Source of the DNA: Cenococcum geophilum 1.58
Lineage: Eukaryota > Ascomycota > Dothideomycetes > Gloniales > Gloniaceae
Assembly (NCBI GenBank): GCA_001692895.1
Contig: KV748207.1
Span: 434,001-498,000, forward strand
Reading direction: 5' to 3'
DNA: 64,000 nucleotides
Shown: piece by piece, positions 1-64,000 of the stretch
Layout of the letters: every line of letters begins with the position of its first letter
How positions within the stretch are numbered: the first letter of the stretch is position 1
Program-made: the position numbers and the translations under genes
The notes under the pieces: generated by a model
What the model was told of the DNA's origin: nothing
Databases searched by the model: none
Seen by the model: the letters and a program-made list of their open reading frames with translations, nothing else

Positions 1-259
1 TCTATTAGAACACTCCATCTTCTCCTTTTTTCACTAGCTGTTCTATCTAGTTATTAACGTTAATCCTCCTCTCCTCCATAATAACTATTCTGGAATTTGC
101 CTTAGATCCTTACTTGTAAAATTAACTGGAAAAAAAAGCTAAATGCACTATTATAGATTTGAGCTGTTAGTGTTGGCCTAAGTACCATTAGACTTCTTAG
201 TCTTTGTTATATATAGGTGCCCTCTAGACTACAAAATCGCCCTTCTTTATCGTGCTCTT

Positions 260-1795
260 TCTAGGAACAATTAAAAACCGTACTTATAATAGCATATTTA
301 GATCTAGCAACACTCTTAAAAGCCTATTAAGCAGCCTAGATAAGGTCTAACGATAAACAACCTAATAAAGAGGCCGGTATAGGCCTGCAAAACCCCTTAT
401 ATCTTAAGCCAACAATTAAAGAAAGGTAGAAAGTAGCTTTAAAGCGTAATATACCTACTAAGGATTAGGTTCGTGCTGTCTTATTCAGCTTATAAATAAA
501 TATACTTCTTCTTACCGTTCCTATTAGCTTTATAGTTAATTATCTTTACGTTAACGGTATTACTATATTTATCGTTAACTTTATTGCCATTATTCCGCTT
601 ACTATAATGCTTAATTACACTACTAAAGAGATTGCGCTCCGCGCCGGTAATATATTAGGTGGTCTTTTAAACGCAACTTTTAGGTACATTTCTCCGCTTC
701 TTATTTGTCCTAATATTATTTAATATTTAGCGCAGAAACACTATTAAATTAATTGTCTCTATTTTAGCCCTAACTAAGGGCTAGATTACTATTGTCAAAA
801 CTTCCTTAATTAGCAGTATACTTTCGAACTTACTTCTTATCCTTAGCATATACTTCTTCTTTAGAGGCATTAACCGGATAGAATAATATTTTAATATAAT
901 AGTAGCAAATACTGTAGCTAGTCTTCTAGCTCTATCCGTTGGCAGTCTAATTATTCCAACCGCCCTCTACTTTACGCTATTAAGTAAGTTTAATAATAGC
1001 TTTAGACCTATAATAGATACTAACCTACGTAGCTATAAGCCTTAATAGCTCTATACTTAATCGGGAGCTTTCCCGCAGAATAGCTATTATCCTCCTAATT
1101 ATATACACTTGCTACCTTATATTTTAATTAAAGTTATATACCGAAATGTGTAATACTCTAAACTAAAGGGCTTTTAAGCGTAAATCCTTTTAAGTTAAGC
1201 AGGATTTAAACGCAGAAAAGGAAGACGACGAGATTAAAATGCCTAAATTAACGATCTAGGGTGCAATTATAACCCTTAGATTCTCTACTGTGTTAGTTAC
1301 CTTTTGTTCTAAGTTTATAGTTAATAGTATTAGTAATGTTATAGTAAGCGGCACTATCTCCACCACTTTTATTAGTCTTATTTTACTCCTAATTATTAGG
1401 AACGCTGCCAAGTATATAATAGCGGTTATAGTAGCTTGCAAGGATAAAATAAGCCTAGTAATTAATATTACTATTAAATCTAGCATACAAATCGCCCTTC
1501 TAGTTCTCCCCTTTATTGTTATACTTAGTTAGACCATAGGCTAGGATTATATAACGCTTTTATTTAATACCTTTCTAATCGCTGTTTTATTTATTACCGT
1601 GCTCCTAGTAAACTATCTTATCTAAAATAGCAAATCTAGTAAGTTTTTCTTTCTATATAGGTAATCCACTCCAACTAATACTAAAATAGACTGGCTTAAA
1701 GGCGTTCTTATTATAGCAATCTATGCTATTATTATAGTTGCCGGCTGGTTTTATCTAAAACAAATTTTAGATCCTCTCTATCCTACTTAGTTTAA
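260..1795 (+). pseudogene. RIP-mutated vacuolar cation/proton exchanger (Vcx1/CAX-like)
   Basis: The family moves Ca2+ (and some other divalent metals) into the vacuole in exchange for protons, using two homologous sodium/calcium-exchanger repeats in about 11 membrane helices. The plus strand shows both repeats. The first, at about 480-980, has EIALRAG followed by GGLLNATF, the alpha-1 signature, then a membrane stretch resembling SSILSNLLL, and later VASLLALSVGSLIIPTA. The second, at about 1290-1610, reads FIVNSISNVIVSGTISTT, then RNAAKYIIAVIVACKDK where active members have a GNAAEH-type motif, so the acidic residue is now Lys. The end near 1740 reads IIIVAGWFYL, as in family C-termini. The frame has many TAA/TAG codons at probable Gln sites and at least one frame change near 780. 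Total length fits a gene of about 400-450 residues. The exact start is uncertain. Clearly nonfunctional here; family call fairly sure. Confidence 0.8.
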
Positions 1796-4700
1796 GCCTT
1801 TAATTACTATCTTACTCCTCTATTAGTGTTAACCAGTTTCTATTACCTAGAGCTAAATAGTATTTTTATAAGCTGTGTGCATAGCTTTCTAGCAAACCCT
1901 AGGCTGATCTTTTTATATCTGTTAAGCCGTCTAGGTTAGCTAGAATGTTGCTTTCTTTTATCTTCTCTTAAAAAAAAAAATTTTCTTTAAGTCGTTGCAA
2001 AGTTTATAGGGGTCTTTATACGCACTAGTATCCCTTAACCCGTTAGTAGAGGGAAGGCCTATACGCGAACACTAATAAGCACGGCCACCAAATCCTATTA
2101 ATTTAATTGGTAGACTCTTATTGATAACCTACGTGCCTAAGTTAACGGGTTAAGGTCGAATAAGCTGGGTAATCGTGCGAGCTAGTCCGCCTATAAGCTA
2201 CTCTATATACTTTCTCTATGTAATCCCTTCCCGGAGATACCAAGACTGCTACCTAGTTACGCAGCTACAGATGGCGACTTATATAGTTCGCTCACCCATA
2301 TAAAGTTAAATGGCTACGTAGAACTCGCCGCCGTACACCCACTCCTAATTTCACCCCCAAAGAGCCTGCCCCTCCTCGCCGTAGCTGGGATTGACGTAAC
2401 TGTAATTTGCGACGGTACTTTGGGGTATATATCCTCGTCTAAAACTCGTTTTAAGGCCTTCTTAAGATCCTAGGAGCTTAAATACATCCCTCTAATTGGC
2501 GCTCTACTAAAGTAGACATAGTCTTAGTTACTAATGAAGGTAAAGACCGAGCGCTTAAAAATACTAGTTTCCGAATCGGATATATTATAGAGGCTATGCA
2601 AATCTCTAATAGAATTAACTTGTGGCCCTTTATTAGGTCTATTTATTGTCTATAATGCCTAAAGTGTTCCCTTATTAGTTAATAAGGAGGGCATGTCTTT
2701 AGTAGCTAAAGGTAATAAAGGCAAGTATAGGAGAGTATTGGTTAAGGGTAGAAATATAATACTAGGAGTAAAGGATAGAGGATAGAGGAAGGATGCATAA
2801 TAGAGGCGCGTTAGAGGCTAGTAGGTAGAAAAGACGTGGCTTAGTAGACCGAGGTTTATCTAAGACTACTAACTGCTTTAAAGGAAAAGTTCTATCCTGC
2901 ACTAGTTAAGAAGACGCTAGTATATTTTAACTAGGTTAAAGAGGGTAGGCTAATAAAGGCTAATTCTAAGATATCCAGATCAGAAAGTGACGAGTCTTTT
3001 TATTTAGTTTGATTTGGTTTTATTCTTACGCCATAGGGTGCTAAGAAGGGCTATAGGCTTACTAAGCTAATCTAATCTAATCGGAATAACTCTACGTTTT
3101 ATAATAAGTCTTTTCTTTATAGAGGACTAAATAAGTTATGGGCTGGCTGACTTATTGCTGCTAAGTATATAAAGGTGGAGAACTTATAAGCTTACTGTAA
3201 GCGAGTCTCTTAACTTCAATCCAATATGCAAAAACTTGTCCATATACGCAAACAATAACAAGATATTCTTAATATAGAAGCAACTAGATAGAAATAAAAC
3301 ACCAAGCTAAGGAAATCCTAATTAACGCCTTAATTCTTAATGCCGAAAGACAAGAATATAATTGCAAAAATCTTCCTTATAAGAAATTTCTTATACCTTA
3401 GACCTCTTAGGATCTCTATCTACAGTAGGATTCACCTTTCTCTTGCGTACCCTTCTCCTTAATATCTCTTCTAATAAATCCTCTAATGCCTTTCCTAGTT
3501 AATCTCCTTACTTGTACGGTTTGCTCCTCTTAGCTATCTCTATTATAATATCTTTAAGTAGTTTATATACCTCAGCATAATAGCGAAAGAGATGGGGATT
3601 CTCAGCATAGTATAATACAAGTTTATTTGGTGGTATGTCTACGGCTAAAACCTAGGTAGGATACTAGTATATTACTGCGATAGGGCCGAACGTAGATATA
3701 AATGATTTATAACTAGGGCTTCGGAGATGTCTTAAGTCCTTTATTATAAAACAAGAAGGCAACTATAAGACGAGATACTTTAGTTATCTACGCGAAATCA
3801 TAGCATCGGAAATCGTTAATATTTTAGATGGGGAAGATGTAACTCTAAGAAACGTTATAAGATTAGCTAAGCTATTCCCTGCTTACTTATTAGTATTACT
3901 AAATAAATATAAATGTTTTATAAACATACCTAGAGGCACCGGCAAACCTTTAATATGAACCTCTTTTAGTTAAGGTAAGTCTGTTTTAGCCTCGCTATGG
4001 CTCTCTATTAGCTTAGGTAAGACTATCTTAGTTTTACTATAGCCTTTTAGGCTCTTAAGGTAATTGGCGTATATTTCCGTATCTTCTTATATATTACCCT
4101 CCATATTGTTGTCGATTTTATAAGAGTTGACCCTATTAGGTATTTAAGTAGGCGTATAAGGTATCTGTTTCTGCATAGGGTCGGAAAGCTATAATTATTT
4201 CTTTTCCCTGCTGGCAAATGCTATGTCTTTATTATTAATGCGATTTTAGGATAATTTAAGGGTTCTAGCAAGTTAACGAATAGGTATATTATCTTTAGGG
4301 CAATAGTATATTGTAATATTTTCATAAGTACTAATTAAGGACCTATAGGTTATATTAGCAACGTATTTAAGCTTAGTTAAGGTAATATATATAATGTTTG
4401 GTATTCTTATAAGGATAGTAAGGGATATATAGTTAAGAGATCAAATTTAGAGGTAAGTCGAATTAATAGCATATAAAAATTAGGAGTATGACGTTTATAT
4501 TCCATTTCTTTCCTAGGGCGGAGTTAGGACAGAAGGCAGAAGGGAAAGGCGAAGTATACTAGCCGCCCTTTTCCACTTTATGTAGTGTCTATAGTACAAT
4601 ATTTAGTAGCTGTAATTACTCTTAGCTTATATATCGTCTACGCCTAAGACTATAGGCGCCTAAAGTGATCTATAAGTAAAGCATTAAGTGAGGCATTATT

Positions 4701-4860
4701 AGGGATAGCTATTAGCTAAGCTATTACTGAATTTAAACGGCTGATAATTCCTAATAGACGCTGTATACCTTAGTAGGGTTCAGAGGCGTTTGTATAAAGT
4801 TGTAAACTAGAATTAGAAGTTAACAATGACCCCTAATAACGCCTCTTTTAGCAGGAATAG
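1796..4860. other. Decayed intergenic DNA, no gene recognised
   Basis: Both strands are dense with stops and I recognise no family. About 2220-2460 is less mutated than its surroundings, with more CA/TG dinucleotides, and gives a short open plus-strand stretch (including LNGYVELAAVHPLLISPP) that I cannot name. Around 2940-3210 a second plus-strand stretch (LTKLI, then NNSTFYNKSFLYRGLNKLWAG) looks like degraded coding sequence of unknown origin. Confidence 0.4.
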
Positions 4861-5488
4861 TATTATATAATCTACTTCCGACGCCTATCTTTCCTGGGGC
4901 AAGATACTACCTAAGTAATACACTTATCCTAGCCAGTCAATCTTATATATTGACCCCCTATCTGTGGTAAAGGAGCTATTAGTGCCTATAGGGTGGTTTA
5001 ATTAGTATTCTGGCTAAGCCTTTTATAAGCGCTCCGCCTTATACGGGCAGTAATTAACTCCTATTAATCTGCCTTGCGTTAGGGGAGATCTTTTACTTAA
5101 GGCGCTAAGCAGCCAGTACTTAGAGGTCTATAGACATATTTTATATCCCAACAGTATTAACTATAACTCCTTAAGTAGTATCCTGCAACCCTTAAGTACC
5201 TATAAGTATACTATCCCTAAATTGCTAGCTACTAGGCAGGCATTTATAGATAGAGAAACTGACTTTAGAGATAACGATAGCGACCTAGAGGCGTGGACTA
5301 GTTGCGAAAGTGACTTTAGTAATGAGGATTAAGAATAAAACGCAGAGACATTATACGGCAAAGAAAATAGTTTCAGTACTAAAGATCAAAAAATAGGGAT
5401 AGACGGTGGTGAAGAGGTGTTAAGCGACGAGGCTATATAGGCGACGGTTAAATACGGCGGCCTTGACTTTATAGTCTTAAATTTATAA
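4860..5488 (+). pseudogene. Degraded gene of unknown function with acidic C-terminal tail
   Basis: One plus-strand frame can be followed for about 200 codons, interrupted only by codons that RIP would make from Gln, Arg or Trp. It includes DPLSVVKELLVPIGWFN, then SSQYLEVYRHILYPNSINYN, then LQPLSTYKYTIPKLLATRQ, and ends in an acidic, Ser-rich tail containing DNDSDLEAWTSCESDFSNED before a TAA at 5486-5488. I do not recognise the family. The consistent hydrophobic pattern followed by an acidic tail argues for former coding sequence rather than chance. The start is not visible; coding sequence probably began further upstream. It lies just before a minisatellite and has no clear partner genes. Confidence 0.45.
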
Positions 5489-6179
5489 GTAAAGGATAAA
5501 AATGTAAAGAAGAGTTCTAATAAAAGCTGGTAAAAGGGTTAAAACTTTAGCCTCTTTTTATTTAGCCTATCGCGAAACAAAATGATATTTTACTATTCCC
5601 ACTAGAGTCTCTGCCCGCTTAACTTATAGCGAGCTATAAAGTATTCGCGATAATCTATGCTTCCACTTAAATGAATTTATTTATTACCTTAAAAGCGATA
5701 ATAGAAGGTAAATCTATGCTAATAACCTAGGATTTTTTAAATTTCTTATGGGCCTAGGACGTATGCCATATTAGCAAGTATTAGTTATGTTTAAGACTAC
5801 GGCACTTATAGATTTATATCTTAAGGATATAAACATATTTTTTTATAGTATTTTCTTTCTATTTAAATCATTTCTCTACTTATAGTACCTAGCGGTTATT
5901 TATCTATTCCAGTATAGTAGGGAGGGGTAGTTGGGTTACGCGAGGGGGCTTAGACTTATAGCTACGCTTATAGGGCTGTTTATATAGGAACTTCTCCAAG
6001 TATATATAAGGGGGGTGCGAGTCATTACAAAGTCTATATATATGGGAACTTCTTTAATGTTTTTAGATCTTAGACTTATATATTTCCTTTTTTTATAATT
6101 TTGGTATTTTCTTAATATTTGCTTCCCATTTATATGCTAGGCGTTAATAGAGGGTGTTAGGTCAGATCACCCTACTTAT
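5489..6179. other. Decayed AT-rich DNA, nothing recognised
   Basis: No open frame or repeat family is recognisable. Around 5930-6060 there are short G-rich runs and two partly similar phrases (ggaacttctccaag near 5988 and gggaacttctttaatg near 6046) about 58 bp apart, possibly a degraded direct repeat. Confidence 0.35.
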
Positions 6180-6625
6180 ATAAATACTCTGCTTACACGA
6201 TCACTCTGCTTATACAATCACTCTACTCGTACGATCGCCTAGCTCGCACGATTACCTAGTTTGCACGATCACCTAGTTCGTACAATCACCTAGCTCGCAC
6301 GATTACCCAGCTCGCATAATTACCTAGCTCGCATAATCGCCTAGCTCGCATAATCGCCTAGTTCGCACGATCGCCCAGCTTGTATAATTGCCTAGCTTGT
6401 AGGATTGCCTAGCTCCTATAAGCACTATACTCGCACGATTACCTAGCTTATAAAATCGGCCAGCTCCCACGAGCATCCAGCTCGCACGATTATCCAGTTC
6501 GCACAATTACCTAGCTTATAGGATTGCCCAGCTCCCACGAGCACTATGCTCGCACGATTACCTAGCTTATAAAATCGGCCAGTTCCTATAAGCATCTAGC
6601 TCGCACGATTAAAGCCGAAGTTATT
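6180..6625. repeat. 17-bp minisatellite with higher-order repeat
   Basis: About 25 tandem copies of a 17-bp unit, roughly ACCTAGCTCGCACGATT, differing mainly by C/T and G/A transitions. From about 6390 a longer composite unit is superimposed: blocks containing CTCCYAYRAGCA and CTTATAAAATCGGCCAG recur at a spacing of about 120 bp. Apparent open frames across it are by-products of a period without stop codons. A related smaller block follows at 6680-6790. Confidence 0.85.
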
Positions 6626-6679
6626 AAACCTATTAATACCTAGTTTGCACGCTAGGCATTAATTAAAGGGCGCTAGGTT

Positions 6680-6790
6680 AGATTACCCTACTTATACGAT
6701 TACCTACCTCGTAGGATCCCCCAGCTCCTATAAGCCCCCAGCTCCTATAACCTCCTAACTTATAGGACCGAAGCTATAGCTACTAAATCC
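6680..6790. repeat. Outlying block of the same minisatellite
   Basis: Copies of the same family (cccagctcctataag-type units, about 17 bp) reappear after a 50-bp gap that itself resembles sequence at about 6120-6170 (taggcgttaatagagggtgttaggtcaga-like versus taggcattaattaaagggcgctaggtta-like). This suggests that the array and its left flank were duplicated together. Confidence 0.6.
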
Positions 6791-6829
6791 GTTAAGATCC
6801 TAGCTGTATATTTAGAGGGCGCTACGCCT

Positions 6830-8280
6830 AACTACTTAGCTTACTCTTTTTATAGAATCCTTTAATTAATTAATAGTACTTAAAGGAAATCGTTACGGAG
6901 GAAGTAAGGAATAATGGTTAGAGTAGTAAAACATGGATATAAGAGCATTTATAAGCGCGTATTAAATTTATCCTCTAATAGCTAGCACTATTTAATTTTG
7001 ATTTAATAAACTATGCCGAATATATAGTACTTTCTAACTTTAAGACTAAAGATAAACCATAACCAGATCCTTATTGCTACTACCCCTCTTATTTATAGCT
7101 CCCGGTATTAGTGTTATAGCTACCTTTTTTAATAAAACTTATATTTGCACTTAGAACAATAAAGGTGCGTATATTTGTAAACTTTAATAGGTCCTTTAAT
7201 AGGTCCGTGTCTAGCTTAATATTAACACTCTCTTACTGTTAGCAGTGCTATACAAATATAAGCAGGTATGCTTATATAGTACTAAGTTTTTATATCTAAC
7301 ATATCTAACTCTTTATACGGTATGCCTATAACGTACTAAGTTATTATATCCGACTCTATATTTGGCTCTTTTTCCGTTTCTATTAAACATTCCTTATAGG
7401 CTTCGTGTTTACATATATACGTTATTCCACGTTTTAGCGGACTATCTCCGTAGGAACACTAACAGCGGTTATAATAAGCTTAACAATTAAAAAGGCTAGA
7501 CTTACATAATACTAGACTAGATAGCTGGATACGGGAGGCTAGGAGTGGCTAGCCTCTGTAACTTCCGTTACGAGAAACCTATATAGCCTATATCAGCACT
7601 ATTAAAATAGTAATAGTGGTCGAGGCCTATATAGGTTTAGACTATACGTATATTAAATGCCTATAATCAAAACACCTTTCCTTAATTGCAAGTCCAACTC
7701 CGTTATAACTATGCTATACCTTTTATTAGACCATTTAATATTATTATAGAAGGATACATACGCAAATCTAACGTTGCTGCTACGACTAAAATTGTTATTA
7801 TAGGGCCTGTGGAATTATCTAATAGCAAAACTTATAATATGTAATTTATAACTTTTAGGGTAATCTTTTTAGGTAAATTTAACAAGCGTGTTTTTTTCCT
7901 AGTTAGATCCGGTACTAAGATTAAGCTTTTTAAGTTGCTCTAATAGTTGCGTGTATTTCTCCATGCTAGATATTCCTCGCTAGGATTAAGAATAGGAAGG
8001 TTAAAAGTTTAGAATTTATAGGTAGATATACAGGGCAGCCTAAAAGGCAGAAGTCTCGGCATATTATATAAACTTTTATATTTGGCAGGCCGTATATTAT
8101 TTATAGCTACTAACACAGAGATCTATAAAGCGTACTATGCTCGCTATAAGGCGTACTAGCTATCTATAAGGCGTATATGCTATTTATAAAGCGTATATGC
8201 TAGCTTTTAACCCCCTCCGTTCCGTTTACATTATCCGCCGCTATCTATATTTTGTAGTATAATCCACGTCAGTTAAGCAA
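6830..8280. other. Decayed intergenic DNA
   Basis: Heavily RIP-mutated on both strands with no gene recognised. Short direct repeats occur at about 8120-8200, where a phrase like ctataaggcgtactagctat recurs three to four times with changes. Confidence 0.35.
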
Positions 8281-8284
8281 CTTA

Positions 8285-10260
8285 GTATAACTTCCCCTTT
8301 CTTTTATCTCTCCTTTTTTTAAGAAAATAATTTTATCGGCACCCTTAACTATACTAAGACGATAAGCAATAGTTAAAATTATTTAACCTTTCCCCCGACT
8401 TTTAAGCGATTCGCGAATCGATTTCTCCGTTATATTATTTATAGCAGATGTGGCTTCGTTAAGAAGCAAAATCTTTAGATTTTTAAGAAAGGCCCTCGCA
8501 ATGGAAACGCGTTGACGCTTACCGCCTAAGAGTTTAATACCTCCTTCCCTAACTACTATGTTATATCTAATATTATAACGTATAATCCGTTTATATATAA
8601 AAGCGGCTTTATAGCTTTCTATAATTTTAATATTATTAGTATAGAGCCCGTACGATGCAATTTCCCTAATTAACTTATTTAGTATTTTAAGGTTTTAGGG
8701 TATAACTGCAATATTTTCTCGCAGACTTCTTAGTGTGACGTCACTAATATTTTGGCCGTTGATTTTAATGCTCCCTTCACTAGGGTTAATAAACCGCTTT
8801 AGAAGATTAAGAAGTATAGACTTGCTGCTTTTAGTTAGTCCAATAAGTATAATAGTCTTTCCGCCCTTAACTATAAAACTAATCTTCTTTACTACTGGCT
8901 CGTCGGCGTAAGAAAATAAGACGTTATTAAATTTAACGCGGCTAGCAGTAACCTCAAGGTATATTACTCCTTCTTTGTTAACAATAGATGGCTTAGTTTA
9001 AAGAAGTTTGGAAAAGCGTTCCCCTATACTAAGGCAGCCTATTAGCATATCGTACGTTTGTATAAGATAGCCTATAAACGTAAATATATTTTACTAGAAA
9101 CCGATTAAAATAAACAAGCCGCCTACACTTGCGGTATCCTACGTAAGGCGAATAAGTAAGACTAGTACTGAGATTGCTAGGCTAATTGCTTTTAATCCCT
9201 CCCTAAACAGACTAGTAAAAAGTTATAAACACTTTATTTATAATCCTAGTTTGTTACTATCTATTAACATAGAGGAATATCCGCGCCACTCTTGATCTTA
9301 ATAATTAGCTGTTTTTACTAGATCCTAGTATATAACTATGTCGTACTTAATCTGGCCCTCCTTATACCTATTTATACTATAGTCTTAATGCATTTAAAAA
9401 AGCTTAGGATTTTAACGAGCTTAGTCTAGATATAAATGACGATTACGCCTATTATAATAAGTCCTATATATGCATTGATAAAGTGCGAGAAATAAACTAC
9501 AAAGGTGATGACGTTAATTGCGAAAGGTATTAAATCGAGGATTAGACTCTCCGTAAGATGGATATACTATTCTCCTAAGACTATAACCTTTAAGACTTCC
9601 CTAGAGCTATTATTGCTATAGAAGTCTAGTAAAAGTGTTATAACGTGTCTTAAGGCGTGCTCTTTTAGGTTACGTATTAAACATTCTATAACGTGCCCCT
9701 TTATATACGAGTTAAACCGGTTTAGAACGAAGGTAAGTAGCGCCATTACCTATAAGATAAATTCTCGAACAGGAATGGAACCTTTAGTAGTTAGTTAATA
9801 TAACTTAGAAAGGACAAGAATATAGACCAGATCTATCTATAGTAGTATCTATAAGTGCACCCGTTTATATTAATGGCAATATCACCAGTGGCCTAGCTAA
9901 GATTTGTAGAATACCCACTAGGCAAAGCAACGACCATATTTTTGAGTCCTTTAGCCGTAGGTACGGTATAACTACTAAGAGATCCTCCAAATAATCCCGC
10001 TAGCTTTTAATGTCACTAGCTTAAGGCTGCTTAAGTAGCGGTTCCGCTTCGCTTACTAGGTAAGGTGTTCTATATAAAATAGAGAGCCTAACCAATAGAA
10101 ATATCCTTAAAATTGGTATTGTAAGGCGTACAACTTAATAGATGTTAATTAATTAGCTAACGGTAAAGATGATAAAACGGGCGACTTTAAGGATATAGGT
10201 AATTAGGCAAGAGCCAAAATAAAAATGCCTTAGGTGAATTAATTTAAGTTAAAAAAGGAT
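8285..10260 (-). pseudogene. RIP-mutated half-size ABC transporter (HMT1/ATM1-like)
   Basis: Half transporters of this type have one membrane domain followed by one ATPase domain. The HMT1 branch exports thiol- or phytochelatin-bound heavy metals into vacuoles. On the minus strand the ATPase domain reads, in order: VKKISFIVKGGKTIILIG and a Walker A now GLTKSSKS (about 8830), SEGSIKINGQNISDVTLRSL (about 8750), signature region IKLLGGKRQRVSIARAF (about 8520), Walker B with NEATSA where DEATSA is expected, and a switch-like LTIAYRLSIVKGADKIIF (about 8340). Upstream, about 9050-9800, lies a membrane domain including FIINAYIGLIIIG-like hydrophobic stretches. The GVKLSGGELQRVAIAR-type signature context favours the HMT1/ATM1 branch over multidrug full transporters. 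Stops at Gln codons and D-to-N and G-to-S changes fit RIP. The N-terminal extension typical of HMT1 was not delimited. Confidence 0.75.
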
Positions 10261-13200
10261 CTAAATAGTACTCTATATAAGTATTGAACTTTCTATAAAG
10301 ACCTAAACGTCTAGTTAGTATAGAACTATAATTCTATATAGGGACGTTATATATATGCGTATAGAGTAATTTGCTAGTATATAGCCTAGAGAATACCTTT
10401 TATACCCTAGCCATTATTAGATATGCTTATAGTTGCAGAATTTAGATACTTATATAGCTGGCTACAATTTTTACCACCATCTATGATATATAAGTTAGCC
10501 GCTTCCTATATATAACTAGTAATAACTACGATCTTATAGATTACACGGTACAGGAAAGGAAAGAAATAACTAAAAGGACGGAATAGATATAGTTAATAGT
10601 CTTAAATAGCTGTATAATTTGTGGTTTTATAGAATAAGATATATTTACTATAATAATTTTTAAGCAAGACAGCCTACTAGACCTTTTATACCTAGTCTCC
10701 CCCAAATAGCTAAAGAACTAAAAATGAGGTAGAATTGTCACTAAAACCTAATATTAGATTAGGGCCTAGATACCGGACAAGAACGTATATAGAGCGAAAT
10801 TATCCAACGGATAGGGACTAGGATAATAGCAACTCTTAGTTAGTATCTAGTAGAGCGTAGGTATATATAGCAGATTCTATATACGCTAGGGGAGTTTAGA
10901 TAAGGTGGATAAAAAAGGGCTATATGGCAAACTAGTATTAAGTAGTATTAATCTAACGCTTTAGGATAGAATCCCCCTTCCACTAAATACCCGCTTTATA
11001 TTGGTTCTTCGCCCGCCTTATATATCCTTATCCCGGCTATTTATTACTTATTCCCTCTCCTTATAGGGTTCTAAGGTAGCTTACGCGGTATTTTAGGTTT
11101 AATACTTAATTAGTTTATAAAATCCTAAGGCCTATCTAGTATCTCGGGTTAACTATTTAATTGGCTTACCTCTTATTACGCTAAAACTTAAATAAGTATT
11201 TGTATTAACTATTTATAACTAAAACTGACTAGATGGAATTATGCCCTAAAATTATGCCCTAGGGAAATTGCTCTTAACAGCCTATAATATACGCTACTGA
11301 AAAACCTTATTATATATTGGGGACATGTTCGCTTCCTATAGCCCGTCCGCTATATAAGTTTAAACCTCCTTTTAGATAGGTAGAGGAACCTATATCTAAG
11401 AATTATAGGTTTTAGTAAGATCCTTAGCTTTTTTACGCAATAAGTACTACCTAACGTTAACTGATACTTTATAGTGCGTATAATATATAGCTTACTAAGA
11501 AGTATTTCCATTTATCATCTGTATATCCTGCAATAGTACGTGCGTCTTAGCTAGACTTATAAGACATAGTGGTATTAAAACGGAAGATTAGGACGATATA
11601 ATATGACTTAAGCAGGGTTGTAAGATAAAGACCTAATCGTTCCGACTAATTATATCGCTCCAACCATTCTAACTATTTTAACCATTCTAACTATTCTAAC
11701 CGGTACAACCCGCTTACCGTCTCTGGACGCCACCAATAAAGCCTTAAATTAGTATAAAAATCCCACCCCTAGTAACTGTCGCCTTAATACGTCTTCCTAT
11801 ATCCCTAATACTTGCAGATAAAGAAGAACCAAGCTGCATAAGTTAAGATGCCGATTATAGCCCCATAATAATACGAGCGTTAAATTCAGCTTGATTAATT
11901 AGCTGATTTTTATTAATAACGGTTAGACGTGAATTTACGGTTAAGGAATAAGTGCGGTTTTATAAAATGCTCTTAACTAATTACAAACGCCATAAACACT
12001 ATAATAGATACCACCCTAGCTTAAGTACGGCGTAAAGAGGCGGATACTTAAACGGCTTTAAATATCGGGGTTTCTATCTCTAATCCCGTCACTTTCCTGC
12101 AATTTATAGTTCTAAAAACCTATATATTCCGATAAAGATATTACTATAAACACTGTAACGCACACCCACTACCTTATATTAGAGGATTTCTTTAGAGGTT
12201 AGATAATTTACTTATTAAGAAGTAATAATCCGTCTAAAACAAGATAAGGAGAATTAAACTTGCTATAGCTAAAAAAAAGCTAATAATTGCACTAAGTATA
12301 ATTATCCGCGATGCTTTATTTAACTAGATTTGTTTTACTATAACCCAGAAAGATATATTATAGCCTAGACGCGTACGCCACTCCCACTCTATACAATAAC
12401 GTTACTAGTACAATTCCCCCTTAATGCACGAGCGCTGCAATTTTAAGAATTTTAGACGTATATATATAAACTCATATTATAGTGTAAGTAGATTTATTTA
12501 AAGACTGGAGGATTAATTTTAATTATATACTGAAATCTTAAATCTAAGCTAGATATAAATGACTACTATTAAAGGCCTATAGTATTAATAGGTTAATATA
12601 GCTTCTATAAAAGAGCATTCTATACGCCTTTCTCTTTAATATAGTCTTATAAGTCTTAGAGATTCGCCTAGATTATAGTCTGTAATTTAATTAGAATAAA
12701 TACTGTATAGGAGATATTAAATATACTTAGACTAGTAATACGTTAAAGCGATTATATATTACCTTAGAGAAAGTAGATGTATAGATAATATCCTATACTT
12801 TTTGCTCTCTAGTTCTTCTATAAAGAAGACTAAGGAAATCCCGTAAAGACTTAAAGAACAATTAAATTATGCTATAAGAGAATAACTTCGCAGTCCCCTT
12901 ATCTATATAAGTGCTGAGAATTTCACTTAATATTATATAATTAAGTGTTCGGGGGACCTGTTGGTATATATATATAGGATCTACTGGACCCCTTTACTGG
13001 TTATTTAGGCCCGTAGTGATTTGCTTAGATAATAGACTGGTGCCAAAATGCTTGGAATTGTCCAACTTAAAAGGTATTGTTTCCTGGCTTTATAAGCTCT
13101 CTATAGGACTAATCTTAATAATAGAAGACGCCTTTTTTAGATCCACCTTAACAAATTGCAGGGTATTCGCTCGTTGATAAAGCTTAGTAATTAATACACT

Positions 13201-13860
13201 ATATCTAGAATCTCGATCCTAACTATAAGCGGCTCTTAAAGTGCTAATAATCTATATAAGAGGCAGCTAAGTATAACGTATTAAGAAACTAATGGTCGGT
13301 ATAATCTAGTAAGTTGCGGCTTTAATAAGCAAGCTAATAGTTAAGTAAGTATCCATATTAAAGCGTAAAAAGCGGCTGTAAATGGTTAGCGGAAATAGAA
13401 CAAACTAGGGAAAGGTTTAAAAGGAGCGGGAAAAATAGTAAAGTAGGGTAGTAATGAATGAAAGATATAAAAGACGCGTTAAGGTAACCGGTAGAGTAGA
13501 TAATAAAGGCAATTATATATCCCTAGCGTAACGGGGCGGAAATCAGCTCTATATATTAGGTCTTTCTGTGCCCTTTCCTTCAAATAGCATCCTTAGATAT
13601 ATTAAGGCGTCTTACTCTTTAGCTCCTTAAGGAAGAAATCGTCACAAATCGTGGGAAAGGAATCCTCTAATGGCAATAAGGCTTAGGGCATTCTGCGACA
13701 AAACGAGCTGTAGTACTAAATATTTCGCGTCGCACGCCTAATTAAGTTTACGACTTATATCATCTCCTATCTTAGCTAAAAGAGAGGTCTAGTTTTTAAC
13801 TGCGCATTATAAGTAAAAGCAATGCGGTTTAGAGGTTAATAATCGCTACTATATTAGCGC
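10261..13860. other. Long decayed stretch without recognisable genes
   Basis: Stops are frequent in all six frames and I cannot place any family. The left end may hold the mutated N-terminus of the neighbouring ABC transporter. A short 10-bp periodic run (ttctaacyat-like, five to six copies) lies at about 11660-11700. The rest shows only RIP-type TA enrichment. Confidence 0.35.
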
Positions 13861-13868
13861 AGCTCCAT

Positions 13869-13947
13869 AAGGGCCTTGCGCCAATTATATTGCTAAAATC
13901 CAATATTGCGCACTAGATTTAAGCAATGTAATTGGCGTAAGGCTCTT
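13869..13947. repeat. Inverted repeat, about 31-bp arms, 15-bp spacer
   Basis: The left arm from 13869 (aagggccttgcgccaatta...) and the right arm ending at 13947 (...taattggcgtaaggctctt) are reverse complements except for a few transition differences. The spacer includes caatattgcg. It could be a small foldback or MITE remnant or a cruciform-forming site. No target-site duplication was identified. Confidence 0.65.
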
Positions 13948-14254
13948 CTAAGTTTTAAGGGCTGGAGGCGCGCTAGCGATCTGCTGGGGAATTAGAGGGA
14001 AACTATGTACTTAACTACTCTTTTATCTTAACATAAATTACACAACTTATAACCTACTATAATGAACTTTAGTATTACAGCAGCCCTAGATCTTATCCGC
14101 AATGCCTCTAATAAGTAGCTTTAACCTTATCTCTTTAATATTATATATACTATTTAAAGGCTCCAGAAGCTTCCTATTAATACCTATTAGCATTATCCGC
14201 CTCTTTTAGAGAATAAACGCGGCCACTACAATTTGCCCAACACTTTTTTAGGGA

Positions 14255-14490
14255 GTGAGGATGCCTAGCTTTCTCTAAAGAGTAAGGATGCCTAGCCTTC
14301 TCTAAGAAATAAGGATATCGTTTAGCCTTTTCTAGGGAATAAGGATAATGTCGTCCAGCCTTCTCTAGGGAATATCTAGCCTTCTCCTAAAAATGAGAAT
14401 GTTGTCCGGCCTTCTTTAGAGAGTAAGGATGTTTAGCCTTCTCTAGGGAGTGTCTAGCCTTCTTTAGGGAATAAAGTTACTTCTCTACCT
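14255..14490. repeat. Degenerate minisatellite, about 26-30 bp unit
   Basis: Seven to eight imperfect tandem units centred on TAGCCTTCTCTAGGGA followed by RTAAGGATG. Units vary in length because the spacer expands in some of them. It ends immediately before the start of the gene remnant at 14509 and could have been its promoter or 5' leader. Confidence 0.7.
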
Positions 14491-14508
14491 TCTCTTTTAT
14501 CTGGATGT

Positions 14509-15720
14509 ATGAACCTACTTAATATATTATTAATAAACCTCCCTAAGATTAAGACATTCGTTAATATATCCATAGGGGAAGATTTAAAGGCTATTATTAG
14601 TAAACCAAAGTGGTTAAACAAATATCCCCTTATTAAGGATCTTATTGCTACCAACGGCGATTTATTAGATAACGCTATTTTTTAAAAGCTTTTTAGCTAA
14701 TGGACACTTGCAGATTCTTTTAAGAAATAGCAATTAGAGTTTACGGGTATATTAAGGATTAAAAGTTTAGTTAAAAGTTGAGCCGCTTCCGTAAAGGAAG
14801 TTAGCTATATTATATTATTTGCAAGAAGTATAGGATGTCGTAACGTCACTAAAGCGGCTTTAGCTGTTAGACATAAAATTAAGCTTTATATTATGCAAAG
14901 ACTTAAAGGGGTAAAGCTATTAGTTCTCTTAGCCTTTACCTATAACGCCTGCTGGAGATTAAATTTACCTAACATTAATAACTTTCTTACGGCTTTACGG
15001 CACCCGTCTTATTTTATAATATTTAAAATTGTGTAAAGATGCTTAGCTTAGATGGGACAGTGTTAAGAGCTTTATTCTGGTTAGATACTTTCTCTTAAAC
15101 TAATATATCTTAGCACCACTAACCCGCCCTAGCTAAGCCTAAAAAAGCGAATTTCCTTCCCTTGCAAACGCCCCTATGCAGAAGTTACTAAACCCGAGGA
15201 TTTTATATTAGTGTATAATTACTAACGCGCAGATTTAACAACATTATACCCTTCTTAGCTACTAATAACAGCCTTAACGAATAGCATGCAGATATATAAG
15301 AGTAAAGTTATACTTCTAAATAGCAGAATCTCTAATTTATTACAGGCTATAGAACATCTTCTTTATAATTTATTAAACAATATCCTTAAGCCTCTAAGCC
15401 AGCGGGCGAATCCCTTACACTACGCCTTAATCAAGATATAAATAGTATAGCGTATTTAAATGGAACCCCTAGCGGCTCTAGTTCTATAGACGTTAGTGGC
15501 AATAGTAAATAGATAAGCTATAATGAGGCGCAATAGGTATACGGAGACCAAATCGGCAGTAATACGCTACTAGAAATTAGTAACAGCGAATAAATAAGCT
15601 ATAATGAGGCGTAATAGGTGTATAGAGACCAAATCGGTAGTAATATACTACTGGCGATTAGCGACAGCGAACGGATAAGCTATGGCGCCGCGTAATAGGT
15701 ATATAATAAGTTCCTTAACA
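14509..15720 (+). pseudogene. RIP-mutated gene of unknown function
   Basis: A single plus-strand frame runs from ATG at 14509 for about 375 codons without a frameshift. It is interrupted by roughly 18 stops, most of them TAA or TAG explicable as CAA/CAG or Trp hit by RIP, and one TGA explicable as CGA. It begins MNLLNILLINLPKIKTFV and contains KPKWLNKYPLIKDLIATNG, WTLADSFKK, SLVKS then AASVKEVSYIILFARS, and LLVLLAFTYNACWRLNLP. The second half is richer in Pro-, Ser- and Thr-type residues and ends in an 81-bp repeat that keeps the frame (27 codons per unit). I do not recognise the family. The first part has a mixed helical pattern without obvious membrane segments. The intact frame suggests death by point mutation only. 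Confidence 0.55.
15512..15710. repeat. 81-bp tandem repeat, about 2.5 units
   Basis: The phrase GATAAGCTATAATGAGGCG starts at 15512, recurs at 15593 as AATAAGCTATAATGAGGCG and at 15674 as GATAAGCTATGGCGCCGCG, an exact 81-bp period. Because 81 is a multiple of three, it probably encoded a 27-residue repeat at the C-terminus of the preceding gene remnant. Confidence 0.8.
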
Positions 15721-18360
15721 ATGCGGTTGCTATGAGTTTTGCTTATAAGTATTAGTGAATTTCTTTTAAAACTCTTGTATTATTATACACCCTAGTTTTG
15801 GATTTTTAACGCGGTATAATAATGGTTTAATAATATCCCTTATTAAGCAGAACCAGCAGTTTAAGCTTAGTTAATAATTGGTACCATAATTAATACACTA
15901 ATACCACCTCCACTTTTGTTCTATTCTACCTATTATAAACTAGCCCAGTAATAGCTCCACCTACTCTCTAAATGCGGGATAGTATGACTAAGCGGGACTT
16001 AGGAGTCCCTATAAGGGCTAAAAGCTAATATATATACTACTAAATCGTTTAGATATTGCATTAAAATGCGTCGTCCCATAAAATAGACTGTTGGGCCTAT
16101 ATATAAAGAGTTTATATTAACTACTCCAACTTCTAACTTTAGTAGTATTTCTAGTATCTTTAACTTAAATCCCTTGTTTACGTTAGCCGCTAGAGTCACT
16201 ATACTAAAGTAAACTACGTTAAATATACTATTTTTATAAGCTTACGCGCTTTATTACTTTCCGTAGTGTCTATTAAGGCAATAGCAGGCGTAGGCGCAGT
16301 CTTGGTTAGCGTAGTCTTCTAAATCTTCTAGATCGTCTCCTTTAGGCTAGATTATGCAAGGTCTATGTGTGACTTGTTAATTACAAATACTATATGTATC
16401 CTATTCCGGTAATCTTTTATTAAAGTTTTATACTTACTTATTTTTTGCGTTACTATGTCTAATTTTACAAGCTCGCTGCGAGTAAAATTGTCTAAGTGGT
16501 GGGGCAGTTTAGAAGGGTAGGCTTTGTCAGCCTATTTACATTTCGCGCGCTAGGGTATACTAATTCGCTAACGCGCATAGATATTAAAATGCTTAGCATT
16601 TCAAACGAGCCTCAAACATTTAATACCCTAACGCTTAAGTAAGCGTTACTATTAACGCTTAGGCTTTACTATTTTTATTAGCGAGGATTTAGTGGTAATG
16701 TTTTCGATGCCTTAAATACACCGCTAAAACAAGATTAATATGCATAATGGCCGCTGTGTGGGCCGCTATATATATTAAACGCTCGGCATCTTATCCCGTG
16801 TAGATGCATTTATAGTGCCCTTCCTACCCTTTAATATATCTAGCAGCCCAGACTTCGCACCTAGCTATAATAAGGCCTACTAATGGCATACGGTACGCAC
16901 CATAACCTCTTAACGATCTTTATTAATCGCTGCCCCTACTCCTATCTACAATTATATAGCTATACTTTTAAAACTAATAAGTACTATATTTAACGCTTTT
17001 TTCTTTTTAAGTTAGACTGTTTAAGCCCTTAAAAGTAAGGATAAAGTGCACCTCAACCTACTACCCGCTAAAACGTTTACTAACTAACCCAGACCTCTTA
17101 TATCAACACTGCTATTAAGAAAATACCTATCCTTATTAAATATGCCCGGAATAAAAGAGTATTATATACTCTTTAAAACGTCTAAAACTGGCTATAATAA
17201 AATAGCCGGAGTCTCTCCTAATGCTTAGGGAAAAAAACAGTTTAAATTTATTAAAGTAGGTTATAAATATAGGTAATTTCTAATAGATCTTAAGCTTTAC
17301 AGGTTTTAAAATGGATCGGTTTCCGCTATAATCTATCTACTAAACCCGAGTACGCTTAAGTCCTAATAAATTTTCGCATTAGTAATATTAAAAATTAGTT
17401 ATATGCTCTGTTAGAAGCAGTAGGGCTAATATAAGGCGGGGAGCAAATTATAAAAGATATAAACGCGGCAAAATTAAAGGTTAAACAGTTGAAGTTGCTA
17501 GAGGGGTTTTTTAGTGACTTGGAAAAGAGCAATATAGAGGAGGGTTTGCGTGCTCTAGGCTTTGAGATAGGGTTTAACTATATAAAACATCCGTAGTGTA
17601 TATTACATATCTAGGAAAACCTGCTATTCGGCTACTAGATTATTAATTCTCGTTTCAAATAGCATCAATTTCTCCCATTTCACTTTCTTCTTACTCCCTA
17701 TATTTTCAGAATTGAAGTCTACTATGCCCCCGCCTTATTAGTGCTGCTAGCTATCTGCTATACTTTAGCTCGTTACTAATACCACGGTTAAAAAACCTTC
17801 TTTGGGGATTGATTTAAAGAAGAATATGTCTCTCCGCTAGTAACTGTTCCTTCCGCAAATAGTATAGCGAAGGCTATTATATAACGTTTTCGCATTTCTA
17901 TATATAATTATGGCGTACTAATTCATACCTCCCCCTATGCTATATAATTACATTTATAGCTAGCCGAGCTAGGCTTCTCTACTTGTAATAGGTTAGCCTC
18001 CTATGTTTTATAAGTATACTTAGTCTTACCCTTTACCAATCTTTTACTACCTATGATAAGGCTGGAACTGGCGTCTTCTTGTATTTATACCGTCTAGTAA
18101 GTCGGATTTAGGCCTGCCTTCGCGCATTCCATGTCGTTTGCAGCCCAACTTAAATCCATACACTTCCTCGTTATTCCAATAAAAACTCTTATAAAGTTTA
18201 ACTTTGCCAACACGCATGTACTACCTCTGCTAGGGTTTTACTAATTAATGCATAAATAGACCTTTAAGACCTTTAAAGACCTCTAAAGACCGGCGATAAC
18301 TTACCCACTAAGGCAAGTAGAATATAATCCGCCCCTTCTATATCTTTAGTAATCTAATCA
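15721..18360. other. Decayed DNA with small inverted repeats
   Basis: No family recognised on either strand. Minor structures are a hairpin at 16461-16489 and a short tandem run of agaccttta-like units at about 18258-18292. Some stretches (17740-18250) keep more TG/CA dinucleotides and may be degraded coding sequence, but no frame is convincing. Confidence 0.35.
16461..16489. repeat. Nested palindrome (hairpin)
   Basis: AATTTTAC and GTAAAATT enclose a second inverted repeat, CTCG-ctg-CGAG, with a three-base bulge (aag) between the two stems. The result is a compact 29-base hairpin. The flanks both begin with gtct, so it may be a short palindromic insert, but this is weak. Confidence 0.5.
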
Positions 18361-18369
18361 CTACTCTTA

Positions 18370-18962
18370 GGTACCTATTATCGTGATAGATACATCCAAT
18401 AAAAGCTAAAAGCCAGCCTATTGGGTTCTAAAGTTAGGAGATGAGATTTCTAAGGAGGATAAAAAACGAGATATTACCTTTATGGGATAAGAAGAAGGCG
18501 ATTTACGTAAAGCAAAAGTAAGTAATTACCTATATTATAAGTAAACAGGTCCCTAATATCTTAAAGATTTGTAAGATTATCGGCATTCTATATACTCAAC
18601 CCGATATTCGCCGGGCTGCAGTTCCTATATATAATACAATTATTTAAATGACTTCGGTCGTACCACGCTACTATAGTAGTAGATTAATTATAGCGGAAAT
18701 TAATTACGGTGGAATATCAATAAGGTCTAATTGCTTTTCTGGCGATGTACAGCTTATAGAAGGTGGAAAGGAAGCTTTAGAATAATTGGATAAAGAGGTA
18801 AAGGAACTTAATAAAGCTAACTGGGATGCTGCGCCCCACTTTTTAGTTAAACTCGCGTACTTTGCTACCCTAATGCTTACGGTAGCTTTAGTACTTCCGT
18901 ATAAGGAATAATTGAGTTTATATAGAGGAACTACGCTGCTTAAATTGCTCGATTTTGTTTGA
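18370..18962 (+). pseudogene. RIP-mutated gene of unknown function, 3' part
   Basis: Two adjacent plus-strand frames join near 18510. The upstream one includes VPIIVIDTSNKS and KPAYWVLKLGDEISKEDK. The downstream one includes ILKICKIIGILYTQPDIR, AAVPIYNT, SVVPRYYSSRLIIAEINYGG, DVQLIEGGKEALE and a hydrophobic end FLVKLAYFATLMLTVALVL, finishing at TGA 18960-18962. A GTAAGT at about 18507 and a CAG about 31 bases later would restore phase, suggesting a very short or shortened intron. The last hydrophobic run could be a membrane anchor. Family not recognised. Confidence 0.45.
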
Positions 18963-19011
18963 AGAATACAAGATCTCGTGTGGCTTATATAATGGGCTAG
19001 CGGTTTACCGG

Positions 19012-19081
19012 GGGGTCGGAGCCCTAGGGGAACGAAGCCCTAGGGGATCGAAGCCCTGGGGGATTGAAGCCTTGGGGATTA
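19012..19081. repeat. 16-bp minisatellite, four units
   Basis: Four tandem copies of AAGCCCTAGGGGATCG with small changes. It yields an open frame rich in Gly and Pro codons, but this is a by-product of the repeat and I do not call a gene. Confidence 0.75.
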
Positions 19082-19689
19082 ATTTAGGAAATGTATTTTT
19101 ATCTACCGAGCTTTATATAGTAGTAGTGTGTTCGCGAGGTTGGTTTTATTAATCTGCTTACTTAGTTAGCGAATTGTTAATAGGGAATATAGTATCTCTA
19201 AGACTTATAAAGTAATCAACCAAGAATCTAGCTAGTGCCCCTTATTTAAAAAGTATACTTCGACCAGCTAATAATAAGAAGGTTAATGGCCGGGAAACCG
19301 CTCTCAGAGGCGCAGGAATAATGTAATTGGCGGGCCGGTACGCAGGAATATAATACTATTTAACTTTACTTAATATGGCTTGGAGGAGTATAGAGCCTTA
19401 ACCTAAGTTACGGGAATATGTTCTCCAACTAAGCCTCTATTATATGACCTAACTGCTTTTAGGCGCTGCGGCCGCATACCCCGCCACTTACCCTTCTTGG
19501 AACTTTAGAAGTTATATAAGTCCTTAGTTAAGCGACTAACGTTTAAGGCTCTAACTAATTAGCCAAATCTATTACAGATTAGATAAAGCTAATGATGACT
19601 TTTTAATATATATATAGAGGCTCTAGAGCTACGTCCAATAAAGCAAAGTTCTTGTTCTTAATCGTCCTATTTAACACTAAATCACTCCC

Positions 19690-20682
19690 TTAAATATTGC
19701 TTAAGACGCAGTCGAAACTAGAACCAAAAAAGAAAACCAACAAAATATACTATTTAAAAGTGTTCCGTTCAGCTTAGCGCAGCTTATAGATAGTGAGAAA
19801 TATAGCGACTTAAAACTTATATACCAGGGGCTGGAGTTTAAAGTCTATAAAGCGATTATATGCACCCAATCTCTTGTACTTACAGCTGCCTATAATAGAG
19901 GCTTTTAGATAAAAGCTAACTAAATGTCTTATAGAATTAACCCTAACTAACTAACTGACGGGTAGGAGGCGGTAACTAATATTATAAATATTAACGAATT
20001 CGATTCTGGTACCGTTAAGAGAATAATCCAATTTATATACAAGAGGGACTATAATAATGGCGGTGGCGATAATAAAGATATAACAACATGGCTGATAACG
20101 GCCGATATTACACTTTACCACGTCCGCGTTAATGTAATTGCCGATTACTATAATATACTATAGCTGAAAGAGCTTGCGAATATAAAAATCTAATACATTC
20201 TAGGAACCTGCTAGTCTACGGATAGGTTCCCTAATATTATTAAGGATATCTTCAGCCTAATAGGCGACTTAGCATTATATAATATAATTACCTTAACAGC
20301 GGCCAAGCATATTAAAGAGCTTATTAAACTTAAGGACTTTACAGAGCTAAACGTTATAAGCGATTTCGCCATCGGCATTATACGGATAGCGATTACCGCA
20401 TCTAGGGACATAGAGGAAAATTTTATATAGAAACTTTAAGCTGTCTAGTCTTAGCTACAATAAACAAAATCACAACTTTAATCCGCTAAGGCGAGGTACG
20501 CCGCGGCTAAGCGCAAAAGCGAAAATATTAATAGCTGTCTTAATGCCCTCTGCTCTACTAGGACCTGTTATAATATTAGTTGCAGCGCCGAGTTTACATA
20601 TTATATTAAGGACAGCAGTTATCTATCTAACCCTAATTGCCCTTATATACTTCGTTACAAAAAGTGCCAGCGTTATATATAA
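19690..20682 (+). pseudogene. RIP-mutated BTB/POZ-domain protein
   Basis: BTB/POZ domains mediate dimerisation and often serve as adaptors for cullin-3 ubiquitin ligases. Fungi carry many small BTB proteins of unknown target. In one continuous plus-strand frame the BTB fold is clear: FSLAQLIDSEKYSDLKLIY, then FKVYKAIICTQSLVLTAA (family: FKVHKAVVC.QS.V), then NEFDSGTVKRIIQFIYKRDY, then VRVNVIADYYNI and LKELANIK, as in the alpha-helical end of the domain. The second half (ALYNIITLTAAKHIKELIKL) is helical and lacks a named domain. The end is Cys-rich (NCPYILRYKKCQRYI) before TAA 20680-20682. About a dozen TAA/TAG stops fall at probable Gln positions. The upstream start lies before 19700 and is not resolved. 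Confidence 0.75.
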
Positions 20683-20854
20683 GTAAAGATGTATAGATTA
20701 GGAGGTTAGCTTAGGTAGGAAGTTATTATATAATACTTCTCTTCCTTTCTCCGTTCGGGTTGATCTAAGAAATTCAAATGTATATCTCGTTTATAGTCGG
20801 TCTATTAGATATTATGTAGCAACTATATTATCCATCCCCTATTAGCCACCTATT

Positions 20855-20950
20855 ACCTCACCCCTTACCCCTTACCCCTTACCCCACCCTTTATCTTATC
20901 CTTCGCCTCACCTTATCTTACCTTTACCTTACCTATTACCCCTTGCCCCC
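20855..20950. repeat. Pyrimidine-rich simple repeat (CCCCTTA-like)
   Basis: About 95 bases of imperfect CCTTACCC and CCTTATCTTACC units, including three exact CCCCTTA copies in a row. It sits just past the BTB gene remnant. It resembles a telomeric motif only superficially, since fungal telomeres are usually TTAGGG/CCCTAA. Confidence 0.65.
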
Positions 20951-21089
20951 CTAAACGAATTACAAAATCCTAGCCATTACATCTATTCTACTAAATACTG
21001 GAATAGGATTAGATGAAAATAGACTAAAATAAAATAAAAAGTGGTAAAGAATAATAAGATAAGCGCGTAATAACTAGGAAAGGGTCCCG

Positions 21090-23600
21090 TATATACTAAG
21101 CGTATAGTTTTAAAGATGCATTTTATACTTAAGGGTTACTTCGCAAATGTTACACTTAATCTCACCCTACTGTGGAAGTTTAGAGAGATGCGTTAGTTAG
21201 AAATACTTTATAAGAGCAGCTAGAGTGTAGAACTTATATATACGCTTACTAATTATAAGATTTTTATTCCCAAGGCAGATAAAGTATATTTTTGGTCTTT
21301 TCTCCTTATATAAGGATAACTTTGCCCTCTTTAGCGCTTTAGCAGCTTCTAAAATCTTAGCGTCTTCTTTAATCTTAACTTTACCAAGGGTGATATCTGT
21401 CCTAGACTGTCTTTAGTAATAATTCCGCCAATATACTCTGCCTTTCTCGACATTGCAGTAATCTACAACCGTATTAATAGCATTATTGCGTCTACGTATC
21501 TTATCTTCTAGTGACACGCCAGGAAGCGTTATAATCGCTTAGATAAGGCGTTTGTATTTAACTAATCTATTATCGCTAGATTCCAAGGTTGCTTTAATAT
21601 CCTCACTAAATTTATCCCTAGAAAGTTGCCGCTCAATATTAATTATAGCTTGTTTATTGTCCCAATTCTTCTTAATATTTTTTAATAGCGCATTTCTCTG
21701 ACTTTGCCTTTTATTTGTAATTTCTTAGCTAAGTTTTTGGTATTTTATACTTCCTGCGGGTTTGCGCTTAAGGCTAAGCTTTAGCTTATTTTAAATTTTG
21801 ATTAAGGTACAAATACGTAGGTTCTTATTTACTGATAAGGATTGTTCTGTTATTAGGTGCTGTAGCCGCCGCGGGTTAATTAATTGGCTTATTCGGTATA
21901 CCGCTTTTATTAACTTTTCTTAAGGCTCTAAGCCTTAAACGATTGCCTATATATCTACGCCAACACGCTATGGAAGGTAGTGCTTTAGGAATGTTCGAGC
22001 GTCGGTATACTGCATTATTAGGTTTTAGAGGGCGTTACTTACGTTACCTAGGTAGTATAGGCGTTAGAAAGGTTTTAGTAGAACTAGCTTTATATAATAG
22101 AACTCACTATTCTTATTAAATGCCTTACCTGCGCTATAATAGAGACTATATAGGCGCGCAACCTGCCGAAATCCCGTGATTACGCTAAGGTCCTTAATCT
22201 AGGGCAAAAGAGTTAAGTATAGTAAAGGCTGGTTAAGTAAGACCTTGTGGCCGTAGGGGGTCTTAATTAATCGCCGAAATATGGGGATATTATCTAGGTT
22301 TGAACGGAGTGGTAGCGGCAACTTATTATGCCTAGGCTTAATATATAGCTTGCTAAGCTGCTCTGCGGACGTTAGATTAGGGGGTATAAAAGCTTAGTTA
22401 GTAAAGAGAAGGCCTAGGAGAAAGACGTAAGGGCTAAGAATAAGTAAAGGGTTGAAGATAATCTTAGGAATTGGGAAAGTATTACTAGTTCTCTATAAGT
22501 ATAAGGTAAGAGAAATAGGGTAAAAAGAGAACGTACGCTTCTTTTATGCTAAGATATTCCTTAGTGAATTCGAATATAAACTTAAGCATAATCTTATAAG
22601 GCCCGCCTTCTGGGTTATAAATAAGTATAACTATTATATATCGGTAGTATAGATTAAGAAGAGCTTTAGGTCGGCTTGCAGTATAAAAGCCTAGCTATAG
22701 TAAGAAATGGACTTAGATCTGATGTCGTTTAACTGCATATCTCTTCCTTATTATAACTAAGTTAGTCTTAAAAACTAGGGCGAGATCCTCCGCGTCTATA
22801 ACAGTCTTTTCTTACTTTTTTTTGCTTAAGCTATGTTTCTTCGCTAGTTTCCGAAGTACCTAAGAAAGATATCTTAGCTCTGCTTTACCTTACTAGGTTA
22901 AAGGGTTAACTGGGAACGTAATTACCTTATATATTTAGCGGTTTAGTTTACTAGGAATTTTCCTATTAGTCGCTTTCTTATATATAAGGCGATAGTACTT
23001 TTAGTATAAGCCAAGCGAGCTAGAAGCCTTCGTCCCGTACTATTTCCTACCCCCTTTCTCTTATTTCTAATTTAGAAACTAGTTAAAGAAGCTATAAAGG
23101 AGCTGAAGTAAGAGGACTTGGTATATTTTTTTAGGGTCTTTCCCTATGTAGGTGCAGTATCTAGAAATTGTTAGCTCTCCGCCAAGTTAGGCCTAAGAAG
23201 AAGCCGCTAAATAGGTTATTACTTACTGATACTAGTGCTCTTTAATGCGGTTAAGGAGATTCGTACTACTATCGGTATAGTCCTACGTCATAAAATTGGA
23301 TTCCTCAAACTCTTTTAACTGTTTAAGGTAGTATTCTAGTAGATGGTTTTAATCCTTATAAAGCTATGCTTAAGCAGGCGCTTTATAAGTATCATCAGAT
23401 CCAGCGATGCTATTAGCGTTACAATTAATGCTACTATTGGCGTTGCGGTCGGCATCACTGTCGGTATTACTATTGGTATTGCTGTTGAAGACGGTCGGCT
23501 CTATCCCGTAGCTGTTACCATCGCTATCTATATTTATGTACTCATCGTTAGTAATACTGGACGATAAGCTGCGATCTAATAATTAAGCGCGCCGTATTCT
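21090..23600 (-). pseudogene. RIP-mutated DUF3435 tyrosine-recombinase-like protein (Starship-captain superfamily)
   Basis: The DUF3435 family is related to tyrosine recombinases and includes the 'captains' that mobilise Starship giant elements. Many members outside Starships also carry C-terminal zinc fingers. On the minus strand the remnant shows, in order: an Asn/Ser/Asp-rich N-terminus (about 23580-23400), YYLKQLKEFEES (23330), ISRYCTYIGKDPKKIYQVL (23150), FLLQLGFYTASRPKALLNL (about 22700, with the Arg expected in the catalytic box), YNPEGGPYKIMLKFIFEFTK (22600), a region resembling SAGKAFN, then NLIMQYTDARTFLKHYLP (22010, with the candidate catalytic Tyr), RISQLINPRRLQHLITEQS (21880), and at 21140 CNICEVTLKYKMHL, a C2H2-like finger whose last His is now Tyr. 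Length about 830 codons, typical of the family. Many stops; dead. Whether it ever drove an element is not shown by sequence. Confidence 0.75.
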
Positions 23601-24200
23601 AGGGAGCTAGAAGAGAACTTAGGATAATAACGGCGGGAAGGATATAAAGAGTAATATGGGGTTAAGGAGACAGGAGGGTAGAGAATAAGAGAAACGGAGC
23701 CTGGATTAAACGGATTAGAGGTAGAAGCTATGGAGTATATATAACTTTAGTGCCAGGCGTATAGAAGGATTATAGTCTGCCTATTAAAAAGCGAGGGGTA
23801 TAGGGCGGTAAGTGAGAGGCTTAACGTTAGACCGGCAAGCAAGAGGCTTAGGGCGGCGGGGAGTTTTAGCAACGCGACCTCTAAAAACGGCGACAGAACC
23901 CTCTAAAACCGGCAGTCAGATCTCTATTTTCTTTTTTAATAGAGTAATAGATTATAACCGAATAACCCCTTGAAATCTAGATTATAGATTAGTATTAATT
24001 AACTGCTAGCCTAAAAGGGATAGAAACTAAAATTACTAGGCTTTATAAATTGGGCTGTCTTTACTATAATACGCTTGTCTATTTTAGAGATTATAATTAT
24101 TAAAAGTCTATCTTATTTAGCTATAATATATAATATCGCAATATACCGTATTTTACCTAGTGCTATAGCAAAATTGTAAATATTAAAGGCCTATAGCTAC
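23601..24200. other. Decayed spacer between divergent genes
   Basis: This is the presumed shared upstream region of the minus-strand DUF3435 remnant and the plus-strand long frame. Around 23750-23920 some GC-richer sequence remains (gacctctaaaaacggcgacag). No promoter element or element boundary could be identified. Confidence 0.35.
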
Positions 24201-27200
24201 TACCGCTCTTAACTTCTATTTAGTATCCCTATTTAAGGGTTTCACTACTAATAAAGTCTATAATATCCGTCCTTACTACCTTTTTTATATTTTAACGCCA
24301 CCAACATCCTCTCTACTATTATTATCCTCGTTATTATTACCAGCACTGCCCTAGCCGTTATTATTAGCGCCCTCTCTATCGGCCTTATTTTACGCTTTAG
24401 TATAATTACTAATACTACTAATATTTACTACACCCGTAAAGTTAGGGATAGTAATATTAAAGTTAACGTTTATACTATATAAAATAGGCGTATAATTGGC
24501 TGTATGCTAATAGTAGACATGTTATATAGTTTCGTTAACGTTAAATGGGGTAATAAGTTACTAAAAGTGCTCTTTTTACTTAGGATTCTTAAGGTTAATA
24601 AATACCTTATTATCCTTATACTACTTTTTAATTTTATAATACGCGGTATTTATAAAGGTTTTGTTACCAGTATAATAATTATAGACTACCTAAAGACTAC
24701 TAACGATAATAAGGCCCGCTTATAATTTAGTAATTATAAAAAGGTTCCTTACTATATCCTAGACAAATTTTAGCAGACTAGTAACTGTTATATTATATAC
24801 TAATAACTCTACCTAGCCGCCTTAGATGCTATTAACGGTAAAGACCTTAATTTCGCTAACTACTAGCGTAAATTCCCGCCACTTACTATCATCTTACTAG
24901 GTATAGCACTATTCTTTAAGCGTATATAGCGCTGTGGAGTAAATAGTAAGTTAGGCTATATATAAAACGGTAAGGCTAACCTCTTATAGCTTAAATCTAA
25001 AGCTTATTAATGCTATAGCCACCTAGAATACGCGTTAAGCGTAGACTAGGTTATACGTTAATTAGCTAAGCTCGTTTACCTATATAGTACTATTAACGGC
25101 AAGGATGGCGATAAGGTAGTTATAGTGTAGCATATTCTTAAAAAAGCTCGCCGCCAGCTTTAACTACTTTTAGTTCTTAACTATTAGGCTTATCTAAAGC
25201 TAGCTATATAGTAGGATAGTATTTATAAGATATATAATGTCTTTAACAAATTAATATTGCAGCGAGAACTACACTATATCTATACTAGCCGCGAGGAGAC
25301 GCGTATAGAGGGAGATGGATTTTTAATAGTAGAATAGATTATCGAAATTAGGATTAAGAATTAGTTTTAGTTATTATATATTACTAAGAAGAACCTAAGG
25401 TATAGGGTTGCTAGCCTAAATCTATAGATCTCCCTAGATTAAATATAGTCTATTTTAGGCGAACCTAATAAAATTACCTAGCTTAGACGCCTTCTTAGCC
25501 TTATTATAGAAAACTGTGTATATAGCGCTAATAGAATATATATAAGTTTGTAAGACTATATTAGGTATTATAAGAATTATATTAGCCTTTTTAGCCAGGT
25601 TTATGATAACTATATTAGCCGTAAGTATTAATCCCATCTTATTATTTTACGTTATATTATTACTAAGCGTAAATTAGTATAAGTATTAGCGGAATTCAGC
25701 GTATTTAGTTATATTAGGGTCTATAATAGAATATAAGTTTCCGTTACCATCTAGAATACCTATAAGGTGTAATAACTACTAACCTTTAGACAAATTTATA
25801 ACCTATAACTGCTTATTAAAGCTAGTAGTATTACTAGCCTTAAATATACGGTAGAGTAGGAATGCTATATTTAGCATAGACGCGTTCTTATTAATTATAG
25901 CATAGTTATCCTATTCCTTAAAATACTTAGGATAAGTATTAATACCTACCGCTATTTACTATATAACGGCATTCTGTTTATAGACCTTAGTTTCCGTTAA
26001 GTATATATAGCGGCGAAGGACAATAGGAAATTTAGTGGGACGGCCTTGTATAATTAGTGCCTTATAGTCCTCTATAAGCGCATTATTAATTATCTTAGCT
26101 AGTATATCTAGTTAGTGATTAAGTAGCGATAGGACCTAAATTCTAGTAGGATCCTGCTAGGGTGACCTAAGTTAATACTAGTATTGTACTAAAATAGTTA
26201 GGAAGGTTAATTTCCTAACGCTACTGGGGCCTTATATTAGTAAAATACTGCCTATTATATATTTAAGCGCAGTATAGGCACCTGTTTACTCTTTATTAAG
26301 TAGCGGTAAGATGGCCTTAAGGCATTATTAACTAAGTTCTTCCTATACTTAGTAATTAATACGCGGAAGATCTGTAAAGTTATTAAATAGCGGAATTTGG
26401 CGCTTAATATAGAAACTATCGCCTTCTTACTATAGGTAGTATAGAGTATTAATCTCTTAGGAGATTCTAACCTTAGGGACACGCTTAGTTATAAGATATT
26501 TAATGCCCTATACTATAATTAGGGCTTTACTTAGGTTACTAACTATTATAAAGTTATTACTGCTTAGAATATGCTTTAGAGTAAATACGGGGTTCGGTAT
26601 AAACTTATAACCTACCTATAGTTAAAAATAAAAGTATAGTAGTTATAGCCGGAGCTAAAGGGAGTAATATTAATAATAACTTCTTTCTAGCTAGCCTAGC
26701 TATCTACGTCTTTACCTAAAAATAAGATATTAATAATAGAGTTAGTATAAAGGGTAATACTATTAACCATCTAAATAGTAGCGTAGTAGACTCGGTCTAT
26801 ACTACCTAGAAAGATAATAAAATAAATAATAGTAGGTACCTAGGGGTTCTAATTAACGGCCTTAAGGCTTATAACTACGGCATAGAACTAAACCGTAAAA
26901 TACTTAAGAACGCTATTAAACTAATACCTCATGGAGATTTTATACAATAGTTGGTTCTCTACTAAGAGCTATATACTAAGCTAGATATTTATATTATAGT
27001 TCTTCCACTAGTAACCTAAAGGATTATTAATGCTCTACTATTATAGGCTTGCGTTTAGGCTCGCGATATAACTATTAAGCTATTTAATACTTAGCGTAAA
27101 GAAGTAGATAACGACTATAGGACTATTTAATAGCATATCCTAAGCTTTATAGATTTGCGGCGTAAATAGGCTAAAGTCCCTATTAATAAAGAAGTACTTA

Positions 27201-28110
27201 CTAAGTAATATACATATACCTAGTATAAGTTTATTAGAGGCAATAACAAACCTAATATAGTAAAGTTATAGGGTTATAGCATCTTGTAGAAGAATATAAG
27301 TAAAATACTTAAGTATAGTTAGATATAATAGTTATTAAGTAACTAAAGAAGTAGTATTAGTAGTATTAACCTTAATATTGCTAGTAATATTAGCATCTAT
27401 AAATTGGATGGATGCCGTCTTATATAAATAATAAGTAGGCATTCTACTAGTTTTATAAAACACCTAGAACGCAATGCCATATACTATAATATACTCTTTA
27501 ATAATTTATATAATAAACTAAACTATAAGGTAGTCGTTATTTGGAAGCTAGAGTATATTTAAAGGTTTAGCTATTATAGAATTGCTATCCTCTATATAGG
27601 TGTTTAGATTATCTACTAGGCTATTTGCTACCAGATAAAAGCTAGCTGTATTAAGAGGTTTAGGCGATAGAGAAGTAGTAGCTGCACTTAAAGCGGCAGT
27701 ATTTAGTATATCTACCTTACCCGGAGTAGTTACGGCGTCTATTACCTAAATTAAAGTAGGTCTACTTATATAATTATTAATATTATACCCTATAACTTTA
27801 TAGTTCTTATATACCTAACTATAGAAAATAGTTTAATAGTCTAGGAAGCTATAGTTTAGGTAAGTCCGCTTTTTCTTACCTAATAGCTAGGGATAGTCTT
27901 GCTTTCTATAGCTTATAGCACTATATTAGTTGCATATTATACTAAAATAGTTACTCTTAAGATAACTAGCTTCCCTATAATTATTATATATAGGGTTAGA
28001 GTAGTTAGCTTTAAGATAACCGGCCTTACTATAGCTATAATAAAGTTAAAAAGCTTTCTTAAGAGGATAATCGGCGCGTATATAACCGGTAGATAAATAG
28101 AGATAGTATT
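24200..28110 (+). pseudogene. Very long RIP-mutated frame of unknown function
   Basis: From about 24300 to 26250 one plus-strand frame (same phase as 24504) can be followed with stops only of TAA/TAG type. It includes WGNKLLKVLFLLRILKVN, FPPLTIILLGIALFFKRI and LKKARRQL. From about 26600 to 28100 another phase is the better one, including the hydrophilic stretches RKEVDNDYRTI and KVPINKEVLTK, and a last open part from 27899. Together these could represent one protein of more than 1,000 residues or two adjacent ones. I recognise no domain. A possible glycine-rich loop (VVIAGAKGSNINN) at about 26660 is not convincing as a Walker A motif. It starts about 700 bp from, and divergent to, the DUF3435 remnant, so it could belong to the same mobile element. 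Confidence 0.4.
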
Positions 28111-28681
28111 TTAAAGTGTTATTAGCTAAGAGGTATAGACTACTAAGCTTTAAAAAAAAAAGAGGCTTATTAAGTATAGGGTCCTTATTATTACCTTATA
28201 AGACACTAAAGCCCATAGTTATTATAGTTAAGGTAATCTTAAAAACTATAATACCCTTAGCAAACTTTTTGTAGTTATAGATATAGTTAATATTACAAGT
28301 TATAAAATAATTAGTAGGTAGGTCTATTTTAGTAGTAGGCTATATTAAGCAGTAGTCTATATAAACGTATTAGTAAATATAAATTCTCTATTATATAGCT
28401 AAGGCCAAAAATAAGGTAGCTAATTTACTACGTTATAAGGCTCTACAGCTTAGATAAATTTGCGAAGGCATTAGTTATAGAAGTAGATACTAGTAGGGTA
28501 AAAGTAAGGGTAGGTAGTTAGTAAAATTAGGTTAACTAGTAAAGGTAAGGAAATAAGGTATACCCTAATAAAATTATATAAGTAAGGCCTTAGCGGTAAA
28601 GTATATAGTTATATATTTTGCAAGTTAAACACGTATAAGGGTAAATCTATAGTAATAAGACCAACCTATAAAGGAAGACGC
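28111..28681. other. Decayed TA-rich DNA
   Basis: Extremely TpA-rich with short A runs, no gene recognised. It may be the 3' part of the preceding long frame or its untranslated region. Confidence 0.3.
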
Positions 28682-29928
28682 GGTATAGTATAAGTTATAG
28701 GGACTACCCTACTTAGCCTATCTCTTAATATAGGCTAGGTAATAGTCTAGTACTATTAAGCTTTTATAGTTTATAATATAAGTATATAAATATATAGAAG
28801 GGTAAAGGGAAAAAAGTAAGTAGTAAAGTAAAAGTACTTTACTCTAGGTAGGCTAATTATGTTATAGGTAAACGGAAACTTAAATACTATAATCTATTAA
28901 AAATATCACTAATAAGCATAGCTTACTATTACTAGAAAGTATAAGTCTTTTCCTCCCTTAATTAGTAAAAAAAAAGGCATTATTAACTAAATAATCTCTT
29001 ACTAGAGTACTAGGTAGGGAGTGGGATATTATAAAACTATATATAGTTTTAAACAGATCTAAAATAAAGATATTAAATTTAAGAGACTTTAATATAATAA
29101 ATGCTATAGTAGAATACTAACCTCTTATATAATACTAAATAGATAAATAGTAAAATAAGTTAACATTACTAAGTGGCTAGATACTGGTATATATAATATA
29201 TCTACTATTCTAAAATATCTTAAAATGCCGTAAAATGCTATAAAATGCTATTAATTATATAAACTTATAATATAAGATATAAAACCTCCTACTACCTTTT
29301 ACGGTAGATATGCGTTTAAATAAGCACTAGATATTTATATATAGATATAAATTCCGCATATTAGATAATTATTATTTTAAATAAACTTATTTAGTAGGCC
29401 CTTAAGTGCTATATAATATAATAATAACACTAATAATTATAAAGTAAGTATAATACGTCATTATCTACTAGAAGTACTACCTATTATATACTAAGCACTT
29501 TATAGTAATAGAGTCCGCATATATAGATATAGGCTAGCCCTTTAACTTTAGTAGCGCGTATATCTACTAACTTTATATAATAATAAAAAATATAGTAACG
29601 CCTATAATAAGTGTAATATATTGCCGTCTACTAGAAATATTACCTATTATATAACAAACACTTTATAGTAATAAAGCCCGTATATATAAATATAGGCTAG
29701 CCCTCTAACTCTAGCGGCGCGTATATATACCGACTTTATATAATAATAAGAAATATAATAACGCCTATAACCTCCTATATTTTACTATACTATAATAACT
29801 AGTTACCCCTTTACAGGCATTTAATAAATCGCTTATATTAAAAACTATAAAAGTTTAGCAGTACTAAACCACTACCTAGCCCTAAATAGGCTGGGTAGGG
29901 TAGTCCCTATAAGTTATATAATTGTACC
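28682..29928. mobile_element. 1.25-kb inverted-repeat structure, candidate non-autonomous TIR element
   Basis: The left arm, about 28682-28810, contains AAGTTATAGGGACTACCCTA, then TAGGCTAGGTA and CTTTTATAGTTTATAATAT. The right arm, about 29807-29928, is its reverse complement with RIP-type differences (ATATTAAAAACTATAAAAG, TACCTAGCC, TAGGGTAGTCCCTATAAGTT). Arms are roughly 120 bp, about 80 percent alike by eye. The interior has no recognisable coding sequence but contains a 163-bp tandem duplication. I could not identify a target-site duplication, so a folded-back pair of neighbouring elements is possible. Confidence 0.5.
29446..29776. repeat. 163-bp tandem duplication, two units
   Basis: The first unit begins near 29446-29451 (taatacgtcattatctacta) and the second near 29609-29614 (taatatattgccgtctacta). 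Both contain ATAGGCTAGCCCT, a GGCGCG or TAGCGCG patch, and ATAACGCC/GTAACGCC near their ends. Differences are almost all transitions. A further partial match begins near 29400. Confidence 0.75.
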
Positions 29929-30239
29929 CTTATTTAACTATATAGTACTAAGTCTAGCCGTATTTACCCTAACTAGTAGTAGTAAACTATAGCTAATTTT
30001 ACCTCTATATAGGTATATGCGGGCAATTATAAGATCTACCTCTTTACCTCTTTTTAATTAACTTTACTTATCCTACCTTCTATTTCTTTTATAACTAACT
30101 TCTAACTATATCTAATACTAAAGTTATACTAATATAGCGCTAGCCAGCTACCGTATAAAGCCCTCTTACTTTAATAGTTACCTTCTACTTAATATATACC
30201 GTAATATTATATATACTTAACTAAATAAGCGACTTAATA

Positions 30240-30550
30240 ATAATATAACTATAGGTAAAGCTAAACGTATAGTATAAGGCAAACCTAAAGCTAATTAAAG
30301 ATATAGATATTACCTAAGGCTTTAGAATAAGTATTAAAAACTATAATAGACTAAAAGAGAGTGTTAAAGATATTGTGATTAAAGTTAAGCCTAAGCACGT
30401 AATATATTACGGTAACTCTATAATAATAAAAGGAGGGCACATTAAGAAGTTTTATAAGTAACTCTCGCAATTTACTAATACTCTACTAAATTAGAAACTG
30501 TAGGTAATCCTAAAAATTATAAGAAGTGCTTATTCTAATTATATAAGAAG
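30240..30550 (+). pseudogene. SNF2-like helicase remnant, segment 1 (N-terminal)
   Basis: This plus-strand coding-like segment (RISIKNYNRLKESVKDIVIK, VKPKHVIYYG, IIKGGHIKKFYK) leads into the insertion site of the Copia copy at 30556. It is assigned to the SNF2-like gene because removing that insertion, with its GGTAC duplication, joins it to segment 2. The true start is not resolved and no domain is visible in this part. Confidence 0.4.
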
Positions 30551-30555
30551 GGTAC

Positions 30556-30741
30556 TGTCGGGAATAAGGCAAGTTGCCATTACGTACGGCAAACTGCCGT
30601 CACGTGTCGCCGCGGCACTAGCGTGGCGAGGAGCCTTAAGTTCCTTGCCCTCCTTTATTCCAATTAATAAGCTTTATTAACCAACATTACTATAACCTAC
30701 TTGAGTAGTCATTATTAGTGAGTTACCCTGTATAACTAATA
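30556..30741 (+). repeat. 5' LTR of Copia copy A
   Basis: This 186-bp LTR has the same length as both LTRs of copy B. It carries two 20-bp palindromic U3 units (GGCAAGTTGCC and GGCAAACTGCC types). The interior begins CTAATTAGTGGTTAAATAT, as in copy B, where a primer-binding site would lie. Confidence 0.85.
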
Positions 30742-33700
30742 CTAATTAGTGGTTAAATATATAGTTAACTATAGAGTAGCTAGGTTTTCGAATAGAAGAG
30801 ATAGTCTTATATAGGGGTGCTATATGCGTTTATATGGAATGGATCCCGGCGACACTGTACTACCTTAAACTTGTGGAAAACTAGTAACAGAAGTGTTACT
30901 AAGTACTAGGAGATACTAAGTTACGTCTATTATGCAGAATAATCGCGTTTACAAAGATTTGGTTATATTTTAGGTTAGAAGTGTTACTAAACCTAGGGTC
31001 CTAAGTTAACGTCCGAAACGCGTTAAACGACGTCTAAAATATGTCAAACAACATCTTAAATTGCCTACCTCTTAATAGTAAACCTACGAGATCCTATAAA
31101 ACCAAAAATCCTACTTACCTTCGACGTACGACACCCCGTCGATTCTATACCTACTATGGCGTTAACCTACCTAAAGAAGTACAAGAACGACATTAACCTA
31201 GAGATATAGAATAGAGACATTAACCCTGTAACCGCTAAGCAATAGGACCTAAACGGATTCCTATTATACTGTATAGTATACTATAAAGACAGCGAATATA
31301 ATAATACTATGCTATAGTACTGTATAAAGGAGGACTTTATTAGATAGATAAAGAAAATATAGGTTCCTATAAATAAAGATATTGTATAAAACTTTTATAA
31401 CTTCCTTTAGGAGAATGGAGTATTTGTCCCTATAGATGGGGGAGTTATTAGAGATAATATTTAGGAGTATGTTATTGACGTAAAAGAAGAGCACGAATGG
31501 ACTCTATAAGAGATTAAGCACTAACTACGCACTATAAGGAAGCTTAACTTACGATAGAATCTAAGTAATACACCTCTAAAGACGAATCTACCTTTGCCCT
31601 TAACTCCTCTGTATCTAATTTAACCTATAGCTTTAACGTTAAATACTACACCCCAATAAAAGTAGGTATAGGATCCTATTGCTTTATAATTTAATAACCT
31701 TTAAACTCTACTAATTAGACCTACGTCCCTACTATAGCCTATAATGCAACTCCTACCCCCTTTATCTTAATCTTAAATTAGAGGCAGTTTAAAATTGCTT
31801 ATAGAGCTTGCGAAGCTCTATTTAGATTAGGAGAAGAAGTTTAGTAGGGAACTATATAATGTCCTTAATTCGAAACTATATATCTTCTATAACTATTACT
31901 AGAAAGTAGAAATAGAGTCTAATTAATACTATAACGTTTATTCCGTTATGCTTAAGGGCCAAGCTAGTACCTTCTATTATAACCGTTTAGTAGGAAAAGG
32001 ATATAATTTTGACCGTATAATATATAAGTTAAGATACCACTTTAAAATAGAAGAGAATAAGTAGCAGTATATATTAGAATAGAGAGAGACTACCTTTTTA
32101 AGGATTATTGCTATAAACCCAAGTGTTCCTCGGCTTGATTATCTTTAAAAGCTTTTTAATTAACTTTAGATGATTTAGTGTGGTTTATCCAAATTATATT
32201 AAGAGGATTTTAGCCTATATAATTAAGTTATTAGCGTATACTAAGGCGTTAAAGAATATAACCTTACTCTCTTTAATCCTATAAATACTTATAAAGGAGT
32301 ATATGCTTAATTAAGATCTTCTATTAGCACTGCTCTACGCTCTTAAAAAGTATAGTAATTTAACGCCTAACTTTAACCTACTTTAATTAACCCGCCCGAC
32401 TAATATAATTATAACTAAACTAATTAAATATATAGTGGCCGGGGTAGATAATATAGTAGAGGGTATAATTAACGACTATAAAGTAAAGGTGGAGGCCCTT
32501 ATAGAGGTTTATTTCGAAGTAATTATTAAAAAAAGTGCTACGTTTATAAGAAACCGAATTGCTAGTTAACTAGGCATTCTCTTAATAAGCAAAAGAAGGC
32601 ATATAATAAGTTTCGCCAAAGTATAAGAAATTTTAAAAATTATAAGGTTACTATGGCCTACTTCTAAAGCTTCCTAGTTTAATATAAAGGCGTAGAAGAT
32701 CTTAAGGGTGAGGTTAATAAGGCCGAATAGCTCCTTATAAATATAGAAATTGAGAACTACTTACCTAACTAATACTTTACTAAGTATGGTAAGGTAGATG
32801 GTATATAAACCGTTACTATTCTTAATAACTAATCTACGCTCTACTCTATCACGAAGTTAGATATCTTTAATAAGCTATAGGAGAGTTTTATATTCTCCTT
32901 TAATAACAGATACTTAGTGAACGTCTTCTATGGTATTATACCAGATACTAGAGCCGCAGAAGTATCTATAGTAGGAGAACCTTAAGTTCGAGCCCTTTAG
33001 TAACTTAATAGCTCTATTTAGATTAACTATTTAACGGCAGGCTAATACACGATTTATTTTAGTAAGGGTACTATAATCTTTTTTAGCATAATTAGGGTCT
33101 AAACCCCCTTGGGGTATATTACTTTCCACATTATTTTTATAAATACCCTATTTCTATTTTACATCGGAGATATAGATAAATTAGGTATTAAGCTTAATAA
33201 CCTTAAGAATATACTCGTTTAGGGAGATAATTAGGTGCCTGTTATACGCAAGTAGGGTTACCCCTAATTACTCCTTTATTAACTAGAAAAGAGTATTACT
33301 TAGAGCCACTTAACTAAGTTAGAGTTACGTTAACTATACCATCGCTTTAGCCACCTATCTATTTACTAATTACTTAGGGTCCTTTAGCAAGCAGGCTATA
33401 AAGTTAAGGTTAAAGCAATTAAGTATCTTATAAAGTACTGCTATTACTACTAAATAAACCAAAAGTTTCCTAGCCGATTTAAGTTTAGCCTTAAAGATAA
33501 CTATAACTTTAACTTTTGTATTATTGTTAACGTTATATATCTTAGCGGTAAGCTAGTACTCTAAGTTATTAACTTCTTAACCTTCTTCTAAGCCGCACGT
33601 TTCTTAAAGGATATATTAGCTAGGAACGCATAGGATACCCTTTAATTATGCTAGATTAATATCTACTTAGAACCCCCTAACTAAATCGTCTATAATATAA

Positions 33701-36154
33701 AAAAGAACTTCTTATCTATAGAGTTTTGATAATAGATAAAGGCAATAGCAATTAAGGTTAAGGAAGTCCCTATTAAGGCATATAATAGTATTAGAAAAGT
33801 AAAGCGGTATTACGCGCTATTACGCCGCGTATATAAGATTATCTCTTTAAAACTAGAGGACGCTAGCAAAGAACTTACCTTATAAATAGCTATTAAAGCT
33901 ATTAATAATTCCGCTAGCCTAGATAGACTTATACCTATATTACTAGTTATTAGCGCCTACCCTTAAATAACTAACGATTTTTTACTATTTCCCTCTATTA
34001 TATAATAAGCTAAGGCTATTTATAAGGCAATAAAGGAGGTACGACATCTCTATGCTATATGCTAGGTTAATAATATATTAGGAATAAGAAATAGCCTAAA
34101 TACCTTAACTATGCTTAATCTGCTACTCTAGTCTAAGGTATATATATAGCGTAAAAAGGGAGGGTGGTTAGGCCTATATTAACTTATTATAATTAATAGT
34201 TAAACTTATACTATTTAGATGCCTTACAGACCCACTTAATTCCATTTAACTATTATTAAGCCTTATTATAAAGATAACAGTTCCGAACCTTTATAGGATG
34301 CTATAAAACATACCCTAAAGAAAAACTATAATTAATGTGCTCTAGAAGGCGACCATAATCCTAATATAATTATAGTAGATACGCCGTAACCACGACGCGG
34401 TAGAGGTCGCCTAAAGGGATTACAAAATTGCTAATATCTTGTTAATTTTAAAGAGCAATTTATTGCCGCTATTAAGAATAGAGTTAAGCTATTAATGGCC
34501 TTTATAATAGCTAAGGAGAAGGCTAACTTTAAACTCGCAAAACAACTCTAAAAGGAAGGTTGTATTATAACTTTAGGAGCTCCTTTCTAAGCATTTAATA
34601 AGTAGGAGATTAATAGTCTTATTATAAGAGGAGTCTTTAAATTTAAGAAGTATAACTCTACTAAGTTTAATGGAGTTCGTATCTTTAAGTTAAAAATAGT
34701 TAATAAGATTAAGGGCAAAGCTACTAACGCCCCATTTAAGAAATTAAGGCTTATTATTTAAGGTTACAACGATAATAGCAAGGAGGTAATTCTTATACAA
34801 TCTCCTATAATTTAACGAGCTAGTTAGCGAGTTATTATTACGCTAGCTCCCTCTTTAATAAAGAATAGAATGGCGGTTTATTTATAAGATATTACTTAAG
34901 CCTACACTTAATTAGAGACGCCCCTTTAGCGCTTAATACTAGTATACCTTTTAGAGTAAATTCGCTACTAATATCCCGAAGATATAATTATGGTTATGCT
35001 TAAGCCATTATATGGAATTATAGAGGTAGGAACTTATTAGTAGGCTACCTACAGCAAGTACTATAAAGAGAAGCTTTTAATAACTACTTCTATATTTAAC
35101 CTATACTTCCTTATTATAACTATAGGAACTCTATTTAGAATTATTAGTATATAAACTAATAATATAATTATTTTAGGAGATAACTAATTCTTAGCTCTTA
35201 AAGAAGATAAACTAGTAAAGGCAAATCTTATAGTAAAGCTAAAGGAAAAGCTTAACTTAATAACACTATTACTCTTTAATAAATGCATCCTCTCCCTAAA
35301 CGAGGATTCTATTACTTTACGCCAGAAGGGTTAAGGTAAGAAAATTAACGTTATTAACGTTAATTCTCTAAAGTAAGGATATATAGAGTAACGCGCTTAT
35401 AGAGCTTATATTGCTTCTATCTATTAACCTAAGGCTTTATTTAATCTCTCTGTTACCACCTAATACTAGGAACTAACTAAGGATGACGTTCTTACCCTAA
35501 ATAAACGTTTTTCTTAGTAAATAAACCATCTTAACTAGGGACTATACTACGTGCCTATTAATCTTCCCACCGCTAAGCTCTTTATATTTATTAATAAATC
35601 GTTTATAAATAATAAAGATTTTAGCTCCTAGCTAAAATATAAGATTATTATCGCGAATAAATCTACTAGAGAGAATAACTTTACGATTTATAGTAATCTT
35701 ATCTATTAAAGCTTAACTAAGAGTAAGCGCGTTACTTAAAGCGTTCTAGCGTTAGAGATATATAGAATAGTTAGCGGAGTTAATATAGTAATTATAATTG
35801 GAACTACCCTAAAGATAATTATAGATCGACTTAAACTTCCCGTTATCCCTATAATCGTATATACCGACTTATATTCCCTCTATAAGTGTTTAGTTAAGCT
35901 TAGTACTATAAAGGAGAAGCGCCTTATAATTAATATTATAGCACTTTATTAATCCTATAAACGGTAAGAACTCTTTAAGATTTAATAAATTAATAGTTAA
36001 GATAACCTAGTAGATGTAATAATAAAGGCAAACCTAAATAAGGCTCTAGAAACGTTTATTAATATAAACACTCTACGTATATAAGTTAAAGGTTAGGTTA
36101 AAAGGGAGTAAGGATATAATATTCTGCAGACCCTAATTTTAACTAGCTAATTAG

Positions 36155-36181
36155 GATTTTCTATACCCAGTATAGAAAATC
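36155..36181 (+). other. Conserved hairpin before the 3' LTR of Copia copy A
   Basis: GATTTTCTATAC, loop CCA, GTATAGAAAATC: a perfect 12-bp stem with a 3-nt loop, 223 bp upstream of the 3' LTR. It matches hairpins at the same place in the two other related copies (44266-44292 and 61425-61451). Confidence 0.8.
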
Positions 36182-36404
36182 GCTATTGGCTCGCTTATAG
36201 CTAGCGCCTTAGCGGCCCTAACGGCCCTAATATAATGTCTATCCACGACTTCTTAGCAAGAAAGCACCGCGTGCTAAAGAGGCAAATTTTGGAACAGCGA
36301 GACTTATATCGCAATGGCAATAGTAAGTAAGGAGGATTTATATTTATTACGATAGTTAAGCAGTATTTATATATAGATGGCAACCACAAAAGAAGAGTTA
36401 CTAG

Positions 36405-36611
36405 TGTTGGGAATAAGGCAAGTTGCCATCACATACGGCAAACTGCCGTCACGTAATGGCAAGTTGCCATCACGTGTCGCCGCGGCACTAGCGTGGCGAG
36501 GAGCCTTAAGTTCCTCGCCCTCCTTTATTCCAATCAATAAGCTTTATTAACTAATATCACTATAACCTACTCGACTAGTCGTTATTGGTGAGTCACCCTA
36601 TGTAACTAATA
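36405..36611 (+). repeat. 3' LTR of Copia copy A
   Basis: This 207-bp LTR has three U3 palindromic units against two in its partner, and is followed directly by the GGTAC duplication. Confidence 0.85.
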
Positions 36612-36616
36612 GGTAC

Positions 36617-37397
36617 TAAGTACCTCTAAAAGTAGGCATACTCTATATAAATATATATTACCCCTAAAGACTAAAGTATAAGACAAAATAACGCTACCTT
36701 AGCTATTATATATAATATAGCCTATAGACGTTACTATAACCCTACTATATAGTATCCCTTTGCCTTAGCTAGTAACCCTAATAGTAAGTAATATAATTAA
36801 TATAAAAGATATTAAGATTGAAATCTAATCCATAGCCTTAATAGGTAAGTTAATAGTTAGGGTAGTTTAAGTCTTATATCTAATAAGCGGAAACCTATAT
36901 ATAGCTCTAGGCAAGCTATAGAAGGAACTATAAGCCTATATAAAGCTTAATATCAATAGTCCGCCTAAAAAGAATATCTATATATTACTATAGAGATATA
37001 AAAACCTTATAATATAATTAGAGAGCATACTTATTATAGCTCTTAGCAAAATAGCAAGAAATAGTATAAAGGAGGCCGTATTTATAGTATTACTCTTACC
37101 TCCTAGCTTAAACTCCTAAGTCGCTACTACTAATAATATACCGCTAGCTATTAAATCTAAGGCGCCTAGATATAACGGACGCAGCGTAAAAAATAGCTAG
37201 TAAGTTCTAATACCGTATAAGGCTAGCGGTAAAAGTAAACTAAAAGAAAGTAAGAAGCGGAGTTATTTAGGATTAGTAATATATAGCTCTAATAAAGATA
37301 GTAAGGGCGAGCCTATTAAATATAAGAAATTAAATAATAATAAGACTAAATCGGGTAGATATAATAAGTAGCCTTAACTAAAATTAGTAATAAGTGC
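36617..37397 (+). pseudogene. SNF2-like helicase remnant, segment 2
   Basis: This continues segment 1 after the Copia insertion. The plus-strand frame is Lys/Ser/Asn-rich in its second half (VKNS, KSKLKESKKRSYLGLVIYSS, KKLNNNKTKSGRYNK), which fits the disordered N-terminal region often seen in fungal SNF2-family ATPases. It ends at the CTTAG duplication of the next LTR element. No catalytic motif lies here. Confidence 0.45.
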
Positions 37398-37402
37398 CTT
37401 AG

Positions 37403-37572
37403 TGTCGGAACGTTAATCACGTGACGTAGTCACAAGACTACGAAGCGAGACTAACTGTCTGACCTTAGAGTAACCCCTTTCTTCCAAAAATAAATCAACT
37501 ACCAACTTTAACACCGCATACGTACCACTATAAGTGATATTCGTGCACGTTAATAAAGCGAGTATACTGACA
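37403..37572 (+). repeat. 5' LTR of deleted Copia relative D
   Basis: 170 bp, TGTCGG...TGACA, about 94 percent identical by eye to the partner at 40382-40551. Confidence 0.9.
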
Positions 37573-37612
37573 CTGATTAGTAGACGTATAGATTAGGAAA
37601 TACGCAATAGCA

Positions 37613-37908
37613 AAGCTCGAAACCACGCATTAGCTTAACTGCTAACGCGTTAGATCGCAGAGCTATCGCCCTATTTTAGTTAAAGGAGAAAGCTACGTTA
37701 CCCTTGAAGCTCGAGACTACGTATTAGCTTGCTAACGCGTAAGATCGCCTAGAGAATTATATCTTTACTTAGAGAGAGCTACGTTACCCCTTAAAGCTCG
37801 AGACCACGCATTAACTTAACTGTTAACGTGTTAGATTGCCTAGAGGACCTTAAAGCTTAAGACTACGTATTAACTTAACTGCTAACGCGTAAGATCGCCT
37901 AGAGGACC
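37613..37908. repeat. Leader tandem repeat in element D, four units
   Basis: AAGCTCGARACCACGCATTA-type units start at 37613, 37707, 37794 and 37853. Each continues with CTGCTAACGCGTWAGATYGC. They lie between the 5' LTR and gag, in the transcript leader. Confidence 0.75.
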
Positions 37909-39879
37909 GTATCTTTGCTAAGAATCGTCTTCAGTCTTTAGTCTTTAAAAACTGTAGATTTATTAAGGGGACACGCATACACCCTTATACCCTTATCTTT
38001 ACACCCTTACCTTAAAACCTTAACCTTAACTTCTAAACAACGACTACCCTTATACCTACCCTCACACCTACCCTTATATATAGAGACATAATAATATGGA
38101 AATTGACTGGAAGAAGAGAATTGCTAAATACGGCCATAGAATCGACCTGGAGACGGCTATGGATGATGATCTAGCGGAGTATATGGAGACCAAGATGCAC
38201 CTATACACACGATTTAACCTTATAGACTATTTACTGTGGATAGTGTTTTAGGAAGATTTTAAGGACTTTATACTAGAGCTCTTTAAACGAGTACGATCCG
38301 AAACTAGAGCGGGAATCCGTAACTACCTAGTTAAGAGAGGAGTATACATTGTTAAGCAAGATAAGAGGTACACCCTTGGTAAGGTGCTGACGGACGTCAC
38401 CTATAAAGAAGAGTTTTACGAATGGACGGATAAGGAGCTTATTGCGGCCCTTGCAGAGGTAAAGCTAATAATTACGATAACTCTGCAAGATAGGCTAAAT
38501 TACACTTATAACGGTCTATCGGGTCAGCCTATAGCTATAGTTGCTACCCTACTTGGTCCTCCTCCTGTCTAGTATCTTTACCCTAGTACTGCTAGAGGTA
38601 GACTAAACTATACTTTTAATGGTTTAGCTATTGGCCCAGAATTAGTTTAGCCTACGGCTATAACTATAGCTATAGCTATAACACCGCCCGGAACGCAGAT
38701 ACCTACCCCTACGATACCTTAACCACCTATTGTATCTATACCCTAGTAAGCTGCACCAACCGCCTCTACCCTTCCTTTAGTAACTGCTCCAACCCTACTA
38801 CTAGCTGCTCCGCTAATTCCACTAGCTATTTTAACTGCTGTACTACTAGTTGTCCCGATTGCTGCATCGCTAGCTGTCCTGATTACTGTATTGCTAGCTG
38901 TCCTAATTGCTGTATTGCCAGCCGTCCCGATTGCTGTATCGCCAGCCGCTCCGATTGCTACCCCTGCTGCCCCCGCTGCCCCTACTACCCCTCCCGGTTT
39001 ATCGGCTTAGCCTTTAGCTATAGTTGTAATACCGCCTAGGTCTGCTGCACTAACTGCTACTACCCTACCCGGTTCTCCTCCTACTAAGTATCCTTACCCT
39101 GTTGTCCCAATCGCTGCACCGCTAGTTACCCTAATCGCTGCACCGCCAGCTACCCCAATCGCTGCCCCCGCTGCCCCCGCTGCCCCTACTACCCCTCCCG
39201 GTTCTTAATCCTCCAATTATAACTAATCGCTATAGTCGAGAGAGCAGTAGCTATATATATATACACTACCTAAACCGGCCGTGCCTAGTGTAGAGTAAGG
39301 ATCTAGGCAAGGACCTAAATACAGTAAGGAGGTGGCTATAATTGTAAAGATCTATATAGATGATTAGAAGGCTTGCTAGGGAGTTCCTACCTATAGAACT
39401 GCCGTCTTAAACCCTGGAGAAGACTTGTCTTAGCTAATTAATAAGCTATAGTCTTTAATTGTTGTATAGGAGAAGGAACACCCTATTTAAGGAGTGTATA
39501 CTACCTTTACGGATTGCCACTACTATAGTTAAGATTAAGGCCGGAACTATAACCGGAATAATTGAAGCCGTGACCGAAACGGCTAAAACCTTAGCTATAA
39601 GGGATTTAAACAGTACGTAAGTACTATAGGTGTCAATATAGAGGGGGTTCCAGTTAAAGCCTATAACTTTATTGGCGTAGGTTAAATAAGTAAACTATAA
39701 GGTATTGCCTGGGTGTACGGTAGGGAGTAGGCAATACCCTTATATAGAAGAGAGAGAGATAAACTGGGGGAGGAAGAAGGCTATAAGCCTAAGGAGCTTA
39801 TAAGGGGTAGGCCAAGGCCTAGCTAAAGGCTACCCTTAGCAGCCCTAAGAGCTCCTAAGATATAGCTAACCACTAGTGT

Positions 39880-39975
39880 CTAATACCCGCAGTGTCTAAT
39901 ATCTGCAAAATCCGTAAGATTCGCAATATCCGCAAGATTCGCAATATCCGTAATATTCGCAATGTCCGTAATTCT
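39880..39975. repeat. Short tandem repeat in element D (16-18 bp)
   Basis: Repeats of ATCCGCAAGATTCGCA type, about five copies, at the junction where the pol genes are missing. A second cluster of GGCAGAATTTGG-type units follows at 40198-40268. Confidence 0.65.
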
Positions 39976-40381
39976 CTACACTGATTTAAAGTCCTTATAT
40001 AACTGTCTTGTCCGACTAGGAACTACGTAAGAGAAACGCTTGATAATTGATATTGATAGAGACACTAACCCTGCGGACGCTATAATAAAGGGTAAGCCTT
40101 ATACGGCACTATTACGGCTTATTAACACGAACTAAGTCGATATATAGGCTGTAGGTTAGGTTAAGCGAACGGACCCGACTTTAGCTTAGCAGGGCCGGCA
40201 GAATTTGGCAGAATTGGCAATATGGCAGAATTTAGTAGAATTTGGTAATATGGCAGAATTTGGTAGAAAATCGCTATTGCGTATTATGGACGGAGGAGCT
40301 AGCTATTGCGTATACGCTACGAGTAGTCTAGAAGACTTAACTTTGGAGTGTAGATTAGCCTTCTTTTTAGAGTTGCTCTAG

Positions 40382-40551
40382 TGTCAAAACGTTAATCACG
40401 TGACGTAGTTATAAGACTACGAAGCGAGACTAACTGTCTGACCTTAGAGCAACCCCTTTCTTCCAAAAATAAATTAACTACTAACTTTAACACCGCATAC
40501 GTACCACTATAAGTGATATTTGTGCATGTTAATAAAGCGAGTATACCGACA
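40382..40551 (+). repeat. 3' LTR of deleted Copia relative D
   Basis: 170 bp, TGTCAAAACG...CGACA, followed by TTTAG, the mutated partner of the CTTAG before the 5' LTR. Confidence 0.9.
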
Positions 40552-40556
40552 TTTAG

Positions 40557-43500
40557 TAAAGGATAATAAAAGCAAGCTAGCTGCGTCTAGGAAGTTAAAT
40601 AGTTATAAAACTAACCCGAATAGAAGTAGGAAACGCCCTTAAGTAAAATCTGTAGTGGGTACCCTTATAGAAAATAGTAATAATAAGCTAGTTATACGCA
40701 AAAGGCGATTAGTAAAGGGAAAATATAACCTATCTACCTATAAGCCTATATTAGTAAGTAACAGCAGTACTAAAGAAATTGCCGTAGATAATAGTAAATT
40801 ACTGTAATTTATTATTAAACCTAAAGGTATATACTAGCCTAATAATATAATAGACAACCCTACTACTATATTACTAACCGTTAATATTCCTTAAGATATT
40901 ACCGTAAAGGATAGTAAATTACTATAATATGCTAATAGATACGATAATTAGTTCCTATATTATACTAACTCTAAAAACATAGAGAGTGGAGACTAAAATA
41001 AGAATTTAGTTAATAATAACGACTAAAATAAGGATTCGGTTAATAATAATAACTAAGACGTAAATATAGAGAAAGAACTTAACTAGTAAACTTTCTTAGC
41101 CTAGCTCTATAAGACTAGAAAGAATAACCTAAATAGCGCACTAGCGTACGTAACGGAGGTAGATCTTCTACTTACTTTAGAGTATTTCCTATTTATCTTA
41201 TTAAAAGTACTTTCTAAAACCGCCCTAATTAAACTCCCTAATTAGGGCCTTATATTAGGCTTTAAATTTAGCCTATACTAAGTGGTATATATAGCTTAGG
41301 TATTTAAGTAAGAGGGGACGATTAAAGGAGGCGGTATTTATGTAGATAAACTTAATATAGGTAAGACTATATAAATAATTATTTAATAGCTAATGAACTA
41401 CTTTTATTATTAGAATGTAATAGACGTTTAAAAGGCCTAAGCTATTAGAGATGTAACTTACTACCTACCTAAGATATATCTATTGGATATAAAATGCCTA
41501 TAGGTAGTAAAGCAGCCGATTATATACTACTACAAAGATAACTCTAAGAAGCTATACCCTATAGACCTATAGCGAGGCTACTTAGTTGTTTTTACGCTGA
41601 CCCTAGGCCTACTAGGATTCCTAAAGAACGTAAGTATAATATTATAAGACGGCGCGATTATAAAGCGCCCTAACCCGCCCTAGATTACAATTCTCGCCCC
41701 TAACTATAATAAAGTTAAGATATTTAGTAAACTAAAAAGGACAAATAGCTGTAAATCTATAAGGCTCTTAAGTAGACTAATAAGGAATAATAGGAGAACG
41801 ATAATAATATATATCTAGTTAGCAAGGCTCTCCTATTACACCTATAGGGTAAAGCTAGGTTTAAGAATAATTATAGCTTTACCCCTAATATAACGGAACT
41901 ATTAGTGCTAAGATACTTAACCTAATTCCTTCTAATTACTATACGAAATTATATTACCACATAACTAATACGCGGGTTTATTACTATATAAACTAGTATA
42001 TAAAAACACCTAAATAGCTAATTCCTTAAAACGTATTAGAAATTAAAGAGTGTAATATAGGTTAGGCATATCCTTTAGGATAAATACCACCTAAATATAA
42101 CCGGTAGAGTCTTAATATTGTTTATTAAGGATATAGTTAAGGAGTACTATATTATATATAATCGCAGCCTTACTATATATGGTATATTTAGTACGCCTAA
42201 TAACGGAAACCTAATATAACTAATATAGTTTATTATGGCAGGATTAAAGAGGCTAGAGTAGGAAGAAGCTAATAAGTTAAAGGAAACGGAGTTTAAAGTA
42301 CTGCTTAAGCTTAAAGAAGAAAACATCTAGCTAAAGAAGAAGAAATTTAACTATCTTTATAAGGATGCGAAGACTAACCTAGTTAAAGCAATAGTAGATA
42401 GGAAATTTGGTGAACTAGCTATATTTTTCCGCATAGTTATTCTAACGTTTTAGATATATAGAGGGAAGTTAACACACTAGTTTAACCAGCAAAAGCTTGT
42501 CCTAAAGAATAGCTATTTTAAATTAGTTACGTTATAGGCCGACCCTAATAATACTAAGGTGGCTATAATTATAGCTATAGAAGACTAAGTGAGAATAAAG
42601 TAGAGGCGCTAATATAAGGAACTTCTAGCTATATAGGAGGAAGATAGCAGCGATCTAAATACTAAACCTAAGATATTAAAACTTACTTAAGCTAAGTTAT
42701 ATACTAATGTAAAAACGGTAGTAAGCGTAGCCTAGGTTATTTAATACTGGGACTAGTATACCCCTATTATAATTAAGTCTAATAAGTCTAATAAGTCTAA
42801 TAATAAATAACTAAAAACTTAAAGTTATACACTTAAGGACCTAATTATTGCTAAGTAGACTACTAACCTACTTAGTAAGGAGTTCACCAATATACTTAAC
42901 CGCTATTTTTAATAGAATGCAAAGTTCTTTTAAGCTAAAAAAAATTATAATTATATTTATATTAAAAAACAAACGGATAGTTTAGCGTATAAGATTATTA
43001 TTACCACTTACTTACCTCTTACACTAGCTTATTAGTTTAATAGGCTATATAAAAAATACGGTAAAAATAAAGTGCTTTACTATGCAGCTAGTATATCTAA
43101 TATTAAAAAGGCTAAGGCTAGGCAAACCTTTAACACTAATAACTCTAAGTAGATCCTACTTTATACCTTTACATTAATTAGGCTATCTATTAACCTATAG
43201 CGCGCAAATTATATTATTATAGTTAAGCTAAGCTATAAGCTTAGGTAAAGTAATTATTCGCTTAGATAGATCAACAAGGATAGACTAAACCCGTCTACTA
43301 TAGTACTATTATAGCTAATTGGAAGTTAAGTATTAAGCAAAGGATATTAAAGTTAACTAAATTTATAATATTACTGTATAAGTTAGTATATAAAGAGAAG
43401 GCTAATTTAAGCTTAAAAGCAGGCTAAGGTAAAAAGGAAGACACTAAGACTATTTAATACTAGTAATAATTATAAGAGTATAATAAAACTATAGATAGTT

Positions 43501-43600
43501 CTAAATACTATATATAGCCACTATATAACGAAACCTGTTATAATTATATAGTGGCGTATATATAGGCTAAGGGACATATCTTTTAGTAACTTATAGGTAG
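40557..43600 (+). pseudogene. SNF2-like helicase remnant, segment 3 (catalytic core)
   Basis: SNF2 ATPases move along DNA and remodel chromatin or help repair. At 41312-41371 the plus strand shows GTIKGGGIYVDKLNIGKTIQ, corresponding to the family's GG.l.DeMGLGKTiQ motif I with RIP-type E-to-K and G-to-N changes, preceded by LILGFKFSLYQVVYIAQVF, like the Q-motif region. Near the other end, about 43130-43330, are ILLYTFTLIRLSINL and then NYSLR and INKDRLNP, in the positions of motifs V and VI. The intervening part is Lys/Glu-rich (KETEFKVLLKLKEEN). With segments 1 and 2 the gene is about 4.1 kb, interrupted by two LTR elements whose target duplications match. Frames contain many RIP-type stops. 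Subfamily not determined; Rad5/Rad16-like is possible. Confidence 0.55.
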
Positions 43601-43639
43601 TAGCGTAGCGTATATAATAATAATTCATTGCTTAACGTC

Positions 43640-43879
43640 CAATTCGGATCCCTATTGGGCCCACGCGGACTACTCCTTATTTACATATAGGGAGAAAACT
43701 CTATTTAAGAAAAATAAGAAAACCCCATAATCTATCTCCCCGCCTTTTAGGACTCGCCTACTTAGCGCCTACAAGTCGCCTATGGTGCTCTATTACCTTA
43801 CTATTTAACCTTCTTAGGAATTACTGCTGCCGTAATAAGCCTACGGACGCGCTAGTATTATAAACTTTTACTCTACTAC
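43640..43879 (-). mobile_element. Probable 3' end of the LINE, left of the Copia B insertion
   Basis: The Copia copy B insertion duplicated ACTAC (43875-43879 and 50141-50145), so this flank was continuous with 50146 onward, which is LINE. Its left limit is not marked by a poly(A) tail or target duplication that I can see, and the point where the SNF2 remnant stops is uncertain. Confidence 0.35.
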
Positions 43880-44065
43880 TATTGGAAACACAGGGTGACT
43901 CACCAATAACGACTACTCGGGTAGGGTTACAGTGATATTAGTTGATTCTTATTGATAGGAATAAGGAAAGGGGTGAGGAACTTAAGGTTCCTTATTACGC
44001 TAGGGCCACGTCAACACGTAACGGCAATATGCTTCATGTGACGGCAACTTGCCTTATTCCCGACA
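43880..44065 (-). repeat. 3' LTR of Copia copy B
   Basis: 186 bp. On the plus strand it begins TATTGGAAACACAGGGTGAC and ends CCCGACA. The first bases correspond to TGTTAG in the partner LTR. Confidence 0.85.
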
Positions 44066-44265
44066 CTAGCAACTCTTCTTTTTATGGTTGCTATATATAT
44101 ATATATAAACAGATAGTATATAATAATACTAGATAATATATAATAAAACCAGACAATATATAACAAAACTAGACGATATACGATAATGCGGTAGTTAGTA
44201 GAATTTAGTAGATAACGCGAAGACGGGTAGGCCGCTAAGACGCTAGTAGTAAGCGAGCTAATAGT

Positions 44266-44292
44266 AATTTTCTATGCCGGGTATGGAAAATC
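44266..44292 (-). other. Conserved hairpin before the 3' LTR of Copia copy B
   Basis: Read on the minus strand: GATTTTCCATAC, loop CCG, GCATAGAAAATT. It is the same 12/3/12 layout as in copies A and C, 200 bp from the 3' LTR, with three weakened pairs (G-T wobble or A-C). Confidence 0.7.
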
Positions 44293-47200
44293 CTAATTAG
44301 TTGGTAAAAGTCTATACCACTACCTAAATTAATTAGGTATAGCGCTCTTAGTAAGGATCTAACTAATTAAATAACTTTAACTAGTGGTTAAAGTTCTATA
44401 AGATTTTAACTTCTTTAAATTTCCCTTTTAACCTAACCTTTAACTTATATATATAGAGTATTTATATTAATAAACGTCTCTAGTGCCTTGTTTGGGTTTG
44501 CCTTTATTATTATATTTACTAGGTTATCTTAGCTATTAATTTATTAGATCTTAAAGAGTTTTTAACGCTTATAGGACTGCTAAAGTACTATAATATTAAT
44601 TATAAGACGCTTCTCCTTTATAGTACTAAGCTTAACTAAACACTTATAGAGGGAATATAAGTTAGTGTATATAATTGTAGGGATAGTAGGAAGTTTAAGC
44701 CGGTCTATAATTATCTTAAGGGTAGTTCTAATTATAATTGCTATATTAACTCCGCTAACTATTTTATATATCTCTAATGCTAGAACGCTTTAAGTAATGC
44801 GCTTACTCTTAGTTGAGCTCTAATAAATAAGGTTGCCATAGATCGTAAAGTTATTCTCTTTAGTAGATTTATTTGCGATAATAATCTTATATCCTAGCTG
44901 GGAGCTAAAATCTTTATTATTTATAAACAATCTATTAATAAATATGAAGAGCTTAGTGGTAGGAAGGTTAATAAGCACATAGAGTAGTCCCCTATTGAGA
45001 TGGTTTATTTACTAGGAAAGATGCTTATTTAAGGTAAGAACATTATCCTTAGTTAGTTCCTAGTGTTAAGCAGCAATAAAGAGATTAAAGGAAGCCTTAG
45101 GTTGATAGATAGAAGCTATATAAGCTCTATAAGCGCATTACTCTATATATTCTTGCTTTAGAGAATTAACGTTAATAACGTTAATCTTCTTACTTTAACC
45201 CTTCTGGCGTAGAGTAATAGAGCCCTTATTTAGGGAGAGGATACATCTATTAAAGAGTAATAGTATTACTAAGTTAAGTCTTTCCTTTGGCTTTATTATA
45301 AGGTTTATCTTTATTAGCTTATCTTCTTTAAGAGCTAAGAATTGGTTGTCTCCTAAGATAATTATATTATCTGTTTATATGCTAATAATTCTAAATAGAG
45401 TTCCTATAGTTATAATAAGGAAGCAGGGATTAAATGTAGAAGTAGTTATTAAAAGCTTCTCCTTATGGTGCTTACTATAGGTAGCCTACTAATAAGTTCC
45501 TACCTCTGCGATTCTATATAATGGCTTAAGTACAACCATAATTATATCCTTAGGATATTAGTGGCGAATTTGCTCTAGAAGGTATACTAGTATTAAGCGC
45601 TAAAGGCGCGTCTTTAATTAGGTATAGGCCTAAGTAATATCTTATAGGTAAACCGCCATTTTATTCTTTATTAAGGAGGGAGCTAGCGTAATAATAACTT
45701 GTTAACTAGCTTATTAAATTATAGGGGATTATATAAGGATTACTTCCTTACTATTATTATTATAACCTTAAATAACTAGCCTTAACTTCTTAAATGGGGT
45801 ATTAGTAGTTTTGCCTTTAATCTTATTAACTATTCTTAACTTAAATATACGGACTCTATCGAACTTAGTAGGGTTATATTTCTTAAATTTAAAGACTCCT
45901 CTTATAATAAGACTGTTAATCTCCTACTTATTAGATACTTAAAAAGGAGCTCCTAGAGTTATAATATAGCCTTCCTTTTAGAGCTATTTTGCGAGTTTAA
46001 AGTTAGCCTTCTCTTTAGCTATTATAAAGGCTATTAATAGTTTATCTCTATTCTTAATAGTAGTAATAAATTACTCTTCAAAATTAATAAGATGTTGGCA
46101 ATTTTATAATCCCTTTAGGTGACCTTTACCGCGTTATAGTTATAGTATATCTACTACAATTATATTAAAATCGCCTTCGCCTTTTAGAGTATGTTAATTG
46201 TAGTTCTTCTTTAAGGTATCCTCTAGGGTATCCTATAAAGGCTTAGAGCTATTATCCCTATAGTAGGGCTTAATAATAGTTAAGTGGAATTGAGTGGGTC
46301 TATAGGGCATCTAAAGAGTATAAGTTTAACTATTAATTATAATGAGTTTATATAGGCCTAACTATCCTCCCTTTTTACGCTATACGCGTACCTCCAATTA
46401 GAGTGGCAGATTAAGCGTAGTTAAGGTGTTTAGGCCATTTCTTATTCCTAGTGCGTTATTGACCTAGCGTATAGCGTAGAGATATTATACCTCCTTTGTT
46501 GCCTTGCGAATAGCCTTAGCTTATTATATAATAAAGGGAGATAGTAGAGAATTATTAGTTATTTAAGGGTAGGCGCTAAAGACTAGTAATATAGGTACGA
46601 GCCTATTTAGGCTAGCGGTATTGTTAATAGCCTTAATAGCTATCTATAGGATAAGCTTTTTACTAGTACCCTCTAGTTTTAAAGAAATAATCTTATATAT
46701 GCGGCGTAATAGCGTATAATATTATTTTACTTTTTTAATACTATTATATGCCTTAACGGGGACTTCCTTGACCTTAATTATTATTGCCTTTACCTATTAT
46801 TAAAACTCTATAGATAAGAAGTTCTTTCCTATATTATAAACGATTTAATTAGGGGGTCCTAGGTAGATATTAATTTAGTATAATTAAAGAGTATTCTATG
46901 CGTTCCTAGCTAATATATCTTTTAAAAAGCGTATAGCTTAGAAAGAGGTTAAGAAGTTAATAACTTGGAGTACTAGCTTACCGCTAAGATATATAATATT
47001 TATAATAATGCAGAAGTTAAAGTTATAGTTATCTTTAAGAGTAAACTTAAATCGGCTAGGGGACTTCTGGTTTATTTAGTAGTGGTAATAGTACTTTATA
47101 AGATGTTTAATTACCTTAACCTTAACTTTATAACCTATTTACTAAAGAACCCTAAGTAATTAGTAAATAGATAGGTGGCTAAAACGATGGTGTAGTTAAT

Positions 47201-49954
47201 GTAACTCTAACTTAGTTAGGTGGCTTTAAGTAATACTCCTTTCTAGCTGTTAAAGGAGTAACTAAGGGTAATCTTATTTGCGTATAATGGGCACCTAATT
47301 ATCTCCCTAGATAAGTATATTCTTAAGGTTGTTAAGCTTAATACCTAATTTATTTATATCTTGGATGTAGAATAGGAATGGGGTATTTATAGGGATAATA
47401 TAGAAAGTAATATATCCTAACGGGGTTTAAACCTTAATTATACTAAAAGAGATTATAGTACCCTTACTAAAGCGAATTATATATTAGCCTACTGTTAATT
47501 AGTTAATTTAAATAGAGCTATTAAGCTGCTAAAGAGCTCGAACTTAAGGCTCTCTTACTATAAATACTTCTGTAGCTCTAGTATTTGGTATAATGCTATA
47601 GAAGACGTTTACTAAGTATCTATTGTTAAAGAAGAACGCGGAACTTTCCTTTAGCTTATTAAAGATATCTAACTTTATAATAGAATGGAGCGTAGATTGG
47701 TTATTAAGGATAGCGACGGTTTGTGTGTTATTTACCTTACTATACTTAGTAAAGTATTAGTTAGGAAAGTAGTCCTTAATTTCTATATCTATAAGGAGCT
47801 ATTTAGCCTTATTAACCTTACCTTTAAAATCTTCTTCGCCTTTATATTAAACTAGGAAGTTTTAGAAGTAAGCTATAGTGACCTTTTGGTTTCTGACGTT
47901 TTATACGCTTTAGTGAAACCTATTATATGCCTCCTTTTATTTATTAAGAGGGTGTCTAGTTAACTAGTAATTTGGCTTCTTATAAACGTAGCACTTCTTC
48001 TAATAATTGCTCCGAAGTAAACCTCTATAAGGACCTCCATGATTGCCTTATAGTTAACGTTAATTATACCCTTTACTGTATTCCCTACTACGTCTACTAT
48101 ATATTTAATTAGTCCAGTTATAATTATATTAGTTAGCCGGGTTAATTAAGGTAGGTTAGAGTTGGGCGTTAAATTACTATACTTTTTAAGAGTGTAGAGC
48201 GGTACTAATAGAGGATCTTAATTAAGTATATACTCCTTTATAAGTACTTATAGGGTTAAAGAGAGTAAGATTATATTCTTTAATACCTCGGCATACGCTA
48301 ATAACTTAATTATATAGGCTAAGGTCCTCTTAATATAATTTAGATAAACCACGCTAAATTATCTAAAGTTAATTAAAGAGCTTTTAAAGATAATTAAGCT
48401 AAGAGATACCTGGGTTCGTAGCAATAATTCTTAAGAAGGTAGTCTCTCTCTACTCTAATATATATTGCTGCTTATTCTCTTCTATTTTAAAGTGGCATCT
48501 TATTTTATATATTATTCAGTTAAAATTATATCCTTTTCCTACTAAATAATTATAATAGAAGGTACTAGCGCGGCCTTTAAGCATAACGGAATAGGTATTA
48601 TAATATTGGTTAGGTTCTAGTTTAACCTTTTAGCAACAGTTATAGAAGATACGCAGCTTTAAATTAAGGATATTATATAGTTCTCTGCTAAACTTCTTCT
48701 CCTAGTCTATATAGAGCTTTATAAGCTCTATAAGCATTTTTAAGATACTTCTAAGTAGTATTAGACTACGTTAAAATTATATTAGAGATTAAGGTAGGGA
48801 TTGCTTTATAGGCTGTAGTGGAGATATAGGGCTTAGTAGAACATGGCGTAGTACCTAATCTTCTTATAGTAGAGTTTAAAGGTTATTAAATCGCGAAGCA
48901 AGGGGATCTTGCGCTTACTCTTAAGGGGTAGTAGTTAATGTTATTGGTTGAATTAGTGGATTCTAGGGAGCTGGAGATAGAGGTGGAAGCGATGGATATA
49001 GAACGTAAGAACTTATACCTAAAGTAATAGAATTAGAGCGCGTCTCTATTAGCGTATTATTTGGATTCTATTATAAGTTAAGCTTCCTCTTAGTGCGTAG
49101 TTAGTGCTTAACCTTTTATGGAGTCTATTTGTGCTCTTCTTTTACGTTAATAACTTACTCCTAGATATTGTCTTTAATGGCACCCCTATCTATAGGGATA
49201 AATACTCTATTCTCCTAAAGGAAGTTATAGAAGTTTTATATAACGTCCTTCTTTATAAGAGCCTATATTTCCTTTATTTATTTAATAAAGTCCTCCTTTA
49301 TATAACACTATAGCTTAGTATTATTATATTTGCTGTCTATATAGTATACTATATAGTATACTAAGAATCTGTTTAGGTCCTGTTCCTTAGCGTTTATAAG
49401 GTTAATGTCTATATCCTATATCTTTGGATTAATGCTTTTCTTATACTTCTTTGGGTAGGTTAACGCCATAGTAGGTATAAAATTGACGGGGTGTCGTATA
49501 TTGAAGGTAGGTAGGGTTTTTAGCTTTGTAGAATCTCGTAGGTTTGCTATTAAAAGGTAGGTAATTAAGATATTGTTAACGCGTTTCGGACGTTAACTTT
49601 GGGACTGTAGGTTTAGTAATACTTCTGACCTAAAGTACTTAACTAAATCTTTATATGCGTAGTTGTTTAACGCGTTTTAGACGTTAATTTTGGGACTATA
49701 GGTTTAGTGACACTTCTAACCTAAAGTACTTGACCAAATCTTTATAAACGTAGTTGTTCTATATAATAGATGTAACTTAGTATCTCCTAGTACTTAGTGA
49801 CACTTCTATTACTAGTTTTCCGCAAGTCTAAGGTAGTATAGTATCGCCGGGATCTATTCTATATGAGCGCATATGGCACCCCTATATAAGATTGTCTCTT
49901 CTATTTAAAAACCTAGCTGCTCTATGGTTGACTATATATTTAACCACTAATTAG

Positions 49955-50140
49955 TGTTAGAAATATAGGGTGACTTACTAATAATGACTACTTAAGTAAG
50001 GTTATAGTGATATTGGTTAATTCTTATTAATAGGAATAAGGAAAGGGGTAAGGAACTTAAGGTTCCTCACCACGCTAGGGCCATGTCGACACGTGACGGC
50101 AATATGCTTCATGCGATGGCAACTTGCCTCATTTCTGACA
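49955..50140 (-). repeat. 5' LTR of Copia copy B
   Basis: 186 bp. On the plus strand it begins TGTTAGAAATATAGGGTGAC and ends TTTCTGACA, followed by ACTAC. Confidence 0.85.
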
Positions 50141-50145
50141 ACTAC

Positions 50146-53100
50146 TGTAGAGTTACTAGGGGGCACCTACTGCTTACCCCCTTGCCTTTTATTACTATTT
50201 CCCTTATAATCCGGAACTAATTTAGTATATTTTAACTAATAAGCCACTAGGTAACCGCCTTAAGGCCTTTTTATATTAAGAGTAGTGTATTATAGTTCTC
50301 TATGCCAGCTACTAAGAGTATTATTTCTTAATTAGTGCGTAGGGGGTATAGTAGTATTACGTGTTTTAGTGTCTGTCTTAGCTAGCTATATTCGTATCTT
50401 GGGCTACCTACTAGGATACCTACCTAGTAAAGCTAATCTTTTAGTCCTATTATTCCTATTTTTAAGAGTATTGCTATTATATTTTCTACCTTTATTAGGC
50501 CTTCTCGGAGCCCTTAGGTATTTACCCCCTATAGCGTTAACTATACTATAGCTTAGGTTTATTTTACCTAAGTTAGCCTCTATACCTTTAACTCCTATTT
50601 ACCTCTCTAGCATTAGTCTAACCAGTATTATATTACGGTAGATAGTTTCCTAGCATTCTTATATATTCTACTTTAGCTCCTTTTTCTATCTTACTATTAT
50701 CTTTACTAACCTCTTACGCGTCTCCCTTCTTCCTCTATATAGGCCTAGGCCCTAAAGCGGCACTATTCTTCTTCTGCTTTCTTTACCTATTTCTCTAATA
50801 TCTCTTCCCTACTTTAGGGTTATTGGTTTGTTCTTCTATGGGGCACCCTAGAGTTCCTCTATAGTTTACTTAGGCGTGTCTTAATATACTTTATAATATT
50901 AGAGTTACGTTTATTTTGTGTTCTTTATATTATAGCGGCTTTAATATATAACTATAGGGGGGGAATATTGGATTCCTTCTTAAGCAGTGCTGTGGCCGTT
51001 CGCTTATACCCGCCTATAATACTCTAAAGGTAGGCTGTTTAGACCTTTTAAAGTAGTTTATGGAGTAATTTAGGGGGGCCCTTCTTAGTTTCTCTAATGG
51101 CCTAAATACTGGATCTATATATTATAGTTGGCCGGACAACTGCTGTATATAGTAGGCGTAACCTCTAGAAGTATGGACCCTATATAAAATTAATAATTCT
51201 AGATAAAGTAATAAACTATGCTTAGCCTTTACGGGCCGCTTACGCCGTATATGCGCTTTACTAGAGCTTGCTATCTACCTATACTCCTAATACCCTTAGG
51301 CCCTAAACTAGTTAACCCCTAAAGCCTTAAATGCGAATTATATGCTAGAGATCTATAGATTGGTTGCGTTTTCTTATAAAATGGATTAGCTGGTATTTCT
51401 CTGGTGAGAATTGGACTCTATAACATTTTGCTTATTCTATATAAGTATTATAAGCTTTCTCTAATATTCTGCAATTCTCTATAGCTATTAGCCTGTATAT
51501 AATTAGGTTTATATCGTTAATAAAGCCTATTCCCTAGGTTGCCCCTTCCTTAAAAGAGTTAAGCAGGTTGCTTATAAAGAAAAGGAAGAGTATAGGTGAG
51601 AGGGATAATTCTTATAGTATTCCTATTATAACTATAATAGGGGGGCTCTAGTATCCGCTAAAGACTAGTAATATTTCTTTCTAGCCTATAAACCTTTAGA
51701 TAAATTGTATAATCTATTCTAGGAAGCCCTTTACCCTAAGGATATGTAGGAGACGCTTATAGGGTATATTATTATAGGCACTACTAATATCTAGGCTAAG
51801 TATTAATACTATAAAGTCCTTTCGCATCGCCTATGTAGATTTAATAGTGGTAGCGAGTAGCGTAAGTGCTAATAGTGTTAAGCGGTTCTTTCTTGCCCCT
51901 ATTTGGCTTTGTGGTAGTAGGGCGTATTCCTCTACTGTGTCTGCTATACGTTCTGCTATTACCCTTTTTAAGATCTTACTAAGGGTGTTTTCTAAGGCAA
52001 TAGGGCGGTAGCTTCCTAGGATTAAGTAATCTGCTTTACCTTCTTTTTATAGAATAACCGTTATTATAGATCTTCTAAGTTATGGGTAGTAGCCTATAGT
52101 AAAGTATGCTCTAGCTATATTTGCAAGCCAGGGTGCTATAAGTGGCCTATAGGTTTTTAGGGCCTTATTTAGAATCCTATTTAGTCCTAGTACTATATTG
52201 TTTAAAAGGCGGCTAATGGTTCTAGCTATTTCCTCTGTTATTATGTCGCTGTTAACCTACAGGCGAGTTACTAGTGTTTTACCCGTAATGTTACTAAGGT
52301 CTACTAGAGCCGGTTAGGGGAAGAACCTTTCTATAAGGATCTTTGCCTTCTTATCATTGTTATTTATAGCCTGTAATTCTCCTGCTCTTTATAGGGGTAG
52401 TAAGTATAAGTCTTCTGCTAGGCGCCCTACCTTTTTTTTTACCCATTTTGCTATAGCCTAAAGGCCCTTATTATAGGGGAGGCTTAAGTTAAAAGTATAC
52501 TCGTTTATAAACCATCTCTAGTTATTCCTTACTTCTTTTTTTAGGGTATTCTTTAGCTAGTTTCTTATGTCTTTATATTATCTCTCGTCTTTAGGGTTAT
52601 GGCTACTTATATATTTCCTTTTTACTTATTATTAGCTAGTAACCAGAACTGTGTATTATATAGACTATACGTGTCGCGTATAGAGGCCCGGTTTTGAAAT
52701 CGGGCAGTGCTCTTCTAGCCTATTTTTAATTACTGCCTAGATCCTTTTTAGTCTTTGGTTAATTTCCTTGGGGGTAGCTAATAAGCCTCGCTTGTTTAGT
52801 ATTAGGTGGATTTCTTCTAGGTCTTAAAGTTGTTATTTAACTATATTAAGGAAACTGTTTATCTTAAGCTTCCTTATTACGTATCTTTTTCTATTTAGTT
52901 ACGCTTTGGTATTTAGGTCTAGCTGTATCTAGATAGGGATATAGTCTAGGGTAAGTGCCTATTCTTCTTCAGGGTTATACCTTTTAAGTCTTTAGTATAG
53001 GCCTTCGTCTATAAATATAAGGTTAATTATACTTCTAGCGGTGCCTTATTGCTATATAATTGCTCCTAGGGGGGTAGCTAGCTTAAGGCCCTAGATATTT

Positions 53101-55400
53101 ATAGCTCTTAATAGGCACTTTAACTGTTAATCTGCAGTAATATAGATACCCCTCTACTACGGGTGGTAGAGGTTTATATCTCCTAATAGGATAGATTTTG
53201 TACCTTTAGTTTTTAGTAAGCTTATTACTAATATAATATTCTCTATTTATGGGACCCCTTTGACCCTAGGGTTATACACATTAATAATTTGTACCGGTCC
53301 CTTATATATTTGGATTGTTATAACTGCAATATCTGGGTTAACTGCCTGCTATGACCATAAGGATAGGCTAATAGCCTTGCTAATTATAAAGCACACGTGT
53401 ATAGCTGCTTTTGGTTTATATAGGAGCTGGAATCCTTAGGGGTAGTATATTAATTATGTGAAGGTATTATAATACGGCTCTTGTATAGTAAGGATATAGT
53501 ATTTCTCTGGGTTTAGACTATCTAGTAGGGGCCTTATAAGGCAGTGGTTTGTGTTGCCGCAGTTATACTATATAATGGATAGGTAGCGGACCCCTGGCGA
53601 GGGTCCTTTAACTCTCCTTTATTCCTTGCTTCTTCTATTTTTACTTTCTTTAGGATATTTAGAGCTTCTGTCTCTTATATCTATACCTTAGTTACTACTT
53701 ATTTTATATAGAGCTTTCCATTCCCGTATCTTGTGTTCCTATTAGCGCTTCTATATCTAAATCTATTATTGTTACCGGTTCTTCCCCTATTATTACTAGT
53801 CGGCTATATGCCCTTTATAGGTTAGCTGCGAATGTTATATTTACTATATTAAGTCTAATTCTTAATTGTCCTAGTCTTAAGCCTACTGTCGCTGTCTATA
53901 GGGGTCTTCCTATAGGGCGTCCTCTCCCTTATGTCCCTTGTGACCCTTATATCCCTACTTAGTTTAGTAATGTCGCGTAGCGTCACTTCTGGCCCATTAA
54001 GGCTTAGGATGGCTGGCCTAGCCCTCTAGTATTAAAGGTAGGAAACGCTAGGAAGGCACCTATGTCCCCCTAGCTTATCGTCTATTATTTCCATTTATAT
54101 AACCTAGCGTGTAGTTATTCCCGCAACTATTAAGCCCTTGCCTTCCGTCTTCTGTATTTAATGCAGTCTTCTCTCTCCTACGCCTTATATATACTTTAGT
54201 GGCAGTTTGCGCATTTTATTTAGTCTTAATTTAAGTAATGTCTCGTATTGTAGGGGCCTGCATAGTGGCCGCAGCACACCTATGCTGCGTATATAGATTA
54301 GGTGTATCCCTATTATATATAGCAATAGCATCGTTCTAAGCGTAGTCTATAGTTGTAGAGCCTTATGTTATATATAAGGCTATTTATAATTATTCCTTTT
54401 TGGATAAGGAGTTTTTACATTCCTAGTGTATATATACTAACGATAAGGGAGCTATGCGTTCGTCTGGTGTCTCCCTAGCGAGTCTCTGGCGACCCTTATG
54501 TCCTCTTGTTATTCTTATTATATGCTTAGTTTGTATTTTCCTATTAAAGCTATTAAATTCGGGTGATTTTAAGTCCTGGTATAAGGCGTTCCGTTTATCT
54601 TACTATCTCCTATATAATTGCTATATTGTCTGCCTAGCGTCCCTTTTCTACCCTAAGGCTTATAGGAACCACTAGGACTTTAACTAGGTAATCCTTATGG
54701 AGTACTTTTATGCTAATATGTTCTCCTAGCCTATCCCCTACCCTTACGGCTCGTTCCTTTGCCTATTAGTCCTTTAGGGTAACTTTAATATCTCCGCTCT
54801 TAAGGTATTAGACTATAATAGCGTTATGGACCTTTTTACGTATTTTTATAAGGACTTCTATTTCTAATTATCCCCTAAGCCCCTCTACTTATTCTGTGTT
54901 TAGTTATATTATAATTATATACCCGGTTATTAACTTAAGGGGGGTAGGTTTCCTATACTATAAAAGCGCAACTATGGCGGCCTAGGTGCGGTTCGCCAGT
55001 AAGGGGGGGTTATACTTATTTTTAATTTTACTTAGCCGTTAGAGGATTTAATTAAGGGTTTGCTAGAGGGGCGCCTAAGGTTCGCTAGACTAGTAGAGCC
55101 ATTCTACTAGTTATATTAGTTTATTATGGCTAACAGTTACTTCCCTATAATTTTAAATACTAGACGCGTCTAATAGGCTTTATATTTTATTAGATGCCTT
55201 TTTAATAAAGGTATTTCCGCTTTATGGTGTGGTATTCGCCTGTTTTTATTATGGAGGGCCATTGCTAGGCGTAGTTCTAGCGGTCGCGCGCGAGTGCGAG
55301 CCACTGTCGTTTGACGTATGCCTCCCCTGCGATACATGCATCTTAGGGGGATTCTTTAGGTGTTTTTTAGGGTTCTTTTAGTTGGTTTTAGTCTTTTTAG
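50146..55400 (-). mobile_element. Tad1-like non-LTR retrotransposon (LINE), RIP-mutated
   Basis: LINEs copy themselves by target-primed reverse transcription. On the minus strand the second ORF is clear. An AP-type endonuclease begins near 53620 (LSIIQYNCGNTNHCLIRPLL, ILTIQEPYYN, later IQIINVYNPRV) and a reverse transcriptase spans about 52050-51540 (KADYLILGSYRPIALENTLS, KILKRVIAERIADTVEEYAL, LSLDISSAYNNIPYKRLL, and FINDINLI where FxDD is expected). These phrases fit the fungal Tad1/CgT1 group. ORF1 (gag-like) probably occupies about 55050-53650 and its zinc knuckles are not resolved. A C-terminal RNase H was not confirmed. The 5' end is near 55.3-55.4 kb. Stops lie mostly at Gln and Trp positions. 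Confidence 0.75.
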
Positions 55401-55689
55401 GCCGGGTGCAGCAAGAGCTCCTTTTTTGCCTCTCTAGGTGCGTAGCGTATATAGTAAACTTAGTTAACTAAAATATTTCTAGTATTATTATTTCTAAGAG
55501 AGCATTAAGCTGCAGCTTATAGCACTTTTATTATTAAGGTAGCGTTTAGCCGCAAATTATAGTATTATTATTAGCGGTATAGTATATAGCCGCAAAATGC
55601 AACTAAATACGGCTAAATGCTAAAATNGCTTAATTAGCATAAACCTAATTTAAGATACTAGTAAATTTTTTTATAATGCCGCCCTGCCC

Positions 55690-55925
55690 CCTATACTTAC
55701 TAATATTAATAAAATATATATAAAATATAAAATATTAAATTTTTATTAATAATATTAAATTTATAAAAATTATATATTTTTATATGCTTAGTAATATTAA
55801 TAAAGCGTATATAAAATATTAAATTTATAAAAATTATACATTTATATATACTTAGTAATATTAATAAAGTATATATAAAATATTAAAATTATAAAAATTA
55901 TACTTTTATATATGCTTAGTAATCT
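55690..55925. repeat. 64-bp AT-rich tandem repeat
   Basis: CTTAGTAATATTAATAAAG recurs with starts at 55787, 55851 and 55915 (64-bp period), with an earlier variant at 55696. Units contain TATATAAAATATTAAATTTA and ATAAAAATTATA and are almost GC-free. One ambiguous base (N) lies just upstream at 55627. Confidence 0.8.
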
Positions 55926-55929
55926 TATA

Positions 55930-57830
55930 GTTAGCACTTAGTAGCTAAATACTAACACTTAATTATAAATGCCGCATTTGGCAGCTAAATGCTAGGAAAT
56001 GCTAGAAATGCTAAAAAATGCTAAAATGGCAGAAAAGTAAAATTAAATGCTGGTAAATTTTTTCCTGGCGTAGTTAAGGCGATAGTACTACTTTACTACT
56101 TAATAAAGGAAAATCTAAGGCTAATAAGCTATAGGTCTAAGATTTCGAAAAATAGATAAGGATACTACTAGGAAAGGAAAAGACCTATTAAGAGGTACCT
56201 TTTAGACTAGTACTACGATTACTAAAAGAAGACTAGGAAAAGTATAACAATAATTAGAAACTTAGAGAATTAAAAAAGGCTACTTAATAATTAAAAGGAA
56301 TTTCTATATTAAGAAAGACTTATTAAGAGTAAAGTAGCTTAGAGAAATTAATAATAATAAGGAATATAAATACCTAAGGACCTTATAATACGCGGAAATA
56401 CTTAGAACTAAGGTACGAATAAGACGATATTTTGTAAAATATAAGTATATAGTACTCCCGGATTTATATTAAAGATAGTATAGATAAAGAACTAGTAATA
56501 ATTAGGAAAACTTTAAATACTAGATATAATATAACTAATAAGGGATATTAAAGCTATAAAGAAAGCTTTAGTTAATATTAAAGGAAATCTTAAAGAATAG
56601 GTAGAGGACTAGCGAGATAATTAGTAAGTAATAATACTGGTAAGGATGGAGAAGAAACCTATTATATATTGGAAATAAAATTTTTAACTTAAAAAGGAAG
56701 ATAAATTAAGGATCGACCTAAAATACCTAGTATACTATATACTATTATAGATGTTAGCGACTTAGTTAATTAAGGTATAAGCACGGCACAAGGGACGCGC
56801 AAGCCTATATAATTGGTAGTCTATTAATAAGAATATTAAGCTAAAAACTAAAAGAAGGTTAAGGAAAGGATATATCTATATATATAGCGCTAAGTCTTTA
56901 GTTAAGCCCCTAACTAGGGTCCGTAACAGTGCCATAACAATAAATTATATAGATAATCTATATAGAATATATAAGAGACTAAAGACTAAAAATAAGAAGT
57001 TCTTAAATAGGATAGATTAGGACCTAAGTAAAAAAAAGTTTAAAAATACTAAATTTATATATAGATAGTATCTAACCTTAGAATAGTATTTAGGAACTTT
57101 AATAGTAGAAATACCTAGAGAACTAGTATCTTTTTTTTAAATCTATTGTATTATACTACGTATAATACTACATATGCAGCCTCTAGGCTATGGCGCTATA
57201 GTCCTATATACATAAATCCTTCTAAGGCAGCTTAACATGCACTAGTAACTAAGTGGACACTTTGGCCCGGTTTTAAGTGCTAGGGGAGTTTTGTCCTGAT
57301 ATTTTGCTCTTTAATATTTAGTTTACACTAAGGAAATAAAGAAATCCTAGCTCTTTTATCTATTTCTGCCGTATTCTGCTATTCCTAGAGTAGAAAAAGC
57401 GCTCTAAAAGATAGATTTAGTAACATTTTTGCATATAAAAACAAAGGGCCCTAGATAGTTTGCCAGTTTGGAGATAACTAACAGTTATTTCTATACGACT
57501 TTTTTTCCTGTACCTTGTTCCTCCTCCTTACTAAAGAAATAGGTAGGGAATTAGTAATTAGTAGGTACTCTCCCTAAAAGTAACCTACTAATTCTAGATT
57601 TACGTTCTAGAAAACGGGTATTTTATAAGGGCGAATCTTGCTACATAAACCCACCCTAGAAGGAAAAATTTTCACAAGATTGTCTTGTATGGGGTATAAA
57701 TACCAATTCCCCTATACACCTTATATTTTACGTGCTAAAGTAACACGGGCCGGCCCCCTTCCCCCCCTGCCGTAGCTACCCTATCTGCGCATCTGCGGTA
57801 CGCCTACAGTGCGGTGTTGTGTGGTATATT
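55930..57830. other. Unresolved decayed DNA, possibly an old retroelement
   Basis: About 56070-57150 on the plus strand gives Lys/Arg/Gln-rich coding-like frames that change phase (for example FIYRQYLTLEQYLGTLIVEI near 57060), without a recognised domain. About 57190-57760 is less RIP-mutated, contains a TATAAATA box near 57706 and ends GTAACA, so it could be an LTR, but no partner copy was found in the window. Confidence 0.35.
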
Positions 57831-57867
57831 GTAGCGGTAGTGGTGGCGGTAGTGGTGGCGGTAGTGG

Positions 57868-58200
57868 TAGAGGTCGTCTGCAGCGCGACGACTGTAGACA
57901 GATGGTGGAGGTCATCTGCAGCGTGATGGCTGTAGACGGGTTGTAGAGGTCGTCTGCAGCGTGATGGCTGTAGACAGGTTGTAGAGGTCGTCTGCAGCGC
58001 GATGGCTGTAGACAGGTTGTGGTAGAGGCCGTCTGCAGCGCGACGGCTGTAGACAGGTTGTGGTAGAGGTCGTCCGCAGCGCGATGGCTGTAGACAGGTT
58101 GTGGTAGAGGTCGTCTGCAGCGCGATGGCTGTAGACAGGTGATGGTGGAGGTCGTCTGCAGCGCGATAGCTGTAGACAGGTTGTAGTAGAGGTTGTGATG
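57868..58200. repeat. GC-rich minisatellite, about 41-52 bp units
   Basis: Eight tandem units of GTAGAGGTCGTCTGCAGCGC followed by GATGGCTGTAGACAGGTTGTG, preceded by a GTAGTGGTGGCG trinucleotide-like run (57834-57870). Within each unit GTCTGCAG pairs with CTGTAGAC across a 6-8 base loop, so every unit can fold. It is GC-rich and CA/TG-rich, in contrast to the RIP-mutated surroundings. Confidence 0.85.
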
Positions 58201-58557
58201 TGTCTGGTATTTGACGTCCGGTGACGTGTCCTTAGGGGCTATATAGCGAGCGGCGCCATAGCGACGACGACGGAGGAGCGAAGGGGGAGACGACAGAACT
58301 AGTATCTATAGTATATTGGAGAGAAAATCGATAAGAAGTATTAGCCGAAAAAGGACTAAGTTAAGGAACCTAAGTAATTAGAAAAAGGAGAGGCCTATAG
58401 GATAAGAGGGAGCTAGTAGTAGAGCCTTAAACGCTTAAAGGAATAATAGAATAATACCTAAACGTACGAATTAAACAGCGATAAGGGAAATTTAAGGTAC
58501 TAATTAATAGCAGAGTATTAACAAACTATATATTACTATTTGGAAAATAAAGACTTT
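58201..58557. other. Transition from GC-rich repeat to TA-rich decayed DNA
   Basis: 58201-58300 is GC-rich (ggcgccatagcgacgacgac) without an open frame. 58310-58557 is TA-rich and RIP-like, with no gene recognised. Confidence 0.35.
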
Positions 58558-58666
58558 AACATTGTGCTGGGAAGATTGACTTGGCGTCACAGGACATGCA
58601 AATTAGATGGATTGAGTTGAGATAAACTCCATATAAAATAAAAGATAACTACACATATCAAGTAGT

Positions 58667-58798
58667 GATCGCATAGTGTAGTTGGTTATCACGTCAGTCT
58701 AACAATTGTTGTGCACTGAAGGTGGGTGTTGGAACGTACAATCTCCGTACAGTTGTTAACAAACCGATAGGTCCCAGGATCGAGCCCTGGTGCGATCA
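58667..58798 (+). tRNA. tRNA-Val(AAC)-like gene with intron and an extra 49-bp insertion
   Basis: Acceptor strands GATCGCA (58667-58673) and TGCGATC (58791-58797) pair perfectly, with discriminator A at 58798. The D arm is GTGTAGTTGGTTATCAC. The anticodon stem TCAGT (58694-58698) pairs with ACTGA (58715-58719), with anticodon AAC at 58701-58703 and a candidate 9-nt intron, ATTGTTGTG, after position 37. The T stem CCAGG/CCTGG encloses ATCGAGC, which lacks the usual T54. Between the variable loop and the T arm, 45 extra bases (58724-58768) sit between two copies of AGGT (58720-58723 and 58769-58772). Removing one AGGT and the insert leaves a standard AGGTC variable loop. T runs from 58803 could terminate polymerase III. 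As it stands the RNA would carry the insert, so function is doubtful. Confidence 0.7.
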
Positions 58799-58884
58799 AA
58801 ATTTTTTATTTTTTATTTTATTAGTAATATAGATCAATTGATTTCATAGCATACTCTACAAAGCTCCCTTATAGCGATTGAAGT

Positions 58885-58906
58885 AACCGTGTCATAGAAC
58901 ACGGTT
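58885..58906 (-). other. Perfect hairpin abutting the stop codon
   Basis: AACCGTGT (58885-58892) and ACACGGTT (58899-58906) form an 8-bp stem with a 6-nt loop, directly adjoining the stop codon of the minus-strand gene at 58907-58909. Fungal polymerase II genes do not use such terminators, so it may be chance or an mRNA 3' end structure. Confidence 0.6.
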
Positions 58907-59915
58907 TTATTTATTGTATCCGTTTACTTTCTTAATCCTATCGTTCTGATCGTTGTGCTTGAGACTCCACCATCTTCGAGTACGTTTGCTTACTTCCAGC
59001 ATTGTTGCGCCCTCAAGCATGTCCACAAAACTATTCATTTTAAAAACCGAATGGTCCCCTCTTGATCGAAGCCAACCAGCAAATGGTGCCCCATCTGCAA
59101 ATGTACCTTCAACAAATAGGGCGAAACGAGAGGCGGGATCCAGTTTCGTAGCTTTCAGGCAGTATACATTGGGGATCCGACCGTTGGCTTTGAATTCTTC
59201 CTCAGTGATAAGCTCGGGCCGGACTTGAACAGGTGCCTTTTCCTCCAGGTGACCCCAGGTCATAGGTATAAAGAATCCGAAATAAGAGAGGCAAAACGAC
59301 TGGATAAAGGTGTTCCAGCGTTTATCTGGTGAGACCCTGACTTCCACTTCGAGGCCATTGCACAACTCATTGACCTTTGGGGCGTATCTTTTGACTCTAG
59401 AAACAACTCTTTGCCGTATGACACTTTCGTAGTATGCCCGAACGCTTGGATTTGGAGAAAACTTTAATTCGTAAAATCGTCGTCTCAGACTAGCGTAGTA
59501 TCGTTGGACCAGAGGATCGAGCGAATGAAAGATGGATGGATCTTGAGGTTCAACCTGGATTTTGTTGGGCCGTTGGTGAAGAGGCAACGCAATGTTGAGA
59601 TGTTTTCCTGCGTATGGTGCAACTCCATTTTCCGGCAGGTACTTTAGGAGGGTGTTTTTTGTAAGTGTCTGCAGCATGAGAGAACACCACATCTTAAGAA
59701 GATTGAGCAGGTTTGGGTCGTCACTATTGACTTCAGCCAAGAAAACGAAGTCTTTATCCACTTCGAAGTTTTTATAATCAATACCTCAGTCCCATACAAA
59801 GTAGTGCAAGCTCGGGTTCTGCGATCTATAATCAGGGTCTTGATGGCGGCGCAGTCGAACCGGGACCTCAATGCTTTGTCCAACGTAGAGAAAGAAGACT
59901 GTTGGGTCCAATTTT
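58907..59915 (-). pseudogene. GIY-YIG-like protein gene, nearly unmutated but broken
   Basis: GIY-YIG domains are small metal-dependent nuclease folds. The minus-strand frame contains DPTVFFLYVGQSIEVPV then RLRRHQDPDY (about 59905-59840), matching the second half of the signature (Y-V-G-Q-S) with the downstream Arg and His. It continues in the same frame through a TGA at 59786-59788, a change RIP could make from CGA, into a 284-codon open stretch ending NGYNK at 58907. At about 59690, LLNLLKMWCSLMLQTLT has Lys where a catalytic-type Glu might be expected. The rest (PVQVRPELITEEEFKANGRI, FALFVEGTFADGAPFAGWL) has no domain I can name. Base and codon use are ordinary, unlike the surroundings. 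The first half of the domain and the true start are missing at the junction with hAT sequence near 59920. The GTG at 59761 is only the first alternative start codon and is not chosen. Confidence 0.55.
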
Positions 59916-59919
59916 AGAA

Positions 59920-61043
59920 AGGCTTTATTAGTAAAGTTTATAATATTATTAAATATATTATGCGATTAATAGGACGCTGTAAGGACTTTATTAAGAATTA
60001 GCTTAAGGCCTATATAGAGGACAAACTATTTAATTATATAGAGCTTCTGCTTATTAAGGACGGAGGCGTTTAGTGGAATTTAACCTACTTTATACTCCGC
60101 TATGTATTACTTCTTTATAAGGTAATTAATAAATATCTACTTACTTAGAGGAAGCTAGCTAATAATAGCTACAATTTATTATAGGACGCACTTACTAATA
60201 ATAATTGGTAGTAGGTAGAGCGGCTTATTAAGATCCTAAAGCCTTTTATATTAGCTACTAAGTATATAAAAGGTAACGCTAATAGTCCTGGCGTTAAAGG
60301 CTTATATGGCGCTCTATAGGAGTTAATTACTAATATAGAACTCCTTTATTAAATCCTCTAGCGAACTTAGTAGAGCCTTAAGAATAAAAGCGACTTCTTT
60401 TTTAAATTGGGCGTTAATATGGCTCTCTAAAAGATTAATAAATATTTTAATAAAATAAAAGACAAAAGCCCTTATTACTTTGCCGTAGTTATCCTCTATC
60501 TATTGCTTAAATAAGCCTACTTTTATAATAAATGGAAACAGGGGCCTTAATAGTGGAAGCACGCCAAGCGGTATATGGAAACTATATTTGCTAACTTTAT
60601 CAATAATTAGGAAGATAAGGAAGATAAGTAACTAGTTAAGCCGCGATATAGGAAGGTTCCTTGTAAATCCGATAATAATTTAGCTAATAAATATACGCAG
60701 TTATTAGTTATTAATAAAAGCCTTACTTCTATATATAATTAAAAGCGGATTAAGCTTACTAGTAAGCTTAACCGCTACTACAATATAGGCCTTAAGTTTA
60801 TTAAGATCCGTACCAATAACGGTAATAAGGTAAACGATATTATTCCTAATCCTCTCACCTAGTGGCTTAATATTAGTTAAGTCCTCTATCTAACGCTTAC
60901 TAAGATTACTCTTAATATATTCTCTATACTAGCTATAAGCTCTATATATAAACAAGTCTTTAGTTAAGCCAAAAAGATTATTACTAATTGTTGGACTTAT
61001 AAGGGGATATTACGTAGCTACGGTTCGTAGATAGTATAATAAT
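59920..61043 (+). mobile_element. hAT transposase remnant, 5'-truncated, RIP-mutated
   Basis: hAT transposases cut and paste DNA with a DDE/RNase-H-like core and a C-terminal dimerisation region. The plus strand begins inside the core (FISKVYNIIKYIMRLI, then LLLIKDGGV, stop, WNLTYFILRY, matching the RWNSTY.ML motif). It continues with ILKPFILATKYIKGNA, KSPYYFAVVIL then KWKQGP, and ends in a hAT dimerisation region (NPLT, WLNIS, YLTLTKITLNIFSILA then SSIYKQVFS near 60860-60965). Stops fall at TGG and CAG positions as RIP predicts. The N-terminal zinc finger and first catalytic Asp are absent: the left end is abrupt at the unmutated island, and the right end is cut by or abuts the LTR element at 61044. 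No terminal inverted repeats were found. Confidence 0.7.
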
Positions 61044-61208
61044 TGTTATTCTTGTTTTGATTTCTTAGAAAGGGGTAAGGAACTTAAGGTTCCTTACCAC
61101 GCTAGTGCCGCGGCGGCATGTGACGGCAACTTGCTGTATGTAATGGCAACTTGCCATATATAGTGGCAATATGCCTTATATAGTAACCACTTGCCTTTAT
61201 TCCTAACA
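61044..61208 (-). repeat. 3' LTR of Copia copy C
   Basis: It shares AAAGGGGTAAGGAACTTAAG and the GGCAACTTGCC-type units with the LTRs of copy B. The left 20 bases differ, so the boundary at 61044 is approximate. Confidence 0.6.
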
Positions 61209-61424
61209 CTAGTAACTCTTCTTTTATAGTTGCCATCTATATATATATACCGCTTAACTAGCATAATAAATATTAATCCTTTTTACTTACTATTGCTATT
61301 GTAATATAAGTCTCGCTATCCTAAAATTTGCCTTTTAGCACGTGGTGCTTTCTTACTTAGGAGTTATAGGTAGATATTGTGTTCGGAGGGGCGCTAAGGC
61401 GCTAGTAGTAAGCGAGCTAATAGC

Positions 61425-61451
61425 GATTTTCTATCCCGGGGATAGAAAATC
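61425..61451 (-). other. Conserved hairpin before the 3' LTR of Copia copy C
   Basis: Read on the minus strand: GATTTTCTATCC, loop CCG, GGATAGAAAATC. Perfect 12-bp stem, 216 bp from the LTR. The eleventh pair is C-G here and A-T in copy A, a compensatory difference. Confidence 0.8.
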
Positions 61452-64000
61452 CTAATTGGCTAGATTAAGTTAGGCTCCCCCTTTAAAAAAAGTCTTAGTA
61501 AGAGAATCTGACTAATTAGACAACTTTAACCGCTGGTTAAAGTTCCTAGATATCTTAAGACCTTATATAACTAAGAAATTTCTAGGGACTCCCTTTTAAC
61601 CTAACCTTTAACTCGTATATATAGAGTATTTATGTTAACAAACGTCTCTAGTGCTTTGTTTAGGTTTACCTTTATTATTACATCTACTAGGTTATCTTAG
61701 CTATTAATTTATTAAATCTTAAAGAGTTTTTAACGCTTATAGGATTGCTAAAGTGCTATAATATTAATTATAAGGCGCTTTTTTTTGTGGTACCGAGCTT
61801 AACTAAATACTTATAGAGGGAATATAAGTTAGTGTATATAATTATAGGGATAATAGGAAGTTTAAGTTAATCTATAATTATCTTTAGGGTAGTTCCAATT
61901 GTAATTACTATATTAACTCCGCTAACTATTCTATATATCTCTAACGCTAAAACACTTTAGGTAATGCGCTTACTCTTAGTTAAGCTCTAATAGATAAGAT
62001 TATTATAGATTATAAAGTTATTCTCTCTAGTAAATTTATTTGTGATAATAATCTTATATCCTAATTAGGAGCTAAAATCTTTATTATTTATAAATAATCT
62101 ATTAATAAATATAAAGAGCTTAGTGGTAGGAAGATTAATAGGTATATAGAGTAGTCCCCAATTAAGATAGTTTATTTGCTAGGAAAGACGTTTATTTAGG
62201 GTAAGAACGTTATCCTTAGTTAGTTCCTAGTATTAGGCGGTAATAGAGAGGTTAAATAAAGCCTTAGGTTAATAGATAGAAGTAATATAAGCTCTATAAG
62301 CGCGTTGCTCTATATATCCTTACTTTAGGGAATTAATATTAATAACGTTAATCTTCTTATCTTAACCCTTCTAGCGTAAAGCAATAGAATTCTTATTTAG
62401 GGAGAGAATGTATCTATTAAAGAGTAATAGTATTATTAAATTAAGCTTTTCTTTTAGCTTTACTATAAGATTTGCTTTTACTAGCTTATCTTCTTTAAGA
62501 GCTAAGAATTAGTCATCCCCTAAGATAATTATATTATTAGTTTATATGCCGATAATTCCAAATGGAGTTCCTATAGTTATAATAAGGAAGTAGGGATTAA
62601 ATATAGAAGTAGTTATTAAAAGCTTCTCTTTATGGTGCTTGCTATAGATAGCCTACTAGTAAATTCCTACCTTTACAATTCTATATAATAGCTTAAGCAC
62701 AACTATAATTGTACCTTTAGGATACTAGTGGCAAATTTACTCTAGAAGGTATGCTAATATTAAGTGCTAAAGGTACGTCTCTAATTAGGTATAGACTTAA
62801 GTAATATCTTATAAATAAACCGCCATTCTATTCTTTATTAAGGAGGGAGCTAGCGCAATAATAACTTACTAACTAGCTCGTTAAATTATAGAAGATTGCA
62901 TAAGAATTACCTTCTTACTATTATTATTGTAACTTTAGATAATAAGCCTTAATTTCTTAAATAGGGCGTTAATAGCTTTGCCTTTAATCTCGTTAACTAT
63001 TTTTAACTTAAAGATACGAACTTTATTAAACTTAGTAGGGTTATACTTCTTAAATTTAAAGACTCCTCTTATAATAAGACCGTTAATCTCCTACTTATTA
63101 GATGCTTGGAAAGGAGCTCCTAGGGTTATAATATAACCTTCCTTTTAAAGCTATTTTGCGAGCTTAAAGTTAGCCTTCTCTTTAGCTATTATAAAGGCCA
63201 TTAATAACTTAACTCTATTCTTAATAGCGGCAATAAATTGTTCTTTAAAATTAATAAGATATTAGTAATTTTGTAATCCCTTTAGGCGACCTCTACCGCG
63301 TTATGGTTATAGCGTATCTACTACAATTATATTAGGATTATAGTCGTCTTCTAGAGTATGTTAATTATAGTTCTCTTTTAGGGCATCTTCTAGGGTATCC
63401 TATAAAGGCTTAGAATTATTATTTTTATAGTAAGGCTTAATAACAGTTAAATGAAATTAAGTGGGTCTATAAGGTATCTGAATAGTATAAGTTTAACTAT
63501 TAATTATAATAAGTTAATATAGGCCTAATTATCCTCCCTTTTTACGCTATACGTGTACTTTAGACTAGAGTGGCAGATTAAGCGTAGTTAAGGTATTTAG
63601 GCCATTTCTTATTCCTAGTACGTTATTAACCTAGCGTATAGCGTAGAGATATTACACCTCCTTTATTGCCTTATAAATAGCCTCGGCTTATTATATAATA
63701 GAGGGAGATAATAAAGAATTGTTAGTTATTTAAGGGTAGGCGCTAAAAACTAGTAATATAGGTATAAGTTTATCCGGGCTAGCGGAATTATTAATAGCTT
63801 TAATAGCTATTTATAAGGTAAGTTTTTTACTAACGTTTTTTAGTTTTAAAGAGATAATCTTATATACGCGGCGTAATGGCGCGTAATATCGCTCTACTTT
63901 TTTAATACTATTATGCGCCTTAACGGGGACTTCCTTAACCTTAATTGCTATTGCCTTTATCTATTATTGGAACTCTATAGATAAAAAGTTCTTTCTTACG

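Follow-up and report, generated by a model that had tools for sequence, protein, structure and literature searches.

Results

The tRNA-Val(AAC) gene and its two extra pieces

The window, i.e., the whole stretch of 64,000 nucleotides of the Cenococcum geophilum 1.58 genome that was analysed (C32:434001-498000), contains a tRNA-Val(AAC) gene that is interrupted twice (Table 1). The Rfam tRNA model RF00005 matches it from the first to the last model position with 40.8 bits (gathering threshold 29), and its alignment places surplus bases in both the anticodon loop and the variable loop. ARAGORN, when introns are allowed, also reports tRNA-Val(aac) over the same interval. Default scans of the whole window (ARAGORN without introns and Rfam at the gathering threshold) listed zero tRNAs. 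When the 9-nt piece in the anticodon loop is excluded, every pair is standard in the acceptor (7), anticodon (5; TCAGT/ACTGA), and T (5) stems. Since this piece starts one nucleotide 3′ of the anticodon and its removal leaves the stem intact, it is a canonical eukaryotic 37/38 tRNA intron. The earlier description of the locus from its letters alone (hereafter the sequence-only reading) as a tRNA-Val(AAC) with a 9-nt intron at the normal position is, therefore, borne out. The A-box-like and B-box-like labels in Table 1 follow the usual consensus of these elements. Half a kilobase upstream of the tRNA lies a minisatellite (57864-58196) with a unit of ~41 bp (35-41 bp from start to start), and no Pfam family was found in three open frames near the tRNA.

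Table 1. Parts of the tRNA-Val(AAC) gene and of its 49-nt insert (positions in the window).
Feature	Positions	Strand	Basis
tRNA-Val(AAC) gene	58667..58798	+	RF00005, 40.8 bits; ARAGORN with introns
Exon 1, ending at position 37	58667..58704	+	cloverleaf
A-box-like sequence TAGTGTAGTTGG	58674..58685	+	sequence reading
9-nt intron at 37/38	58705..58713	+	removal leaves 5/5 anticodon stem TCAGT/ACTGA
Exon 2 (position 38, 3′ strand of anticodon stem, start of variable loop)	58714..58721	+	
AGGT, copy 1	58720..58723	+	
49-nt insert, read as a candidate GT-AG (mRNA-type) intron	58722..58770	+	scores like 17 mRNA introns of the same genome
Proposed 5′ splice site GTGGGT	58722..58727	+	compared with the 17 introns
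Proposed branch site GTTAAC, branch A at 58759	58755..58760	+	11 nt before intron end
Proposed 3′ splice site TAG	58768..58770	+	intron scoring
AGGT, copy 2	58769..58772	+	
Exon 3 (rest of variable loop, T arm, acceptor, discriminator A)	58771..58798	+	RF00005 alignment, stem pairing
B-box-like sequence GGATCGAGCCC	58777..58787	+	sequence reading
T6 run, Pol III terminator-like	58802..58807	+	sequence reading

The second piece lies in the variable loop. It is indeed bounded by AGGT on both sides, as had been noticed before, but the size of 45 bases given for it has to be revised: the two AGGT copies are 49 nt apart and the net insertion is, therefore, 49 nt (the 45 plus one copy of the repeat), with boundaries that can be slid across AGGT. 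The strings that had been singled out within it, i.e., TG/CA ends with TGTTGG at 58727, a CGTACA pair at 58735 and 58746, and the palindrome TTGTTAACAA at 58753, are all really there. An evolved long variable arm was considered and rejected, as neither 58720-58772 nor 58723-58767 is predicted to fold more stably than its own shuffles (z −0.02 and −0.48, respectively). A tiny mobile insertion and a tRNA-derived element had been among the options offered for the insert. Our DNA searches of the genome (177 Mb in 162 contigs) retrieved only the locus itself and no further copy, and a dispersed family of such elements is thus unsupported. At the 3′-end of the insert, a 21-mer recurs with three mismatches at three other places in the genome and its reversed control at none; however, by our own estimate ~3 such places are expected, no tRNA is present at any of them, and two of the three look like copies of one unrelated repeat.

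Intron-like signals in the insert

Cut at AG/GT, the insert reads AAG/GTGGGT...GTTAAC...GATAG/GTC and resembles a short spliceosomal intron, a feature unremarked in the sequence-only reading. As a reference we used 17 introns resolved in the proteasome and CCT genes of the same genome from the gaps between Pfam matches. They were kept from 21 inspected exon junctions, of which TCP_C7b was dropped as ambiguous and PR_C65, PR_C16, and PR_C10 for want of a convincing intron between the matches. TCP_C26 was taken as GC-AG with the shorter of two start choices, and PR_C6b was read by eye outside the junction listing. The 17 introns, whose boundaries were hand-picked from the reading frame and the known protein sequences with the splice-site style visible to the chooser, start with GT in 16 cases and with GC in one, have A or G at +3 in 15/17, G at +4 in 1/17, G at +5 in all 17, and T or C at +6 in 15/17. 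Their length is 47-62 nt in 13/17 (including introns of 47, 49, and 50 nt) and the branch A is found 10-18 nt upstream of the 3′ end, so that the insert, with 49 and 11 nt, falls within both ranges. Its splice sites and branch are like those of these introns, with two less usual traits: a G at +4, rare in the reference set, and a branch TTAAC instead of the usual CTRAY, although TTAAC also occurs in one of the 17. As side observations from these gene families, a CCT subunit gene (L082; C26:1046890-1047015) contains a probable 50-nt GC-AG intron, and one proteasome subunit scores 178 bits against animal chains vs. 166 bits against yeast.

In a scoring scheme trained on the 17 introns the insert obtains 8.65 bits; with leave-one-out scoring, seven of the introns score no higher and ten higher. 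This score was reached by 631 of 100000 random GT-AG 49-mers, by 939 of 100000 sequences with a shuffled interior, and, among the 132 AGGT-AGGT pairs with a spacing of 41-70 in the window (both strands), by the insert alone. A first scoring, in which CAAAC was named as the branch (the later one restricts the branch A and its distance), gave the insert 8.23 bits (6/17 for the own introns); this value was equalled or exceeded by 1527 of 200000 random and ~1.03% of shuffled sequences, and 5 of the 526 GT-AG 49-mers of the window, the insert counted, reached it. Since GT and AG come automatically with an AGGT repeat, independent support is provided only by the extended splice site, the branch, and the length, and amounts to about 1 in 100. 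When the insert was compared with the 17 mRNA introns and the U6 intron described below, the similarity of the best pair was equalled by 14 of 300 shuffles and, consequently, the insert shares no demonstrated origin with other introns of this genome.

A U6 snRNA gene with an apparent intron

The search for U6 snRNA, in which 47 of 8638 candidates were scored, yielded one match. It follows the consensus up to GGATGACA and fits poorly beyond; there, 48 nt of the form GTAAGT...ACTGAT...TTAG are followed by CGCTTTATC... and a T8 end. Judging from its sequence, the U6 gene thus appears to be split by a GT-AG intron of 48 nt, with GGATGACA before and CGC after it (L092 1571-1618; C12:2328641-2328688). 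This candidate obtains 9.79 bits on the scale used for the insert, and the Rfam fit of the U6 tail is better with the flanks joined than unjoined (59 vs. 52). U6 is a Pol III transcript. Since the U6 of this fungus is apparently intron-bearing and introns in U6 are documented (in the part of PMC5832005 used here), it is plausible that the spliceosome of this organism removes an intron from a Pol III RNA.

Search for other Val-AAC genes

A DNA search of the genome with the joined tRNA sequence found this locus only. The pattern GGTTAT plus TNACA occurs at 105 places, 100 of them among the matches listed, many of which belong to a dispersed repeat with strings like TAGTGCGGTTATATATATCGGCTACTAACA that is present on many contigs. 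ARAGORN was run on 33 of the listed places (30 excised loci, the Val-AAC gene, L052, and L056) and the others were judged by the matched string; the only tRNAs among the 33 are the Val-AAC gene and L052. In our reading, the latter (53.4 bits) is a Val-TAC gene carrying 15 extra nt at 37/38, whereas ARAGORN calls it Gln(ttg). A GGTCA variant of the pattern gave two places, neither of which is a tRNA according to ARAGORN. The broader pattern GGTYAT-N9-YTAACA gave 44 places, vs. 55 for its reversed control. We examined 32 of the 44 and none of the 31 besides the Val-AAC gene is a tRNA (cmscan at E 1, ARAGORN); of the remaining 12, eight share their 21-mer with an examined place and the other four deviate from one at just one base. 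Within the places examined, no intact synonymous gene was found, and the gene at 58667-58798 may, therefore, be the sole Val-AAC gene of the genome, with the proviso that these patterns would miss a Val-AAC gene that differs at the fixed positions or is absent from the assembly. In the genome search with RF00005 only 63 of 10103 first-look candidates were scored, so that it is not a full tRNA census; it listed 14 matches, the Val-AAC gene not among them. Two AT-rich tRNA matches (L004, with an N within its anticodon loop, and L013) look mitochondrial and lie on contigs of 0.8 and 1.7 Mb. A Val-tRNA covariance model built from three sequences picked up the gene in two separate parts, at 36.1 and 20.8 bits, which adds no new evidence because the joined gene was one of the three.

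Relationship of the insert to the rest of the gene

A likeness between the insert and the stretch of the gene from the D-loop to the variable loop was spotted by eye first and tested afterwards. In end-free alignments, it was matched in 157 cases when bases were shuffled and in 271 when blocks were (5000 shuffles each); in local alignments, under two other scorings, this happened in 372 to 2125 of 5000. As a control, the stretch was also used as its reverse complement, which was equalled in 258 of 2000 shuffles. An ungapped tandem copy of equal length was not seen in the gene (best 20/49). These alignments are, hence, suggestive at most of an old internal duplication behind the insert. In the tandem-duplication model of intron gain, the doubling of a stretch bearing AGGT creates a GT...AG intron. 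An internal duplication, if real, would fit this model.

Discussion

Of the three options that the sequence-only reading had offered for the insert, i.e., a tiny mobile insertion, a tRNA-derived element, and a second intron at an unusual site, the last is the best supported. We propose that the Val-AAC tRNA of this organism matures from a transcript of this gene in which two unlike introns are present, of which the spliceosome would remove the 49-nt and the tRNA splicing endonuclease the 9-nt piece, and estimate the probability of this reading, which is based on the signals in the DNA, at roughly 0.5, slightly on the favorable side. RNA polymerase III would yield one transcript, from which the spliceosome would excise 58722-58770 (AAG/GTGGGT...TTAAC...TAG/GTC). 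The leftover precursor would then take the cloverleaf fold, and the tRNA splicing endonuclease and ligase would subsequently take out the 9-nt intron, so that CACTGAAG, after the anticodon, would be joined to GTCCCAGG in the mature tRNA. The order is suggested by folding predictions: the free minimum-energy fold is a cloverleaf when the 49 nt are out and the 9-nt intron is still in, but not when both are in, where a forced cloverleaf is, however, only 2.8 kcal/mol worse than the free fold. Several points count against the proposal. In the predicted fold of the whole precursor, most of the branch and the start of the 5′ site are paired; the TTAAC of the branch and the G at +4 each occur in one of the 17 reference introns; and the sequence that lacks both pieces has a free fold other than the cloverleaf (−25.0 vs. 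−21.1 kcal/mol for the cloverleaf). The AG/GT junctions could have come about when an AGGT of the variable loop was duplicated or received an insertion.

The strongest rival is a single, ordinary intron of 57 nt at 37/38 (58705-58761), for which the endonuclease alone would suffice. In the mature tRNA, CTAACA would be joined to AACCGATAGG, with ACCGA as the 3′ strand of the anticodon stem and a variable loop of 6 nt. ARAGORN, which allows one intron, calls such a 57-nt intron, albeit one base off this register; TAACA is present at both junctions, 58757-58798 aligns at 93% with positions 34-74 of the joined tRNA, and a length of 57 nt is allowed by the range of 6-133 nt that excerpts of PMC4090602 give for eukaryotic tRNA introns. 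However, only four of the five anticodon-stem pairs form, with an A-C mismatch, instead of the five that remain intact with the 9-nt intron, and the cloverleaf is 4.8 kcal/mol weaker (−16.3 vs. −21.1 kcal/mol). The free minimum-energy fold of this product is likewise not a cloverleaf. It would also have an A at position 38, where the putative Val-TAC gene has a C, and its intron would be long compared to the 8-20 nt that ARAGORN gives for seven other tRNA genes of the genome, although cmscan assigns ~34 extra bases to an Ile-TAT gene. Chance would have to explain the perfect ACTGA-AGG and the intron-like signals, unless both copies go back to a duplication; such an event, if old and internal to the gene, would account for the likeness of the two copies. 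The tRNA would then leave its perfect copy unused, the opposite of what selection should favor. We consider a single 57-nt intron rather unlikely.

It is also unlikely, in our judgment, that the mature tRNA keeps the insert as a long variable arm or that the gene is a broken copy. According to the part of PMC4090602 available to us, a short insertion in one of many synonymous eukaryotic tRNA genes is usually deemed a sign of a pseudogene, but here a second Val-AAC gene was not found in the places examined, the stems are intact, promoter-box-like and terminator-like sequences are present, and the insert folds no better than shuffled sequences.

Still somewhat less probable is that the tRNA splicing endonuclease excises the 49 nt as a non-canonical intron in the style of red algae and nucleomorphs. 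Multiple ectopic tRNA introns are described for Cyanidioschyzon merolae and Guillardia theta, and in the latter many introns have no defined bulge-helix-bulge (excerpts of PMC3978253 and PMC4090602). Like our candidate intron, these are extra introns at non-canonical sites that sometimes occur beside another intron. Unlike them, the insert measures 49 nt against 3-24 nt in G. theta, although C. merolae reaches 11-69 nt, and a bulge-helix-bulge was found in none of the five registers, the best central helix having 3/4 pairs and the outer and inner helices at most 3/5. Moreover, in the passages of PMC3978253 and PMC4090602 consulted, such introns are supposedly rare in eukaryotes (PMC4090602) and the exceptions named are red algae and nucleomorphs, with fungi not among them.

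A tiny mobile element with a target-site duplication, suggested by the 4-bp direct repeat and the TG/CA ends, is very improbable because no second copy was found by DNA search of the 177 Mb, a situation different from that of a transposable element and from fungal introner-like elements, gained spliceosomal introns that have multiplied (excerpts of PMC4457414).

Nuclear splicing is taught as two separate systems, with the spliceosome acting on mRNA, and a protein endonuclease and a ligase on tRNA. To our knowledge, no spliceosomal tRNA intron is known. Among the literature matches listed, which comprise titles and the beginnings of abstracts and few subscription journals, a spliceosomal intron in a tRNA gene is likewise unreported. 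The sources, as far as excerpted here, limit eukaryotic tRNA genes to one intron (the tRNAscan-SE 2.0 paper, PMC8450103) and describe tRNA splicing as spliceosome-free (a 2026 review, PMC13149111). The 9-nt piece belongs to the canonical 37/38 introns, whereas the 49-nt piece differs from these by its position in the variable loop. Among the closest parallels to our two-intron reading are the introns of fungal U6 snRNA and U3 snoRNA genes, which are also short, GT-AG, with a branch-like site near the acceptor, and located in small structured RNAs; in the excerpts of PMC5832005, U3 and U6 are the sole RNAs of this small, structured type in which introns are known to occur often. The present case is distinct in that the host is a tRNA already carrying an endonuclease-type intron, and in the TTAAC of its branch.

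The sequence thus points to a probable new kind of host RNA for an mRNA-type intron. That it represents the first spliceosomal intron in a tRNA gene, and an essential, single-copy one that would need both the spliceosome and the tRNA endonuclease and perhaps arose from self-duplication of a stretch bearing AGGT, is a tentative proposition to which we give slightly less than even odds. For genome annotation, the locus illustrates that ARAGORN misses the tRNA without introns and, with introns, gives a different, single intron. If the two-intron reading is true, the spliceosome can act beyond U6 on a short Pol III transcript that is folded, the gene would be a clean case for intron gain in a non-coding gene, and valine decoding in this fungus would hinge on mRNA splicing.
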